Assembly (NCBI RefSeq): GCF_021390155.1 | Contig: NZ_CP089985.1 | Span: 5,219,001-5,283,000 of the forward strand | DNA: 64,000 bases | Reading direction: 5' to 3' | Origin: Pseudomonas sp. HN11 | GTDB lineage: Bacteria > Pseudomonadota > Gammaproteobacteria > Pseudomonadales > Pseudomonadaceae | In this document: piece by piece, positions 1-64,000 of the stretch | Layout: every line of letters begins with the position of its first letter | How positions within the stretch are numbered: position 1 is the stretch's first letter | The notes under the pieces: model-generated | The model's database searches: none | Seen by the model: the letters and a program-made list of their open reading frames with translations, nothing else | What the model was told of the DNA's origin: nothing | Program-made: the position numbers and the translations under genes

Positions 1-30
1 AGCCGCTGCGTTTGCAGCGGCTTTTTTTTG
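1..30 (+). terminator. Rho-independent terminator of a gene left of the window
   Basis: A perfect 9-bp stem (AGCCGCTGC at 1-9, GCAGCGGCT at 14-22) closes a 4-base loop and is followed by a run of eight T. It ends a rightward transcript whose gene lies outside the window. The A-tract needed for leftward use is not visible because the window starts at the stem. Confidence 0.85.
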
Positions 31-91
31 CCAGAAATAAAACGGGGCGCTATCGGCGCCCCCGTAGGATTCAAGCTTTTTCAAGCAACGA

Positions 92-1003
92 TCACAGGCT
101 ATATCTCTGCAAATTGGCCATCATCTCCTTCAAGGCTTCGATATTGTCCTTGGGGTGCGCGGCCCCTTCGAAGTCGCAAATCTGCTGCCAGTGCGCTGCC
201 ACGTCATCGGGCGAGAAGCCCGCTTCAGGGTCAAAGCCCACGCCCAGGCTGCGCTCCCAGCGGGTCTTGCCGATCCAGCCGCCGCCCACTTCAAATAATC
301 CAGAGGTTTCCTGGCACGCTTCGCTGCCCAGGTACACCACCAACGGACTGACCAGTTCCGGCTTGAGGCGCTCGAACACCTGCGGCGGGATCAGGCCTTC
401 AGTCATGCGCGTGCCGCCGGTGGGAGCGATGGCGTTGACCAGGATGTTGTTTTTGCGCCCTTCCAGCGCCAGGGTGCGGGTGAGGCCATACAGGCCGAGC
501 TTGGCCATGCCGTAGTTGGACTGGCCGAAATTGCCGTAGATGCCCGAGGTCGACGCGGTGAAGATCACCCGGCCGTAACCTTGTTCGCGCAGATGGGGCC
601 AGGCGGCGCGGGTGACTTTGTAGGCACCTTCGACATGTACCCGGTAAACCAGGTCCCAGTCGCTGTCGTCCATTTTGTGAAAAGTCTTGTCGCGCAGGAT
701 ACCGGCGTTATTGACCACTACGTCGATACGGCCGAAAGCATCGAGGGCGTTCTGCACGATCTTGTCACCGTCGGTGACAGATTCATGGTTGGCCTCGGCG
801 GTGCCACCGGCTTCGCGAATCTCGGCCACCACGCGGTCTGCGGCCGAGGCATTGGCGCCTTCACCTTGGGCGGAGCCACCCAGATCGTTGACCAGCACTT
901 TGGCGCCATGTTTGGCGAACAGCAGCGCATGGGCCCGGCCCAATCCACCGCCGGCACCGGTGACGATCACGACCTTATCCTGGAACTGCACTGACTCACT
1001 CAT
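92..1003 (-). CDS. SDR family oxidoreductase (MFE-2 hydroxyacyl-CoA dehydrogenase-like)
   Basis: A 303-residue classical short-chain dehydrogenase. It shows the glycine-rich cofactor motif TGAGGGLGRAHA near residue 16, the NNAG motif near residue 100 and the catalytic YxxxK pair in SNYGMAK near residue 163. The acidic residue in VNDLGG suggests NAD rather than NADP. The sequence resembles the dehydrogenase domain of peroxisomal multifunctional enzyme 2, so a 3-hydroxyacyl-CoA substrate is likely but not proven. The start at 1003 is chosen over the longer frame because GGAG lies 6 bases upstream. It is the last gene of a leftward cluster with the hydrolase and aldolase-like genes. Confidence 0.85.
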   Translation of the reverse strand: MSESVQFQDKVVIVTGAGGGLGRAHALLFAKHGAKVLVNDLGGSAQGEGANASAADRVVAEIREAGGTAEANHESVTDGDKIVQNALDAFGRIDVVVNNAGILRDKTFHKMDDSDWDLVYRVHVEGAYKVTRAAWPHLREQGYGRVIFTASTSGIYGNFGQSNYGMAKLGLYGLTRTLALEGRKNNILVNAIAPTGGTRMTEGLIPPQVFERLKPELVSPLVVYLGSEACQETSGLFEVGGGWIGKTRWERSLGVGFDPEAGFSPDDVAAHWQQICDFEGAAHPKDNIEALKEMMANLQRYSL

Positions 1004-1120
1004 ACCGAACTCCAATGGCGACAAGGGGAATGGGTCGAGTGTCATGCACGGGGGCCCTGGTCACAATAAATACGGCCAAGGCTGAATGGTGCTCGATAAG
1101 GCTAGGGGATAATCGTCAGC

Positions 1121-2023
1121 TCAGGAACAGGCCAATCTCGGCGCTGGCTGCCCAATCCGGTCACGAAACGCCAAATAGTGCTTAAGCACCAGCACCGGCG
1201 CCTCGATCTGCGGATAGTGACCGATATTGGCCAGCAGCACCGTGTCGGCGTGGGGCACCAACTCGTGGTAACGCTCCACCATATGCGCGCCGGAGATCGG
1301 GTCAATCTCACCGTCGATCACCCGCAACGGCACGTCATTGTGTTGCATCGCCGCCACCCAGCGTTCACGCAGACGCCGGCGCTGAGGGATATAGGCGATG
1401 AGTTTGTGCAGGATGCGCGTGCCGTCATGACAGTCGATCAGGCTCCAGAAATCATCCAGCGCACTTTCGCTTGGGCGGGTAGTGGGGCCGAAGATCTGGC
1501 TGAAGCTGTTCGCCAGGGCATTGCGCCCGAAGGCACGGCCGATCATCCAGCCCAACGGGCTCAGCAAGAGCTTTTGCACCAGCGCCGGGCGATGGGTTTC
1601 GGGAAACAACCCACCGTTGAGAAACACGCAGCTGGCCATGCGAAAGCGCCCTTCGTAGTGCCGGGCCAGCAGTTCCTGGGCGACGCTGTCACCGTAGTCG
1701 TGTGCCAGCACATGCACCGGCTGCTCCACACGCAGATGGTCCAGCAGTGCTTGCTGTAAATCGGCCTGCTCCAGCAAGCAATAACTGTGATTCAGCGGCT
1801 TGGCCGAGTCGCCGAAACCGAGCATATCGCAGGCAATCACCAGATTGCGCTGGGCCAGGGGCTGCCACAGGTAATGCCAGTCCCAGCTGGCGGTGGGGAA
1901 GCCATGGATCAGCAACAAAGGTTCGCCCTGCCCCGCCGCCCAGTAATGGATGGTGCGGCCGCGAAAGTCGAACGTCTGGCTGCGTTTGCGCCAGGCTCTG
2001 AGCGGGATCTCGGCGAGTGGCAT
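1121..2023 (-). CDS. Alpha/beta hydrolase, MEST/haloalkane-dehalogenase-like
   Basis: A 300-residue alpha/beta hydrolase. The oxyanion region LLIHGFPTASWDW lies near residue 40. The nucleophile elbow reads HDYGDSVAQELL near residue 108, so the nucleophile is Asp rather than Ser, as in epoxide hydrolases and haloalkane dehalogenases and in the mammalian MEST/PEG1 protein, which shares the HDYGD-VAQELL string. A late IGHYPQIEAP supplies the histidine. The substrate cannot be read from the sequence. The start codon overlaps the stop of the preceding aldolase-like gene by one base (TGATG), so translation is probably coupled. Confidence 0.85.
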   Translation of the reverse strand: MPLAEIPLRAWRKRSQTFDFRGRTIHYWAAGQGEPLLLIHGFPTASWDWHYLWQPLAQRNLVIACDMLGFGDSAKPLNHSYCLLEQADLQQALLDHLRVEQPVHVLAHDYGDSVAQELLARHYEGRFRMASCVFLNGGLFPETHRPALVQKLLLSPLGWMIGRAFGRNALANSFSQIFGPTTRPSESALDDFWSLIDCHDGTRILHKLIAYIPQRRRLRERWVAAMQHNDVPLRVIDGEIDPISGAHMVERYHELVPHADTVLLANIGHYPQIEAPVLVLKHYLAFRDRIGQPAPRLACS

Positions 2024-2805
2024 CAGCTTCTATACCCAGGGTCTTGAGCGTCCAGCTTGCGCAGCAACGCCGGCCAGGCCAGCGCGCCCCCCATACCTTG
2101 CGCGCTCTTTGTGACAGCCGCCACCATCGCTTTGGCGCCAGCGAGAATCTGCGGCCCGATGTTGATCAATTCGACACCGCCGTTTTGCGCCAGCACCTGG
2201 ATATCGCAAGCGCGTTGGAAGGTGAACATCATCAAAAAGGTGTCGGCGATGGTACTGCCGCAGGTCAGCAGGCCATGGTTGTGCAGCATCAGGAAATTGT
2301 TGTCGCCCAGATCGGCCTGGAGGCGGGCTTTCTCTTCGTGGTTCAGCGCCACGCCCTCGTAGGCGTGATAGGCCAGGCTCGACAGCACGAATATCGACTG
2401 CTGGCTGATCGGCAACACGCCTTGCTTCTGCGCCGCTACCGCAACCCCGGCAGCAGTATGGGTGTGCAGCACGCAGGTCACGTCGTGGCGCACTTCATGG
2501 ATGGCGCTGTGGATGGTGTAGCCCGCCGGGTTGATCTCGTAGGGACTGTCCATCAACTTGTTGCCGGCCTGGTCGACCTTGACCAGGCTCGACGCGGTGA
2601 TCTCATGGAACATCAGCCCATAGGGGTTGATCAGGAAGTCATCGGTGCCCGGCACCTTGGCCGAGATATGGGTGAAGATCAGGTCATCCCAGCCATGCAT
2701 CGCCACCAGGCGATAGCAGGCGGCCAGGTCGACGCGGGTTTGCCATTCGGCAGCGCTGACCTGGTCTTTGACATTCTGTGGCGATAGAACGGGGGCTAGG
2801 CTCAC
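2023..2805 (-). CDS. Class II aldolase/adducin family protein
   Basis: A 260-residue class II aldolase/adducin-fold protein. Zinc-ligand-type motifs are visible: FTHISAKVPG near residue 45, HTHTAAGVAVA near residue 115 and LMLHNHGLLTCG near residue 174. Family members are sugar-phosphate aldolases, epimerases or decarboxylases, and the substrate here is unknown. The start is GTG at 2805, preceded by a strong AAGGAGG eight bases away. It is the first gene of the leftward aldolase-hydrolase-SDR cluster. The 206 bp upstream hold no gene and should contain the promoter. Confidence 0.85.
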   Translation of the reverse strand: MSLAPVLSPQNVKDQVSAAEWQTRVDLAACYRLVAMHGWDDLIFTHISAKVPGTDDFLINPYGLMFHEITASSLVKVDQAGNKLMDSPYEINPAGYTIHSAIHEVRHDVTCVLHTHTAAGVAVAAQKQGVLPISQQSIFVLSSLAYHAYEGVALNHEEKARLQADLGDNNFLMLHNHGLLTCGSTIADTFLMMFTFQRACDIQVLAQNGGVELINIGPQILAGAKAMVAAVTKSAQGMGGALAWPALLRKLDAQDPGYRS

Positions 2806-3011
2806 GGCAACGACCTCCTTGGCGCATTTTCTTCTTGTTTTTTTGGGTGATGGGCCAGTCTAGTCAGACGTCGTGGCCACCGTAGTTGCCTTGGCAGCCA
2901 GCTTGATGACCGTGCGAGTCAGCTTTGAGGATAGTTTAAATCCGTACACGCGCCGTCAGAGAAGTGCCGCCAATAAAGGCACGGCACCGGCATTGTTGCG
3001 CAAGTCAGCGC

Positions 3012-3467
3012 TCAACCGCGCAGTGCTTTAACCAGTTCGGCCAACCACGGTTCGGAGTCGGCTTCCGGTGTGACACTTTCGCTGGCGTCCAGGCGCAGCA
3101 TCGGCAGCACTTCGCGCACGCCCAGTTCGGTAAACAGCTCGCGCATTTGCTCGCCGCCACCGCAAAAGGTATCGCCATAGCTGGCGTCGCCCAGGCCGAT
3201 CACCGCACCGGGCAGGCCGCGCCAGGCGGCAGGCAGTTGATCGCGAATAGTCGAATAGAGGGGCAGCAGGTTGTCGGGCAGCTCACCCATGCCGGTGGTG
3301 GACGTGACCGCCAGGAAGGCATCCGGCGCGAAAGCTTGCACATCCGCCAGGCTGGCGCGGGGGTTGTGCCAAGCGTCGAAACCGGCCTGTTTGAGGAGGC
3401 CGGCAGCGTGGCGGGCGACTTCTTCAGCGGTGCCGTAGACCGAGCCGGAAAGGATGGCGACTTTCAT
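3012..3467 (-). CDS. Flavodoxin (MioC-like)
   Basis: A 151-residue flavodoxin domain. The FMN phosphate-binding loop is SGSVYGTAEEVA at residues 7-18, followed by TSTTGMGELPDN and GLGDASYGDTFCGGG, the two isoalloxazine loops. The length suits a stand-alone short-chain electron carrier such as MioC. The ATG at 3467 is preferred to the in-frame TTG just before it, with AGGA about 9 bases upstream. The gene is monocistronic and points away from the LOV gene, with which it shares a 130-bp upstream region. Confidence 0.9.
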   Translation of the reverse strand: MKVAILSGSVYGTAEEVARHAAGLLKQAGFDAWHNPRASLADVQAFAPDAFLAVTSTTGMGELPDNLLPLYSTIRDQLPAAWRGLPGAVIGLGDASYGDTFCGGGEQMRELFTELGVREVLPMLRLDASESVTPEADSEPWLAELVKALRG

Positions 3468-3597
3468 CAATCTGATCCTGTAGTTGAGCGAAAGCCTGGG
3501 ATATTAACAGCTGAGGCAAATTTTTCGGCGCAGCCCGTGCAACATTCACCCCTTGCCATAAACTGCACACTTCAAAACACAAGCCATGGACCGCTCA

Positions 3598-4065
3598 ATG
3601 ATTAACGCCAAACTCATGCAACTGGTCATCAACGCTTCCAACGACGGTATCGTCGTCGCCGAGCGCGAAGGCAAGGACAAGCCGCTGATCTACGTGAACC
3701 CGGCATTTGAACGCCTGACCGGCTACACCCTGGAGGAAATCCTCTATCAGGATTGTCGTTTCCTGCAATCGGGCGACCGTGACCAGCCAGCCCTGATGGC
3801 AATTCGCGAGGCGCTGGAGAGTGGCGGCGCTTGTCGGGAAATCCTGCGCAATTACCGCAAGGACGGCAGCCATTTCTGGAACGAATTGTCGCTGTCGTCG
3901 GTGTACAACGAGGCGGACAAACAGACGTATTTCGTCGGTGTGCAAAAGGACGTCACCCTACAAGTCAGAGCCCAGCAGCGCGTCACCCAGCTGGAAACCG
4001 AACTGACGCAGGTCAAGGCCGAACTGGCGGCGCTCAAAGCGACGAGCGGATCCAACAAAATTTAG
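3598..4065 (+). CDS. Short LOV blue-light photoreceptor (PpSB1-LOV type)
   Basis: A 155-residue protein that is essentially one LOV/PAS domain with short flanking helices. The flavin-binding core reads YQDCRFLQ, placing the photoactive cysteine at residue 53, the same number as in P. putida PpSB1-LOV, which this protein resembles along its whole length (ASNDGIVVAE, NYRKDGS-FWNELS, GVQKDV). No output domain is attached; the C-terminal helix (QRVTQLETELTQVKAELAAL) is probably a coiled-coil for dimerisation. In P. putida such proteins are needed, together with class II LitR regulators, for light-induced transcription. A LitR-type gene lies 0.7 kb downstream. The start at 3598 follows the family; an in-frame ATG at 3586 is possible. 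Confidence 0.92.
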   Translation: MINAKLMQLVINASNDGIVVAEREGKDKPLIYVNPAFERLTGYTLEEILYQDCRFLQSGDRDQPALMAIREALESGGACREILRNYRKDGSHFWNELSLSSVYNEADKQTYFVGVQKDVTLQVRAQQRVTQLETELTQVKAELAALKATSGSNKI

Positions 4066-4071
4066 AACATG

Positions 4072-4100
4072 ACGCCATTAGAGGCGATAATGGCGTTTTA
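4072..4100 (+). terminator. Terminator after the LOV gene
   Basis: Perfect 9-bp stem ACGCCATTA (4072-4080) and TAATGGCGT (4088-4096) with a 7-base loop and a short T run. It separates the LOV gene from the PilZ-like gene, though the short T tract may allow read-through. Confidence 0.65.
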
Positions 4101-4123
4101 ATACCCCCTGATGAGCACGAGTG

Positions 4124-4729
4124 ATGCAGCGTGACGCGCTTCTGACCCAGGATGAGCTGGACTTCATTCAGAATATGCAGCACAACCCGCAACTGAACCT
4201 GCGGGATGCATCGTCGAGCCTGACCGTGAACGGCGGGGCGCAGATTCGCGACCTGCTGACCCGCCTCGCCGCTCATGACCACGTCACCCTTCAGGCACAG
4301 TTCGACAATCAGCAACTGACCTTCCCGCTGCACCTGGTGGAAGATGAGTTTCATGCGGTTCACCTGCGTCTGGGAGTTCCGAGCATATTCGAAGACGGGC
4401 CGATGATCCGGCCCTGGCGCCTGGCACTGGCCTCCCCCGTGGCCCTTGAAAATATCAAGGGCAACCCGGCGGCGTTGTGGGTACATGAGGTGTCGTTCAA
4501 GGGTGTGCTCATAGAAATTCGGGGGCGGATCAAGCCGCCGAAAATCTTTTCCCTATGGTTCAGCCCTTCGGGTTACGAACGCATTGCGCTGCGCGGAACC
4601 TTCGAACGAGAAACCGCGCGCGGGCTGCTCGCTTATCGGCTGAGCCAGAGCGACGCCGATGAAACCGAGCGCCTGCGCCAGTTCATCCTGCAACAGCACC
4701 GCCTGGCCCATCCTGAAGTCCACGCCTGA
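4124..4729 (+). CDS. Conserved protein with a possible degenerate PilZ domain
   Basis: A 201-residue soluble protein. I do not recognise it with confidence. The N-terminal third (LLTQDELDFIQNMQ, then RDLLTRLAAHDHVTLQAQF) looks like the flagellar-brake-type domain of YcgR proteins. The C-terminal half contains WVHEVSFKGVLIEI, which fits the PilZ motif [D/N]xSxxG except that E replaces D. I do not see a clean RxxxR motif, so c-di-GMP binding is doubtful. It lies between the LOV gene and the LitR-type gene and converges with the latter, with 2 bp between the stops. The start may be the ATG at 4124 or the adjoining GTG at 4121. Confidence 0.7.
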   Translation: MQRDALLTQDELDFIQNMQHNPQLNLRDASSSLTVNGGAQIRDLLTRLAAHDHVTLQAQFDNQQLTFPLHLVEDEFHAVHLRLGVPSIFEDGPMIRPWRLALASPVALENIKGNPAALWVHEVSFKGVLIEIRGRIKPPKIFSLWFSPSGYERIALRGTFERETARGLLAYRLSQSDADETERLRQFILQQHRLAHPEVHA

Positions 4730-4731
4730 GA

Positions 4732-5682
4732 TCAGGTATCCAGGCCACCGCCCAGGAATTGCTGCAAGCGGCGCTGCATCAACCGCCCTTCATTACCCAG
4801 GCAACCGATGGATGAACCGGCGAGGCTTTCCTGCGCGAAGTCTGCTGCGTCACCGGCCAGCAGCAACGGGCAGTCCAGGGTCAGCGCCAGACGCTTGAGC
4901 CGCAACGGCAGCTCACTGCCGGGTGCGCGATTGGAAAACAGTACCAAGGCTTGCGGCCGGATCTTTTCACAGATCAGGGTCAACTCATCGAATGGCTGGC
5001 CCACACCCAAGACCTTGACCGCTTGCTTTTCCCCCGACATCAGCAAGCCTGCGACCAGTAACTCCAGCTCGCGGCATTCCCCCGCGACAGCCGCCAGCAA
5101 TACCCGAGGCACCGGCGCAGCGGCGGCCATCTGCAGACGTTGCGCGGTACGCGAGCGCAGAAAATTATCGAAGAACAGCCACTCGCTGGCTTGGCCGAAA
5201 CGTCCCTGGTGACGCAACAACACGTGCCAGAGCGGCATGAGAATGTCTTGAAACACAACGGCCATTGGGTAGGCGGAAAAGATCTGGCCGTACAGCCGGT
5301 CCAATTGGCGGTCATCGAATTCGCTGATCGCCTGGCGCAATTGCCCACGCCACTGCGCCCACTCCACCTCAGTTCCCGAGGCTGCGTCAGGTTCGTCACG
5401 CAGCGTGTCGCGAGCAAGGATCCGGCCCACTTTGCTTACCGCAACGCCACGCTCGATCCAATCGAGGATCCGGTGAACGGTGTCGATATCGTTGCGCGAA
5501 TACAAGCGATGCCCACTTTCGGTGCGGGTAGGCTGGATAAGGCCGTAGCGCCGTTCCCACGCACGCAAGGTAACCGGGTTGACGCCCGTCAGCCGAGCGA
5601 CTTCGCGGATCGGAAAAAGATCATCAGTATCGTGGGGGGGAAAAGCGCTCGTTTCGCGCTGGGGAGCAATTATTTCGGGCAT
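4732..5682 (-). CDS. MerR-family regulator, class II LitR/PplR type
   Basis: A 316-residue regulator. The MerR helix-turn-helix is at about residues 21-90 (FPIREVARLTGVNPVTLRAW, then RYGLIQPTRTESGHRLYS), followed by a CarH/LitR-like helical and cobalamin-fold region. In B12-dependent CarH/LitR the ligand motif is ExHxxG; here the equivalent segment is E202-C-R204-E-L-E207, and the W-x9-EH motif is also absent (W168 is not followed by Glu-His). This matches class II LitR proteins, which do not use B12 and depend on LOV partners in P. putida. It is divergent from the monooxygenase-like gene. The ATG at 5682 is preferred to GTG at 5745 because the extra residues lack domain similarity. Confidence 0.85.
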   Translation of the reverse strand: MPEIIAPQRETSAFPPHDTDDLFPIREVARLTGVNPVTLRAWERRYGLIQPTRTESGHRLYSRNDIDTVHRILDWIERGVAVSKVGRILARDTLRDEPDAASGTEVEWAQWRGQLRQAISEFDDRQLDRLYGQIFSAYPMAVVFQDILMPLWHVLLRHQGRFGQASEWLFFDNFLRSRTAQRLQMAAAAPVPRVLLAAVAGECRELELLVAGLLMSGEKQAVKVLGVGQPFDELTLICEKIRPQALVLFSNRAPGSELPLRLKRLALTLDCPLLLAGDAADFAQESLAGSSIGCLGNEGRLMQRRLQQFLGGGLDT

Positions 5683-5897
5683 CAGAGGTAAAAAACTTCC
5701 GTGTCGATTTGAACCGTATTTAACGCTTTTTCGGCTGATCCACACAAGCTGAACGACGAACCGACCAAAGTATCTGGCGTATTTCGATAAAACAGGAATA
5801 ATCCTTGCCTGTTTTTTCTACGTCGCTGCAACACCCCGCAGCCTCGTTTGTGTGCCGCCTACCCGGCCCAGCGCACTCGCTTATTTGGAGATACACA

Positions 5898-6458
5898 ATG
5901 TCTACCTCTCCTGTCACCCTGATGGTTGCGCGCCGCGTGGCCAAGGGTCGCTACGAAGAACTGATGGCCTGGCTGCGCGAAGGCGAGCAATTAGCCACGG
6001 ACTTTCCCGGCTACCTCGGTTCAGGTGTCCTGGCACCACCCCCCAACGATGATGAATTCCAGATCATTTTCCGCTTCGCCGATGAAAAGACCCTGCATGC
6101 CTGGGAGTTTTCGGCGTCCCGCAGTGCTTGGTTAAGCCGTGGTAGCGAGCTGTTTGCCGACCCGTCCGAGCACCGCGTACGCGGCATCGACGGCTGGTTC
6201 GGCGCAGTCGGCGCCCGTCCTCCGCGCTGGAAACAGGCCGTGGCGATCTGGCTGGCATTTTTCCCGGTGTCCCTGCTGTTCAACTTTGTCCTGGGTCCGC
6301 TGCTCAGCGAGCTCGATCTTGCGCCGCGTGTACTGGTCAGCACCCTGGCCCTTACCCCGCTGATGGTGTACTGGTTCATCCCGCTGTCGACCCATCTGTT
6401 GGCAAACTGGCTGCATCCTGCCCCGGCAACCCGCAAGGCCACCGAAGCGGCGGCGTGA
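5898..6458 (+). CDS. Membrane-anchored antibiotic biosynthesis monooxygenase (ABM) family protein
   Basis: A 186-residue protein. Residues 1-100 form an ABM-type ferredoxin-like domain (VTLMVARRVAKGRYEELMAW near the start, FPGYLGS, FRFADEKTLHAWEFS). It is followed by two predicted membrane helices (WLAFFPVSLLFNFVLGPLL and VLVSTLALTPLMVYWFIPL) and a short basic tail. Substrate unknown; ABM domains include quinone and heme-related oxygenases. GGAG lies 7 bases before the ATG at 5898. It is divergent from the LitR-type gene across 215 bp, so it is a candidate target of that regulator. Confidence 0.8.
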   Translation: MSTSPVTLMVARRVAKGRYEELMAWLREGEQLATDFPGYLGSGVLAPPPNDDEFQIIFRFADEKTLHAWEFSASRSAWLSRGSELFADPSEHRVRGIDGWFGAVGARPPRWKQAVAIWLAFFPVSLLFNFVLGPLLSELDLAPRVLVSTLALTPLMVYWFIPLSTHLLANWLHPAPATRKATEAAA

Positions 6459-6515
6459 ATACAGGGGCGGCCGCTCGCTGGTATAGTTTCAATCTGCCAG
6501 CGACGCGAGCCTCCC

Positions 6516-7226
6516 ATGACTGCAACAAACGCCCCGATCCTGATCACCGGCGCCGGCCAGCGTGTCGGCCTGCATTGCGCCATGCGCCTGCTGGACGAAG
6601 GCCACCCGGTGATTTTCAGCTACCGCAGCGAACGGCCCGGCGTGCAGGCCCTGCGCGAGCGTGGCGCGATCGCTGTGTTCGCCGATTTCTCCAGCGAGGC
6701 CGGTATCCTGGCGTTTATCGCTGAACTGAACACCCACACCCAGAGCCTGCGCGCGATCATCCACAACGCCTCGGCCTGGATCGCGGAAACGCCCGACGAC
6801 GATAGCCGCGCCTTTACCGACATGTTCAGCGTGCACATGCTTGCGCCGTACCTGATCAACCTGCATTGTTCACCCTTGCTGCAACGCTCAACACCGGCCG
6901 ACATCGTGCACATCAGCGATGACGTGGTGCGCAAGGGCAGCCGCCAGCACATCGCCTATTGCGCCACCAAGGCCGGGCTCGACAGCCTCACGCTGTCGTT
7001 TGCCGCGCAGTTCGCGCCGCTGATCAAGGTCAACGGCATCGCCCCGGCGATGGTGATGTTCAACGACGGCGACGATGCAGCCTATCGCGCCAGGGTGCTG
7101 GCCAAGTCGGCACTGGGCATCGAGCCTGGGCCCGAGGTGATCTACCAGAGCGTGCGTTACCTGCTGGATAACCCCTATGTCACCGGTACCACCCTGACCG
7201 TCAACGGCGGGCGGCATATCAAGTAA
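6516..7226 (+). CDS. folM: Dihydromonapterin reductase FolM
   Basis: A 236-residue short-chain dehydrogenase of the pteridine reductase subgroup. The cofactor loop is TGAGQRVGLHCA, with the TGxxxRxG signature of pteridine reductases and an Arg suiting NADPH. The catalytic motif is YCATKAG near residue 149. FolM reduces dihydromonapterin (and dihydrofolate weakly) to the tetrahydro form. folE follows 20 bp later and folX after that, the same order as folM-folE1-folX in other Pseudomonas, so the three probably form one pterin operon. In Pseudomonas, tetrahydromonapterin serves phenylalanine hydroxylase. Confidence 0.9.
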   Translation: MTATNAPILITGAGQRVGLHCAMRLLDEGHPVIFSYRSERPGVQALRERGAIAVFADFSSEAGILAFIAELNTHTQSLRAIIHNASAWIAETPDDDSRAFTDMFSVHMLAPYLINLHCSPLLQRSTPADIVHISDDVVRKGSRQHIAYCATKAGLDSLTLSFAAQFAPLIKVNGIAPAMVMFNDGDDAAYRARVLAKSALGIEPGPEVIYQSVRYLLDNPYVTGTTLTVNGGRHIK

Positions 7227-7246
7227 GCCGTTTATGAGGATGTTGT

Positions 7247-7807
7247 ATGACCTTGTCCCTGCCCCAACACTACCGTGAGATTCTCAAAGGCCTGGGCGAA
7301 GACCCTGAGCGTGAAGGACTGCGAGAAACTCCCAAGCGCGCCGCCAAGGCCATGCAATACCTGTGTCATGGCTACGAACAGAACCTCGAAGAAATCGTCA
7401 ACGGCGCATTGTTTGCCTCTGACAACGACGAAATGGTGATCCTGAAGGACATCGAGTTGTACTCACTGTGCGAGCACCACCTGCTGCCCTTTATCGGCAA
7501 GGCCCATGTGGCCTATATTCCGACCGGCAAGGTGCTGGGCCTGTCGAAGCTGGCGCGCATTGTCGACATGTTCGCACGTCGCCTGCAGATCCAGGAAAAC
7601 CTCACGCGGCAGATCGCCGACGCCATCCAGGACGTGACCCAGGCCACCAGCGTGGCGGTGGTGATCGAAGCCCAGCACATGTGCATGATGATGCGCGGCG
7701 TGGAAAAACAGAATTCAACCATGAACACCTCGGTGATGCTCGGCGCGTTCCGCGAATCGAGCACCACGCGCATGGAGTTCCTGCAACTGATCGGACGGAG
7801 CAAGTAG
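7247..7807 (+). CDS. folE: GTP cyclohydrolase I
   Basis: A 186-residue zinc enzyme that turns GTP into 7,8-dihydroneopterin triphosphate, the entry step to folate and monapterin. The zinc ligands are visible in [20 protein letters not shown] (Cys and His) and in [11 protein letters not shown] (second Cys). RxxxxxYxxxGY-type contacts appear as [20 protein letters not shown] near the N terminus. The length is normal for the bacterial type I enzyme. AGGA precedes the ATG. folE is a reported light-inducible gene in P. putida, which matters because the LOV and LitR-type genes are only 1.5-3.7 kb away. Confidence 0.95.
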
Positions 7808-7809
7808 CA

Positions 7810-8214
7810 ATGCCACAACTTCAACCAGGCATGGCGCGCATCCGGGTCAAGGACCTGTGCCTGCGCACCTACATCGGCATTAACGAGGATGAGATCCTCA
7901 ACAAGCAGGACGTGCTGATCAACCTGACCATCCTGTATGCCGCCCAGGAAGCCGTTCGCGACAATGATATCGACCACGCGCTGAACTACCGCACCATCAC
8001 CAAGGCGATCATTGCCCACGTCGAGGGCAACCGCTTTGCCCTGCTTGAGCGCCTGACCCAGGAATTGCTGGACCTGGTTATGAGCAATGAGTCGGTGTTG
8101 TACGCCGAAGTCGAAGTGGACAAGCCCCATGCGCTGCGCTTTGCCGAGTCGGTGTCGATAACACTCGCGGCGAGCCGCTCAGCCTCAAGCGATAAGCTTC
8201 AAGCCACAAGTTAA
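7810..8214 (+). CDS. folX: Dihydroneopterin triphosphate 2'-epimerase FolX
   Basis: A 134-residue FolB/FolX-fold protein ([18 protein letters not shown], then [13 protein letters not shown], and [14 protein letters not shown]) that epimerises dihydroneopterin triphosphate to the monapterin form. It starts 2 bp after folE stops. The E. coli protein is about 120 residues, and this one carries a serine-rich tail, [13 protein letters not shown]. The last codons lie inside the left arm of an imperfect inverted repeat (8196-8212/8230-8246), so the tail appears to come from a repeat that reached into the gene. Residues before the tail look intact. Confidence 0.9.
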
Positions 8215-8246
8215 AGCCAATTTCATTCCAACTTGCAGCTTGAAGC
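8196..8246. repeat. Inverted repeat overlapping the end of folX
   Basis: Arms GCTTCAAGCCACAAGTT (8196-8212) and AACTTGCAGCTTGAAGC (8230-8246) match in 15 of 17 positions around a 17-base spacer. A further CTTGAAGC follows at 8253-8260. Sequences of the AAGCTTCAAGC / GCTTGCAGCTTG kind recur in intergenic regions of fluorescent pseudomonads (recalled, not checked). The left arm encodes the end of FolX and contains its stop codon. Confidence 0.7.
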
Positions 8247-8279
8247 CTACCCGCTTGAAGCTGTCTCGAAGAGACCGTC

Positions 8280-8576
8280 ATGAACGACCAACAACGCCTC
8301 GAACTCGAAGCCGCCGCCTTCCGCCGGCTGGTGGCCCACCTGGACAGCCGCAAGGATGTGCAGAACATAGACCTGATGAACCTCTCGGGCTTCTGCCGCA
8401 ACTGCTTGTCCAAGTGGTACAAGGCCGAGGCCGACGAGCGCCAGATCGAGCTGAGCCTCGATGACGCCCGTGAGGTGGTGTACGGCATGCCTTACGCCGA
8501 GTGGAAAGCCCAGTACCAGAAAGAAGCCAGCGCCGACCAACAGGCGGCGTTTGTCAAAGGAAATACCCATGACTGA
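8280..8576 (+). CDS. DUF1244 family protein
   Basis: A 98-residue protein of the DUF1244 family, recognised by LSGFCRNCLSKWYKAEAD (a CxxC-like pair) and YGMPYAEWKAQYQ. The family is widespread in Proteobacteria and has no assigned function. It overlaps the next gene by 8 bp, so the two are translationally linked. It lies 65 bp after folX, separated by the inverted repeat, and may still be in the pterin transcript. Confidence 0.85.
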   Translation: MNDQQRLELEAAAFRRLVAHLDSRKDVQNIDLMNLSGFCRNCLSKWYKAEADERQIELSLDDAREVVYGMPYAEWKAQYQKEASADQQAAFVKGNTHD

Positions 8577-8910
8577 TTTGAACACCCTGCGCGCCAGTCT
8601 TAACAGCGGCGAACACGTTTTTGCCGATACCCTGGCGTTTATAGCTGCCGGTTACGACTACCAGCCGCAAGCCTTTACCAATGGCGACGTGGAAAATGCC
8701 GCCGGGCAAAACGAAGGGTCGTGCAAGACCCTGGGCCTGGCGCTGCTGGAAGGTCTGAGCGATCAGGAAACACTGCTGGCGTTTGGTGAACATTATCGTT
8801 CGGTGGTGGGGACGCCTGAGGGCAACGACCATGGCAACATTCGTGCGTTGATTGCACACGGTTTGGCCGGCGTGAAGTTCACTGCACAGCCACTGACCCG
8901 TAAATCCTGA
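8569..8910 (+). CDS. HopJ type III effector family protein
   Basis: A 113-residue HopJ-family protein (FADTLAFIAAGYDYQPQAFTNG near residue 18, then AGQNEGSCKTLGLALLEGLS, and HGNIRALIAHG). The family is named after a P. syringae candidate effector but is present in many bacteria without type III secretion; a secreted role here is not supported. The ATG at 8569 is preceded by AAAGGA and overlaps the DUF1244 stop. It ends the rightward fol cluster and is followed by a terminator shared with trxB. Confidence 0.85.
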   Translation: MTDLNTLRASLNSGEHVFADTLAFIAAGYDYQPQAFTNGDVENAAGQNEGSCKTLGLALLEGLSDQETLLAFGEHYRSVVGTPEGNDHGNIRALIAHGLAGVKFTAQPLTRKS

Positions 8911-8946
8911 GTCAGATAGATCAAAATTTGGGTCATATCGCAGGCA

Positions 8947-8978
8947 TAAAAAAACCGGCCTCGCAGCCGGTTTTTTTA
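8947..8978. terminator. Bidirectional terminator between the hopJ-family gene and trxB
   Basis: Stem ACCGGC / GCCGGT extended by A and T tracts on both sides (AAAAAAACCGGC... GCCGGTTTTTTT). T runs are present on either strand, fitting two converging genes. Confidence 0.9.
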
Positions 8979-8989
8979 CTTCAACGGGT

Positions 8990-9955
<966 letters not shown>

Positions 9956-10235
9956 TCACTCCTATCGACCACCCAGACTACAAGGCGGCTGGAATAAAAA
10001 AGGGACCACGAAGCACTTGGGGAAGGCTTGAACTCGCAGGCCCTGAAAAATAATGGGTGCAGCGTATCGAGGGGGGCAAGATTAAGGAAATACGGAATAA
10101 CAATCCAGCTCATAGGTGGTCTCTATGCAGTTGGCCAGGTTGATCGACACGTTTGTTACTGCTGATGTCGCAGCTTTCGCCAGTTGAACAAAGCCGGTAA
10201 GGTCGGCGCGTTCGCCCTCTTGCTCGGAGTTACCC

Positions 10236-11003
10236 ATGCCCGCCCCCGCTCTTTCCGGCCCGCAATACCTGCGTGAAGGCCTCAAACTGGTGTTGAGCCC
10301 CGGCCTGCGCCTGTTTGTGTTGCTGCCGCTGGCGATCAACCTGGTGCTGTTCGTCGGCTTGATCTATTTCGCCGGCCATCAGTTCAGTTTGTGGGTCGAT
10401 CATTTGATGCCGACGCTGCCGAGTTGGCTGAGTTTTCTGAATTACCTGCTCTGGCCCCTGTTTGTCGTGCTGGTGGTGTTGATGGTGTTTTTCACCTTCA
10501 CCATGCTCGCCAACATCATCGCGGCGCCCTTCAACGGCTTTCTCTCGGAGAAAGTGGAAGTGGTGGTGCGCGGCACCGATGACTTCCCGGCCTTCAGCTG
10601 GGGCGAGTTGATCGCCATGGTCCCGCGCACCCTGGCCCGGGAAATGCGCAAGCTGGGTTACTTCCTGCCACGGGCCATTGGCCTGTTTATCCTGTCGTTC
10701 ATTCCGGTGGTCAACCTGATCGCCGCCCCGCTGTGGCTGTTGTTTGGCGTATGGATGATGGCGATCCAATACATCGACTACCCGGCCGACAACCACAAGC
10801 TGGGCTGGAACGAAATGCTCGCCTGGCTGCGCCAGAAACGCTGGCAGAGCATGAGCTTCGGCGGCATCGTCTACCTGGTGCTGCTGGTGCCGGTGGTGAA
10901 CCTGCTGATGATGCCGGCGGCGGTGGCCGGGGCGACACTGTTCTGGGTGCGTGAGCAAGGTGCAGAGGCGATGGCACAGCAGCAAAAAGTGACCCGGTCA
11001 TAA
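10236..11003 (+). CDS. cysZ: Sulfate transporter CysZ
   Basis: A 255-residue membrane protein, matching the usual length of CysZ. It begins [19 protein letters not shown] and has several hydrophobic helices ([79 protein letters not shown]). The conserved [16 protein letters not shown] segment is present. CysZ brings sulfate into the cytoplasm for cysteine synthesis. GGAG precedes the ATG. A glycosyltransferase gene follows within 54 bp. Confidence 0.93.
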
Positions 11004-11057
11004 ATCCATCATCTCGATGACACAATGACGACATGGCCCGCGGTGACACTGTGGGTC

Positions 11058-12260
11058 ATGACGACAGCTTCGCTTCACATCACTCTCATTACCGAAACCT
11101 TCCCGCCAGAGATCAACGGGGTGGCCAATACCCTTGGCCGCCTGTGCGAGGGTTTGCGCGCTCGCGGCCATCAAGTCGAGTTGGTGCGCCCGCGCCAGGG
11201 CGTTGACCAGAGCCGTCCCAGCGACGATGCACTGCTGCTGTGCCGCGGTTGGCCGCTGCCGGGCTATCCGGGCCTGCAATGGGGGCAGTCGTCGATGCAT
11301 AAATTGCTGCGGCGCTGGACACGCCAGCGCCCGGACGTGTTGTACATCGCCACGGAAGGGCCTTTGGGCTTGTCTGCCCTGCGCGCTGCACGTCGCCTGG
11401 GGATCAGCGTGGTCAGCGGCTTTCATACCAACTTCCAGCAGTACTCGAACCAATACGGCTTGAGCCTGCTGAGCCGGATGGTCACGCACTATCTGCGCTG
11501 GTTCCATAACCGCTCGACCCTGACCCTGGTGCCCAGCGCCAGCCAGCGCCTGGAGTTGGAACGCCGGCATTTCGAGCGCCTGGGGATGTTGGCGCGCGGC
11601 GTGGACAGCCAGTTGTTCCATCCGGCCAAACGCGACAACGCGCTGCGGGAAAGTTGGGCATTGAACAGCGAGCAGACCGCCGTGCTTTATGTCGGCAGGT
11701 TGGCACAGGAGAAAAACCTGGGCCTGCTCAAGCGCTGCTTCGAGACCTTGCAGGACGCCTATCCACTGCGCCAGATGAAATTGATTATTGTCGGTGATGG
11801 CCCGCAACGCGCAACGATGGAAAAGGAACTGCCAGAGGCGATTTTCTGCGGCACCTTGCGCGGCGAAGAACTGGCGCGGCATTACGCTTCAGGCGATGTA
11901 TTCCTATTCCCCAGCCTGACTGAAACCTTCGGCAACGTAGTGCTGGAAGCGATGGCGTCGGGACTGGGTGTAGTGGCCTACGACCAGGCGGCCGCGACCC
12001 AGCATATTCGCCATGGCTACAACGGCGTGCTGGCGATGCCGGGGGATGAGAACGCTTTTTGCGAGGCGGCCAATTGGCTGCTGGAGGACGCTGAAAGCCT
12101 GCGCCGCATGCGCCTGAATGCGCGCCAACATGCGAGCCGCCAGGGTTGGCCGGCGATTATCGAGCAGTTCGAGCGCCAGCTGCGCGGGGTATGCAAGGAC
12201 GGGCACCCGGTGCCCGCCCTGTTGCCACTTACACCAGAGTCGTCAACGCCTCACGACTGA
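11058..12260 (+). CDS. Glycosyltransferase family 4 protein (MgtA-like)
   Basis: A 400-residue GT-B glycosyltransferase. The N-terminal domain starts ITLITETFPPEINGVANTLGRL, close to GDP-mannose-dependent alpha-mannosyltransferases such as MgtA. The C-terminal donor domain has VLYVGRLAQEKNLGLL near residue 212 and the EX7E region FPSLTETFGNVVLEAMASG near residue 292. Donor and acceptor are not determinable; a cell-envelope glycolipid is possible. Start uncertain: ATG at 11058 fits the family, with an in-frame ATG at 11025. Its 3' end overlaps the convergent oxidoreductase gene by 32 bp. Confidence 0.85.
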   Translation: MTTASLHITLITETFPPEINGVANTLGRLCEGLRARGHQVELVRPRQGVDQSRPSDDALLLCRGWPLPGYPGLQWGQSSMHKLLRRWTRQRPDVLYIATEGPLGLSALRAARRLGISVVSGFHTNFQQYSNQYGLSLLSRMVTHYLRWFHNRSTLTLVPSASQRLELERRHFERLGMLARGVDSQLFHPAKRDNALRESWALNSEQTAVLYVGRLAQEKNLGLLKRCFETLQDAYPLRQMKLIIVGDGPQRATMEKELPEAIFCGTLRGEELARHYASGDVFLFPSLTETFGNVVLEAMASGLGVVAYDQAAATQHIRHGYNGVLAMPGDENAFCEAANWLLEDAESLRRMRLNARQHASRQGWPAIIEQFERQLRGVCKDGHPVPALLPLTPESSTPHD

Positions 12261-13332
12261 ATGGCAGGATGTCGCTCTCGCGGCCTTCGCGCACTTTCAG
12301 GGCCCAATCCGGATCCACCAGCAGGGCACGGCCCACGGCGACCAAGTCGAACTCGTCGTTATTGAGGCGCTCCAGCAATTTCTCCAGGCTCGCGGGTTGC
12401 GCGACCTTGTCGGTATTGACCATGAACTGCAGGAACTCGCCATCCAGGCCAACGCTGCCCACGGTGATGGTCGGTTTGCCAGTGAGCTGGCGGGTCCAGC
12501 CGGCCAGGTTGAGGTCGGAACCTTCGAATTCAGGCTCCCAGAAACGGCGGGTGGAGCAGTGGAAAATATCCACGCCCGCGTCAGACAGCGGCTTGAGGAA
12601 CTCGCCCAGCGCTTCGGGGGTCTGCACCAGACGCGCGGTATAGTCCTGCTGCTTCCATTGAGAGAAACGAAAGATGATCGGGAAGTCCGCGCCAACGGCC
12701 GCGCGGGTAGCCTCGATCAGCTCGATGGCAAAGCGCGAGCGGTTGGCCAGGCTGCCGCTGTATTCGTCAGTGCGCTGGTTGCTGCCTTCCCAGAAGAACT
12801 GATCGACCAGGTAGCCGTGGGCACCGTGGATTTCAACGCCGTCCATGCCAATGCTTTGGGCATCCTTGGCGGCTTGGGCGAAGGCATTGATCACATCCTT
12901 GATATCTTGATGGGTCATGCCGTGCACGACCACGGTGCCGTCCTTGAGCTTTTCCATCGGGCCATAGGCTGGCACGCTGACATCCGGCTCTGTGCCAATG
13001 CGACGTACGCTGCCCACGTGCCACAGTTGTGGGACGATCTTGCCGCCTTCGGCGTGTACCGCGTCGACGACCTTCTTCCAGCCAGCCAGAGCGGCTTCAC
13101 CATAGAAGTGCGGGACATTGGGGTAGCCGTTGGACGCTAGGTGGCCGACCACCGTGCCTTCGGTGATGATCAGGCCCACGCCGGCGGCGGCGCGGCGGCG
13201 GTAGTATTCGATCACTTTGGAGTTGGGCACGCCGCCTGGTGAAAATGAGCGGGTCATTGGCGCCATGACGACGCGGGTCGACAATTGCAACGCACCGAGC
13301 TGGAAAGGCTTGAACAAGGCTTGAACAGGCAT
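12229..13332 (-). CDS. NADH:flavin oxidoreductase (old yellow enzyme family)
   Basis: A 367-residue FMN-binding TIM barrel. The flavin region VVMAPMTRS lies near residue 22; the substrate-binding pair is in EIHGAHGYLVDQFFWEGSNQRTDEYSGSLANR (His-x-x-His, residues near 180). FMN phosphate contacts are near VGRALLVDPDW at the C terminus. These enzymes reduce activated alkenes or nitro compounds with NAD(P)H. The start at 13332 is fixed by GGAG seven bases upstream. No operon partner; a REP-like palindrome lies upstream. Confidence 0.9.
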   Translation of the reverse strand: MPVQALFKPFQLGALQLSTRVVMAPMTRSFSPGGVPNSKVIEYYRRRAAAGVGLIITEGTVVGHLASNGYPNVPHFYGEAALAGWKKVVDAVHAEGGKIVPQLWHVGSVRRIGTEPDVSVPAYGPMEKLKDGTVVVHGMTHQDIKDVINAFAQAAKDAQSIGMDGVEIHGAHGYLVDQFFWEGSNQRTDEYSGSLANRSRFAIELIEATRAAVGADFPIIFRFSQWKQQDYTARLVQTPEALGEFLKPLSDAGVDIFHCSTRRFWEPEFEGSDLNLAGWTRQLTGKPTITVGSVGLDGEFLQFMVNTDKVAQPASLEKLLERLNNDEFDLVAVGRALLVDPDWALKVREGRESDILPFSREALTTLV

Positions 13333-13430
13333 GGAAGCACTCCACGGGAGACGAGGTTTATGACGTGGATAATATGGGGCGCGCAGCGTACCGGATAGCA
13401 CTATTGATCTGGGTGATTAAAGGGTAGAAG

Positions 13431-13454
13431 TGTAGGAGCCGGCCGGCTCCCACA
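13431..13454. repeat. REP-like palindrome
   Basis: A 24-bp element whose centre is a perfect 16-bp palindrome (GGAGCCGGCCGGCTCC), flanked by TGTA and CACA. It resembles the TGTGGGAGC...GCTCCCACA family found elsewhere in the window, but with a shorter loop. Confidence 0.7.
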
Positions 13455-13464
13455 GAAGAGTTAC

Positions 13465-13947
13465 TCAGCTCAGGGCTTTTTCGATGGCTTGGACGATCGT
13501 CGGATCATCCGGCGCCGTGCGTGGGGAGAAGCGCGCGAGCACTCGCCCATCCTTGCCCAGCAAGAACTTCTCGAAGTTCCAGGTGATGTCTCCAGGAAAC
13601 TCGGCACCCTCGCCCGCCAGCAGGCGGTACAGCTGATGACGATCAGGCCCGTTGACCTCGAGCTTGCTGCCCAGCGGGAATGTCACCCCGTAGTTCAGGC
13701 TGCAGAATTCCTGGATCTCCTCCTCGGTCCCCGGCTCCTGGCCTGCAAACTGGTTGCACGGCAGGCCGAGCACGGTAAAGCCCTGGTCCTTGTACTGCTG
13801 GTAGAGGTTTTCCAAGGCGGCATATTGCGGGGTCAAGCCACACTTGGAGGCCACGTTGACCACCAGCACCACTTGCCCCTTGAAGGGCGCCAGCGGCAGC
13901 TCTTGTCCGTCCAAAGCTTTGAGTTTCAGATCGTGGAAAGCACTCAT
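13465..13947 (-). CDS. Glutathione peroxidase (Cys type)
   Basis: A 160-residue thiol peroxidase of the GPx family. The active site reads NVASKCGLTPQY near residue 37, with cysteine in place of selenocysteine; LPCNQFAGQEPGTEEEI (resolving-Cys and Gln region) and the catalytic Trp in ITWNFEKFL follow. It reduces hydroperoxides, probably with thioredoxin or glutathione. The start at 13947 has GGAG six bases upstream; the longer frame is not supported. Confidence 0.93.
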   Translation of the reverse strand: MSAFHDLKLKALDGQELPLAPFKGQVVLVVNVASKCGLTPQYAALENLYQQYKDQGFTVLGLPCNQFAGQEPGTEEEIQEFCSLNYGVTFPLGSKLEVNGPDRHQLYRLLAGEGAEFPGDITWNFEKFLLGKDGRVLARFSPRTAPDDPTIVQAIEKALS

Positions 13948-14034
13948 GACGAACTCCAGATATCCCATGTTCTTCGCATTGCGGCACGTCGAGATTACAA
14001 CCCGCAAGCCTGCAATCATAGACGTCGATTGCAA

Positions 14035-14051
14035 AACTCGCCTGCGAGTTA
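14035..14051 (-). terminator. Possible weak terminator at the end of creA
   Basis: Small hairpin AACTCG (14035-14040) / CGAGTT (14045-14050) with a 4-base loop; leftward transcripts then read TTTTGC. It overlaps the creA stop codon. The stem is short, so this is tentative. Confidence 0.35.
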
Positions 14052-14513
14052 CTGAGCGGTCGGCCAGGGCAAAATCGGAATCGCCGTCACTGCATTCTGC
14101 GGGCTGCCTTCGATCAGACGGTCGCTGTACACCAGGTAAACCAGGGTGTTGCGCTTCTTGTCGAGGAAGCGCACCACCTGCATGGTCTTGAACACCAACG
14201 AGGTGCGCTCCTTGAACACTTCGTCGCCGTCCTTGAGCTCGCCCTTGAAGCGGATCGGGCCGACCTGACGGCAGGCAATCGAAGCTTCGGCGCGGTCTTC
14301 GGCCAGGCCCAGGCCGCCTTTCACACCGCCAGTCTTGGCGCGCGACAGGTAGCACGTCACACCGTCGACCTTGGGGTCATCGAAGGCTTCAACCACGATC
14401 CGGTCGTTGGGGCCGACAAACTTGAACACCGTCGACACCTGGCCGACTTCTTCGGCGCAGGCCAACAGCGGCATGGCCACCAGCAGGCCGAGCAATCCCT
14501 TCATGACACGCAT
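14049..14513 (-). CDS. creA: CreA family protein
   Basis: A 154-residue exported protein. The N terminus [20 protein letters not shown] is a signal peptide; the final C could act as a lipobox-like or ordinary cleavage site. The CreA domain is seen in [30 protein letters not shown] and in [16 protein letters not shown]. Function unknown. It follows proB by 15 bp on the same strand, with AAAGGAA upstream of the ATG, so it can be read as an operon with proB. Confidence 0.88.
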
Positions 14514-14528
14514 TATGTGTTCCTTTGG

Positions 14529-15647
14529 TTAGACCAGGATCAGGTTGTCGCGATGCACCAGTTCGGGCTCCGCCATGTAGCCCAATAGTCCGACAATCGC
14601 ATCGGAGGATTGTCCAATGATTTTCTGTGCTTCAAGGGCGCTGTAATTGGCCAGGCCACGGGCAATCTCACGACCGTCCGGCGCCACGCACACCACCATC
14701 TCTCCCCGGCGGAAGCTGCCCTGCACCAACTTGACGCCGACCGGCAGCAGGCTCTTGTTGCCTTGGGACAACGCCGACACGGCCCCCCCGTCCAGCACCA
14801 GCGTGCCACGGGTTTGCAGATGACCGGCCAGCCACTGTTTGCGCGCCGCCAGCATGCCGCGTTCCGGCGACAGCAGCGTACCGATGCGCTCGCCGGCTTT
14901 CAGGCGATCCAGCACACGTTCAATGCGCCCGCCGACGATGATGGTGTGAGCACCGGAACGTGCGGCCAAACGTGCTGCACGCAGCTTGGTCTGCATGCCG
15001 CCACGGCCCAGGGCGCCTCCGACACTGCCGGCCACAGCGTCCAGCGCGGGGTCATCCGCGCGAGCCTCATAAATAAGCTGGGCCTCGGGGTTGTTGCGCG
15101 GGTCGGCGTCAAACATGCCATCGCGGTCGGTGAGGATCACCAGCAGGTCGGCTTCCACCAGGTTGGCCACCAGGGCAGCCAGGGTGTCGTTGTCGCCGAA
15201 GCGGATTTCGTCGGTGACCACCGTGTCGTTCTCATTGATCACCGCAATGACCTTGAGCTCCACCAGCGCACGCAGGGTGCTGCGGGCGTTGAGGTAGCGC
15301 TTGCGGTCTGACAGGTCGTCGTGGGTCAGCAGGATCTGCGCCGTGTGGCGGCCGTGCTCGGCAAAACTGGATTCCCAGGCTTGCACCAGGCCCATCTGGC
15401 CGATCGCGGCGGCGGCTTGCAGTTCGTGCATCGCGCTGGGTCGCGCGGTCCAGCCGAGGCGGCTCATCCCGGCGGCAACGGCCCCGGACGACACCAACAC
15501 CAGCTCTACACCGGCCTCATGCAAGGCCACCATTTGCTCGACCCAGACGCTCATGGCGGCGCGATCCAGCCCCTTGCCATCCGCCGTCAGCAACGCACTG
15601 CCGATCTTTACGACCCAGCGCTGCGCACCTGTCACTTTGCTCCGCAT
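14529..15647 (-). CDS. proB: Glutamate 5-kinase
   Basis: A 372-residue enzyme that phosphorylates glutamate in the first step of proline synthesis. The amino-acid kinase domain shows [19 protein letters not shown] near the N terminus, [27 protein letters not shown] and [10 protein letters not shown]. The C-terminal ~80 residues form a PUA domain ([22 protein letters not shown]). The ATG at 15647 gives the length usual in Pseudomonas; another ATG lies just before it. It lies downstream of obgE, but a strong terminator at 15715-15740 separates the two. Confidence 0.96.
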
Positions 15648-15714
15648 CATCTTCGACCTTAGATTGAGGGTTGCGCGACCCAGCGCGGCCCATAACGTTA
15701 AACCCGGATACTAA

Positions 15715-15740
15715 AACGCCGCTCTAACAGGAGCGGCGTT
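15715..15740 (-). terminator. Terminator after obgE
   Basis: Perfect 10-bp stem AACGCCGCTC (15715-15724) and GAGCGGCGTT (15731-15740) with a 6-base loop. Leftward transcripts continue TTTTAG. It separates obgE from proB. Confidence 0.85.
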
Positions 15741-15758
15741 CAAGTTTATCGCAACAGA

Positions 15759-17012
<1,254 letters not shown>

Positions 17013-17131
17013 TTAAGAAACCAAGACATAAGACTCTTGCAAAAATGAGCGCAGCGACCTCAATCAGCGACCGCAAAACCAGCGCCTGAGCCCATTACAA
17101 ACAGCTTTGCAAGAGACTCACCCCACAAACG

Positions 17132-17162
17132 AAAAAGCCCCGTCGCAAGACAGGGCTTTTCC
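17132..17162 (-). terminator. Terminator after rplU-rpmA
   Basis: AAAAAGCCC and GGGCTTTT arms enclose a GC-containing loop region (17132-17160); leftward transcripts end in TTTTT. Upstream of it, a separate inverted repeat CTCTTGCAAA (17034-17043) / TTTGCAAGAG (17106-17115) is also present, of unknown role. Confidence 0.8.
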
Positions 17163-17175
17163 AGCGATCTCGCGA

Positions 17176-17433
17176 TTAAGCTGCGACAACGCTCACGTAA
17201 CGGCGGTTGAACGCGCCTTTTACTTCAAACTTGATCACGCCTTCGATTTTCGCGAAGAGGGTGTGATCTTTACCCATGCCTACACCGTAACCGGCGTGGA
17301 ATTGGGTGCCGCGCTGACGCACGATGATGTTGCCCGGAATGATTTTCTGGCCGCCATACATCTTCACGCCAAGGCGTTTGGCTTCTGAGTCGCGACCGTT
17401 ACGGGTACTACCACCAGCTTTTTTGTGTGCCAT
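17176..17433 (-). CDS. rpmA: 50S ribosomal protein L27
   Basis: An 85-residue L27. It starts [20 protein letters not shown] and contains the family signature [10 protein letters not shown]. The N-terminal tail reaches the peptidyl-transferase centre. The Met start directly precedes AHKKAGGS, so there is no N-terminal cleavage extension as in Firmicutes. Co-transcribed with rplU, 34 bp upstream. Confidence 0.98.
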
Positions 17434-17467
17434 GAGTCAATTCTCCTAGTGAGGAATTAGGCTGAAA

Positions 17468-17782
17468 TTAAGCCTGAATACCGGTGATTTTGATCTCGGT
17501 GTACCACTGGCGGTGGCCCATACGCTTCATGTGGTGCTTACGACGACGGAACTTGATGATGCGGACTTTATCGTGACGACCTTGGGAGATCACTTCAGCC
17601 ACAACGGTAGCGCCAGCAACAACTGGAGCGCCGATGTTCACGTCATCGCCATTGGCGACCAACAGAACGCGATCAAAAGTAACGGATTCGCCGGTAGCGA
17701 CTTCCAGTTTTTCGATCTTCAGGTATTCACCTGGGGCGACTTTGTATTGCTTGCCACCAGTAACAATTACTGCGTACGACAT
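17468..17782 (-). CDS. rplU: 50S ribosomal protein L21
   Basis: A 104-residue L21 ([25 protein letters not shown], then [26 protein letters not shown]). The basic C-terminal segment contacts 23S rRNA. GGAGA precedes the ATG at 17782; the longer frame is a chance extension. First gene of rplU-rpmA, divergent from ispB with 239 bp between them for both promoters. Confidence 0.98.
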
Positions 17783-18021
17783 GGTATTTCTCCGATAATC
17801 CTGCTCACCCAGCGCTTTATAAGAAGAGGTATTGGCTGGCATGGCTGCATGGGATGGACGTCCCGAATGCAATTGCGTAAGGCAGGTGCTGCCCAGGAAG
17901 TTCAGGGTGCGCGATTGTACGCAAGGCAACGAGGTGTTGCAAGAGGCCGTCTATCGCGCCTTGACACTACGGGGCCTGGGTCCTAGCATGCCGCGCAACC
18001 CTTCTGGAGCGACTGTCGCTG

Positions 18022-18990
18022 ATGCAACCCCAAGCTTTCTACCGCGCGGTCGCGGACGATTTTAGCGCCGTCGACGGCATCATCAAGAAGCAGCTGACTT
18101 CCAAAGTGCCGCTGGTCTCCAAAATTGGCGACTATATTACGTCGGCGGGCGGTAAGCGCCTGCGTCCTTTATTAGTGTTGCTGTGCGGAAAGGCCCTGGG
18201 TCGCGAAGGCGATGACCTGCGCCTGCTGGCAGCCACGATCGAATTCCTGCACACCGCCACCCTGCTGCATGACGACGTGGTCGACATGTCCGGCATGCGC
18301 CGTGGTCGCGAGACCGCCAATGCCATGTGGGGCAACGCACCCAGCGTGCTGGTGGGAGACTTTCTGTACTCGCGCTCGTTCGAAATGATGGTCGAACTGG
18401 GCTCGATGCCGGTGATGAAGATTCTTTCACAGGCCACCCGCATCATCGCCGAAGGCGAAGTATTGCAGTTGTCGAAGGTCCGCGACGCCAGCACGACCGA
18501 AGAAACCTACATGGAAGTGATTCGCGGCAAAACCGCGATGCTCTTCGAAGCCTCCACCCACAGCGCCGCTGCACTGTGCGGTGCTACGGCCGAACAGGCC
18601 GAAGCCCTGCGTACCTTTGGTGACCACCTGGGCGTGGCGTTCCAACTGGTCGACGACCTGCTCGACTACAAGGGCGACGCAGAAACCCTGGGCAAGAACG
18701 TCGGTGACGACCTGGCCGAAGGCAAGCCGACCTTGCCGCTGATCTACACCATGCGCGAAGGCACGCCGGAACAGGCTGCCCTGGTGCGCAAGGCGATCCA
18801 GAAAGGCGGGATCGAGGACCTGGAGGCCATCCGTGCCGCCGTTGAGGCCTCGGGTTCCTTGGAGTACACCGCACAGCTGGCGCGTGACTACGTGGCCCGT
18901 GCCATCCAGTGCCTGGAAGCCCTTCCCGCCAGCGAATACCGGGACGCCCTGGTGGAGCTGAGTGAGTTTGCGGTCGCGCGTACTCACTAA
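18022..18990 (+). CDS. ispB: Octaprenyl diphosphate synthase
   Basis: A 322-residue trans-isoprenyl diphosphate synthase. The first Asp-rich motif is LLHDDVVDMSGMRRGR near residue 82, the second LVDDLLDYKGD near residue 209. The GGKRLRP substrate site is near residue 43. It makes the polyprenyl side chain of ubiquinone; the chain length (C40-C45) cannot be read from the motifs alone. Divergent from rplU-rpmA, the usual arrangement in gammaproteobacteria. Confidence 0.95.
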   Translation: MQPQAFYRAVADDFSAVDGIIKKQLTSKVPLVSKIGDYITSAGGKRLRPLLVLLCGKALGREGDDLRLLAATIEFLHTATLLHDDVVDMSGMRRGRETANAMWGNAPSVLVGDFLYSRSFEMMVELGSMPVMKILSQATRIIAEGEVLQLSKVRDASTTEETYMEVIRGKTAMLFEASTHSAAALCGATAEQAEALRTFGDHLGVAFQLVDDLLDYKGDAETLGKNVGDDLAEGKPTLPLIYTMREGTPEQAALVRKAIQKGGIEDLEAIRAAVEASGSLEYTAQLARDYVARAIQCLEALPASEYRDALVELSEFAVARTH

Positions 18991-19013
18991 AGACTATTGG
19001 CGCAACGGGCTTT

Positions 19014-19041
19014 TGTGGGAGCGGGCTTGCTCGCTCCCACA
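19014..19041. repeat. REP-like palindrome
   Basis: TGTGGGAGCGGGCTTGCTCGCTCCCACA-type element, 28 bp, with perfect TGTGGGAGCG / CGCTCCCACA arms. It sits just after ispB and may also act as its transcript end. Confidence 0.85.
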
Positions 19042-19089
19042 TTTAGACCTCATTACCACCCACTGCCCCGCTCTCGCTGCAAAACCCTA

Positions 19090-19095
19090 TATAAT
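19090..19095 (+). promoter_or_regulatory. Probable sigma70 -10 box of yjdM
   Basis: A perfect TATAAT lies 38 bp before the yjdM start codon. No good -35 hexamer is seen at 17 bp spacing, so an activator or other contacts may be needed. Confidence 0.5.
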
Positions 19096-19133
19096 GTGCG
19101 CCCTTTAGCCATCCTGACTCTCAAGGAGCCTTA

Positions 19134-19475
19134 GTGAGCACGTTGCCACCCTGCCCGAAATGCAATTCCGAATACACCTACGAAGACGGCGCCCAGCTGA
19201 TCTGCCCGGAATGCGCCCATGAGTGGTCCGCCGATGGCGAGGCCGAAGCGGCCAGCGACGACACCGTGAAGAAAGATTCTGTCGGCAATGTGCTGCAGGA
19301 CGGCGACACCATCACCGTGATCAAGGACCTCAAGGTCAAGGGCACTTCCCTGGTCGTGAAGGTCGGCACCAAGGTCAAGAACATCCGCCTGTGTGACGGC
19401 GACCACGATATCGACTGCAAGATCGACGGTATCGGCCCGATGAAGCTCAAGTCCGAGTTCGTGCGCAAAGTCTGA
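19134..19475 (+). CDS. yjdM: Zinc ribbon protein YjdM (PhnA family)
   Basis: A 113-residue protein. The N-terminal zinc ribbon is [15 protein letters not shown]... [10 protein letters not shown] (two CxxC pairs), followed by the PhnA/YjdM domain ([23 protein letters not shown], then [17 protein letters not shown]). Despite the old name PhnA it is not known to be phosphonoacetate hydrolase. The start is GTG at 19134 with AAGGAG seven bases upstream and a TATAAT 38 bp before it. Confidence 0.93.
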
Positions 19476-19486
19476 ACCTGTTGCCT

Positions 19487-19518
19487 CCATCCCGCGCCTG
19501 CCGCGGGATGGCGTTTCG
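19487..19518 (+). terminator. Hairpin after yjdM
   Basis: Perfect 10-bp stem CCATCCCGCG (19487-19496) / CGCGGGATGG (19502-19511), then CGTTTCG. The T run is poor, so termination may be partial. Confidence 0.6.
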
Positions 19519-19592
19519 CCCTCTCGTCTGATCCCGCGCAATGTCCACACAGAAAAAAACAGAAACCGCCAATAGGCACTTGCTATTTTACG

Positions 19593-19611
19593 AATAAGAA
19601 TTATTCTCATT
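19593..19611. promoter_or_regulatory. Fur box
   Basis: AATAAGAAT-T-ATTCTCATT is a 19-bp inverted repeat with one mismatched pair, close to the AATGAGAAT-ATTCTCATT form of Pseudomonas Fur sites. It lies 25 bp before the start codon of the small gene at 19637 and just after a possible extended -10 (TGCTATTTT at 19581-19589), a position from which Fur-Fe would block transcription. Confidence 0.75.
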
Positions 19612-19636
19612 GAAACCCATCAAGGAGATGAGACTC

Positions 19637-19894
19637 ATGACTTATTTGATAGATGCTTGGCTGGACCGACCACACCCCTACCTGCGGATCCTGCATCGGG
19701 AAACCGGCGAAGTCTGTGCGGTGCTGGAAGAAGAAGCGCTGAATGAACTGCAGGACCAAGGCGACCTGGATGTAAATGGCCTGAGTTCCAGTGAACCCGG
19801 AGTTTTGAAGGAAGTGGTACGCAATCTATTTCTGTTCTGCTACGCCCGAGCGTTGCGCCCGGCGACAGAGCTCAATGGCAAGTTCCATCCATGA
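19637..19894 (+). CDS. Small conserved Pseudomonas protein (PA4570-like), iron-regulated
   Basis: An 85-residue acidic protein (TYLIDAWLDRPHPYLRILHRETGEVCAVLEEEALNEL, ending FLFCYARALRPATELNGKFHP). No domain of known function is recognised. Its position between ispB and fklB matches PA4570 of P. aeruginosa. AAGGAG lies 9 bases before the ATG at 19637; an upstream in-frame ATG at 19610 would overlap the Fur box and is unlikely. The Fur box predicts expression under iron limitation. Confidence 0.8.
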   Translation: MTYLIDAWLDRPHPYLRILHRETGEVCAVLEEEALNELQDQGDLDVNGLSSSEPGVLKEVVRNLFLFCYARALRPATELNGKFHP

Positions 19895-19910
19895 ACACAC
19901 CTGCAAAACA

Positions 19911-19940
19911 CTGTGGGAGCGAGCAGGCTCGTTCCCACAG
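19911..19940. repeat. REP-like palindrome
   Basis: CTGTGGGAGCGAGCAGGCTCGTTCCCACAG-type element with 10-bp near-perfect arms, between the PA4570-like gene and fklB, which converge here. It may also terminate either transcript. Confidence 0.85.
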
Positions 19941-19954
19941 GTAATCAGCAGGTC

Positions 19955-20572
19955 TTACAGAACGTCGAGCAGCTCGACGTCGAATACCAGCACGCTGTGC
20001 GGCGGGATGCTGCCAACGCCTTGAGCGCCGTAAGCCAGTTCGCTCGGCACGTACAGGCGCCATTTGCTGCCGGCATTCATCAGTTGCAGGGCTTCGGTCC
20101 AGCCGGCGATCACGCCGCCCACCGGGAATTCTGCAGGCTGACCGCGCTCGTAGGAGCTGTCGAACACCGTGCCGTCGATCAGGGTGCCATGGTAGTGAGT
20201 ACGCACTTGGTCTTCACGGGTCGGCTTGGCGCCGTCACCTGCGGTCAATACTTCGAATTGCAGGCCGGAAGCCAGGGTGGTGATGCCATCACGCTTGGCA
20301 TTTTCCGCCAGGAACGCCAGACCGGCGCCCGCTGCTGCTTCAGCCTTGGCGGCCGCTTCGGCTTGCATGACTTCGCGGATCACTTTGAAGCTGGCGGCCA
20401 TTTGCTCTTGGTCCACACGGCTTGGCTTGCCGGCGAAGGCGTCGGTCAGGCCGGCCAGGATTGCGTCCAGGCTTACACCCGGTGGCGGGTTGTCACGCAG
20501 TTGGTCGCCCAACTGACGGCCGATACCGTAGCTGACGCGGGTTTCGTCGGTGGACAGATTAACTTCGGACAT
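19955..20572 (-). CDS. fklB: FKBP-type peptidyl-prolyl isomerase FklB
   Basis: A 205-residue protein. Residues 1-110 are the helical FKBP N-terminal dimerisation domain (TRVSYGIGRQLGDQLRDN, alanine-rich AEAAAKAEAAAGAG). The C-terminal FKBP domain has HYHGTLIDGTVFDSSYERGQPAEFPVGGVIAGW and YVPSELAYGAQGVGSIPPHSVLVFDVELL. There is no signal peptide, so the cytoplasmic FklB form is more likely than the periplasmic FkpA. Confidence 0.93.
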   Translation of the reverse strand: MSEVNLSTDETRVSYGIGRQLGDQLRDNPPPGVSLDAILAGLTDAFAGKPSRVDQEQMAASFKVIREVMQAEAAAKAEAAAGAGLAFLAENAKRDGITTLASGLQFEVLTAGDGAKPTREDQVRTHYHGTLIDGTVFDSSYERGQPAEFPVGGVIAGWTEALQLMNAGSKWRLYVPSELAYGAQGVGSIPPHSVLVFDVELLDVL

Positions 20573-20821
20573 GAAGAGGCTCCGCTGTAGGACAGCATTG
20601 GTTTCCCAGGCTACCCAGAACTAAAAGGGCCCGCAGACTAGCACACAAGACCGCCCAATGATCAGCCCCTCCCCGCGCCGCTACTGTGGCGACGGCCCTT
20701 TGTCACACCCGGCAAATTAGCATTTCAGATTCAGCACCTCCCGCCGATACAGCCCTACACAGCAGCTGGCTCCAAAATCAATAACCGTCCAGCACACCCC
20801 ATCATTCTTGTGGAGCATTCG

Positions 20822-22741
20822 ATGAATAGCTGGTTCGGCAACATCAGCGTCAACCTCAAACTGGGCCTGGGCTTCGGCCTGGTACTGGCCCTCACCTCGA
20901 TCCTGGCCCTGACCGGCTGGACCAGCCTGGGCGGCCTGATCGATCGCAGCAACTGGATGAGCGACATCACCCAGCTCAATGCGTCGCTGACCAAACTGCG
21001 CATCGTGCGCCTGCAGTACATGCTCGCCAATGGCGACGAAGCCGTGGCCCAAAACGTACAGACCAACCTGGATGCCTTCGCTGCCCAGCAGCAACAATTG
21101 CTGGACAGCTTCAAGAGCCCGGACAACCTCAAGCTGCTCAACGAGCAGAAATCCATCATCACCGCTTATCAGCAGTCACTGAACAAAATGCGCGAGGCCT
21201 ACCGTAACGGTAACGCCTCGCGCCAGGTGATGGGTGACAAGGCCGATATCGCCAATGCACAAATCAACGCGCTGGAAACCAGTGTGAAGCAAATGCCCGA
21301 CAGTTCGGAGCACCTTGCTCAGTTCCAGGCTGTGGCCGACGCCAAGATGCAATTCCAGTTGGCCCGCTACGAAGTGCGTGGCTACACCGGTAACGTCAGT
21401 CCGGAGACTGAAGCCCGCGCTGCCGCACAGATTGAAAAGGCCATTGCCGGTTTGAAAGATCTCAGTGTCGTCTTCGGCTCCAGCCAGCAAAGCGCATTGA
21501 TCGCGCTGGAGACCGCGCTGGGGGCCTATCGCAGCGCCGTGCAGAACTACAAGGCGGCCAACGCCAACATCGTCGCGGCCCGTGCCGAAATGACCACCCA
21601 AGGCGCTGATATCGTCACGATCAGCGACAAGCTGTACGAGATCCAACTCAATCGCCGCGACGCCGAAAGTGCCCAGGCCCGCAGCCTGCAATTGATCAGC
21701 ACCTTGCTGGCACTGCTGGTGGGTGTCATCGCCGCATGGGTCATCACCCGTCAGATCACCCGGCCGATCCAGGAAACCCTGGCCGTGGTGGAACGCATTG
21801 CCTCCGGAGACTTGAGCCACAACATCCAGGTTACTCGCCGGGATGAGCTGGGCGTGTTGCAACAAGGCATCCAGCGCATGGGCACCACCTTGCGTGAGCT
21901 GATCAGCGGTATTCGCGACGGCGTGACTCAGATCGCCAGCGCCGCCGAAGAGCTGTCGGCCGTGACCGAGCAGACCAGCGCCGGCGTCAACAGCCAGAAG
22001 ATCGAGACCGATCAGGTCGCCACGGCGATGCACGAAATGACCGCCACCGTGCAGGAAGTGGCGCGCAACGCCGAACAAGCTTCCCTGGCCGCCGCCGACG
22101 CCGATGGCCAGGCCCGCGCGGGCGACAAGGTAGTTGCTGAAGCCATCGCCCAGATCGAGCGTCTGGCGGCGGAGGTGGCTCGTTCCACCGATGCCATGAC
22201 GCACCTGCAACAAGAGAGCAACAAGATCGGCAGCGTGATGGATGTGATCAAGGCCGTCGCCGAACAGACCAACCTGCTGGCCCTCAACGCCGCGATCGAA
22301 GCAGCGCGGGCTGGTGAAGCCGGGCGTGGGTTTGCCGTGGTCGCCGACGAAGTTCGCGGCCTGGCCCAGCGTACGCAGAAATCCACCGAGGAAATCGAAG
22401 GCCTGGTCGCCGGCTTGCAGAACGGTACCCAGCAAGTGGCCAATGTGATGAACAACAGCCGCAGCCTCACCGACAGCAGTGTCGAGCTGACGCGCAAGGC
22501 CGGTGTGTCGCTGGAGAACATCACCCGAACCGTATCGAATATCCAGTCGATGAACCAGCAGATCGCCGCCGCCGCCGAGCAGCAAAGCGCCGTGGCTGAA
22601 GAGATCAGCCGCAGCATTGTGAATGTGCGTGATGTGTCGGAGCAGACCGCGACCGCAAGTGACGAGACGGCCAAGTCGAGTGTGGAACTGGCGCGGTTGG
22701 GGAGCCAGTTGCAACAGATGGTCAGCCACTTCCGCGTGTAA
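20822..22741 (+). CDS. Methyl-accepting chemotaxis protein, McpS type (HBM sensor)
   Basis: A 639-residue receptor. A first membrane helix lies at about residues 12-32, then a ~250-residue all-helical periplasmic domain, a second helix ([25 protein letters not shown]), HAMP, and a signalling domain with the hairpin tip [32 protein letters not shown]. The start [20 protein letters not shown], the length and the helical bimodular sensor match P. putida McpS, which senses TCA-cycle acids. The sensor domain differs from McpS as I remember it, so the ligands may differ. GGAG lies 6 bases before the ATG at 20822. Confidence 0.93.
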
Positions 22742-22746
22742 GAAAC

Positions 22747-22779
22747 CAAAAAGCCGCCTCAGTCTGAACTGAGGCGGCT
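22747..22779 (-). terminator. Strong hairpin between the chemoreceptor and the small ORF
   Basis: Perfect 11-bp stem AGCCGCCTCAG (22752-22762) / CTGAGGCGGCT (22769-22779), 6-base loop. Leftward transcripts continue TTTTGGTTT, whereas rightward ones read CCACTT. It is therefore a better terminator for the leftward 32-codon frame than for the chemoreceptor gene. Confidence 0.75.
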
Positions 22780-22793
22780 CCACTTCTCAGACC

Positions 22794-22892
22794 TTAGCGG
22801 TCATCGAAGCTGTCCCGCAGGAACTTCCAGACGTGATAAGCACGCAGGCAGTTCACTACGAGGTTCCACGTACGTCGTGCAAACTTAGACAT
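22794..22892 (-). CDS. Candidate 32-residue small protein
   Basis: A reading frame of 32 codons plus stop, MSKFARRTWN... FLRDSFDDR. It has an excellent Shine-Dalgarno (GGAGG at 22900-22904, about 7 bases from the ATG) and ends 15 bp before a perfect hairpin followed by T residues. The peptide is basic at the N terminus, has an aromatic middle (NLVVNCLRAYHVWKF) and an acidic end; it could form one amphipathic helix. I do not recognise a family. The clean signal, frame and terminator support a real gene, but its small size means chance cannot be excluded. Confidence 0.6.
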   Translation of the reverse strand: MSKFARRTWNLVVNCLRAYHVWKFLRDSFDDR

Positions 22893-23060
22893 ACTCGGCC
22901 CTCCGTGAGTTGGGCCTTACCTCCAGCGCACTTACCGGAACATGTGAGCCTTTGGACGCGGGTCATCGCATCTTTGAGGCGGCCGGGCTAATGGGCTTAC
23001 CGCATGAATCCGGCACGGATTACTAGCCCGTGGCGATCAGTACCCGGCTCACCTAAAAGC
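22893..23060 (-). ncRNA. Possible structured leader RNA of the small ORF
   Basis: Read leftward, the 168 bases before the small ORF contain nested complementary segments. An outer GTGAGCC / GGCTCAC pair joins 23046-23052 to 22944-22950. Inside, CGGGCTA / TAGCCCG (23024-23030 with 22984-22990) encloses AATCCG / CGGATT (23016-23021 with 23007-23012). Near the start codon GGCCC (22912-22916) pairs with GGGCC (22897-22901), covering two bases of the Shine-Dalgarno. I could not match it to a known riboswitch. The opposite strand can fold the same way, so the direction is inferred from the ORF. Confidence 0.4.
22958..22978. repeat. 21-bp direct repeat, copy 1
   Basis: Identical to 23260-23280 over 21 bases (GCGGGTCATC...TTTGAG). 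This copy lies inside the possible structured leader, between its two inner stems. Flanking bases differ between copies. Confidence 0.85.
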
Positions 23061-23259
23061 AACCAACGCAGAACGGGGTGAAGCCTAACCAAAATCCGCC
23101 ATGAAGGTGTGACAGAAAGTGGTTAAATATCCAGTATTTGTTTCGAAGATTTACTGCAAACTAGTGCAGCGAAAATCGACATAATGAAACGTTCAAGATT
23201 ATCGGTGCCGACCATCGCCTAACCTTGCGCGATAAAATGACCGGCGGTAGTATCCGCCT

Positions 23260-23280
23260 GCGGGTCATCGCATCTTTGAG
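23260..23280. repeat. 21-bp direct repeat, copy 2
   Basis: Perfect second copy of 22958-22978, 302 bp away. It follows the GGCGG/CCGCC hairpin directly. Confidence 0.85.
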
Positions 23281-23308
23281 ACAACAACCCCAGCCACTCA
23301 CTGGGTTT

Positions 23309-23342
23309 GCAAAAAAAAAAACGCCCTACTAAGGCGGTTTTT
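23309..23342. terminator. Bidirectional terminator
   Basis: AAAACGCC and GGCG(G)TTTT arms around a 7-base loop, with a long A tract on the left and six T on the right. It can end the leftward glyoxalase-fold gene transcript or a rightward transcript. Confidence 0.75.
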
Positions 23343-23362
23343 TATTGCCTGCGATTTCCCCC

Positions 23363-23731
23363 TCAGCCCTCGCCTTCCTCGACAAACACCACCCGATTCC
23401 CAAACGGGTCCTTGATGCTCATCTCCCGCGATCCCCAAGGCGTGTCCTCAACCCCGGGCTTGGCATAACGGTAATCCTTGCCCACCAACTGCTGCTGGTA
23501 AGCATCCACACCCTGAGCCTGAATCCGCACCGCCGAACCTGGCGAGGCGTCGCCATGATGCTCAGTCAAATGCAACACGCACTCACCCAGCGACACTTGC
23601 AGGTACAACGGAAAATTCGCCTCGAAACGATGCTGCCAATCCACCTTGAACCCCAGGAAATCGACGTAGAACTCCAACGCCTTGGCCTCGTCGAAAATCC
23701 GCAGGATGGGGATGACTTTTCCTAAGTGCAT
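23363..23731 (-). CDS. Glyoxalase/bleomycin resistance superfamily protein
   Basis: A 122-residue vicinal-oxygen-chelate protein (IPILRIFDEAKALEFYVDFLGFKVDWQHRFE, VLHLTEHHGD, and the end IKDPFGNRVVFVEE). Metal-ligand candidates are the His in LHLTEH and the Glu in VVFVEE. Members of this compact type include bleomycin-binding proteins and dioxygenases; the substrate is unknown. It lies 27 bp after the D-aminoacylase gene on the same strand and may be the last gene of that operon. Confidence 0.85.
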   Translation of the reverse strand: MHLGKVIPILRIFDEAKALEFYVDFLGFKVDWQHRFEANFPLYLQVSLGECVLHLTEHHGDASPGSAVRIQAQGVDAYQQQLVGKDYRYAKPGVEDTPWGSREMSIKDPFGNRVVFVEEGEG

Positions 23732-23758
23732 GGCAACCGCTCCATTTAAATAAGCATC

Positions 23759-25222
23759 CTATAAAGACGAAAACCCATGACGCAAATCCCCACTACGCGC
23801 CAGGAACCGACCCGGCCGCTGACCGTTCGCCTGCCCGTCGCTGTAGCTCAACACGCCGTTGACCCATACCCCGTCAATGCCTTCCGCCGCGCGCTGCGGC
23901 TCCTTGAAATCCGCCACATCGCGCACGCGCAAGGGGTCGAACAGCACCAGGTCGGCCCAGTGCCCTTCACGGATCTCTCCGCGCTCAGCCAAACCAAACC
24001 GCGCCGCCGACAACCCCGTCATTTTGTGCACGGCGGTGTGCAGTGGGAACAACCCCACATCCCGGCTGAAATGCCCCAACACCCGTGGAAACGCGCCCCA
24101 TAAACGCGGATGCGGGAACGGATCCTCCGGCAACCCATCCGACCCGACCATCGACAACGGATGCGCCAGGATGCGCCGCACATCCGCTTCATCCATCCCG
24201 TAGTACACCGCACCTGCCGGTTGTAGTCGGCAGGCTGCGTCCATCAGCGAAACATCCCACTCAGCGGCAATATCCTGCAAATCACGCCCGCCCACTTCTG
24301 GATGTGGCGTCGACCAGGTGATGGTAATTCGAAACGCGTCGGTCACCTGCTTGAGATCCAGGGTCGAAGAACTCGCCGCATAGGGGTAGCAGTCACAGCC
24401 CACCGGATGGGTTTTCGCCGCCAGTTCCAGCGACGCCAACAGCTGCGGACTACGACCCCAGTTACCGGCACCGGCACATTTGAGGTGGGAAATGATCACC
24501 GGCGCCTGGGCACGCCGGCCGACAAGGAACGCTTCCTCCATCGCCTCCAGCACCGGCTCGAACTCACTGCGCAAATGGGTGGTGTACAGCGCGCCGAATG
24601 CGGTGAGTTCTTCACACAGTTGCAGCACTTCATCGGTCTCGGCGTTGAATGCACTGGCATACGCCAGGCCTGTGGATAAACCGAGGGCACCGGCTTCGAG
24701 GCTCTCTTGCAACTGCACGCGCATGGCGGCAATTTCATCCGCTGAGGCAGTGCGGTGCAGGTCATCCATATGGTTGCTGCGCAGCGCCGTATGGCCGACC
24801 AACGCCGCGACGTTGACCGCCGGGTGAGCGTTCTCGACCGCCGTGCGATAGTCGCTGAAACGCGGATACACAAACGCCGAAGCACTGCCCAACAGGTTCA
24901 TCGGATCCGGCGGATCACTGCGCAACGTCACCGGCGACGCGCTGATGCCACAGTTGCCGACAATCACCGTGGTCACACCCTGGCTCAGCTTGGGCAGCAT
25001 CTGCGGATGGCGGATCACCACGGTATCGTCGTGGGTGTGCACGTCGATAAACCCCGGCGCCAGCACACGTCCGCACCCCTCGATTTCATGCTCGGCCACA
25101 GCCGCCGACAAGTCGCCGATCGTCTCGATGCGCCCGTCGCGCAGCCCCACATCGGCGACGTAGCCTGGGGTGTTACTGCCATCAATGATCAGCGCCTGGC
25201 GGATCAACGTGTCGTACTTCAT
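23759..25222 (-). CDS. D-aminoacylase (N-acyl-D-amino-acid deacylase)
   Basis: A 487-residue amidohydrolase. It opens KYDTLIRQALIIDGSNTPGYVADVGLRDGRI, then APGFIDVHTHDDT with the HxH zinc motif, GVTTVIVGNCGIS (the metal-bridging Cys region of D-aminoacylases), ISHLKCAG and VGSDGLPEDPFPHPRLWG with the catalytic Asp. These enzymes free D-amino acids from N-acyl forms. The ATG at 25222 has GGAG upstream and lies 1 bp after the RpiR gene stop, so they are co-transcribed. A GntP permease heads the cluster. Confidence 0.92.
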   Translation of the reverse strand: MKYDTLIRQALIIDGSNTPGYVADVGLRDGRIETIGDLSAAVAEHEIEGCGRVLAPGFIDVHTHDDTVVIRHPQMLPKLSQGVTTVIVGNCGISASPVTLRSDPPDPMNLLGSASAFVYPRFSDYRTAVENAHPAVNVAALVGHTALRSNHMDDLHRTASADEIAAMRVQLQESLEAGALGLSTGLAYASAFNAETDEVLQLCEELTAFGALYTTHLRSEFEPVLEAMEEAFLVGRRAQAPVIISHLKCAGAGNWGRSPQLLASLELAAKTHPVGCDCYPYAASSSTLDLKQVTDAFRITITWSTPHPEVGGRDLQDIAAEWDVSLMDAACRLQPAGAVYYGMDEADVRRILAHPLSMVGSDGLPEDPFPHPRLWGAFPRVLGHFSRDVGLFPLHTAVHKMTGLSAARFGLAERGEIREGHWADLVLFDPLRVRDVADFKEPQRAAEGIDGVWVNGVLSYSDGQANGQRPGRFLARSGDLRHGFSSL

Positions 25223-25223
25223 A

Positions 25224-26084
25224 TCAGTCTCCAAGCGGCAGGCTGTCGGGGCCACTGCGATAATCGTCCAGGGCCAGCTTGATGCGGCGCAGGCGTTCCT
25301 GGTTGTCGTCCGGCAGGGCCAACGCCAGCTCGGTGGCGAGCAGATCGATGGCCAGCAGCATTCCGTAGCGCGCGGCGGTAGGCTTGTAGATAAAACTGGT
25401 TTCAGCCGGTTGCAGCGGCAGCAAGACATCCGCCATCTGCGCCAAGGGAGAGTCGGCCAGCGTGATGGCGACGATGCGCGCGTCGTAGTTGCGCGCCAGC
25501 TCCACCACGTCCAGCAGTTCAGGGGTGAGGCCAGTCAGCGAACACACAATCAACGCATGCTCCGGTCCCAGCGTCGCCGCCGTGACGCGCATCATCACCG
25601 AGTCATGGCAGGCGGCAATCGGATAACCCAGGCGCACCAGACGCACCTGTAACTCATCGCTGCACAGGCTCGACGGACCGCCCATGCCGAACGCATGGAT
25701 CATCCGCGCCTTGCTCAACAGGTTGACCGCATCGACGAAACTCGCTTGGTTGAACCCCGACAAATGCTGACGCAACGTCGCTTCGATATCACCCAGAATC
25801 TGGCGATGAAACGCCGACTGCTCCGGCAACCCCGCCGGGTCGAGGAAGCGACTGCCGACACCACTGGCCTGGGCCAATTGCAGGCGCAAATCACGCAGAT
25901 CCCGGCAGCCCACACTGCGCGCGAACCGCGACAAAGTGGCCGTGCTGACCTCGGCCCGTTGGGACAGCTCTTCCAGGCTGGCCGACGCGGCAAAGCCCAC
26001 ATCATCGAGCATCAGCTTGGCGATACGCCCTTCGCCGGCGCTGAAGGAGTCCTGGCGGGCGCGGATCTGGTAGAGGATATCCAT
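25224..26084 (-). CDS. MurR/RpiR family transcriptional regulator
   Basis: A 286-residue regulator. The N-terminal RpiR helix-turn-helix is at about residues 1-75 (FSAGEGRIAKLMLDDVGFAASASLEELSQRAEVSTATLSRFARSVGC). The C-terminal SIS domain covers about residues 125-260 (MIHAFGMGGPSSLCSDELQVRL, then ALIVCSLTGLTPELLDVVELA), the usual site for a sugar-phosphate or amino-sugar effector. It lies between the permease and the deacylase genes and probably controls them; a palindrome at 27533-27546 upstream of the permease is a candidate site. Confidence 0.92.
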   Translation of the reverse strand: MDILYQIRARQDSFSAGEGRIAKLMLDDVGFAASASLEELSQRAEVSTATLSRFARSVGCRDLRDLRLQLAQASGVGSRFLDPAGLPEQSAFHRQILGDIEATLRQHLSGFNQASFVDAVNLLSKARMIHAFGMGGPSSLCSDELQVRLVRLGYPIAACHDSVMMRVTAATLGPEHALIVCSLTGLTPELLDVVELARNYDARIVAITLADSPLAQMADVLLPLQPAETSFIYKPTAARYGMLLAIDLLATELALALPDDNQERLRRIKLALDDYRSGPDSLPLGD

Positions 26085-26111
26085 GGGGGCTCCGGGTCAC
26101 AAAAATGAGGC

Positions 26112-27461
26112 TCATAAAACAAGAGACAGCCCGTAGGTCAGACCGAAGGCGACCACTGAAATCAAGGTCTCCAGCACGGTCCAGGTCTTGAAGGTCTGGA
26201 TCACCGTCATATTGAAGTATTCCTTGATCAGCCAGAAGCCACCGTCGTTCACATGGGAAAAGATCACCGAGCCCGCACCGGTGGCCAGCACCAGCAATTC
26301 GGGGTGTGGATAACCCAGGCCCATTGCAACCGGCGCCACTACGCCAGACGCGGTGGTCATGGCGACGGTGGCCGAACCGGTGGCGATACGCATCAACGCC
26401 GCAAACAGCCAGCCCATCACCAGCGCAGACAAATGGAAAGCATGGGCCAGGCCGAGAATTTCATTGGTGACGCCCGCATCCACCAGAATGCGATTCAAAC
26501 CGCCGCCCGCGCCCACCAGCAAGGTGATGCTGGCGGTCGGCGCCAGGCATTCATTGGTGAATTTGAGGATCGACTCGCGGTTGAAGCCTTGCGCCAAGCC
26601 CAGGGTCCAGAAGCTCACCAGGGTCGCCACCAGCAGCGCAATCACCGAGTTGCCGATAAACAACAGGAACTGGTTGAAGCCAGTGCCCGGCGTGGAAATC
26701 ACATTAGCCCAGCCGCCGATCATCATCAGCACCACTGGCAACAGGATGGTGCCCATGGTCAGCGTGAAACTCGGCAAGCGGGTACGCGGTTCGCGGTCGA
26801 TGAACTGGCGTTCCAGCGGGTTTTCCGCCGGCAGGTGAATACGCGGCACGATGAATTTGGCGTACAGCGGACCTGCGATGATTGCCGTAGGAATACCGAT
26901 CAGAATCGCATACAGCACGGTCTGCCCCACCGATGCGTTGTACGCCAGCACCGCCATCATCGCCGCCGGGTGCGGCGGCACCAACGCATGCACCACCGAC
27001 AGCCCGGCAACCATTGGCAAGCCAACCATCAAGATGGACACACCGACGCGGCGCGCCACGGTAAAAGCGATCGGCACCAGCAACACAAAACCGACTTCGA
27101 AAAACAGCGGCAGCCCCACCAGAAAGGCGATACACACCATGGCCCAGTGTGCGTTTCGCTCGCCAAAACGATTGATCAGCGTGCGCGCCACCTGCTCGGC
27201 GCCACCGGACTCGGCCATCATCTTGCCGAGCATGGTGCCCAGCGCCACCACCAGGGCAATGTGCCCCAGGGTCTTACCGACGCCCGCTTCATACGAACCC
27301 ATGATGGTGTCTGCCGGCATCCCGGCCATCAGCGCCAGGCCAATGGACACCAGGGTGATGACGATAAACGGGTTGAGCCGGTAACGTGCAATCAGCACGA
27401 TCAAAGCAATGATGGCGATGGCAGCGTATGCCAATAGCCCGAAGCCCGGTGATGCGGCCAT
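26112..27461 (-). CDS. GntP family permease
   Basis: A 449-residue permease with 12-14 hydrophobic segments. Family strings are GKTLGHIALVVALGTMLGKMMAESGGAEQVA, LPLFFEVGFVLLVPI, ALVPPHPAAM and GSVIFSHVNDGGFWLIKEYFN. The family carries gluconate or D-serine (DsdX); pairing with a D-aminoacylase and RpiR regulator points to N-acyl-D-amino acids or D-amino acids, but gluconate cannot be excluded. The ATG at 27461 has GAGGAG six bases upstream. First gene of the permease-rpiR-deacylase-glyoxalase cluster. Confidence 0.9.
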   Translation of the reverse strand: MAASPGFGLLAYAAIAIIALIVLIARYRLNPFIVITLVSIGLALMAGMPADTIMGSYEAGVGKTLGHIALVVALGTMLGKMMAESGGAEQVARTLINRFGERNAHWAMVCIAFLVGLPLFFEVGFVLLVPIAFTVARRVGVSILMVGLPMVAGLSVVHALVPPHPAAMMAVLAYNASVGQTVLYAILIGIPTAIIAGPLYAKFIVPRIHLPAENPLERQFIDREPRTRLPSFTLTMGTILLPVVLMMIGGWANVISTPGTGFNQFLLFIGNSVIALLVATLVSFWTLGLAQGFNRESILKFTNECLAPTASITLLVGAGGGLNRILVDAGVTNEILGLAHAFHLSALVMGWLFAALMRIATGSATVAMTTASGVVAPVAMGLGYPHPELLVLATGAGSVIFSHVNDGGFWLIKEYFNMTVIQTFKTWTVLETLISVVAFGLTYGLSLVL

Positions 27462-27532
27462 GCGGTACTCCTCGGAAAGGGTCACGTCGATCTGTTGTGA
27501 AACTCATAAATCATTACCGATGAATATTTTCA

Positions 27533-27546
27533 ATTTTCATGAAAAT
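27533..27546. promoter_or_regulatory. Palindrome upstream of the GntP permease, possible RpiR operator
   Basis: ATTTTCATGAAAAT is a perfect 14-bp palindrome 72 bp before the permease start, with further TTTTC repeats on both sides (27527-27532, 27549-27553). Its place at the head of an operon that encodes its own RpiR regulator makes it a candidate operator. The link is inferred. Confidence 0.45.
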
Positions 27547-27708
27547 AATTTTCGCCCACGGATAAGCGCTGTCGCGTTGGGATATGCCCGACAGGTGTGT
27601 ATGAAAATTCGAGGGGTGTTCTTACATGAAGATCAGAAGATGCCGGAAACTCGAACGCCGCCATCGAGTCTTAGAATGCGCCTCCCCTCATGCCAAGGAA
27701 AACCGACC

Positions 27709-28089
27709 ATGATTCGCACCTCCCTCGCCGCCAGCGCTTTGTTTCTCGCCCTGTGCGGCTCCGCCTCGGCTGCCGAAAACGCAGCGTTGAAAAAATGCAT
27801 GGACAGCGCCAACACGACCGCGGCCATGGTCAATTGCAACGCCAAGGAAGCCAAGGTGCAGGACACGCGCCTGAACAAGGCCTACAAGACCGCCCTCGCC
27901 GCCCAGGAAGGTGCGCGCAAGCAGCAATTGCAAGACGTGCAGCGCCTGTGGATAAAATACCGTGATGCTAATTGCGGCTTCGCCGGCTCCGCCACCGGTG
28001 GCACCATCGACCAGGTCAACGGCGCCGCCTGCGTGCTGGACATGACCCAGACCCGGGCCCAGGAGCTGGAAGACCTGGTTGGGCCGTGA
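27709..28089 (+). CDS. LprI-like lysozyme inhibitor domain protein (DUF1311)
   Basis: A 126-residue exported protein. Residues 1-22 (MIRTSLAASALFLALCGSAS, then AA) are a signal peptide. The mature part has the LprI motif pattern: four cysteines (KKCMDSA, VNCNAKEA, DANCGFAG, AACVLDMT) and the LNKAYKTALAAQ...QRLWIKYRDANC block. The family includes a mycobacterial lysozyme inhibitor, but most members are untested. AAGGA precedes the ATG at 27709. It converges on the SulP gene with 4 bp between stops. Confidence 0.88.
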   Translation: MIRTSLAASALFLALCGSASAAENAALKKCMDSANTTAAMVNCNAKEAKVQDTRLNKAYKTALAAQEGARKQQLQDVQRLWIKYRDANCGFAGSATGGTIDQVNGAACVLDMTQTRAQELEDLVGP

Positions 28090-28093
28090 TTAC

Positions 28094-29539
28094 TTATTCA
28101 TGATGAACCCGGGCGCGCTTGAGCAGTTTCTTGCAGCGCTCCGACAGATGCAGCACACGCAGGTGCTTGCCGGCCTTGGTGTAACGCTCGCGCAATGTCA
28201 TCAGCGCGGCAATCGCCGAGTAGTCGACAAAGCTCAGGTGACGGCAATCCAGCGTCACCTGGGCCGGGTCGTTGGCCGGGTCGAACTGGTTCAGGAACGG
28301 CGTGGTCGAGGCAAAGAACAAAGTGCCATGCAGGCGATAGAGCTTACTGCCATCGGCTTCCAGATGCTCATCGGCATACAGCTCGCGCGCTTGTTGCCAG
28401 GCAAAGTTCAGCGCCGCAATTACAATCCCGCAGAGCACCGCCGTGGCCAGATCGGTGAACACGGTGATCACCGTTACCGCGATAATCACCAGCACGTCGT
28501 TGAGCGGCACCTTGTTGATCACCCGCAAGGAGGCCCAGGCGAAGGTCTGCTGAGACACCACGAACATCACACCCACCAGCGCCGCCAGCGGGATCCGCTC
28601 GATAAACGGTGACAGGAACAGAATGAACAACAGGATCATCACCCCGGCAAACACACCGGAAAAACGCCCGCGCCCGCCGGAGCTGAGGTTGATCACGGTT
28701 TGCCCGATCATCGCGCAACCGCCCATGCCGCCGAACAGACCCGAGACCATATTCGCCGCGCCCAAGGCCACGCTTTCGCGGTCCGGGTAGCCGCGGGTTT
28801 CGGTGATTTCGTCGGTGAGGTTGAGGGTAAGCAGGGTTTCCAGCAGGCCGACAATGGCCATCAGGAAGGCGTACGGCGCGATGATGCCGAGGGTTTCCAG
28901 GGTCCAGGAAATTTGCGGCAGCGCAAAGGTCGGCAGGCCGCCGGCGATGTGAGCCATGTCGCCCAACGTGCGAGTCGGCAAGCCCAGCAGATAAACCGCC
29001 AGGCCGACGCCAAGGATCGCCACCAACGCGGGCGGCACCGCACGGGTGATGCGCGGCAGCAGGTAGACGATGGTCATGGTCACCAGCACCAGGGCGATCA
29101 TCACGTACAGCGGCGTGCCGCTGAGCCAGTGTTCACCGCTTTTGAAATGCTCTAACTGCGCCAGGGCAATGATGATCGCCAGGCCGTTGACGAACCCCAG
29201 CATCACCGAGTGCGGCACCATGCGCACCAGCTTGCCCAGGCGCAACAGGCCGAAGGCAACCATGATCAACCCGCCCAGCAATACCGTCGCCAGCAGGTAT
29301 TCCACACCGTGTTGCACCACCAACGCCACGATCACCACCGCCATCGAGCCCGCCGCACCGGACACCATGCCGGGGCGACCGCCAAACAATGCAGTCAATG
29401 TGCAGATGATGAAGGCGCCGTAGAGCCCCATCAGCGGGTTGAGGTGGGCCACCAGGGCAAAAGCAATGCATTCGGGCAGCAACGCGAAAGACGTGGTGAG
29501 GCCAGCCAGGGCATCGGCGCGCAGACGGGTGAGGTTCAT
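28094..29539 (-). CDS. SulP family inorganic anion transporter
   Basis: A 481-residue transporter. About 10-12 hydrophobic segments make up the SulP core (DALAGLTTSFALLPECIAFALVAHLNPLMGLYGAF, GMVSGAAGSMAVVIVALV, GGMGGCAMIGQTVINLSSGGRGRFSG). The C-terminal STAS domain is residues ~390-481 (VTLDCRHLSFVDYSAIAALMTLRERY). Likely substrates are sulfate or bicarbonate; the sequence does not decide. The ATG at 29539 is chosen because the 56-residue upstream extension runs into a REP element. Confidence 0.9.
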   Translation of the reverse strand: MNLTRLRADALAGLTTSFALLPECIAFALVAHLNPLMGLYGAFIICTLTALFGGRPGMVSGAAGSMAVVIVALVVQHGVEYLLATVLLGGLIMVAFGLLRLGKLVRMVPHSVMLGFVNGLAIIIALAQLEHFKSGEHWLSGTPLYVMIALVLVTMTIVYLLPRITRAVPPALVAILGVGLAVYLLGLPTRTLGDMAHIAGGLPTFALPQISWTLETLGIIAPYAFLMAIVGLLETLLTLNLTDEITETRGYPDRESVALGAANMVSGLFGGMGGCAMIGQTVINLSSGGRGRFSGVFAGVMILLFILFLSPFIERIPLAALVGVMFVVSQQTFAWASLRVINKVPLNDVLVIIAVTVITVFTDLATAVLCGIVIAALNFAWQQARELYADEHLEADGSKLYRLHGTLFFASTTPFLNQFDPANDPAQVTLDCRHLSFVDYSAIAALMTLRERYTKAGKHLRVLHLSERCKKLLKRARVHHE

Positions 29540-29629
29540 GAGGTACCGGGGGTAATGCGGGGGATAAGGCGGGGAATGGTACGGAATTGAGGGGAATGGG
29601 GCTAGTCTCGAAGACCGTATTGCCCCTTT

Positions 29630-29709
29630 CGCGAGCAAGCCCGCTCCCACACTGACTGCATTCCAAAACTGGAACTCGGTCAAATGTGGGAGGGGGCTTG
29701 CTCGCAAAG
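29630..29709. repeat. REPIN-like inverted pair of REP elements
   Basis: CGCGAGCAAGCCCGCTCCCACA (29630-29651) faces TGTGGGAGGGGGCTTGCTCGC (29685-29705) across 33 bp. The arrangement of two REPs in opposite orientation is that of REPIN/BIME elements. Confidence 0.85.
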
Positions 29710-29734
29710 GATGCGCCCCGGTATCAAGCGAACA

Positions 29735-30628
29735 TCACACCATCTCGTTGCGAATCCACTCCACGACCGAGGTGCGCTTCGGCGCCCAGCCCAGCAGTTC
29801 ACGGGCATGCTTGCCTCGCACCCGACTGTTGGAGCCCAGGCCGTAGTTGGCCATTTCATAGCCCCACTCGGCTTCGGCGTCGGCCAATGGCCAATCCTGA
29901 GGTTTGCCCAAGTTCAGTGCATCGGCGATGGCGGCGGTCATGTCGATAAACGCCGCTTCGCTGCTTTCCACGAAGTAGAAGGTGCCCGGCACATTCTTGG
30001 TCAGTGCCAGCAGATACAGCGCCACCACGTCTTCGATGTGCACGTTGGACCAGATGTTCTGCCCGCTGCCCACATGGCGTACCACGCCACTCTTGCGTGC
30101 TTGCTTGAGCAGACGCGGCAATTGCACGCTGTCACGCTTCACGCCCAGGCTGTGACCGTAGATCAAGGTGTTGCAGATCACCGCCGAATTCACGCCTTCG
30201 TTGGCAGCGGCCAGGATCAGGTTGTCGATGGCGACGCGAGCGGCCTTATCGACGGTCGGCTCCGGCAGGTTGTCTTCGAAGTAGATGACATCGCTGGACT
30301 TGCCGCCCGACGCATCCCCCACAATGCTTGAACCGCTGGTGTGCAGAAATGGCTTGTTCGAGCCCTTCAATGCTGCCAGCAGGGTTTCCACAGCGGCACG
30401 ATGATCGCTGCTCGCGGCATTGATCACCGCATCTGACTTTTGCGCTTGTTCGGTCAATACAGCGGCGTCATCCAGGGTGCCGATCACTGGGTTGATGCCC
30501 AGCGCAGTCATCTCGGCCGCTTGCTCAGCATTGCGCACCAGGCCGGTAACATGGTGGCCAGCCTTAACCAGGCCTGTTGCGATGGAACCACCGATAAAAC
30601 CTGCAGCGCCGGTTACGAATACGTTCAT
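29735..30628 (-). CDS. NAD(P)-dependent epimerase/dehydratase family protein
   Basis: A 297-residue extended SDR. NAD(P)-binding FVTGAAGFIGGSIATGLVKAGHHVTGLVR at the N terminus. The usual YxxxK is not clearly visible (HTSGSSIVGDASGG and TLIYGHSLG mark the active-site region), so it may be an atypical SDR with reductase or binding function. Family resemblance is to sugar epimerases or NmrA-like SDRs. A LysR gene on the same strand ends 102 bp upstream. Confidence 0.85.
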   Translation of the reverse strand: MNVFVTGAAGFIGGSIATGLVKAGHHVTGLVRNAEQAAEMTALGINPVIGTLDDAAVLTEQAQKSDAVINAASSDHRAAVETLLAALKGSNKPFLHTSGSSIVGDASGGKSSDVIYFEDNLPEPTVDKAARVAIDNLILAAANEGVNSAVICNTLIYGHSLGVKRDSVQLPRLLKQARKSGVVRHVGSGQNIWSNVHIEDVVALYLLALTKNVPGTFYFVESSEAAFIDMTAAIADALNLGKPQDWPLADAEAEWGYEMANYGLGSNSRVRGKHARELLGWAPKRTSVVEWIRNEMV

Positions 30629-30730
30629 GGAGAGTGCTCCTGGTGGGTAAGTGATGGGGCCAGTATCAAGGGCCTATCCCTGACGAATAAGCCCCTATTG
30701 CCCAATTCACTCTTGCGCGAGGGTCACGAA

Positions 30731-31627
30731 TCAGCTGGCATAACGCGCCAGCTTGGCCTGGATGAAGTCCAGGAAACACTGGATGCGCAACGCCAACTGC
30801 GAGTTTCGGTAGAACACCGCGTGGATCGGCTGGCGATAACCGCTGTTGAACGCCTCCAGCACCGGCACCAGGCGCCCGGCCTCGATGTCGGCGATGGTCA
30901 TGAAGTTCGACAAGCAGCAGATACCCTGCCCTTCCAGCGCCAACTGGCGCACGGTTTCACCACTGGACGCCGCCACACCGGGCTGGATCAGCCAACGGTC
31001 GCCCTCCACATGGCGCAGTGGCCAGTGGTTGAGGGTTTCGGTCTGGGTGAACCCCAGCAAGGTGTGGTCCGCCAATTCAGCGACCGTGGTCGGCGTACCG
31101 TATTGCTTGAGGTAATCGGGGCTGGCAAGGATATGCAGCGGCGTACAGCCGAGTGCGCGCGCGTGCAGGGTGGAGTCGGCCAACGCACCGATGCGGATGG
31201 CAATATCGGTGCTCTGTTCCAGCAGGTCGATGATCAGGTCATCGCTGTTCAGCTCCAGCTGGATATCCGGGTAAAGGCTGCGAAACTCGGCGATATACGG
31301 CACGATTCCATGCAGCATGAACGGCACCGCCGCATTGATGCGCAGGCGCCCTGCCGGTTGCTTGTGCCGCGAAGACAGGTGCTCTTCCAGCTCATCCATC
31401 TGCGTCAGGATCACCTTGGCCTGTTCGAAGAAGTATTTGCCCTCCTCGGTCAGGTCCATGCGCCGTGTGGTGCGGTTGATCAGCGTGGTGTCGAGCTTGG
31501 CTTCCAGGCGTGACAAGGTGCGACTGACCGCAGAGGGTGTCTGACCGACCTGTTCTGCGGCAGCGGAAATCGAACCGCATTCAATCACGCTGACGAAGAT
31601 CTGTAGCTCATCGGATCGGGCTTTCAC
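30731..31627 (-). CDS. LysR family transcriptional regulator
   Basis: A 298-residue LTTR. The N-terminal winged helix is residues 1-60 (FVSVIECGSISAAAEQVGQTPSAVSRTLSRLEAKLDTTLINRTTRRMDLTEEG); the effector domain follows (GRLRINAAVPFMLHGIVPYIAEFRSLYPDIQLEL). It is of the YafC/DmlR-like group often linked to oxidoreductases. It lies upstream of the epimerase gene in the same direction, an unusual layout for LTTR targets; its target may be that gene or itself. Confidence 0.9.
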   Translation of the reverse strand: MKARSDELQIFVSVIECGSISAAAEQVGQTPSAVSRTLSRLEAKLDTTLINRTTRRMDLTEEGKYFFEQAKVILTQMDELEEHLSSRHKQPAGRLRINAAVPFMLHGIVPYIAEFRSLYPDIQLELNSDDLIIDLLEQSTDIAIRIGALADSTLHARALGCTPLHILASPDYLKQYGTPTTVAELADHTLLGFTQTETLNHWPLRHVEGDRWLIQPGVAASSGETVRQLALEGQGICCLSNFMTIADIEAGRLVPVLEAFNSGYRQPIHAVFYRNSQLALRIQCFLDFIQAKLARYAS

Positions 31628-31687
31628 AGGCTGTCCTCTTTAATCGGTTCGCAGCAGCTTACACTGAGAGATTGGACTGCCGCGCCC

Positions 31688-32452
31688 TTAACCACTGATC
31701 AGTAGATGAGCGCCCAATAGCGCCATACCGACGAAAAATACGCGCTTGAACAACACCGCACTGATTCGCTGACGCACCGCCTGGCCCAGCCACATGCCCA
31801 GCAATGCCGGCACCAGCGCCAGCAGCGATGCATTGATCTCACCGCCACCAAGGGTGCCGCGCCAGGCCAGGGCGGCGGCCAATGCCAGCGTCGATACGGT
31901 GAACGATACCCCCAGCGCCTGCACCAACTGATCACGGTTCAAGCCCAGGGCTTGCAGATAGGGCACAGCAGGAATCACGAACACGCCGGTCGCCGAGGTG
32001 ATGATGCCGGTAATCACGCCGCACAGAGGGCCCAGCCAGCGCTCGGCCTCAGGCTTTACCTTGAACGTGGGCAGGAACAATCCGCTCAGCGCATACACCA
32101 GCAACGCCCCGCCCAACGCATGGCCCACCCAGCTTCCCCCGCTCATGCCCAGCCACAAGCTCCCAAGCCCTGTGCCGAGGAAGATCAGCAGTAGCATCGG
32201 CCACAGGCGTTTAAGCAACGCACTCAGATGACCGCCGAACGCCAGTTGCCACAGGTTGGTGATCATCGACGGAATGATCAGCAACGCCGCAGCCTGCGCC
32301 GGTAACATAGCCAGGCCGAGCAAGCCCATGGAGACTGTCGGCAAGCCCAGGCCGATCACGCCCTTGACGGTGCCGGCCAGCACGAAGGTGCCGATCACCA
32401 GCAGGGTCAGGGCGGGGCCGATATCTTGGTAGAACGCGAGGAAAGTATTCAT
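31688..32452 (-). CDS. Sulfite exporter TauE/SafE family permease
   Basis: A 254-residue membrane protein with about eight hydrophobic helices. The duplicated TauE signature is visible: GTVKGVIGLGLPTVSMGLLGLAML in the first half and GVITGIITSATGVFVIPAVPYLQALGL in the second. Family members export sulfite or sulfoacetate or carry other organic anions. The ATG at 32452 is preferred to the 509-codon frame, whose extension covers the opposite-strand LysR gene. Divergent from that LysR gene, which probably regulates it. Confidence 0.88.
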   Translation of the reverse strand: MNTFLAFYQDIGPALTLLVIGTFVLAGTVKGVIGLGLPTVSMGLLGLAMLPAQAAALLIIPSMITNLWQLAFGGHLSALLKRLWPMLLLIFLGTGLGSLWLGMSGGSWVGHALGGALLVYALSGLFLPTFKVKPEAERWLGPLCGVITGIITSATGVFVIPAVPYLQALGLNRDQLVQALGVSFTVSTLALAAALAWRGTLGGGEINASLLALVPALLGMWLGQAVRQRISAVLFKRVFFVGMALLGAHLLISG

Positions 32453-32535
32453 GGGGCAAGTGTGAGGCTTTTCGATGGTACCGGAAATTCGCCATATACT
32501 GAGGTAGCCTCTTGTTTTATGAGAGGCTGAGGCCG

Positions 32536-32553
32536 CCTTCGCGAGCAAGCCAG
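32536..32553. repeat. Partial REP element
   Basis: TTCGCGAGCAAGCCAGT matches one arm of the REP family; the partner arm is missing. It sits within the divergent promoter region between the TauE/SafE and LysR genes, 20 bp before the LysR start. Confidence 0.55.
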
Positions 32554-32572
32554 TCACCCGAGAAACCCAGCC

Positions 32573-33463
32573 ATGCACTTTGACCTGATCGACCTGCGCC
32601 TGTACCTGCACATCCTCGACACCGGCAACATCACCGCCGGCGCCGGGCGCAGCCATTTGTCCCTGGCGGCCGCAAGCGCGCGCATCCGCGCGATGGAAGC
32701 TTCGCTGGGTATCGAATTTCTGGAGCGTAACCGTCGAGGTGTCACACCAACACCCGCCGGTACAGCACTGGCCCGCCACGCCCGGCTGATGCTGCAACAG
32801 GCTGAACATCTGCAACAGGACCTGGCGGAATACGCCAGCGGCAGCAAAGGCCAAGTGCGCCTGCTGTGCAACACCACGGCCCTCAGCGAATACTTGCCGG
32901 AACTGCTGGCGGACTTTTTGCGCAGGCATCCCAACCTTGACATCGACCTGCAGGAGCTGCCAAGCCTGCGCATCACCCAGGCCTTGCGCCAGGGCACGGC
33001 GGACCTTGGGATTATCTCCGATGCTGTAGACACCCATGGTTTGCAGACATTGCCGTTTCGGGACGATCCGCTGGTGCTGATCGCGCCACTGGATCATCCA
33101 TTCACCCACGGGGGGTTTATTGACAGCCTGCATCATGACTTTGTGGGCCTGACCGCCAGCAGCGCCTTGACGGTTTACCTCGAAGAGCAAGCGTTGCATG
33201 CGGGTTTCCGCCTGCAAACGCGCATCCGCGCCGAGGGTTTTGATGGGGTGATCCGCATGGTATCAGGGGGCGCAGGCCTGGGGATCGTTCCCCAGGCTGC
33301 ACTCGACCGATGGCCGCTGGAACCTCGTTTCAAGGCCCTTCCCCTGCAAGAAGACTGGGCCTGCCGAAAGCTGCTGCTCTGCGCCCGCGCGTTCGATCAA
33401 CTACCCGGTTACGCCAAAGCCTTGTTCGACGCTTTGGCCTTGCCCTTGCGGAAGAACCCGTAA
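32573..33463 (+). CDS. LysR family transcriptional regulator
   Basis: A 296-residue LTTR. The DNA-binding segment is residues 1-60 (LIDLRLYLHILDTGNITAGAGRSHLSLAAASARIRAMEASLGIEFLERNRRGVTPTPAG); the effector domain starts near residue 90 (GQVRLLCNTTALSEYLPELLADFLRRHPNLDI). It is divergent from the TauE/SafE permease, its likely target. Its last 55 bases overlap the end of the convergent permease gene, so the two 3' ends are read on both strands. Confidence 0.9.
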   Translation: MHFDLIDLRLYLHILDTGNITAGAGRSHLSLAAASARIRAMEASLGIEFLERNRRGVTPTPAGTALARHARLMLQQAEHLQQDLAEYASGSKGQVRLLCNTTALSEYLPELLADFLRRHPNLDIDLQELPSLRITQALRQGTADLGIISDAVDTHGLQTLPFRDDPLVLIAPLDHPFTHGGFIDSLHHDFVGLTASSALTVYLEEQALHAGFRLQTRIRAEGFDGVIRMVSGGAGLGIVPQAALDRWPLEPRFKALPLQEDWACRKLLLCARAFDQLPGYAKALFDALALPLRKNP

Positions 33464-34815
33464 TACACCGCCGACAGAATCACCAGGAACGGCACGCCAA
33501 ACACCAACGTCATCTTGAATGCCTCGGTGAAATACGTAGTGATCATCACCGCCCCCATCAATACCAGCCCCAGCAGCGTGCTGTAGGGAAACAGCCGCAA
33601 TTGGAACGACAATTTCGGCCCACCGTGGCGCTTGCGGTAGCGCCGGAAGAACAGGTGGGTGAGGAAGATCATGAACCAGGTGAAGATCGCGCCAAACATC
33701 GAGATCGCCATCATCAGGGTGAACGAGCTTTCCGGGTACACCACATTCAGCAACGTCGCCAGCGCAATACCCGAGCTGGACAGCAGCAACGCGTTCAACG
33801 GAATGCCGCTCTTGCTCAATGCGCCCATGGACTGGGGTGCAAAGCCGGCGCGGGACAGGCTGAACATCATGCGGGTAGTGATGTAGAGTTGGCTGTTCAT
33901 CGCCGACAGCGCCGCGATCAGGATCACGAAGTTCATCACCCCGGTGGCGCCGGGAATGCCGATGGTCTGCATCACCGTAACGAACGGGCTCTGGGTTTGC
34001 CCGGCCTGATTCCACGGCACGATGGCCAACATCAGCGCCAGGGTCAACAGGTAAAACACCACCAGGCGCACGATGGTGGCGCGAAAGGCTTTCCTCACCG
34101 CCTGTTCCGGGTCGGCAGCTTCACCGGCGGCCACCGCGATCATCTCCACACTCAAGTAACTGAAGATCGACACAATCACCGCCATCCACATGCCGCTCAG
34201 GCCTTGGGGGAAAAAGCCGTCGTGGGCCGTGTAGTTCTGCACGCCGTACTCCGGGTTGCCGGAGCCGAACACCACGTACGCCGCAAGGATGATGAAGCCG
34301 ACGATGGCGCTGATCTTGATCGTGGAAAACCAGTATTCGAAGTTGCCAAAGGTCTTCACGCTGATGGCATTGAGCAGGATCAACAGACTGGAAAACGACA
34401 CGATCCACACCCATTCCGGCACGTTGGCAAACCAGTACTTCATGTACATCGCCACGGCCGTAACCTCGGCACCCACCGCCAGCACAATTGCCGCCCAATA
34501 GGCGTAGCGCACCAGAAACCCGGCCAACGGGCTGATGTAGAACTCGGCGTACGCACCGAAAGAGCCCGAGGTGGAATGAGCCACCGTCATTTCCGCCAGG
34601 CAGCCCATCAACAGCAAGGTGATCAACGCGCCGATGGCATAGCTCACCAACACGCTGGGCCCGGCATAACCGATGGCGTAGGCACTGCCCATGAACAGCC
34701 CGGTGCCAATGGCGCCGCCGATGGCGATCATGCTCATCTGGCCGGAAGTGAGCTGGCGCCGCAGGCCCAGTTCGCGGTGGGTGATCTCTGCAAAGCCGTT
34801 GTCTGGCGTGGTCAC
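33409..34815 (-). CDS. Amino acid permease (APC family) linked to kynU
   Basis: A 468-residue APC-type permease with about 12 hydrophobic segments. Family strings are LTSGQMSMIAIGGAIGTGLFMGSAYAIGYAGPSVLVSYAIGA and LAEMTVAHSTSGSFGAYAEFYI. It is the probable counterpart of PA2079, the permease beside kynU in P. aeruginosa, so tryptophan, kynurenine or anthranilate is a reasonable substrate guess. The GTG at 34815 has AAGGGG upstream; the longer frame runs into a REP element. The stop lies inside the convergent LysR gene. Confidence 0.88.
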   Translation of the reverse strand: MTTPDNGFAEITHRELGLRRQLTSGQMSMIAIGGAIGTGLFMGSAYAIGYAGPSVLVSYAIGALITLLLMGCLAEMTVAHSTSGSFGAYAEFYISPLAGFLVRYAYWAAIVLAVGAEVTAVAMYMKYWFANVPEWVWIVSFSSLLILLNAISVKTFGNFEYWFSTIKISAIVGFIILAAYVVFGSGNPEYGVQNYTAHDGFFPQGLSGMWMAVIVSIFSYLSVEMIAVAAGEAADPEQAVRKAFRATIVRLVVFYLLTLALMLAIVPWNQAGQTQSPFVTVMQTIGIPGATGVMNFVILIAALSAMNSQLYITTRMMFSLSRAGFAPQSMGALSKSGIPLNALLLSSSGIALATLLNVVYPESSFTLMMAISMFGAIFTWFMIFLTHLFFRRYRKRHGGPKLSFQLRLFPYSTLLGLVLMGAVMITTYFTEAFKMTLVFGVPFLVILSAVYYGFFRKGKAKASNKALA

Positions 34816-34872
34816 GTGGTGGGCCCCTTTATTATTGTGATTGCACTGTTTTCTGGTTAAAACACTGTCCCC

Positions 34873-34961
34873 TGTGAGAGCGGGCTTGCTCGAGAAAGCG
34901 GTGTACCCGTCAACACATAAGTGACCGATAGACCGCATTCGCGAGCAAGCCCGCTCCCACA
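34873..34961. repeat. REPIN-like inverted pair of REP elements
   Basis: TGTGAGAGCGGGCTTGCTCG (34873-34892) faces CGCGAGCAAGCCCGCTCCCACA (34940-34961). It lies between the permease and kynU genes. Confidence 0.85.
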
Positions 34962-34979
34962 TTTTTGCTCTGCGTTTAC

Positions 34980-36230
34980 TCAGGTGACGCTATTGCGGAC
35001 TTTGAATTGCGGCTGGTTCCAGGTGTGGTTGTCGAGGATTTCGCCGAGGATTTCCACGGCGTCGAAAACCTCGGTAAAGCGGGTATACAAAGGCGTGAAA
35101 CCAAACCGCATGATGCGCGGTTCACGGTAGTCACCGATCACTCCACGGGCGATCAAGGCCTGGATCACCGCATAACCCTCAGGATGTTCAAAGCTCACAT
35201 GGCTACCGCGCCTGGCGTGCTCACGCGGGGTGATCAACTTCAAGTCGTGGGCGGCGCAACGGGCTTCGACCAACGCGATAAACAGGTCGGTCAACGCCAG
35301 GGACTTGCTGCGCAAACTCGCCATATCGGTCTGGGCAAAAATCTCCAGGCCGCATTCCACCATCGCCAGTGAAGTGATCGGCTGGGTACCGCACAGATAA
35401 CGAGCGATGCCGGCACTCGGTGCGTAGGTCGACTCCATGGCGAACTGCCGGGTGTGCCCGAACCAACCCGACAACGGCTGGCGCACCACGTCCACCAACG
35501 CCGGGTTGACCCACACAAACGCCTGGGAGCCAGGGCCACCGTTGAGGTATTTGTAGGTGCAGCCGATCGCATAATCGGCACCGGCCTGATGCAGGTCGAT
35601 GGGCACCGCGCCGGCCGAGTGCGCGAGATCCCAGATGCTCAACGCGCCACATTCATGGCTCAGCGCGGTCAGCGCCTGCATGTCGTACATGTAGCCGGTC
35701 TTGTAATTGACGTGGGTGAGCATCACCACCGCCACGTCCTGGTCGATGGCCTGGGGCAACGCGTCCGGGCTGTCCACCAGGCGCAGGGAATAGCCCTGTT
35801 GCAGCAGTTCGGCCAGGCCCTCGGCGATGTACAGGTCGGTGGGAAAGTTGCTCGCCTCGCTGACAATCACCTTGCGGTGAGGCTGGCGTTGACGCTGCAC
35901 GGTCAACGCGGCGCTCAACACCTTGAACAGGTTGATGGAGGTGGTATCGGTGATCACCACTTCGTTATCACGCGCGCCGATCAAGGGTGCCAGGCGATTG
36001 CCCAGGCGCTGGGACAAATCCGCCCAGCCGGCGAAGTTCCAACTGCGGATCAGCCCGTTGCCCCACTCTTCGGCAATCACCGCCTGCGCCCGCGCCAATG
36101 CCGCCACCGGGCGGGCGCCGAGGGAGTTGCCGTCGAGGTAGATAACACCCTGCGGCAAAGCGAACTGGCTACGCAAAGGTGCCAGTGGATCTTGGGCATC
36201 GAGGGCTAGGCAATGGCTTCGAGGGGTCAT
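34980..36230 (-). CDS. kynU: Kynureninase
   Basis: A 416-residue PLP enzyme that cleaves kynurenine to anthranilate and alanine. Visible features: [15 protein letters not shown] near residue 30, [18 protein letters not shown], the PLP-lysine context [20 protein letters not shown] near residue 225, and SGWFGH. Length is typical. It is divergent from kynR, which probably controls it, and lies upstream of the APC permease on the same strand. This step links tryptophan breakdown to the antABC and cat genes that follow. Confidence 0.96.
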
Positions 36231-36374
36231 GGGCTGTCCTGGTTTTTATCAGTAAGAATGGACCAAATAATGAACGAACTTTTAGAGAATTTTCGTGCAA
36301 AGTGAGTAGCAACAGGCTAATTAAGCTGTAGGAAATTCGAATTTAGCCCCAAAACACGCGGATTTATTCTAACC

Positions 36375-36848
36375 ATGATTCTCGACGCCACCGACCTGCG
36401 CCTCCTGCATTTCCTGCAACAGGATGGCCGCATCAGCAACCAGGAACTGGCCGAAAAAGTCGCGCTGTCACCGTCCGCCTGCCTGCGCCGTCTGCGGCTG
36501 CTGGAGAGCGAGGGCATCATCAGCGGCTACCGCGCGGTGCTGAATGCCGAGCAATTGGGGATCGAGCTGGAGGCCATCGTCCACCTGTCCTTACGCCAGG
36601 ATGTGGAGGATTGGCACGAGACGTTCATCAAGAAGGTGCAGGGCTGGCCGGAGGTGGCCAGCGCCTATGTGATCACCGGCGCCAGCAACTATGTGCTGCG
36701 GGTGCAGGCACGCAACCTCAAGCACTTTTCGGACTTTATCGTGAACCACCTGAACCGCACGGCGGGGGTGATGGATATACGCTCGGAGATCGTGTTGCAG
36801 AAGATCAAGGATCGCGATGAGGTGCTGGACCTGGTCATCCGCAAATAA
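36375..36848 (+). CDS. kynR: Lrp/AsnC family regulator KynR
   Basis: A 157-residue Lrp-type regulator. The helix-turn-helix is residues 1-60 (LDATDLRLLHFLQQDGRISNQELAEKVALSPSACLRRLRLLESEGIISGY); the RAM effector domain follows (EAIVHLSLRQ... VASAYVITGASNYVLRVQA). In P. aeruginosa, KynR lies beside kynU and activates the kyn genes in response to kynurenine. It is divergent from kynU across 144 bp. A REP-like hairpin with T residues after the stop may end its transcript. Confidence 0.92.
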   Translation: MILDATDLRLLHFLQQDGRISNQELAEKVALSPSACLRRLRLLESEGIISGYRAVLNAEQLGIELEAIVHLSLRQDVEDWHETFIKKVQGWPEVASAYVITGASNYVLRVQARNLKHFSDFIVNHLNRTAGVMDIRSEIVLQKIKDRDEVLDLVIRK

Positions 36849-36867
36849 CGACAACACCACAAAACCC

Positions 36868-36895
36868 TGTGGGAACGAGCAAGCCCGCTCCCACA
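36868..36895. repeat. REP-like palindrome after kynR
   Basis: TGTGGGAACGAGCAAGCC... GCTCCCACA element, followed by TTTTT, so it can also end the rightward kynR transcript. catA converges from the right 14 bp away. Confidence 0.8.
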
Positions 36896-36908
36896 TTTTT
36901 AACCGCGT

Positions 36909-37838
36909 TTAATCTTCCAAAGCACGCACGCGCTGCATGCGCTTTTGTTCCACCGGCGCATCGGCAGTCTGCAACTCAAAGTCAAAATCAATCTGAGCAA
37001 ACCGCCCTTCCACGCCAAACTCGCGCGCCAGCTGCGGATCGTCACTGAAGCGAATCTCGGCTATCAACTCATCCCGCGTCGCATAGGCAAAATCGTCATG
37101 CAGGTACGGGTCATCCGACAGGTTGATCTGGGTGGTCAGGTGCCGATGCCCCGGCGCAGAAATGAAGAAGTGGATATGCGCCGGCCGCTGCCCGTGGCGC
37201 CCCAATTGATCGAGCAGTTGCTGGGTCGGACCGGTCGGCGGGCAACCGTAGCCCGACGGTACGATACTACGGAAACGGTAATTGCCCTGGGCATCGGTCT
37301 CGATACGTCGGCGCAGGTTGAACGCCGATTGCGTAGGATCGAACCATGAATAGGTGCCACCGGTGTTGGCCTGCCACACGTCCACAATCGCCCCGGCCAG
37401 TGGCTTGCCCTCGGTGTCACGCACCTGCCCGCGCATGAACAGCGGCACCGCATCGTCCTTGCCATCATCCAACCGTGCTTCGTACTTCGACAGCGGCGCA
37501 CCGGCCACGTACAACGGGCCTTCGATGGTGCGCGGCGTGCCACCGGATTTGCCGGCCTCTTCATCGGCGGCGTCCATCAGCAGGTCCAGATAATGCTCAA
37601 GACCCAGCCCGGCGGCGAGCAATCCGGCTTCCTGATTCTTGCCCAACTCGTTGAGGTAGTTGACCGCCTTCCAGAACTCTTCCGGGGTCACTTCCAGGTC
37701 TTCGATGATGTTCACGGTGTCGCGCAGGATCCGGTAGATCAGCGCCTTGGTGCGCGGGTTACCACCATTGTTGAGGTTACCGCTGGCTTCTTCGAGAAAC
37801 TGTTGGGCATGGGCAGTCTGGGACAGTCGGATGGACAT
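36909..37838 (-). CDS. catA: Catechol 1,2-dioxygenase
   Basis: A 309-residue intradiol dioxygenase. Iron-ligand regions are GGTYSWFD (first Tyr), VPSGYGCP (second Tyr) and RPAHIHFFIS (two His). The helical N-terminal dimerisation region with the bound-lipid type is residues 1-100. It opens catechol to cis,cis-muconate. Third gene of catB-catC-catA, 41 bp after catC. Confidence 0.97.
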   Translation of the reverse strand: MSIRLSQTAHAQQFLEEASGNLNNGGNPRTKALIYRILRDTVNIIEDLEVTPEEFWKAVNYLNELGKNQEAGLLAAGLGLEHYLDLLMDAADEEAGKSGGTPRTIEGPLYVAGAPLSKYEARLDDGKDDAVPLFMRGQVRDTEGKPLAGAIVDVWQANTGGTYSWFDPTQSAFNLRRRIETDAQGNYRFRSIVPSGYGCPPTGPTQQLLDQLGRHGQRPAHIHFFISAPGHRHLTTQINLSDDPYLHDDFAYATRDELIAEIRFSDDPQLAREFGVEGRFAQIDFDFELQTADAPVEQKRMQRVRALED

Positions 37839-37879
37839 GGAGCGTTCCTCATCTTGTAGTTATCAGGGTGAAAACCGGC

Positions 37880-38170
37880 CTAGCGGTCATCCTCATGGAT
37901 CGACGAAGGGTGACGGCACAGGGCGTTCACTTCGATGGCCATGTAGGGGAAAAGCGGTAGTTGCATCAGCAGGTCGTGTAGCGCCTGCACACTGTCGACA
38001 TCGAACACGCTGTAGTTGGCGTAGTGCCCGGCGATGCGCCACAGGTGGCGCCATTTGCCTTCCTGTTGCAGGCGCTGCGCCAAGGCTTTTTCTTCAGCCT
38101 TGAGGCTGGCTGCGCGCTCGGGGTTCATGTCGAGGGGCAGGTTCACGGTCATTTTTACGTGGAACAACAT
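37880..38170 (-). CDS. catC: Muconolactone Delta-isomerase
   Basis: A 96-residue protein (MLFHVKMTVNLPLDMNPERA, then LAQRLQQEGKWRHLWRIAGHYANYSVFDVDS, and LPLFPYMAIEVNALCRHPSSI). It moves the double bond of muconolactone to give beta-ketoadipate enol-lactone. Normal size for CatC, which forms a decamer. It lies 12 bp after catB. Confidence 0.97.
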   Translation of the reverse strand: MLFHVKMTVNLPLDMNPERAASLKAEEKALAQRLQQEGKWRHLWRIAGHYANYSVFDVDSVQALHDLLMQLPLFPYMAIEVNALCRHPSSIHEDDR

Positions 38171-38182
38171 AGCAGGCGCCTC

Positions 38183-39310
38183 TTAGTGTTTGTCACGACG
38201 GAAGAACGCCAGGCGCTCTTCATCGATGGCCAGGCCCAGGCCCGGCGCGGTTGAGACATGCAGCTGAAAATCGCGGTACACCGGCGGCTCGGTGAGGATG
38301 TCTTCGGTAAGCAGCAACGGGCCGAACAGTTCGGTGTCCCACGCCAGTTTGCTCAGCGTGAGAAAGGCATGGGCCGAGGCCAGGGTGCCGATTCCGCCTT
38401 CCAACATGGTGCCGCCATACAGCCCGATACCCGCCGCCTCGGCAATCGCGGCGGTGCGCAATACGGCGCGCGGGCCGCCGTTCTTGGCGATCTTGAGGGC
38501 GAACACCGAGGCCGCGCCTTCACGGGCCAGGTTGAAGGCATCCTCGACGCATTCGATGGACTCATCCGCCATGATCGGCGCCGGGCTCGATAGATTGAGC
38601 CGGGCCATGCCGCCACGGTTGTTGCGTGAGATCGGTTGTTCGATCAGGTCGATCCCGTTGTCGCCGAGCACCTTGCACGCACGCAGCGCCACCGCTTCAT
38701 CCCAGGCCTGGTTGACGTCGACGCGCACACTGGCGCGGTCGCCCAGGGCTTTTTTGATCGCAATAACGTGGGCCAGATCATGAGCGACTTCACCGGCGCC
38801 GATCTTCAATTTGAAAATGCGGTGGCGGCGCAGGTCGAGCATTTTTTCGGCTTCGGCAATGTCCTTTTCGGTGTTGCCGCTGGCCAAGGTCCAGGCCACC
38901 GGCAAGGCGTCACGCACACGGCCGCCGAGCAGTTCGCTGACCGGCAGGTTCAGGCGTTTACCCAGAGCATCGAGCAAGGCGCTTTCGATACCGGACTTGG
39001 CAAAGGTGTTGCCGCGAATACTGCGCTCCAGACGCAACATGGCGGCGTTGATATTGTTCGCGTCCTGGCCGATCAGCAGTGGAGCGAAGTGGCGGTCGAT
39101 GTTGACCTTGATGCTGTCGGGGCTTTCGTTGCCGTAGCTCAAACCGCCAATGGTGGTGGCTTCGCCGATGCCTTCGACGCCGTCGGCGCAGCGCAGGCGG
39201 ATGATCACCAGGGTCTGGTTCTGCATCGTATGCATCGCCAGCTTGTGCGGGCGAAGGGTGGGGAGGTCGACGATGATCGTGTCGATCGACTCGATGGCGC
39301 AAATCGGCAT
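38183..39310 (-). CDS. catB: Muconate cycloisomerase
   Basis: A 375-residue enolase-superfamily enzyme that cyclises cis,cis-muconate to muconolactone. Catalytic KxK is RIFKLKIGAG near residue 169; metal ligands are in VRVDVNQAWDE, LIEQPI and PIMADES. It starts PICAIESIDTIIVDLPTLRPHKLAM. The ATG at 39310 is chosen over the 698-codon frame, whose extension covers catR on the other strand. First gene of catBCA, divergent from catR. Confidence 0.97.
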   Translation of the reverse strand: MPICAIESIDTIIVDLPTLRPHKLAMHTMQNQTLVIIRLRCADGVEGIGEATTIGGLSYGNESPDSIKVNIDRHFAPLLIGQDANNINAAMLRLERSIRGNTFAKSGIESALLDALGKRLNLPVSELLGGRVRDALPVAWTLASGNTEKDIAEAEKMLDLRRHRIFKLKIGAGEVAHDLAHVIAIKKALGDRASVRVDVNQAWDEAVALRACKVLGDNGIDLIEQPISRNNRGGMARLNLSSPAPIMADESIECVEDAFNLAREGAASVFALKIAKNGGPRAVLRTAAIAEAAGIGLYGGTMLEGGIGTLASAHAFLTLSKLAWDTELFGPLLLTEDILTEPPVYRDFQLHVSTAPGLGLAIDEERLAFFRRDKH

Positions 39311-39395
39311 GGCTATACCCGTTAGGTTCTTTTTAGGCTTTAGCCGATTCTGTGCCGTATTTTTCAAAGCTTCCAATATAGAATGGGTCTCGAAC

Positions 39396-39412
39396 AATAC
39401 CCTCAAGGTATT
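39396..39412. promoter_or_regulatory. Candidate CatR recognition site
   Basis: AATACC-CTCAA-GGTATT is a perfect inverted repeat containing the ATAC-N7-GTAT pattern used by CatR/BenM-type LysR regulators. It lies between catR and catB, 13 bp before the catR start, where CatR would both repress itself and, with muconate, activate catBCA. Confidence 0.65.
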
Positions 39413-39424
39413 ATAGGAGCCATC

Positions 39425-40300
39425 ATGGAATTGCGTCACCTGCGCTACTTCCAGGTATTGGGAGAGACCCTCAACTTCACCCGAGCCGCCGAACGCCTGC
39501 ACATCGCCCAGCCGCCGTTGAGCCGGCAGATCCAGCAATTGGAGGAGGAATTGGGCGTGATCCTGCTGGAACGTGGCCGACCGCTGCGGCTGACCGAGGC
39601 AGGGCGGTTTTTCTATGAGCACGCCAATGTGCTGCTGGAACAACTGAACAAGGTCTGCGACAACACGCGACGCATTGGCCAAGGTGAAAAGACCTGGCTG
39701 GGTATCGGCTTTGCGCCGTCGACCCTGTACGGCGTGTTGCCGGAGCTGATTCGACGACTGCGCACCCATGAGGCACTGGAGCTGGAGTTGGGACTGTCGG
39801 AGATGACTACCTTGCAACAGGTCGAAGCGCTTAAGGCCGGGCGGATCGACGTGGGGTTCGGGCGGATTCGTATCGACGACCCGGCCATCGTCCAGCGCGT
39901 CCTGGTGGAGGATCGGCTGGTCGCCGTACTGCCCGCCGGTCACCCGTTGCTCGATGCGCCCGCTACCCTCGCCCAACTGGCGGCCGAGCCCTTTGTGCTC
40001 TACCCCGGCAACCCACGCCCCAGCTACGCTGACCATGTGATCGCGCTGTTCGATGCCCATGGTCTGAGCCTCAAGGTGGCGCAGTGGACCAACGAGTTGC
40101 AGACCGCCATCGGCCTGGTCGGCGCCGGGATGGGCGTGACGCTGGTGCCCGCCTCCGTGCAGGTGCTGCACCGCGCGGACATCGGCTACACTCCGGTTGT
40201 GGAGGCCACGGCGACGTCGCCAATCATTCTGAGTCGGCGGGTTAATGATCAGTCGCCAGGGCTCAGTCATTGCCTGCAACTGGTGGAAGAGTTGATCTAG
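39425..40300 (+). CDS. catR: LysR regulator of the cat genes, CatR
   Basis: A 291-residue LTTR. The N terminus MELRHLRYFQVLGETLNFTRAAERLHIAQPPLSRQIQQLEEELGV is typical of CatR/BenM/ClcR. The effector domain (WLGIGFAPSTLYGVLPELIRRLR) binds muconate in known members. GGAG lies 6 bases before the ATG at 39425. Divergent from catBCA; its stop overlaps the convergent antR stop region by 4 bp. Confidence 0.93.
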   Translation: MELRHLRYFQVLGETLNFTRAAERLHIAQPPLSRQIQQLEEELGVILLERGRPLRLTEAGRFFYEHANVLLEQLNKVCDNTRRIGQGEKTWLGIGFAPSTLYGVLPELIRRLRTHEALELELGLSEMTTLQQVEALKAGRIDVGFGRIRIDDPAIVQRVLVEDRLVAVLPAGHPLLDAPATLAQLAAEPFVLYPGNPRPSYADHVIALFDAHGLSLKVAQWTNELQTAIGLVGAGMGVTLVPASVQVLHRADIGYTPVVEATATSPIILSRRVNDQSPGLSHCLQLVEELI

Positions 40301-41283
40301 CCACGCAGGCGCCGCGCATCATTGCGCTGCAGGGTCTGGCTCGGCGACTCATCGAACAGCTTGCGATACTCTGCCGAGAACCGCCCCAGATGGGTAAAGC
40401 CCCAGCCCAAGGCGATCTCGGAGATGGTGCGGGTGGAGCCATGCTCCAGGATTGCCTGGCGTACCGCAGAAAGCCGATGTTTCTTCAAATAGGCCATCGG
40501 CGACAGCGCAAAGTATTTGCGAAACGCATCGAACAACTTGAACCGTGACACACCCGCAGCAGCTTCCAGGTCTTCCAGGTGCACGGCTTCGCGGGCGTTG
40601 TCGTGGATGTACTGGCGCGCACGGATCAAATAATGCGGCAGTTTCACGCCGAGGACATCGCGCAGCTCTTCGGAATAATTGTTCGGCTGGGCCAGGATCA
40701 GGCCCTTGATCAGCGAGCTTTCCAGGTCGCGGGTAAAAGCAGCCTGCTCATACAACTCACTGCCGTGCTCCAGCTCGGCGATGAAATATCGCGCCATGCG
40801 CCACCATGCCGCCGAAGCCCCCTCCACCGCGTCCATCACCGACTCAAAGCGCACCGGCGCATCAATCGGTCGTTGCAGCAAACCTTCCAGCGACTCACTC
40901 ATCGCCGCCCGCGTGATCACCACCTGCAACTTGCGGCAGTCGCCGGAAATCGCCAGCACCTGATGCTCGTTGGGCGAGATGATCACGCCCTGGTCGCGGT
41001 TGGAACTCAGGCGCTCACCGTTCTTGCTCAACTCCTGCTCGCCCATCAAAGGCAGGCTCAGGCTGTAGCTGCTGAAGTGCTCGGCGTCTTCGATGTCGAT
41101 GGTCACATCGGTGCCGTATTCGATCACGCCCAAGGTGGTGGCGCGGGACTTGAACACATTGGCGCTGTGATGGAAACGCAGGCGTTCGGGCGTGGCGGTG
41201 GCCAGGCGATGGGGCCCGCAGATGCCGGACATCCAGCTGCGGGCGCCTTCCAGGTCGAAGCGTTGAATCGTTTGGCTGCTCAT
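40297..41283 (-). CDS. antR: AraC/XylS regulator AntR
   Basis: A 328-residue AraC-family activator. The C-terminal pair of helix-turn-helix units covers about residues 220-320 (YIHDNAREAVHLEDLEAAAGVSRFKLFDAFRKYFALSPMAYLKKHRL, then TRTISEIALGWGFTHLGRFSAEYRKLFDESPSQTL); the N-terminal half is the effector domain. In P. aeruginosa and P. putida AntR activates antABC with anthranilate. It is divergent from antA across about 195 bp. Confidence 0.92.
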   Translation of the reverse strand: MSSQTIQRFDLEGARSWMSGICGPHRLATATPERLRFHHSANVFKSRATTLGVIEYGTDVTIDIEDAEHFSSYSLSLPLMGEQELSKNGERLSSNRDQGVIISPNEHQVLAISGDCRKLQVVITRAAMSESLEGLLQRPIDAPVRFESVMDAVEGASAAWWRMARYFIAELEHGSELYEQAAFTRDLESSLIKGLILAQPNNYSEELRDVLGVKLPHYLIRARQYIHDNAREAVHLEDLEAAAGVSRFKLFDAFRKYFALSPMAYLKKHRLSAVRQAILEHGSTRTISEIALGWGFTHLGRFSAEYRKLFDESPSQTLQRNDARRLRG

Positions 41284-41478
41284 CAGGGTGCACCCACGGC
41301 GGTTAGGCTGTTGCGCGCTCTGGCGGCGCGTCTGCTGAATTACAGTAGCGCATTGCGCCGGCGAACGGCACCTGCCCCAATTATTCGGCCCAGCTTCCCC
41401 TATTAACTGGATAGCCCACGCCCAATCTCACTGCCTTTAATAAGCCACCGATCAGCCCTAACAAAAAAGGTGCCTCCC

Positions 41479-42870
41479 ATGAGTGGTGCAAGAAGCGTCG
41501 AGCAGTGGAAAACATTTATCGAAGGTTGCCTGGATTTTCGCCCGGCGGATGAAGTGTTCCGCATCGCCCGCGACATGTTCACCGAGCCGGAACTGTTCGA
41601 CCTGGAGATGGAGCTGATCTTCGAAAAGAACTGGATCTACGCCTGCCACGAAAGCGAACTGGCGAATAACCACGACTTTGTGACGATGCGCGCCGGGCGC
41701 CAACCGATGATCATCACCCGCGATGGCGAAGGCCGACTCAATGCGCTGATCAACGCCTGCCAGCATCGCGGCACCACGCTTACCCGTGTCGGCAAGGGCA
41801 ACCAGTCCACCTTCACCTGTCCGTTCCACGCCTGGTGCTACAAGAGTGATGGCCGCCTGGTGAAGGTCAAGGCGCCGGGGGAATACCCGGAGGGTTTCGA
41901 CAAGGCCACACGTGGCCTGAAAAAGGCGCGTATCGAAAGCTACAAGGGCTTCGTATTTATCAGCCTGGACGTGAATGGCACCGACAGCCTGGAAGACTTC
42001 CTGGGCGACGCCAAAGTGTTCTTCGACATGATGGTCGCCCAGTCCGCTTCCGGTGAGCTGGAGGTGCTGCCGGGCAAATCCGCTTATACCTATGACGGCA
42101 ACTGGAAGCTGCAAAACGAGAACGGCCTGGACGGTTATCACGTCAGTACCGTTCACTACAACTACGTGGCCACGGTGCAGCATCGCCAGCAGGTGAACAC
42201 CGAGAATGGCACAGGTGCAGGCTCCACCCTGGACTACAGCAAGCTTGGCGCAGGTGATGCGAACACCGACGACGGCTGGTTCGCCTTCAACAATGGCCAC
42301 AGTGTGTTGTTCAGCGACATGCCCAACCCCAGCGTGCGCTCCGGATACGCCACCATCATGCCGCGCCTGGTAGAAGAACACGGCCAGCCAAAGGCCGAGT
42401 GGATGATGCATCGCCTGCGCAACCTGAATATCTACCCGAGCCTGCTCTTTCTCGACCAGATCAGCTCGCAACTGCGCATCATCCGCCCGGTGGCGTGGAA
42501 CAAGACCGAGATCATCAGCCAGTGCCTTGGCGTGAAAGGCGAATCCGACGCCGACCGCGAAAACCGTATTCGCCAGTTCGAGGACTTCTTCAACGTGTCG
42601 GGCATGGGCACGCCAGATGACCTGGTGGAATTTCGCGAAGCCCAGCGTGGTTTCCAGGGCCGCCTGGAGCGCTGGAGCGATATCTCCCGTGGCAGTCATC
42701 GCTGGGAAACCGGGCCCACGCCGAACAGCGAAGCCATCGGCATCCAGCCGGCCATGACCGGCACCGAATTCACCCATGAAGGCCTTTACGTAAACCAGCA
42801 TCGCAACTGGCAGCAATTCCTGCTCAAGGGCTTGGACAACCAAGCGCTGACACTGCGGGAGGTGAAGTGA
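41479..42870 (+). CDS. antA: Anthranilate 1,2-dioxygenase large subunit
   Basis: A 463-residue Rieske oxygenase alpha subunit. Rieske ligands lie in CQHRGTTL and CPFHAWCY (CxH...CxxH) near residues 90-115; the mononuclear iron site is in NENGLDGYHVSTVHY near residue 215. It opens the ring position of anthranilate to give catechol, CO2 and ammonia. AAGG precedes the ATG at 41479. Its stop overlaps the antB start (TGATG). Confidence 0.96.
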   Translation: MSGARSVEQWKTFIEGCLDFRPADEVFRIARDMFTEPELFDLEMELIFEKNWIYACHESELANNHDFVTMRAGRQPMIITRDGEGRLNALINACQHRGTTLTRVGKGNQSTFTCPFHAWCYKSDGRLVKVKAPGEYPEGFDKATRGLKKARIESYKGFVFISLDVNGTDSLEDFLGDAKVFFDMMVAQSASGELEVLPGKSAYTYDGNWKLQNENGLDGYHVSTVHYNYVATVQHRQQVNTENGTGAGSTLDYSKLGAGDANTDDGWFAFNNGHSVLFSDMPNPSVRSGYATIMPRLVEEHGQPKAEWMMHRLRNLNIYPSLLFLDQISSQLRIIRPVAWNKTEIISQCLGVKGESDADRENRIRQFEDFFNVSGMGTPDDLVEFREAQRGFQGRLERWSDISRGSHRWETGPTPNSEAIGIQPAMTGTEFTHEGLYVNQHRNWQQFLLKGLDNQALTLREVK

Positions 42871-43361
42871 TGAATGCGCAACTGCAGTACCAGATCGAGC
42901 AGTTCTTCTACCGAAAATCCGAGCTGTGCGACGCCCAGGACTGGGACGCCTATGTGCAGCTGTTCGACCCGCAGAGCGAGTTCCACCTGCCGCAGTGGGA
43001 CTCGGAACACGTGTACACCCGTGATCCCAAGCGCGAGATGTCGTTGATCTATTACCCCAACCGCTCGGGCCTGGAAGATCGCGTGTTCCGTTTACGCACG
43101 GGCAAGGCCGCGTCGGCTACACCGATGCCGCGTACCTTGCACCTGATCAATAACGTGCGCGTTGCCGAGCAGGCGGATGGCACTCTGGAGGTGCGACTGA
43201 ATTGGCACACGCTGTTCTATCGCCTGGCCACGTCGGAGCAGTTTTACGGCCACGCCACTTACACCCTCAAGCCTGACGGCGACAGCTGGTTGATCATCCG
43301 CAAGCATGCGCTGCTGCTCAACGACACCATCAACTCGGTGCTGGACTTCTATCACCTCTAG
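42870..43361 (+). CDS. antB: Anthranilate 1,2-dioxygenase small subunit
   Basis: A 163-residue ring-hydroxylating dioxygenase beta subunit (YQIEQFFYRKSELCDAQDWDAYVQLFDPQSEFHLPQWDSE). It has a structural role in the alpha3beta3 complex and no metal site. The ATG at 42870 shares a base with the antA stop, so translation is coupled. The alternative GTG three bases earlier is less likely. Confidence 0.96.
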   Translation: MNAQLQYQIEQFFYRKSELCDAQDWDAYVQLFDPQSEFHLPQWDSEHVYTRDPKREMSLIYYPNRSGLEDRVFRLRTGKAASATPMPRTLHLINNVRVAEQADGTLEVRLNWHTLFYRLATSEQFYGHATYTLKPDGDSWLIIRKHALLLNDTINSVLDFYHL

Positions 43362-43379
43362 GCGCTGGGAATCTAATTG

Positions 43380-44387
43380 ATGAATCACAAAGTGGCCTTC
43401 AGTTTTGCCGACGGCAAGACGCTGTTCTTCCCCGTGGGCGCCCATGAAATCCTGCTGGATGCGGCACTGCGCAACGGCATCAAGATTCCCCTGGATTGCC
43501 GTGAAGGTGTCTGCGGCACCTGCCAGGGCCGTTGCGAATCCGGCGATTACAGCCAGGACTATGTGGACGAAGAGGCCCTGTCCAGCCTCGACTTGCAACA
43601 GCGCAAGATGCTCAGTTGCCAGACCCGGGTGAAGTCCGACGCGACGTTCTATTTCGACTTTGATTCGAGCCTGTGCAATGCGCCGGGCCCGGTGCAGGTG
43701 CGCGGTACGGTGAGCGCGGTGCAGCACGTGTCGACGAGTACGGCGATCCTGCAGGTACAGTTGGATCAGGCGCTGGTTTTTCTGCCAGGCCAATACGCGC
43801 GCCTGTCGGTGCCTGGCACGGACAGTTGGCGGTCGTACTCTTTCGCCAATCTTCCGGGCAACCACCTGCAATTCCTGGTGCGCCTGTTGCCAGATGGAGT
43901 GATGAGCAATTACCTGCGCGAGCGCTGTCAGGTGGGTGATGAGCTGTTGATGGAAGCGCCACTCGGCGCCTTCTACCTGCGCCACGTCACTCAACCATTG
44001 GTCTTGGTGGCGGGTGGCACCGGGTTATCGGCCTTGCTGGGTATGCTCGATGAACTGGCCGACAAGGGTTGCGACCAACCGGTGCACCTCTACTACGGCG
44101 TGCGCGGTGCCCAGGACTTGTGCGAAGCGGCGCGCATCCAGGCCTATATCGCGAAAATTCCGGGCTTTCGCTACACCGAAGTCCTCAGCGCACCCTCAGA
44201 GGATTGGCCCGGCAAGCGCGGCTATCTCACCGAGCATTTCGACCTGGCCGAATTGCGGGACAGTTCGGCGGATATGTATCTGTGCGGCCCCCCTCCAATG
44301 GTCGAATCCATCCAGCAATGGCTGGTGGATCAGGCACTTGATGGCGTTCAGCTGTATTACGAAAAGTTCACGCAGAGTAATATCTGA
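43380..44387 (+). CDS. antC: Anthranilate 1,2-dioxygenase reductase subunit
   Basis: A 335-residue electron-transfer subunit. The N-terminal plant-type [2Fe-2S] ferredoxin has LDCREGVCGTCQGRCESGDY and LSCQTRV near residues 36-80. The FAD domain follows (PGQYARLSVPGTDSWRSYSFAN), then the NAD domain (LVAGGTGLSALLGMLDEL, CGPPPMVESIQ). It passes electrons from NADH to AntAB. A GGGA is the only Shine-Dalgarno-like string. Third gene of antABC. Confidence 0.96.
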   Translation: MNHKVAFSFADGKTLFFPVGAHEILLDAALRNGIKIPLDCREGVCGTCQGRCESGDYSQDYVDEEALSSLDLQQRKMLSCQTRVKSDATFYFDFDSSLCNAPGPVQVRGTVSAVQHVSTSTAILQVQLDQALVFLPGQYARLSVPGTDSWRSYSFANLPGNHLQFLVRLLPDGVMSNYLRERCQVGDELLMEAPLGAFYLRHVTQPLVLVAGGTGLSALLGMLDELADKGCDQPVHLYYGVRGAQDLCEAARIQAYIAKIPGFRYTEVLSAPSEDWPGKRGYLTEHFDLAELRDSSADMYLCGPPPMVESIQQWLVDQALDGVQLYYEKFTQSNI

Positions 44388-44408
44388 CCCCTCAGCACTT
44401 CTGAGGGG
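44388..44408 (+). terminator. Hairpin between antC and aroP
   Basis: Perfect 8-bp stem CCCCTCAG / CTGAGGGG with loop CACTT starts right after the antC stop. No T run follows, so it more likely marks or protects the antABC mRNA end, or reduces read-through into the permease gene, than terminates fully. Confidence 0.5.
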
Positions 44409-44459
44409 CTGATGCGGCGTGCACTCACCCTCAAGAAAAACAAGTAGAAGGGAATGTTA

Positions 44460-45860
44460 ATGGCGGATGACATGGTTAACCCGGTAGGCCTCAAGCGTGG
44501 CCTGAAGAACCGGCATATTCAGCTGATCGCCTTGGGAGGGGCGATCGGCACGGGGCTGTTCCTCGGCTCGGCCGGGGTACTCAAGTCGGCGGGGCCATCG
44601 ATGATCCTGGGTTACGCGATTGCCGGTTTCATCGCGTTCCTGATCATGCGCCAGCTCGGCGAGATGATCGTCGAAGAGCCGGTGGCCGGCTCCTTCAGCC
44701 ACTTCGCCCACAAATACTGGGGCGGCTACGCAGGCTTCCTGGCGGGCTGGAACTACTGGGTGCTCTACGTGCTGGTGGGTATGGCCGAACTGACGGCGGT
44801 GGGTAAGTACATCCAGTTCTGGTGGCCGGAGATCCCGACCTGGGTCAGTGCGCTGGTGTTCTTTGTCGCGGTGAACCTGATCAACACCCTGAACGTGAAG
44901 TTCTTTGGTGAAGCCGAGTTCTGGTTTGCGATCATCAAGGTGGTGGCGATTGTCGGCATGATCGTGCTCGGCTGCTACCTGCTGTTCAGCGGCACCGGCG
45001 GCCCGCAAGCGTCGGTCAGCAACCTGTGGAGCCACGGCGGGTTCTTCCCGAATGGCGGCATGGGGCTGTTGATGTCGATGGCGTTCATCATGTTCTCGTT
45101 CGGTGGCCTGGAGCTGGTGGGCATCACCGCCGCCGAGGCCAGCGAGCCACGCAAAGTGATCCCGAAAGCGATCAACCAGGTGGTCTACCGGATTCTCATT
45201 TTCTACGTCGGCGCCCTGACAGTGCTGCTGTCGCTGTACCCGTGGGACCAACTGCTGCAAACCCTCGGCGCGTCGGGTGATGCTTACAGCGGCAGCCCAT
45301 TTGTGCAGATCTTCTCGCTGATCGGTAACGACACCGCCGCGCATATCCTCAATTTCGTGGTGCTGACGGCGGCGCTATCGGTGTACAACAGCGGCGTGTA
45401 CTGCAACAGCCGCATGCTGTTCGGCCTGGCCGAGCAAGGTGATGCACCGAAATCGCTGATGAAGCTGAACAAGCAAGGCGTGCCGATCCGCGCCCTGGCG
45501 ATTTCGGCGTTGGTGACGATGCTGTGCGTGGTGGTCAACTACGTGGCGCCGCAGAGTGCGCTGGAGCTGCTGTTTGCCCTGGTGGTTGCCTCACTGATGA
45601 TCAACTGGGCGCTGATCAGCATCACCCACATCAAGTTCCGCAAAGCCATGGGCGAACAAGGCCTGACGCCGTCGTTCAAGACCTTCTGGTTCCCGTTCAG
45701 CAACTACCTGTGCCTGGCGTTCATGGTGATGATCATCAGTGTAATGCTGGCGATTCCGGGGATCAGCGAGTCGGTGTATGCGATGCCGGTGTGGGTGGGG
45801 ATTATTTATGTTGCCTACCGGTTGCGGATGAGAAACGCGAAAGTAGCCGTAGCGCAATAA
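44460..45860 (+). CDS. aroP: Aromatic amino acid permease, AroP type
   Basis: A 466-residue APC permease with 12 hydrophobic segments. The segment GLKNRHIQLIALGGAIGTGLFLGSAG... SFSHFAHKYWGG is near identical to E. coli AroP, and so are ELVGITAAEA and SVYNSGVYCNSRMLFGLA. It imports Trp, Phe and Tyr. AAGGG lies 7 bases before the ATG at 44460; an in-frame ATG at 44454 is possible. Its place between antABC and kynAB fits supply of tryptophan to the pathway. Confidence 0.9.
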   Translation: MADDMVNPVGLKRGLKNRHIQLIALGGAIGTGLFLGSAGVLKSAGPSMILGYAIAGFIAFLIMRQLGEMIVEEPVAGSFSHFAHKYWGGYAGFLAGWNYWVLYVLVGMAELTAVGKYIQFWWPEIPTWVSALVFFVAVNLINTLNVKFFGEAEFWFAIIKVVAIVGMIVLGCYLLFSGTGGPQASVSNLWSHGGFFPNGGMGLLMSMAFIMFSFGGLELVGITAAEASEPRKVIPKAINQVVYRILIFYVGALTVLLSLYPWDQLLQTLGASGDAYSGSPFVQIFSLIGNDTAAHILNFVVLTAALSVYNSGVYCNSRMLFGLAEQGDAPKSLMKLNKQGVPIRALAISALVTMLCVVVNYVAPQSALELLFALVVASLMINWALISITHIKFRKAMGEQGLTPSFKTFWFPFSNYLCLAFMVMIISVMLAIPGISESVYAMPVWVGIIYVAYRLRMRNAKVAVAQ

Positions 45861-45890
45861 CCCCCCATTTTGAATACCTTCCAAATGAAA

Positions 45891-45916
45891 AGCCCCGGTG
45901 ATCCGGGGCTTTTTGT
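45891..45916. terminator. Bidirectional terminator between aroP and kynA
   Basis: Perfect 8-bp stem AGCCCCGG / CCGGGGCT with a 4-base loop, TTTTTG on the right and AAAA on the left, between two convergent genes. Confidence 0.9.
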
Positions 45917-46774
45917 TTAGAGTGTGGAACGCACTCGCCACAGTTCTGGGAACAGCACGGTGTCGAGCATCTTGCGCAGATACCCCACCCCTTCCGTGCC
46001 GCCTGTACCGGGCTGGAAGCCGATGATTCGCTCCACCGTGGTCACATGGCGGAAGCGCCACTGACGGAACGAGTCCTCCAGGTCGATAAACTTCTCGGCC
46101 AACTGATACAAATCCCAGTAACGGCTGGGATCGCGATACACCTCGCGCCACGCCGCTTCCACCGATTCATCGTGCACCGTCGCCGCCGTCGGGTCGCGCT
46201 CGGCGCGTTTCGGGTCAATCGCCAGGCCGGCCTTGACCATCAGGTTGATCGCCTCGTCATACAGCGACGGCGTGGCAATCGCCACTTTCAACTCGTTCAA
46301 CAGCTCCGGCCGATGGGTGTGGGGCCGCAACAGCGCCGCGCTTTTATTGCCGAGGATAAATTCGATTTCGCGGTACTGGAACGACTGGAACCCCGACGAC
46401 TGCCCCAGGAACGGGCGGATCGCCTTGTACTCCGACGGCGTCATCGTCGCCAGCACCGCCCAGGCGTGCACCAGTTGATCGAAGATCCGCGACACCCGTG
46501 CCAGCATCTTGAACGCCGGCGGCAACTCGCCCAGGCGTACATGCTCGCGGGCAGCCTTGAGTTCGTGGAGCATCAGTTTCATCCACAGCTCGGACGTCTG
46601 GTGCTGGATGATGAAGAGCATTTCGTTGTGGTCCGGCGACAGCGGGTGCTGAGCGCTGAGGACTTTGCCCAGGTCCAGGTAATCGCCATAGCTCATGGAC
46701 TCGGAAAAATTCAGTTCGGCGTTATGCCATTCTTCAGGCGGCTGGTAGTCAGCAGAGAAAGGACATTGGCTCAT
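45917..46774 (-). CDS. kynA: Tryptophan 2,3-dioxygenase
   Basis: A 285-residue heme dioxygenase that opens the indole ring of tryptophan to N-formylkynurenine. Family strings: [18 protein letters not shown] near residue 55, [15 protein letters not shown] near residue 125, and the heme-ligand region [27 protein letters not shown] near residue 245. Length is typical. It overlaps kynB by 4 bp. Confidence 0.97.
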
Positions 46775-47421
46775 CGCGTGGGCTCCTTGAGCGGGCGCAG
46801 GATTGCGCGAACCGGGCTGGCATCGAGGTTGGCAAAACGCAGCGGCAGGGCGATCAGTTCATAGTCGCCCTCGGGTACGTCATCGAGCACGATGCCTTCG
46901 AGAATCGCCATGCCATGGCGCGCCACGGCGTTGTGGGAATCCATGGTCTTGGATTGTTGCGGGTCCAGCGAGGGCGTATCGATACCGACCAAGCGCACAC
47001 CCAGGCCAGCCAGCAACTCAATGGTCTGCGGAGCAATGGCGGTGAAATTCGAATCCCATTCGGTCAACGGCGCTTGTGGATAAGTGCGCAGCAGCACGCG
47101 CTCCGGCAAGTTATCCACACGGCCTTCCAACTGATGCGGCTGCACCAGCGCGCCGCTGTCCAGGCAATGCAGCACCCGGCATGGGCCCATGTACACATCC
47201 AGCGACACTTCGCCAATCGGCGCGCCGTCTGCGCTGTAATGCAGCGGCGCGTCCACATGGGCGCCGGTGTGTGGGGACAACGTGATACGCCCGACATTCA
47301 CCGGACACTCCGGGCCAAACTGCCACACACGCTCTTCCTGGAACGGCGTATCCCCCGGCCAGGTCGGGGTCGCCGTACTCAAGGGCGGGCTGATATCCCA
47401 CCACGTTTTTATTGGGTTCAT
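46771..47421 (-). CDS. kynB: Kynurenine formamidase
   Basis: A 216-residue cyclase-like metal hydrolase that removes formate from N-formylkynurenine. Zinc site [13 protein letters not shown] near residue 55, preceded by PTWPGDTPF. KynB type, not the alpha/beta-hydrolase type. First gene of kynBA. In P. aeruginosa kynB sits beside kynU; here they are 11 kb apart with the cat and ant genes between. Confidence 0.95.
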
Positions 47422-47661
47422 TTGCAGGCTCTCGGCGGTTACTGGGGTGAATGATACGAGGCCCGGCTGCGAATTTTCTTGCGAATTCTGGCGTGAAGTG
47501 GGAAATCTTTCGCACTTACTGCGAGGAAATGGCGAATTGGTGATGGGTTATATCAAATAAACACCGCTGCGCTTCTGGGCATCCCGATGTCGAGTTCAGA
47601 CCACTGACGCAACGCCCAAGGCCTTAGGGTGGATCTTTCCATTCCCTGCCCTGGAGACGTC

Positions 47662-48006
47662 ATGTCCAAGCCCATCACCGTACTGCGCGACACCCATCCC
47701 CTGCCGGTCCTGGACGCCTGCAAATGGGAAAAACTCGAAGGCGATCCGCACACCGTCAACCTCAACGCCTACACCAGCGAAGACGGCAGCAAGATCATGG
47801 GCACCTGGATCTGCACACCGGGCAAGTGGTATGTGGACTACGTGAAGTGGGAATACTGCCACTTCCAGGAAGGCTACTGCATCATCACCCCGGAAGGCAT
47901 GGAGCCGATTCACCTGCGGGCTGGGGATATCTTTGTGGTGGAACCGGGGATGAAGGGGACGTGGGAAGTGGTGGAGACAGTGCGTAAGTATTTTGTGTTT
48001 GCTTGA
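47662..48006 (+). CDS. Cupin domain protein (DUF861 type)
   Basis: A 114-residue single-domain cupin (TGTWICTPGKWYVDYVKWEYCHFQEGYCIITPEG... IHLRAGDIFVVEPGMKGTWEV). It resembles the (S)-ureidoglycine aminohydrolase-like DUF861 cupins, which are often unassigned. GGAG lies six bases before the ATG. It is monocistronic, between kynB (divergent) and mmsB (convergent). Function unknown. Confidence 0.85.
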   Translation: MSKPITVLRDTHPLPVLDACKWEKLEGDPHTVNLNAYTSEDGSKIMGTWICTPGKWYVDYVKWEYCHFQEGYCIITPEGMEPIHLRAGDIFVVEPGMKGTWEVVETVRKYFVFA

Positions 48007-48011
48007 GCCGC

Positions 48012-48046
48012 AAAAACCCGGGAGCCCACTATTGGCAGGCTCCCGG
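48012..48046 (-). terminator. Terminator after mmsAB
   Basis: Perfect 9-bp stem CCGGGAGCC (48018-48026) / GGCTCCCGG (48038-48046). Leftward transcripts continue GTTTTTG. It ends the mmsA-mmsB transcript. Confidence 0.85.
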
Positions 48047-48054
48047 AAACGCCC

Positions 48055-48942
48055 CTACTTGGGCTTGCGATAGCTGTTGATGATCGCCGAGAAGTCCTTG
48101 CCCCCTTCCCCACGCTGGCTCATCGATTGATACAACTGCTGGGCCACAGCGCCCAGAATCACGGGTTGCTTGGCCTGACGCGCCGCTTCGGTGGCCAGGC
48201 CCAAATCCTTGAGCATCAGGTCGGCACCGAACCCACCGGTGTAACCCCGCGACGACGGTGCGGTTTCAATCACGCCCGGCCATGGGTTGTAGGTGTCGGA
48301 ACTCCAGCAGCGTCCGGTCGAGCTGTTGATGATGCCGGCCAGTACCTGGGTGTCGATGCCCAGAGCATCACCCAAGGCCATGGCCTCACTGACGCCGACC
48401 ATGCTGATCCCCAACAGCAGGTTGTTGCAGATCTTGGCGATTTGCCCCGTGCCCACATCACCGCAGTGCACGATGTTACGGCCCATCTGCGCCAGCACCG
48501 GTTGCAGGGTGGCGAACAGTTCCGGGGTGGCGCCGACCATGAAGGTCAGCGTCCCTGCTGCGGCGCCACCGGTGCCGCCGGAGACCGGGGCGTCTGCAAC
48601 GACTACACCTTGCTTGGCCGCCGCAGCCGCTACGTCGCGGATGGTTTGCGGGTCGATGGTGCTGCAATCCACAGCCGGTACGCCTTTGCCGATGCCGGCG
48701 AGTACACCATCTTCATTCAGCCACACGCTGCGCACATGCGCCGCCGCCGGCAGCATGGTAATCACCAGCTCAGCGTCTTTCGCCGCATCGCGTGGTGAAT
48801 CGCTGACAGTGCCACCCAGTTCGGCCAACTCCTTGAGCACCGCCTGGTTCAGGTCAAACAGGTTCAGCGCATGGCCGGCCTTGATCAGGTTGCGGGCCAT
48901 GGGAGCGCCCATGTTGCCCAAGCCGATAAATGCAATCTTCAT
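48055..48942 (-). CDS. mmsB: 3-Hydroxyisobutyrate dehydrogenase
   Basis: A 295-residue beta-hydroxyacid dehydrogenase. NAD site FIGLGNMGAPMARNLIKAGH at the N terminus, DAPVSGGTGGA near residue 118, and catalytic Lys region GQIAKICNN near residue 170. It turns 3-hydroxyisobutyrate into methylmalonate semialdehyde in valine breakdown. It lies 15 bp after mmsA. Confidence 0.95.
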   Translation of the reverse strand: MKIAFIGLGNMGAPMARNLIKAGHALNLFDLNQAVLKELAELGGTVSDSPRDAAKDAELVITMLPAAAHVRSVWLNEDGVLAGIGKGVPAVDCSTIDPQTIRDVAAAAAKQGVVVADAPVSGGTGGAAAGTLTFMVGATPELFATLQPVLAQMGRNIVHCGDVGTGQIAKICNNLLLGISMVGVSEAMALGDALGIDTQVLAGIINSSTGRCWSSDTYNPWPGVIETAPSSRGYTGGFGADLMLKDLGLATEAARQAKQPVILGAVAQQLYQSMSQRGEGGKDFSAIINSYRKPK

Positions 48943-48957
48943 GGTCGTCTCCCGGAA

Positions 48958-50475
48958 TCAGCGCAGGTTGATGGTGGTGTTGACGCCATCGTTGACCGTG
49001 TCGTCGTCAAACCAGCGGCTGGTGACGGTTTTGGTCTGGGTGTAGAACTGCACCACTTGCTTGCCGTATGGGCCGAGGTCGCCAAGCTTGGAACCACGCG
49101 AACCGGTGAAGCTGAAGAAAGGGACCGGCACCGGGATCGGGATGTTGATGCCCACTTGGCCTACATCGATCTCGCTCTGGAACTTGCGCGCCGCCGCGCC
49201 ACTTTGGGTGAACAGGCCGGTGCCGTTGCCGAACGGGTTGGCGTTGACCAGTGCGATGGCCTGGTCGAGGGTGTCGACTTCCAGCACCACCAGCACGGGG
49301 CCGAAGATTTCCTCGGTGTAGATGCGCATATCAGTGGTCACGCCCGAGAACAGGGTCGGGCCGACGAAGTTGCCTTGCTCGAAGCCCGGCACCTTGATGT
49401 CGCGGCCATCCAGCTCCAGCTTGGCGCCCTCTTTCACGCCGCTCTCGATGAGTTCCAGGATACGTGCCTTGGCGCGCTTGGAAATCACCGGGCCCACATC
49501 GGTACCGGCTTCGCTGCCTGCGTTGACCTTGAGCTTTTGCGCCAGTGCTTTCAGGTCCGGCAGCCATTGCTTGGACGCGCCCACCAGCACCACCACCGAG
49601 GTCGCCATGCAACGCTGGCCCGCCGCGCCAAAACCGGCGCCGACCAGGGCATTGAGGGTGTGTTCGCGGTTGGCATCCGGCAGCACCACGGCGTGGTTCT
49701 TGGCGCCCATCATCGACTGCACACGCTTGCCGTGTTTGCCGGCCAAGTCGTAGACGTGAGTGCCCACGGCGGTCGAACCCACGAAGGACACGGCCTTGAT
49801 GTTTTTATGGGTGCACAGCGCATCCACCACATCCTTGCCGCCGTGCACCACGTTGAGCACGCCAGCCGGCACGCCAGCTTCCAGCGCCAGCTCCACCAAC
49901 AGCATCGTCGACAACGGGTCCTGCTCGGACGGTTTAAGGACGAAGGTGTTACCGCAAGCAATCGCCATCGGGAACATCCACAGCGGAATCATCGCCGGGA
50001 AGTTGAACGGGGTGATGCCCGCGCACACGCCGATGGGTTGGCGAAGGGTGTAGGTGTCGACGCCACCGGCGACGTTCTCGGCGAATTCGCCCATTTGCAG
50101 GGTGCCGATGGAACAGGCGTGTTCCACCACTTCCAGGCCACGGAAAATATCGCCTTCGGCATCGGCAATGGTCTTGCCCTGCTCGTTGCTGAGCACCACG
50201 GCAATGCGCTTGGAATGTTCGCGGATCAAGGCTTGTAGCTTGAGCATGATGCGCATGCGCGCGCCGATCGGCGTCAGCTTCCAGGTCTGGAAGGCGCGGT
50301 GGGCAGCGTCGATGGCAGCGTTGACTTCATCGGCAGTAGCGAACGGGACTTTGGCCAGCACCTCTTGGGTGGCCGGGTTGACGATGTCTTGCCACTCGGT
50401 GGTCTTGGACTCGACCCACTCACCGTTGATCAGCAACTTGACCTGTTGCACGGAAATATCGGCAGATGCGTTCAT
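48958..50475 (-). CDS. mmsA: Methylmalonate-semialdehyde dehydrogenase (acylating)
   Basis: A 505-residue CoA-acylating aldehyde dehydrogenase. It has [34 protein letters not shown] (cofactor region) and catalytic GQRCMATS near residue 290. It makes propionyl-CoA from methylmalonate semialdehyde. First gene of mmsAB, divergent from a LysR gene across 132 bp. Confidence 0.95.
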
Positions 50476-50509
50476 GTGGTCTCCAATTCTTATTTATATG
50501 CAGAGAACC

Positions 50510-50527
50510 AAGGCGTTGAATCGCCTT
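50510..50527. promoter_or_regulatory. Inverted repeat between mmsA and the LysR gene
   Basis: AAGGCG-TTGAAT-CGCCTT, 6-bp perfect arms, 35 bp before the mmsA start. Position suits an operator for the divergent LysR regulator, but no T-N11-A match is seen, so the role is uncertain. Confidence 0.35.
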
Positions 50528-50607
50528 GAAGAATGAGGCGTTCGGACTGTATTTGGAGTATAGATGTGCAAATCTCTAATAAGAACGCACATAAAAGCCG
50601 GACCAAT

Positions 50608-51555
50608 ATGCAAAAAAACATTACGTCCCTGGGCTCCCTGAACTGGGATGACCTGAAGTTTTTCCTCGAAGTGGCCCGCACCCGCAAAGCCAGCGTGGCC
50701 GCCAAACGCCTGGCGGTGGACTACACCACCGTGTCGCGGCGCATCAGTTCATTGGAAGTGTCACTCGGTACGCTGCTGTTCGAAAAATCCCGGACCAACG
50801 GCTTTGTGCTCACCACCGAAGGCCAGCGTTTGCTGGGCTATGCCGAGTCCATCGAAAGCACCCTGCACATGGCCTGCGAGCAAGTTTCCGGCTCCGGCGT
50901 GGCCCTGTCCGGCCACGTGCGCATGGGCTGCACCGAAGGGTTCGGCAGCTTCTTCGTCACCCCGCAACTGAGCCACTTCGTCGACACCTACCCGGCCATC
51001 TCGGTCGACATCCTGCCCCTGCCCCACTTCATTAGCCTGTCCAAACGCGAAGCCGACATCGTCATCGCCCTGGAACGCCCGGAACACGGGCCGTATGTGT
51101 GCTGCAAACTGTGCGACTACAAATTGCAGCTGTACGCGACCCAGGAGTACCTGGACCAGCACCCACCGATCCGCAAACCGGCGGACTTGGCCGAGCATCC
51201 GTTTATCAGTTATGTGGATGATTTGGCGTTCAGCTCGGAGTTGCTGTACCTGGCAAACGTAGTGCCCGGCGCCAGCGCCAGCCTGCGCAGTACCAGCGTG
51301 ATCGCGCAGTACGTGGCGGCGCAGCAGGGCCGGTCGATGGCGATATTGCCGTGCTTTCTCGCTGCGCAGGATCCGCGGTTGTTGCCGGTGCTGGGGGAGC
51401 AGATTTCCATCACTCGCCAGTTCTGGATGTATTGCCGGGAGGATCTGAGGAAGTTGAAGCGGATTACGTTGTTGTGGGACTACATCCGGGAGGTGACGGA
51501 GCAGAATCAGGGGTTGTTGATGGGGGAGACACGAGAGATCAGGTTCGCGGATTAA
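50608..51555 (+). CDS. LysR regulator divergent from mmsAB
   Basis: A 315-residue LTTR. DNA-binding segment at residues 8-70 (WDDLKFFLEVARTRKASVAAKRLAVDYTTVSRRISSLEVSLGTLLFEK), effector domain after that (GHVRMGCTEGFGSFFVTPQLSHFVDTYPAISVDILPL). Its place makes mmsAB the likely target; in P. aeruginosa the mms regulator is instead an AraC-type MmsR. The ATG at 50608 is preferred to the longer frame, which runs into the divergent promoter. Confidence 0.9.
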   Translation: MQKNITSLGSLNWDDLKFFLEVARTRKASVAAKRLAVDYTTVSRRISSLEVSLGTLLFEKSRTNGFVLTTEGQRLLGYAESIESTLHMACEQVSGSGVALSGHVRMGCTEGFGSFFVTPQLSHFVDTYPAISVDILPLPHFISLSKREADIVIALERPEHGPYVCCKLCDYKLQLYATQEYLDQHPPIRKPADLAEHPFISYVDDLAFSSELLYLANVVPGASASLRSTSVIAQYVAAQQGRSMAILPCFLAAQDPRLLPVLGEQISITRQFWMYCREDLRKLKRITLLWDYIREVTEQNQGLLMGETREIRFAD

Positions 51556-51675
51556 AGGGCCATCAACGATGATTCGCTTTAATTTGCAGGACGTTTCCTA
51601 GAGACTCTCTACCCCATTGCGCCTTACCGTTTGGGTCACTAGCCTCCTGACTTCGCTGCTCATCAGCGATCGGGT
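51556..51675. other. Intergenic stretch without a recognised gene
   Basis: Between the LysR stop and the leader RNA. It contains no Shine-Dalgarno-led frame that I trust; the 89-codon opposite-strand frame over 51563-51832 crosses the whole structured leader and has no family. It probably holds the promoter of the DUF6124-type gene. Confidence 0.5.
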
Positions 51676-51860
51676 TTAGCGATCCGGATTCATGAGGCAC
51701 CGCTTCCAACAGTATTAGCTGGCTCTCGCTAGCTTTTAGCGTTTTATGGCGGCTGTGTGCGGGAGACCTTGAGTCTACCCGGGGTCTCTCAACCCGGATC
51801 GCTAACCTGCACACAGCTGCCACCCTTTTCATGTTTAGCGATGTGATGTGGCGGCTCTAC
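51676..51860 (+). ncRNA. Structured 5' leader with alternative pairings before the DUF6124-type gene
   Basis: Four pairings are visible. TTAGCGATCCGG (51676-51687) matches CCGGATCGCTAA (51794-51805) over 12 bp. GGCGGCTGTGTGC (51748-51760) pairs with GCACACAGCTGCC (51809-51821) with one G-U. GAGACC (51763-51768) pairs with GGTCTC (51783-51788). A block TTTAGCG...GGCGGCT (51735-51754) is partly repeated at 51834-51856, just before the start codon, so the same right-hand arms could pair upstream or downstream. I recall similar leaders before related genes in Pseudomonas, but cannot name a family. Confidence 0.55.
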
Positions 51861-51880
51861 TTCAGCAGAGAGCAATCATC

Positions 51881-52171
51881 ATGAGCAAAATCGTCCCCGA
51901 TCCACCGCTTTCCTCCATCACCACCCTCGGCGTCGTCACCTTCGGGGACTACGGCGAAAACGAAAAACCCCTGTTCCGCCTCAACGCCGGCATGCCCATT
52001 GAGGAAGCGTTAGAGCACGCTTCCACCCTGCTTTTCTACTCCAAGAAACTCGCGATGGAAGCCGCCATGGATGTGCGCGGCGAGCAATACGCGTGGGCCG
52101 CGCATTACCTGTGTGAGATGGGCAAAGCCGTGGTTGATGACCTGACGCAAGCAATGACGCCAAGCCGTTAA
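51881..52171 (+). CDS. DUF6124/DUF3077-type small protein
   Basis: A 96-residue protein (FRLNAGMPIEEALEHASTLLFYSKKLAMEAAMDVRGEQYAWAAHYLCEMGKAVVDDL), a helical family common in fluorescent pseudomonads and known mainly as DUF3077 or DUF6124. Function unknown. The ATG at 51881 has GAGAG upstream; the 11-codon longer start lies inside the structured leader. Its expression is probably set by that leader. Confidence 0.8.
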   Translation: MSKIVPDPPLSSITTLGVVTFGDYGENEKPLFRLNAGMPIEEALEHASTLLFYSKKLAMEAAMDVRGEQYAWAAHYLCEMGKAVVDDLTQAMTPSR

Positions 52172-52205
52172 GCGCAGACTTTAGCAAGCACACCGCAAAA
52201 ACCCA

Positions 52206-52294
52206 CTGTGGGGCTGGCTTGCCTGCGATGGCTGTGTGTCAGCCAGTACATCCGGTACTTCACACCGCTATCGCAGGCAAGCCAGCTCCCACAG
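52206..52294. repeat. REPIN-like inverted pair, second sequence class
   Basis: CTGTGGGGCTGGCTTGCCTGCGAT... (from 52206) faces ...ATCGCAGGCAAGCCAGCTCCCACAG (to 52294), across about 35 bp. The core (GGCTTGCCTGCGAT) differs from the GGGCTTGCTCG type elsewhere in the window, so two REP classes coexist. Confidence 0.85.
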
Positions 52295-52330
52295 TTGATT
52301 GGGTTTCACATTGAGATTGGCGGGACGGGG

Positions 52331-52822
52331 TCAGTCCGCAATCACCACAATCGACACCCGCCGATTCTCTGTGCGTCCTGCCGCCGTATCGTTGGAGGCC
52401 ACCGGCTCGCTGCTGCCCAACCCGCGCAGTTGGATGTTTTCTTCCTTCATGCCCACACCGGTCAACACCGCCGCCACGCTTTTCGCACGGCGCAGGGACA
52501 GTTGCTGGTTGTAGGTTTCCTTACCCGACGCATCGGTGTGGCCGTCGACGCGTACGCGTTCGATGCCAACGCCCAGCAGGGCCTTGCCGATGCGTTGGAC
52601 GATGTCGGTGCTGGGTTGGTTGAGGGTTTCAACGTCGCTGCCGAACAGCACTTTGCCGGACAGGCCGAATGCCCAGCCTTCGTCGGTCAATTCGAAGCCT
52701 TGTTGCTTGAGGACGGCCACTTGCGCTGGGGTCAGGCCTTTGGGGGGCGGCGTCTGGCAGCCGCCGAGGGCGAGCAGGGCTACCAGCAGGGTGATAAACA
52801 TGAAACGCGCGGTCGTGAACAA
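52331..52822 (-). CDS. yfiB: OmpA-type lipoprotein YfiB
   Basis: A 163-residue outer-membrane lipoprotein. The N terminus is a signal peptide ending in the lipobox LALGGC; the mature part starts with a helix (PAQVAVLKQQGFELTDEGWAFGLSGKVLFG), then an OmpA C-terminal peptidoglycan-binding domain (RVDGHTDASGKETYNQQLSLRRAKSVAAVL, then ENRRVSIVV). In P. aeruginosa YfiB sequesters YfiR and so frees YfiN. I prefer the TTG at 52822 because AGGAG lies 8 bases upstream; the ATG at 52801 would give a shorter signal peptide. Confidence 0.9.
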   Translation of the reverse strand: MFTTARFMFITLLVALLALGGCQTPPPKGLTPAQVAVLKQQGFELTDEGWAFGLSGKVLFGSDVETLNQPSTDIVQRIGKALLGVGIERVRVDGHTDASGKETYNQQLSLRRAKSVAAVLTGVGMKEENIQLRGLGSSEPVASNDTAAGRTENRRVSIVVIAD

Positions 52823-52826
52823 GGGG

Positions 52827-54089
52827 TCAACTCCTGTGTTGAACGTTGACGACGGAATTCTCCGACTCCGCCGTTTGCTGGCCGCCCGAGGACAAACGCT
52901 TGGCCTGGTACATCGCCGCGTCGGCGGCATTGAGCAAGGTGCCAGGGGTGGCGCCATGATCGGGGTAGATCGCAATGCCGATACTGAGGGAGGTCAATAC
53001 CTGGGTGTTACCAGGCACGGGGATGGGCAGGTCCATGCTGGCGATGATCTTGTCGGCGATACGCTCGGCATCTTGCGCCTTGTGCAACGGCGCCAGCAGG
53101 ATGGCGAACTCATCGCCGCCCAGACGCGCCATCAGGTCGTCTTCACGCAATTGCGCACGCACACGTTCGGCGACGGCCACAAGAACGGCATCGCCGGCGG
53201 CATGGCCAAAGCTGTCGTTGATCTCTTTGAAGCGGTCGCTGTCGAGGTACAGCACCGCCACCTGTTCTTTGGCCTTGGCCGCGCTGCGCAGGGCGCGGAT
53301 CAAACGGCCTTCGAAGAAGGCGCGGTTGGGCAGGCCGGTGAGGCTGTCGTGGTTGGCTTGGTGGGCGAGGGATTCGTTTTCGCTTTGCAGATGGCTTTGC
53401 CAGGCTTCCATCTCGCCGAGCAAGGCATTGAAGTCGCTGCCCAGGCTGTCGAGTTCGGCGATCCGCGCCGGTGGCACGCGGCGGTCGAAGTCGCGTTCGC
53501 TGCGGGCCGCGTGGGCCACGGCGGCGAGGCTTTGCAGCGGGCCGGTTATGCCGCGCAACAAGCGTCGCGCCAGATGCAGGGCCACCCACGCGCTGAGGGC
53601 GGTGCAGATGAGGATCCCGGCCAGGCCGCTGAGCAGGAAGCGCAGCAGGCTACCGCCGTGGCCGGTGAGGTGAATGCTGCCGATGGCTTTGCCTTGATGC
53701 AGGATCGGCTGGCTGATGGGTTGCTCGAGCAGGGTATGTGCCAGCTCCAGCTCGACTCGCGAGAGCATGCCGGTTTCCGGACGTATCCACTTCGCCAACA
53801 GCTTGCCACTGGCATCGAAGACCTCAGCCTCGGCCACTTCTTCGGTGGAGGCGATCAGGCTGAGGGCTTCAGTGGCCGCCGCGCTATCGTTGAACACCAC
53901 CGCGGCTTCCACGGTGTAGTTGATAGAGCGTGCGATCAGGTGCAGGTTGTGTTCGGCATAGACGCGCAGCGCCAGTACACCGAGCAAGGTCAGTGAGACG
54001 CTGGCCAGAGTCACGGCCACCAGCGCCAGAATCAGGTGCCCTCGGCCAATGACCGAGCGCAGGGTCGGTCGCACTTTATCGACCGTCAT
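52827..54089 (-). CDS. yfiN: Diguanylate cyclase YfiN (TpbB)
   Basis: A 420-residue membrane diguanylate cyclase. A first helix is at about residues 15-40, a periplasmic PAS-like region at ~40-155, a second helix at ~155-180, HAMP at ~180-235 (LARRLLRGITGPLQSLAAVAHA), then GGDEF domain (DSDRFKEINDSFGHAAGDAVLV, active-site MARLGGDEFAILL). It makes cyclic di-GMP. YfiR represses it in P. aeruginosa. It overlaps yfiR by 4 bp and lies 4 bp before yfiB. Confidence 0.95.
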   Translation of the reverse strand: MTVDKVRPTLRSVIGRGHLILALVAVTLASVSLTLLGVLALRVYAEHNLHLIARSINYTVEAAVVFNDSAAATEALSLIASTEEVAEAEVFDASGKLLAKWIRPETGMLSRVELELAHTLLEQPISQPILHQGKAIGSIHLTGHGGSLLRFLLSGLAGILICTALSAWVALHLARRLLRGITGPLQSLAAVAHAARSERDFDRRVPPARIAELDSLGSDFNALLGEMEAWQSHLQSENESLAHQANHDSLTGLPNRAFFEGRLIRALRSAAKAKEQVAVLYLDSDRFKEINDSFGHAAGDAVLVAVAERVRAQLREDDLMARLGGDEFAILLAPLHKAQDAERIADKIIASMDLPIPVPGNTQVLTSLSIGIAIYPDHGATPGTLLNAADAAMYQAKRLSSGGQQTAESENSVVNVQHRS

Positions 54090-54652
54090 GACGCGGATGC
54101 TCGGCGACGTGACAACTGCAGCACACTGGGGTGAATGCGCACGCCGCTGCGGGCGACGGAGTCGAGGTTGACCTCAAACGACACCTGCTCATCGCTCACT
54201 CGCAGGCAGAACAGACTGCCCACCGTGCATTGGTCGCCAACTTCGCTGATGCTCAGTACCGGATGGCCGATTAACGACGTGAACAACTGGCTGCGCTCAT
54301 CGGCACTGAGTTTGCCGATATACACGGCGTCGCACGCATTGACGATATCGGGATGGCTGGCCAGCAGGCGTCGCACCACCACTGGGCGGCCGGTGGCCTG
54401 TGTGGTGCCCTTGATCAGGTCGTCGGTGTATTGAGTCGGGCCGACGATGCACAGGCGCAATTGCGCAGGTTCTACCGGCCAGCGCGCATAACTGAGGATA
54501 CCGAGTACCACTTGGGTAACCGCCTGGGCGCGGGCCTCGGCAGGGCTGGGCGCCTGGGCAAATGCACCCGACGCGAACACACACAAAACCGCCACAAGCA
54601 GCAGTTGTCTCCAGCTAAAACTACGCTCTGCAGGCGAGACAGCCACGTTCAT
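54086..54652 (-). CDS. yfiR: Periplasmic regulator YfiR
   Basis: A 188-residue exported protein. Signal peptide at residues 10-32 (SWRQLLLVAVLCVFASGAFA). The mature part holds the four cysteines of YfiR (LRLCIVG, VNACDAVY, GDQCTVGSLFCLRV), which form two disulfides in P. aeruginosa and link its activity to periplasmic redox state. It represses YfiN. First gene of yfiR-yfiN-yfiB; it follows recD by 12 bp and may share its transcript. Confidence 0.93.
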   Translation of the reverse strand: MNVAVSPAERSFSWRQLLLVAVLCVFASGAFAQAPSPAEARAQAVTQVVLGILSYARWPVEPAQLRLCIVGPTQYTDDLIKGTTQATGRPVVVRRLLASHPDIVNACDAVYIGKLSADERSQLFTSLIGHPVLSISEVGDQCTVGSLFCLRVSDEQVSFEVNLDSVARSGVRIHPSVLQLSRRRASAS

Positions 54653-54664
54653 GCAGCGATTCTC

Positions 54665-56770
54665 TCAGATGTTTTCAGGGTGATGCCGCAACGATAGCAC
54701 AGCGTCAGAAATGTCTGACTCCTGACCCAACTCCAGCATCAACCCACTCAACCGCTTGACCTTGCGCCTTACGGCTTCTTCAAACACGCCGCCTCGGGGC
54801 TCGATCAGGCTGAACCAGCGCTTGGCCCGGGTGATGCCGGTATAGATCAACTCTTTGGTGAGCACCGGGTTCAATGCGTCCGGCAGGATCAGCGCAGTGT
54901 GAGTGAACTCCGAGCCCTGGGATTTGTGCACGGTCATGGCGTACACGGTTTCCACATCGTTCAGACGACTGGGCAGCACAAATCGCACACCGCCCTGGCC
55001 GTCGTTACGTGGGAAGGCCACGCGCAGCACCTGCGGGCCGCCGTCGCTTTCGGGCAATTTCAGCGCGATGCCGATATCGCCGTTCATCAGGCCCAGGCCG
55101 TAGTCGTTGCGGGTCATCAGTACCGGGCGACCTTCGTACCATTGCTCGTCGCCTTCGATCAGCCCCACTTTGCGCAGGGCCGCGGTGATGCGCAGGTTCA
55201 GGCCTTCCACGCCCCAGGGGCCTTTGCGTACCGCGCAGAGCAGTTGGAACGCGTCGAAGGCTTGCAGCAGTTGTTTTGCCCAATGGGTCCAGGCGGCACT
55301 TTCACGCGGGGTATCAAGTGACGGACGGGCGCTTTGCAGCAGGTTGAGGTAATAGCGATAACCTTGGGCGCCGTCGCCCTGCCCATCCAGCACCAGACGC
55401 TCCAGTGCAGGGTCGTGCTCGCCCTTGAGGCTGACGCAGAACAGGTCGCTATGGCTGTGCGCCGCCAGCAGCTTGCGCGCCTCTTCGGCATTTTGTTGAT
55501 TGACCCAACGCGCCAGTTGGCCGATACCACTGCCTTCGCCGAAACGTCGCGAGTAACGCAGCATCACCACTTGCTGGGCCAACGGGTGGCTGGCGTCGAG
55601 GTCTTCCTGCAGGCCGCTGGCGCTGAGGTCTTCACCGCTGACGGCTTGCAGCCATTGGCGGGTCTCGGCGCTATAGAAACCGGCTTCGGCGTCGCGGCAC
55701 AAATCACCGAGGACCGCGCCCGCCTCTACCGACGCGAGTTGGTCCTTGTCACCCAGCAGTACCAAGCGTGCATGGGGCGGCAAGGCATCGAGCAGGTTGG
55801 CCATCATTTCCAGATCGATCATCGAGGCTTCGTCCACCACCAGCACATCCAGAGGTAGCGGATTGCCGAGGTGATGACGAAAATGCCGCGTGCCTGGGCG
55901 ACTGCCGAGCAAGCGGTGGACAGTGGTGACCTGAGTCGGGATTTTTTCCTTTACGCTGTCCGGCACTTTCAGCGACAGCACTTGTTGGCTGATGGACTCG
56001 GTGAGGCGTGCGGCGGCTTTACCGGTGGGCGCGGCCAGGCGAATGCGCAACGGGCTGCCGGTTTCCACGGCCGGCGCCTGCAACAGCGCGAGCAGGCGCA
56101 CCACGGTGGTGGTCTTGCCGGTACCGGGGCCCCCGGTGACGATGCTGAATGCACCCCGAGTGGCCAGGGCGCAGGCCAGTTTTTGCCAGTCGATCACGCC
56201 GTCGGGCGGCGGTTGGTCGAACAAACTGTTCAGGCGCTGCGGTAAATCGGCGACGACGCTTTCCTGAGTGGCGAGCCGCAGGCGCAATGCGGTATCGATA
56301 CGCCGCTCGTAGGTCCAGTAGCGGCGCAGGTACAGGCGTTTGCCGGATAGGACCAGCGGGCGGCTTTGGGCGGACTCGCTGCCATCGACCGCCAGCGCGA
56401 CCAGGTGGCTGGCGGCCAGCGCGTGGCACCAGTGGGCGCCGTCGAGGCCGTCGAGCAACTGCGACGGCAGCAGCATGGCGCCGGTTTGCAGATCGCCTTC
56501 CGGCGGCAACGACAGAGCGAAGTCGGGTGCCTTGAGGGTTTCGAACAGGTCAAGGCAGACGTGGCCATGGCCCAATTGATGGCTGGTCAGCGCCGCGGCG
56601 AGCAGCACCAGCGGGTCGGCCTGTGGATCAAGCTCGTGCAGGAAGCCGACGAAGGCTTTGTCCAGGGCACGCAACCAACCGCGATCCACCCAACGCTCCA
56701 GCAATTGCAACAGGTCGGCGGCGCGGCTGAGGGGCGTCAGTTCCTCCAGCGGTAGCGGCGACAGGCTCAT
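54665..56770 (-). CDS. recD: Exodeoxyribonuclease V subunit alpha, RecD
   Basis: A 701-residue SF1B helicase, the fast 5'-3' motor of RecBCD. Walker A TGGPGTGKTTTVVRLLAL is near residue 215, Walker B LVVDEASMIDL near residue 315, and motif VI region YTGITRAKRWFSL near the end. Length exceeds E. coli RecD (608) but fits Pseudomonas. It overlaps recB by 4 bp. Confidence 0.96.
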   Translation of the reverse strand: MSLSPLPLEELTPLSRAADLLQLLERWVDRGWLRALDKAFVGFLHELDPQADPLVLLAAALTSHQLGHGHVCLDLFETLKAPDFALSLPPEGDLQTGAMLLPSQLLDGLDGAHWCHALAASHLVALAVDGSESAQSRPLVLSGKRLYLRRYWTYERRIDTALRLRLATQESVVADLPQRLNSLFDQPPPDGVIDWQKLACALATRGAFSIVTGGPGTGKTTTVVRLLALLQAPAVETGSPLRIRLAAPTGKAAARLTESISQQVLSLKVPDSVKEKIPTQVTTVHRLLGSRPGTRHFRHHLGNPLPLDVLVVDEASMIDLEMMANLLDALPPHARLVLLGDKDQLASVEAGAVLGDLCRDAEAGFYSAETRQWLQAVSGEDLSASGLQEDLDASHPLAQQVVMLRYSRRFGEGSGIGQLARWVNQQNAEEARKLLAAHSHSDLFCVSLKGEHDPALERLVLDGQGDGAQGYRYYLNLLQSARPSLDTPRESAAWTHWAKQLLQAFDAFQLLCAVRKGPWGVEGLNLRITAALRKVGLIEGDEQWYEGRPVLMTRNDYGLGLMNGDIGIALKLPESDGGPQVLRVAFPRNDGQGGVRFVLPSRLNDVETVYAMTVHKSQGSEFTHTALILPDALNPVLTKELIYTGITRAKRWFSLIEPRGGVFEEAVRRKVKRLSGLMLELGQESDISDAVLSLRHHPENI

Positions 56771-59700
56771 AACAACACTCCTTGTTCCCAGGCGGGCTCA
56801 ACCTTGGGCGGGATGGGCTTGCCCTGGAACAGCAGGTCCAGGCCTTCGATCAGCTCCCGTGGCGGCCGGGTGAAATACGCCCCCTGGCTCGCGGATTGCG
56901 TGCCACGCAGGAAAATATACAGCGCACCGCCGACGTGGCGGTCGTAGTCGTAGTCCGGCAGGCGCGCCTTGAGCTGGCGGTGCAGGGCAAGCAGGTAGAG
57001 CACGTATTGCAGGTCGTACCGATGATCGAGGATCGACTGTTCCATGGCATCGACGGTGTAGGCCGACTCGTCGGGGCCCAGCCAGTTGGATTTGTAATCA
57101 GCCACGTAATAGCGACCGTCATGTTCAAAGGTCAAATCGATGAAGCCCTTGAACATACCATTGAGCAGCACAGGCTCGGCGGCGACGCGGGAAACGCCGT
57201 GGTGGGTGTATTGGCAGACCAGCTTGTCGAGGGCGAGTACGTCGACCTTGTGGCTGGCAAACCAGAATTCCATCTCGATCTGGTACTGCTGCAAAGCGCT
57301 GAGGGAAACGTGACCGTTATCCACAGGCAATGGCGTTTGCAGCAGGTGACCGAGCCAACTGCTGAGGGTGATGATCCAGCCTTCCCAGTTGCGTCGGTTG
57401 CAGCGAGCACCCACGGCTTTTTCGATCGCCTCGGGCGTGACGTTGAAACCCTCTTCTCCAGCCCATTCCAGCAGGCCATGCAGGAAGGTCCCTGGGTTAG
57501 GGCCGCGTGGGAAACGGTGAATGTCGCCGCCGGCCGCCGCCACTTCGCGCGGTGCGTCGGGGTCGAGACGTTCGTCATCGAACAGCTTCTGGGCCTGTGG
57601 GCTTTCCGGTGCTTCGAGAGCGGCGGCGCTCATGCTGTCGCCAATGCGCAAGGCACTGTAGGAGGCAATCCACCAGTTTTCCGCGGCCTTGCGCTTGGGC
57701 AGCAAGGGCGCCCGCAGCGTGGCTTCGTTGCGCGGTGGGTGGAAAAGGATGTCTTGTGCTTCGGGTACCTGGGCGTAGTTGATTGCGCTGCAACCTTCTT
57801 GAAGGTCCAAGAGCCAGCGCGCCAAGCCGGCGGACTCACCCAACGATGCGCCTGCGCCGAGCAAATAGCCCAGTGCCGACAGGTGCAGTACGGTGCTGTT
57901 GGTGTTGCCACGCTTGAGGTCCGCGATACCCAGCCAGCACGCATGCTTGGCGCGGGTCAGGGCTACGTAGAACAGGCGCAGGTCTTCGGCCAGGCGCTCA
58001 TTGTCGGCCTGAGCGATCAGCTCAGGCGTAGGGCGCAGGCTGACTTGGGATCTGCCGTGGTCATCATGGTAGTGAAGCGGCAATCGGCTGCCATCCACGG
58101 GTTTGGCAGAGCAAATGAACGGCAGGAAAACCAGATCGTATTCCAGGCCTTTGGATTTGTGGATAGTCACCACTTTGACCAGTTGCTCATCACTTTCCAG
58201 GCGCAGGATCTGTTCCTCGCCCGCCTGCCCCGAGAGTGCCAGGTGCTCGGCCAGATGGCGGATCAGTGCCTGCTCGCCATCCAGTTCCGATGCCGCCTGT
58301 TGCAGCAGTTCGCTGAGGTGCAGCAGGTTGGTCAGCACACGCTCACCGTCACTGCGTGCGATCAGGGTTTGCGGCAGCTTGAAGTCGTGCAGCAGGCGAC
58401 GCAGCATCGGCAGCACGCCTTGGGTGCGCCAGATCGCGCGGTAGCCACGGAACTGCATGACACGACTTTCCCACGCCAGTTCGTCCTGGTTCAGACGCTC
58501 CAGTTCCGGCAGTGACTGGTTCAGGGTGACGCAGGCCAAAGCGGCGCGCAGCGGGCGCTCGACATCCGGCTCGGCGCAGGCCTTGAGCCAGGCCAGCAAG
58601 TCGTGGGCTTCCTGGGCGGCGAAGACCGAGTCCTTGTCGGACAGGTAAACGCTGCGAACGCCACGGACGGCTAATGCAGCACGCACGGCCTGGGCTTCCT
58701 TGCCGTCGCGCACGAGGATGGCGATGTCTGACGGAAGCACACCTTTGAAGTTGCCGTCCGGTTGCAGGAAACCTGCGCTGCCTTGCTGCCCGCCGTTGAG
58801 CAATTCAACTATTTGCGTGGCACAGGCGGCCGCCAATTGCTGACGATAAAGCACATTGGAAACCGGCTGGTCGGTGGGTAGGTGCCAGAGGTTCATCGCA
58901 GGGAGCGTTTGGCCATCGACCTGCAATTGCTCTTTACGGCCCTGGGACAGCACCAAGTGGAACGGCACCGGGTTTTCACCATCAGGCTCGCGGAACAGGA
59001 ATGCACCACGGCCCGTTTCCGCACGCTGAAACACGTGGTTCACCGCCTCGACCATCGCGTGGCTGGAGCGGAAGTTGGTGCCCAACGTATGGTGGCGGCC
59101 GGTGGTGGACTGGCGGGCGCGCAGGTAGGTATAGATGTCGGCGCCCCGGAAGGCATAGATCGCTTGTTTGGGGTCGCCAATCAGGAACAGACCACTGTCG
59201 AGGTGGTTTTCTTCGATGCGGTAGATGCTGTCGAAGATGCTGTATTGAACCGGGTCGGTGTCCTGGAACTCGTCGATCAAGGCCACCGGAAATTGCTCGC
59301 GGATCACACTGGCCAGGCGATCACCGCCGTCGGCTTGCAGAGCGGCGTTGAGGCGGATGAGCATGTCGTCGAAGCCCATTTCGGCGCGTCGGCGTTTTTC
59401 TTCTTCGAAGCGTTTGCCCACCCAGCCGGCGGCGTGTTGCAACACCGCGGCGTCGGGGGTTGGCAGCGCATCAAGCGCCGCCTTGAGGCCAGCCATGGCG
59501 TCGATACCGGGATGCTGAGGTGGCTCGCCTTTCCAGGCTTCGGCCATGCCCTCGGGTGTGAGGCGGGTGAAGCCGGTGCCAATATCCAGTTGTTCAAGGG
59601 TTTCGTCGGCGGCCCAGGCGCTGATCTTTTCGAACCAGGGTTCGAAGTAGCGGGCTTGCATCTTGCGCCCGTCTACGGCCTTGGCGGCCACGGCTTGCAG

Positions 59701-60441
59701 GCAGATGTCGCGCAGCTCAGTGGCCCATTGCTGCCAAGGCGCCTTGATGGTCGTCAGTGCTTCGCGGCGCTCTTGCAAGCAAGCCGTGATCAATTCTGCG
59801 GGTTCGCGGGTTTCGTCCGTCGGTCGTTCGCTGCCGAACAGCGCGCGTACTCGCGGCATCAACGCAGCGGGGCCACCCCAGTGACTGCGCACCCAGTTGA
59901 GTGCGTCGTCATGCATTGGGTAGCAGAACAGCCGCCAGTAGTCGCGCAGCACTTCGCCGAGCAGGTCGCTGTGATCGGTTTCCAGGGTCTGAGTAAACAG
60001 GCTGCCGCTGTCGAAGGCATGCTCACGCAGCATGCGCTGGCACCAACTGTGGATCGTTGAGACAGCGGCTTCGTCCATCCACTGGGCGGCGATGTCCAGG
60101 CGGTTGGCGCAGGCGGGCCATTGTTCGAGTGGGTACTCATCGCGTAGATCAGCGATCAGAACGTCGGGCTGTTCGATTTCTTCGCGAAAGAAGCGTGCGG
60201 CTTCGGCCAGGCGGATGCGGATGCGTTCGCGCAGTTCTTTGGTGGCGGCATCGGTGAAGGTCACCACCAGGATTTGCGGCGGCAGCAGTTCGCGGCCGAA
60301 GGCTGATTCCTCACCACCGTGGCCGAGGACCAGGCGCAGGTAGAGGGCGGAGATGGTGAAAGTCTTGCCCGTGCCGGCGCTGGCTTCAATCAGCTGGCTG
60401 CCTTTGAGCGGGAACGCCAGGGCCAAGGGTTTGTTGGTCAT
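56767..60441 (-). CDS. recB: Exodeoxyribonuclease V subunit beta, RecB
   Basis: A 1224-residue helicase-nuclease. N-terminal Walker A LIEASAGTGKTFTISALYLRL at residues 17-37; motif II region LIDEFQDTDPVQYSIF; motif VI FYVALTRAKHACWLG. The C-terminal nuclease domain has YYVADYKSNWLG, the DxK pair of the RecB-type active site. It processes double-strand ends for recombination. 4-bp overlaps with recC and recD. Confidence 0.97.
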   Translation of the reverse strand: MTNKPLALAFPLKGSQLIEASAGTGKTFTISALYLRLVLGHGGEESAFGRELLPPQILVVTFTDAATKELRERIRIRLAEAARFFREEIEQPDVLIADLRDEYPLEQWPACANRLDIAAQWMDEAAVSTIHSWCQRMLREHAFDSGSLFTQTLETDHSDLLGEVLRDYWRLFCYPMHDDALNWVRSHWGGPAALMPRVRALFGSERPTDETREPAELITACLQERREALTTIKAPWQQWATELRDICLQAVAAKAVDGRKMQARYFEPWFEKISAWAADETLEQLDIGTGFTRLTPEGMAEAWKGEPPQHPGIDAMAGLKAALDALPTPDAAVLQHAAGWVGKRFEEEKRRRAEMGFDDMLIRLNAALQADGGDRLASVIREQFPVALIDEFQDTDPVQYSIFDSIYRIEENHLDSGLFLIGDPKQAIYAFRGADIYTYLRARQSTTGRHHTLGTNFRSSHAMVEAVNHVFQRAETGRGAFLFREPDGENPVPFHLVLSQGRKEQLQVDGQTLPAMNLWHLPTDQPVSNVLYRQQLAAACATQIVELLNGGQQGSAGFLQPDGNFKGVLPSDIAILVRDGKEAQAVRAALAVRGVRSVYLSDKDSVFAAQEAHDLLAWLKACAEPDVERPLRAALACVTLNQSLPELERLNQDELAWESRVMQFRGYRAIWRTQGVLPMLRRLLHDFKLPQTLIARSDGERVLTNLLHLSELLQQAASELDGEQALIRHLAEHLALSGQAGEEQILRLESDEQLVKVVTIHKSKGLEYDLVFLPFICSAKPVDGSRLPLHYHDDHGRSQVSLRPTPELIAQADNERLAEDLRLFYVALTRAKHACWLGIADLKRGNTNSTVLHLSALGYLLGAGASLGESAGLARWLLDLQEGCSAINYAQVPEAQDILFHPPRNEATLRAPLLPKRKAAENWWIASYSALRIGDSMSAAALEAPESPQAQKLFDDERLDPDAPREVAAAGGDIHRFPRGPNPGTFLHGLLEWAGEEGFNVTPEAIEKAVGARCNRRNWEGWIITLSSWLGHLLQTPLPVDNGHVSLSALQQYQIEMEFWFASHKVDVLALDKLVCQYTHHGVSRVAAEPVLLNGMFKGFIDLTFEHDGRYYVADYKSNWLGPDESAYTVDAMEQSILDHRYDLQYVLYLLALHRQLKARLPDYDYDRHVGGALYIFLRGTQSASQGAYFTRPPRELIEGLDLLFQGKPIPPKVEPAWEQGVLL

Positions 60442-63400
60442 GCACCGGCCTCCTCACCTGTGAGTGATCGCCACGGCGCGTTGAGCAGCGGGCGATACAG
60501 GGTTTCGCACCAACCTTCGAATTCTTCGCTGGCGATCAGAGCGGCGTAGTCGGGGAACTGACGGGTGAATGCCGGGGTTTCGCGGCGCTCGCCATCGGTG
60601 GTCAAGCCATCGCCTTCGTAGGCTTTGCTGGCAGCCGCCTGGGCCTTGGCAGGATCAGTTTGGCCGAGCCAGGCAAAAGCCGTCTTGACGGCGACGGGCA
60701 ACGGTTTGCTCATTCCTGTGTGCCAGGCCAACAGCAGGTGACCGAGTATTTCTTGAGCATTGGCTTTATCCAGAGGCGGCAGCAGCAGGGTGTCATCGCT
60801 GGCCACCAAGCCGGTGCTCAGTGGCAGGCCGCAGGCGCAGGCAACCACGTGATTGACCCAGGGGCGAATCAGGCGATGCCACTTACGGGTCTTGATCGAG
60901 CCGATGCTGTTGGGGATGGTGGTGACGCTGAGCAACCCGCCATCACTGCGTCGGTGCAGACCACTGATCCAGCCTTCCAATTGAACGCCATGATGCTCAA
61001 AACTGACTGGTTCGGCGACGGGGTGCGGGATGGGCCAAAGGGCCAGTAATTGCTGGTAGCGTCGCAGCAGATCGGGCAAGGGCTCGATCAGTTCGTTGCG
61101 CAGGCACTCACCGAAACCCACCATCGGCAACAGGCCACTGCCTTGCAGGCGCAAAGCCTGGGCGTTCAGCGCGTGATCAAGGTGATCGGGTTGGGTGAGT
61201 GCGGCGCTGAGCAGGCTATCGCTCAGGCTGTAGCGCTGCAGTGCGTCGAGAACGAAGGGCTCTTCGTCAGCCAACGGCACCTCGGCGGCCTCGAAGAACA
61301 CTTTCAGGCGCTGGCTGAAGAAGTGTTTGACCGGGTTGCGCAGGAAGTCTTGAAGCTGGCCGAGGCTCAGAGGTTCGTCCTGTTGATGCGAGGTGAGTTC
61401 GTTTTCTTTTGAGATTGCATCCGGTTTTTCGTGCAGCAATTGCCATTCACGGGCGTAGCTGAACAGCACGTCGCCCTCATGGAAATAGCGGGCGCTGAAC
61501 GGTTGCAACGGGTGTTCTTGTGTCATGGCTTCGATCAGCGGTTCGTCGCTGTTGGCATGATGCCAGCCGCTGGCGAGATGGTCGCGAAGCTGGCCTATCA
61601 ACACTGAGGCCGGGCGATCGCTGTTGTCGCGGATGCTGCGGCCCACCCAACTTATGTACAACTGGTCACGGGCAGACAGTAGCGCTTCGAGCAGCAGATA
61701 GCGGTCGTCTTCACGCCGTGAGCGGTCGCCGGGGCGGTAGTCGCTGCCCATCAGGTCGAAGTCCAGCGGGGGTTGGGCGCGCGGATAGTCGCCGTCGTTC
61801 ATGCCGAGCAGGCAAACAAGCTTGAATGGAATCGCACGCATCGGCATCAAAGTACAGAAATTGACAGCTCCGGCCAGAAAACGCTGGGACAGTCGCCCCT
61901 GGTCCAGACCTGCAAGCCAGGCTTCGCGGACGACGGTGAGAGGTAACTCGTCCTGCAGGCCGACAGATTCGCAGGTTTCCAGCCAGGTCTCCCTGAGTTG
62001 TTCGAGTTGGCCCAGCAGGTAGTCATCGTGTTCGCTGCTGGGTAGGAAGAACAGTTGCGTCAGGTGTTGCAGGCGCTCGCCCCATTCCGCCGGAGCAGCA
62101 GGTAGCGACAGTGCTTGATGTGCGTCGTTGAGTGCGTCAAGCAAAGCGACCAAAGGGCCGATGAGTGCTGCATCAAGGCCACCGATTTCGTCGTAGGGCT
62201 CGATACCGTCACACGCGGTGCCGGTGCCTACGGCGTAACCGAGCAACATACGGCGCAGGCCGAAACGCCAGCTGTTTTGTTCCAGCTCCGCTGGCAGGCC
62301 AAGACCGGCACGTTGGTCTGCGTTGAGCCCCCAACGGATGCCGGCGCCTTCGATCCAGCGATGCAGCGTGGGCAGGTCTCGCTCCTTGATAGCGAAGCGT
62401 TCGCGCAGGGCCGGCACGTCGAGCAGGTCGAGGATCTCACTGACCGGGAAGCGGCTGTCGGGCAGCTTCAGCAGGTGTTCGACGGCGATGAGCAGCGGGT
62501 CGCGGCCACGTTGGCCTTGGTCGGTCAGGGTGAACGGGATAAAGCGTGGGTCATTGCGTTCGAGTTGCCCGAACACGGCGCGAATGTGCGGCGCGTAGCT
62601 GTCGACATCCGGGACCATGACGATGATGTCCCGGGGGCGCAACGTGGGGTCGGCACTGAAGCGTTGGAGCAATTGGTCGTGGAGAATTTCCACTTCGCGC
62701 TGGGCGCTGTGGGCGATGTGGAAGCGGATGGAGGTATCACGTTCCAGCTCGACGGCAGGCCATAGCTCGCGGGTTTCATTGAGTGGACGCAGTTCGAGGA
62801 TATCGTCCTGGAGCTGGTTGAGCAGTGTGGTGGGTTCGCTGTCGCTGAACAGGTCAATGCGACCATCGCGGAATGCTGCGCGATAGCTATTGGGGTCGTC
62901 GTAGCTGTCCAGCAGGCTGATGTAGTCACGGCCTTGTTTGCCCCAGGCGGCCAGTAGCGGGTGGGCGTGCTGGTGCAGGGTTTGTGGATCGATGGTGACC
63001 GGCATGCCGACTTTCCGCGCTTGGCGTTTGTATTCGTTACGCAGCAGGTCTTTGTCAGCGACGATGTCGGACCAATGGTGGCGACAGGGGTTGTGTACGC
63101 AGAGCAGGACTTGGCTGAATCGCGCGAGGCCGGCCAGGGCTTCAAGCGCCTGTGCGGGTAATGATGAGATTCCGAAAACGATGACTCGGGATGGCAGCCC
63201 CTCGGGTGCTTTCTCAAGTTTATTGATGCGTTCGATAAAGCGCTGGTGAACGCCGGCACGGCTTTCGGCCATGCCTTCTTCACCTACATCCAACAACAGT
63301 GCTCGCCACAATTCGGCTTGCCAGCAGTTGGCCGGGTTGAGGGGTTTGGATTCGCCTCGCCCGTTGCGCAGCTGGTGGCGGCCGGCAGCCCAGTCTTCGA

Positions 63401-63890
63401 GCCAATCGGCGCGGTAGACCTGATATTGGTCGAACAGGTCAGCCAGGCGCTCAGCGAGTTGGTAGCGTTTGCGCAAATCGGTGTCGTGGGTGAGAAAACG
63501 TTGTAGCGGTTCGAAATGGGGTTGATTGATAAGCTCCGGGAGCAGGCGCATGAGGCGCCAGGTCAGAGGGGCTTTATCGAGCAGGGACTTGGGCGGAATT
63601 TCATTTTTTCCCAATACCATGCGGTAGAGTTGCCACATAAAGCTGCCGGGAAGTTGAACATCGATGGCGGCGGCGATACCGCAACCACCCATGTCGTCTT
63701 CTTGCGGGTCTTCAGCCAAGGCCAGCTTGAGCCATTGGGCGATGCCGTTGCTTTGTACCAGGGCAATTTCGTTTTCCAGGGGCGCCAGCGGGTAGCGGCG
63801 CATCCAGCTGACCACCAGGCTGCGCAGTTCGTCCAGGCGGTTGCCGTGAACCACCATGAATCCAGCACTGAGGGACGTCGCATCCGGCAT
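60438..63890 (-). CDS. recC: Exodeoxyribonuclease V subunit gamma, RecC
   Basis: A 1150-residue RecC (FMVVHGNRLDELRSLVVSWMRRYPLAPLENEIALVQSNGIAQWLKLALA at the start). It is a helicase-like protein without working ATPase motifs that splits the strands and scans for Chi. The ATG at 63890 has AAGGAAG upstream; the 33-codon longer frame would start at the edge of the window. First gene of recC-recB-recD. Confidence 0.96.
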   Translation of the reverse strand: MPDATSLSAGFMVVHGNRLDELRSLVVSWMRRYPLAPLENEIALVQSNGIAQWLKLALAEDPQEDDMGGCGIAAAIDVQLPGSFMWQLYRMVLGKNEIPPKSLLDKAPLTWRLMRLLPELINQPHFEPLQRFLTHDTDLRKRYQLAERLADLFDQYQVYRADWLEDWAAGRHQLRNGRGESKPLNPANCWQAELWRALLLDVGEEGMAESRAGVHQRFIERINKLEKAPEGLPSRVIVFGISSLPAQALEALAGLARFSQVLLCVHNPCRHHWSDIVADKDLLRNEYKRQARKVGMPVTIDPQTLHQHAHPLLAAWGKQGRDYISLLDSYDDPNSYRAAFRDGRIDLFSDSEPTTLLNQLQDDILELRPLNETRELWPAVELERDTSIRFHIAHSAQREVEILHDQLLQRFSADPTLRPRDIIVMVPDVDSYAPHIRAVFGQLERNDPRFIPFTLTDQGQRGRDPLLIAVEHLLKLPDSRFPVSEILDLLDVPALRERFAIKERDLPTLHRWIEGAGIRWGLNADQRAGLGLPAELEQNSWRFGLRRMLLGYAVGTGTACDGIEPYDEIGGLDAALIGPLVALLDALNDAHQALSLPAAPAEWGERLQHLTQLFFLPSSEHDDYLLGQLEQLRETWLETCESVGLQDELPLTVVREAWLAGLDQGRLSQRFLAGAVNFCTLMPMRAIPFKLVCLLGMNDGDYPRAQPPLDFDLMGSDYRPGDRSRREDDRYLLLEALLSARDQLYISWVGRSIRDNSDRPASVLIGQLRDHLASGWHHANSDEPLIEAMTQEHPLQPFSARYFHEGDVLFSYAREWQLLHEKPDAISKENELTSHQQDEPLSLGQLQDFLRNPVKHFFSQRLKVFFEAAEVPLADEEPFVLDALQRYSLSDSLLSAALTQPDHLDHALNAQALRLQGSGLLPMVGFGECLRNELIEPLPDLLRRYQQLLALWPIPHPVAEPVSFEHHGVQLEGWISGLHRRSDGGLLSVTTIPNSIGSIKTRKWHRLIRPWVNHVVACACGLPLSTGLVASDDTLLLPPLDKANAQEILGHLLLAWHTGMSKPLPVAVKTAFAWLGQTDPAKAQAAASKAYEGDGLTTDGERRETPAFTRQFPDYAALIASEEFEGWCETLYRPLLNAPWRSLTGEEAGA

Positions 63891-64000
63891 AACGGCTTCC
63901 TTGGGAAAAGCAAAAATCGAGGGTGCGACTTTAGCACTGTGGGCAGTTTTTGGCGGAATTGGGATGTTAGCTGTCTTTCGCCCGCCCAAAACAAAACCCC
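63891..64000. other. Region upstream of recC, cut by the window end
   Basis: 110 bp before recC, with AT-rich stretches suited to a promoter. No gene or clear signal is visible before the window ends. Confidence 0.4.

Follow-up and report, generated by a model that had tools for sequence, protein, structure and literature searches.

A tiny reading frame in Pseudomonas sp. HN11, lying behind a leader full of complementary segments, raises the question of what kind of unit it belongs to. The original prediction, made on the window (the whole stretch of 64,000 nucleotides analysed, positions 5,219,001 to 5,283,000 of contig NZ_CP089985.1), proposed a sensory leader controlling an unrecognised small protein. 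On comparative sequence evidence, we give a probability of about 0.8 to another reading, namely that the module is a type I toxin-antitoxin system of an undescribed family. The evidence consists of a coding frame, stem-loops and a pseudoknot in the leader, an sRNA gene, strand-specific selection on pairing, and an association between intact frames and sRNA match.

The Small Frame Evolves as Coding Sequence

The putative toxin frame, assigned by conservation and dN/dS, occupies 32 codons plus a stop at 22794-22892 on the minus strand and encodes an unannotated peptide of 32 aa, MSKFARRTWNLVVNCLRAYHVWKFLRDSFDDR. As had been predicted, it is preceded by a GGAGG Shine-Dalgarno sequence (22900-22904, minus strand, aligned with relatives), with the ATG seven bases further on, and followed by a terminator-like hairpin, which a terminator scan placed at 22750-22781 (minus strand) as an intrinsic terminator of 14 pairs with a T-rich tail. 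The segment 22740-23360 held five terminator-like sites against a mean of 0.8 in shuffled sequences, and a hairpin with a T run was likewise found 3′ of the frame in the relatives displayed. The module is flanked on one side by a chemotaxis receptor gene, which encodes an HBM sensor domain and ends at 22741, and on the other by a glyoxalase-family gene (23363-23731).

Of the constraints on these loci, those on RNA structure and on pairing between RNAs stand out most, and the module could on that account consist of two non-coding RNAs, one structured and the other its antisense partner, with an incidental frame. The substitution pattern argues against such a pair. The median pairwise dN/dS was 0.22 among 48 distinct clade-1 frames (1100 pairs), and 34 of the 68 possible synonymous changes were seen in clade 1 against 34 of the 220 possible nonsynonymous ones (odds ratio 5.5); differences at the three codon positions numbered 2210, 3138 and 6047 in turn. 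Given this dN/dS and the synonymous excess, the frame evolves as coding sequence. The ATG and the Shine-Dalgarno sequence were also retained across the aligned leaders, and we regard an incidental frame as highly improbable. A small protein frame under selection, one of the marks of a type I system, was thus found in these 48 frames.

The peptide has a basic N-terminus and a conserved charged LRD..DD tail. No clear transmembrane segment was detected in it (best 19-residue Kyte-Doolittle mean 0.41), and the best 19-residue hydropathy did not exceed 1.04 among the six peptides tested; its amphipathicity is modest, being equalled by 4.5% of shuffled sequences. The window peptide is therefore unlike the usual type I toxins, for which a hydrophobic transmembrane peptide is the common trait; SymE and RalR are named as exceptions to this rule in the text of PMC7667032.

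The Leader Folds into Four Stem-Loops with a Predicted Pseudoknot

The 5′ leader of the predicted toxin mRNA was taken to span 22893-23075 on the minus strand, its start site being a guess from a TAGGCT -10-like box at 23082-23087. Leader and frame together folded at -140.5 kcal/mol, compared with -118.0 ± 4.9 kcal/mol for 100 dinucleotide shuffles (z -4.57), and the leader is thus structured, as originally described. A hand-made structure with four stem-loops (SL1 to SL4) and a pseudoknot between SL1 and SL3 was evaluated on an alignment of 47 leaders, where 80.2% of the cells were paired and 20 of the 36 pairs showed changes on both sides. On each of five measures this structure outdid all six slid controls, and on four of them also every one of the 500 shuffles; on the remaining measure, further pair types, it was equalled by 108 shuffles.

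The inner stem-loop of SL1 (CACGG/CCGUG, 23014-23032, minus strand) was paired in 97.0% of the cells and is mostly invariant. Its outer stem was paired in just 48.6% of the aligned cells; in a free search for the best stem, own arms scored 14.1 against 12.1 for swapped arms, and none of 5000 permutations reached the own mean. SL2 (22954-22973, minus strand) is a hypervariable hairpin overlapping the antisense target described below, with double changes in all five pairs and 88.1% of the cells paired. In SL3 (22925-22950, minus strand), whose loop contains UUCCGGUAA, five of seven pairs were doubly changed and 89.6% of the cells were paired, so that the two hairpins together gave double changes in 10 of 12 pairs with 89.0% of the cells paired. 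A short helix over part of the ribosome-binding site had also been predicted, and it was recovered as SL4 (GGCCC/GGGCC, 22897-22916, minus strand), which contains part of the Shine-Dalgarno sequence (74.3% of the cells paired, two of six pairs doubly changed).

For the pseudoknot, covariation predicted a 5′ arm CCGGA directly 3′ of the inner SL1 stem (23009-23013, minus strand) and a 3′ arm UCCGG (22935-22939, minus strand). These arms were paired in 98.7% of the cells with five cells doubly changed, a result reached by none of the 500 shuffles. The RNAalifold consensus, in which pseudoknots are not drawn, differed from the hand-made structure, and its covariation term was small (-1.48 of -22.82 kcal/mol). 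It proposed an enclosing stem of GCC.CCUC with GGAGG..GGC that would compete with SL4; this stem hardly varies, and covariation therefore cannot test it.

Two further features of the leader were observed. A second, nearly invariant GGAGG lies at 22920-22924 (minus strand), about 30 nt ahead of the start codon; it may serve as a ribosome contact of the standby type or else pair with the CCUC at the antisense target. Near the 5′ end, at 23041-23042, the window leader is without about 18 bases that are mostly present in the other aligned leaders.

A Divergent sRNA Gene Matches a Hypervariable Segment of the Leader

The original prediction had overlooked a second gene, a predicted antitoxin sRNA of about 86 nt at 23260-23345 on the plus strand, which was assigned by sequence comparison and is adjacent to the leader and divergent from it. 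Its 5′ pairing region (23260-23280, plus strand) is a 21-nt stretch perfectly complementary to the leader; the antisense target, at -86 to -66 from the ATG (22958-22978, minus strand), is its exact direct repeat in the window. The gene is preceded by a promoter-like TTGCGC-17-TAGTAT (23225-23253, plus strand), weak by consensus, and ends in a terminator made of a CGCC/GGCG hairpin and a T run (23322-23346, plus strand); a small hairpin lies between the pairing region and the terminator. A loose form of the promoter pattern was found in 74 of 76 loci and the terminator pattern in 75 of 76. A strict promoter scan of 22740-23360 returned no promoter, and the fold of the sRNA alone (23261-23345) was not unusual (z -1.63, equalled by 15 of 200 shuffles).

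Across 51 loci, the leader segment at about -87 to -65 matched the locus's own upstream region in most cases, while its sequence differed between loci. For the 43 distinct leaders of this set, the own match averaged 17.3 against 7.6 for foreign upstream regions, and none of 10,000 permutations reached the own value; two control windows of the leader gave means of 6.6 and 6.7 against their own upstream region. The own match was best or tied in 31 of the 43 leaders and strictly best in 23; a foreign region outscored it in the other 12; tandem copies and closely related loci form part of this set. Where one genome carried several copies, the own sRNA scored highest in each of the 16 rows (own mean 18.1, n = 16; cross mean 7.7, n = 22), a comparison made without the second tandem copy of either L014 or L015 and with the plasmid record pSDM007 taken as the same strain to supply the third member of genome G065. 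By this sequence measure, co-resident copies are predicted to be mutually orthogonal in pairing.

The mismatches carried information as well. The 76 intact loci showed 49 mismatches, of which 26 preserve a G-U wobble and six are the reverse transitions, which would lose it (binomial p 5e-4). This bias has the polarity predicted for pairing of the leader mRNA with an sRNA from the opposite strand, and it points to strand-specific selection on pairing.

These data bear on the sensory role proposed at the outset, in which a riboswitch-like leader would respond to a metabolite or signal and so control the tiny protein. The strong fold and the helix on the Shine-Dalgarno sequence would suit such a device. 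Its central segment, however, is hypervariable and tracks the neighbouring antisense gene, in the manner of an antisense target rather than a conserved ligand pocket. At gathering score, neither the site nor 11 related loci matched an Rfam family, and we therefore rejected a known RNA family; at E ≤ 5, the three matches in 22700-23400 all fell far under their gathering scores and none was convincing. A ligand-binding leader is accordingly unsupported, and we consider it a very slim prospect.

Loss of the Frame Is Associated with Loss of the sRNA Match

Frame integrity was compared with the sRNA match, counted at a score of at least 12, in 98 distinct loci, where the frame was intact in 81 and broken in 17. 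A match was present in 77 of the 81 intact loci and in 5 of the 16 scorable broken loci (Fisher p 4.8e-8, overstated, as are all p values here, since the loci are related). By sequence, all but four of the 81 intact loci thus show a second mark of type I systems, an adjacent complementary antisense sRNA. Before these counts were made, the full-length frames of L025, L027, L028 and L156 had been moved by hand from broken to intact; without this reclassification, a match was present in 73 of 77 intact and 9 of 20 broken loci (p 1.5e-6). Rows were left out when they were exact repeats or repeated other loci (L033 and L034, which repeat L014 and L015; L054-L058, which repeat earlier loci), when they were without the leader pattern (L004, L031), lay at a contig edge (L100) or had an upstream region too short to score (L152). 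Two 38-aa variants lay outside both the pattern of this table and alignment A1; the second copy of L014 was in the table and outside alignment A1.

The four intact frames without a good sRNA match were the second, tandem copy of L015, L043 (a weak match), L131 and L140. The peptides of L131 and L140 carry substitutions absent from the other intact frames, and they are perhaps inactive toxins.

Most broken frames were interrupted early by a palindromic element, which we take to be REP-like. Thirteen such copies were found by script and one more by eye (L071, L077, L084, L086, L106, L114, L115, L121, L127, L142, L146, L149, L150 and L152). Because the insertions use at least four different junctions, the small frame looks like a recurrent target of REP-like elements; in the interrupted loci with downstream DNA displayed, the remaining frame and the terminator were missing. 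The other three broken frames showed a lost start codon, a gained stop and an apparent frameshift. The association of intact frames with the sRNA fits the trace expected of a harmful peptide and a protective RNA, short of proof of toxicity.

The Module Is Patchily Distributed and Found on Plasmids

Of 298 genomes sampled from the same genus, 39 contained a relative of the peptide (E ≤ 0.01). With an alignment of 20 peptides at E ≤ 0.001, matches at the order level came from 3 of 293 genomes, all in one of 118 genera, and at the class level from 1 of 369 genomes (the own genome) and 1 of 272 genera; no relatives were found in other genera among these sampled genomes, in some of which part of the first-look candidates was scored. 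A scan of contigs for the leader pattern yielded 95 stretches, of which 26 were non-Pseudomonas; none of these had a small frame after the pattern, and they were therefore classed as chance and dropped. Named carriers include P. fluorescens, P. simiae, P. veronii, P. lactis, P. poae, P. gingeri, P. viridiflava and P. fuscovaginae.

The own genome contains three copies of the module, and tandem copies occur among the relatives. The two further copies adjoin each other at G000:C1:6045311-6046219 (L005, L057, L059); one of them encodes a longer peptide of 38 aa with a relative on plasmid pSDM007 (L052). Besides pSDM007, matches at E ≤ 1 came from six Pseudomonas plasmid records, weak ones in two cases, and none of the six had an annotated feature under the match in the PLSDB gene table, which is incomplete. 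On a P. lurida plasmid, the neighbourhood of the module includes ParB and a TrfB-related gene.

The module is no more than 700 nt away from the 3′ end of the chemotaxis receptor gene named above in 47 of the 98 loci. The gap between receptor and glyoxalase genes measured about 620-645 bp with the module (L159, L160, L163) and about 97-135 bp, some 500 bp shorter, without it (L162, L164, L167), a comparison covering 6 of 18 loci, the other 12 having no glyoxalase gene in reach.

The same RNA mechanism could also serve a physiological role, the product being an sRNA-controlled small regulatory protein that is non-toxic at natural levels. In keeping with this, the peptide is not strongly hydrophobic and its charged tail is conserved, and TimP expressed from its own locus without TimR is described as still allowing growth (PMC7667032). 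A harmful product, however, better fits the patchy presence, the tandem and plasmid copies and the repeated loss of the frame through several insertion junctions, and the sRNA match is missing mainly where the frame is broken. We judge a benign regulatory protein unlikely and prefer the toxin-antitoxin reading.

Neither the Peptide nor the RNAs Match a Family in the Libraries Searched

The original prediction could match neither part of the unit to a known family, and the library searches agreed. The window peptide had no match in Pfam at E ≤ 0.001, and none was obtained at E ≤ 10 for five peptides in NCBIfam or for four peptides in PADLOC; a role in anti-phage defence was rejected on the latter result. 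A phage origin was likewise rejected: there was one weak phage match (E 0.7), and the leader pattern occurred in four IMG/VR contigs, of which L158 is without the frame while L155 and L157 have the same size as a plasmid record and a bacterial contig, respectively. No description of this leader, peptide and sRNA family was found in the literature consulted, which lay mostly outside subscription journals and preprints. Frame and base-pairing are both conserved in relatives, the opposite of the outcome that the prediction had named as refuting it.

Elsewhere in the window, a C4 antisense RNA (RF01695, 58.5 bits) was found at 51742-51827 on the plus strand as the sole Rfam match at gathering score. 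C4 antisense RNA is an immunity RNA of P1-like phages, and the window possibly includes prophage DNA.

A Model of the Module

In the proposed model, a promoter near 23085 would give rise to the leader mRNA encoding the 32-aa peptide with its basic N-terminus, and the divergent sRNA of about 86 nt would be transcribed from its own promoter and pair through its 5′ end, over about 20 nt, with SL2. By analogy with timP and tisB, the mRNA would be translated solely when the SL1-SL3 pseudoknot forms, which would let a 30S subunit load upstream and open SL4, the holder of part of the Shine-Dalgarno sequence. An sRNA duplex over SL2, between the pseudoknot arms, would block translation and may make the mRNA accessible to RNase III. 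The peptide would then be made solely when the sRNA is lost or titrated out, and would inhibit the cell. Here we infer transcription of both RNAs, the translation block, the role of RNase III, toxicity and the target of the peptide.

Taken jointly, the observations allow a broader and tentative proposal, which we hold possible though doubtful as a whole. The family would be a diversifying lock-and-key system in which SL2 and the sRNA 5′ end coevolve into many orthogonal pairs, and copies could thus accumulate, or arrive on plasmids, without being neutralised by a resident sRNA. REP-like elements would recurrently silence the toxin; the peptide, having no transmembrane segment, would have a mode of action other than that of the hydrophobic type I toxins; and timP-like pseudoknot gating would have evolved independently in Pseudomonas.

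Such a family may be a source of ready-made orthogonal RNA pairs. Type I systems are nearly absent from Pseudomonas in the surveys cited here, as far as their quoted sections go: among 339 P. syringae genomes, systems were reported as almost exclusively type II, with hok-sok named as a type I module in strain DC3000 and phylogroup 1 (PMC8790059), and the ten characterised toxin-antitoxin pairs of P. aeruginosa are given as all type II (PMC9966142). With the 98 loci, the RNA-RNA coevolution recorded in them and a pseudoknot resembling that of timP, the idea of pseudoknot gating as a general type I solution would become testable.

Comparison with Known Type I Systems

The closest likeness is to timP-timR of Salmonella and other enterobacteria. 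As described in PMC11228461, that system likewise has a divergent sRNA pairing through its 5′ end with the leader of the toxin mRNA, an antitoxin site in SL2, the Shine-Dalgarno sequence in SL4 and a covarying SL1-SL3 pseudoknot, which in timP comprises seven pairs and is essential for translation. The corresponding layout of four stem-loops, SL1-SL3 pseudoknot and Shine-Dalgarno sequence in SL4 is present here by covariation, the outer SL1 stem being weak. Both systems have a small frame, of 38 aa for TimP in Salmonella and 32 aa here; TimP carries a signal sequence according to PMC7667032. Descent from timP is unsupported: the ryfA/timP RNA model RF00126 matched none of 10 genomes, the own genome included and part of the candidates scored, while its E. 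coli control matched, and it was absent from the Rfam matches at E ≤ 5 in 22700-23400. Compared by eye, the window peptide showed no resemblance to the E. coli K-12 TimP translation. Since sequence homology with timP was not found, there is no support for placing the module in the timP family.

Similar arrangements are described for other systems. In zorO-orzO of E. coli O157:H7, the sRNA is likewise divergent and pairs at its 5′ end, over 18 nt in orzO, and duplicated loci likewise show pair-specific recognition (PMC3919570); ZorO is a 29-aa protein of the inner membrane. In tisB-istR1 of E. coli, translation needs a leader pseudoknot, as predicted here, and a standby region precedes the sequestered ribosome-binding site by about 100 nt; tisB must be processed at its 5′ end and is DNA damage-inducible (PMC7708055); IstR-1 targets the standby site (PMC11228461). 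In hok-sok, unlike the architecture of the present module, translation of hok depends on the overlapping upstream frame mok (PMC11228461). By analogy, then, the module would work like timP, zorO-orzO and tisB, the latter two being likened to it by description only.
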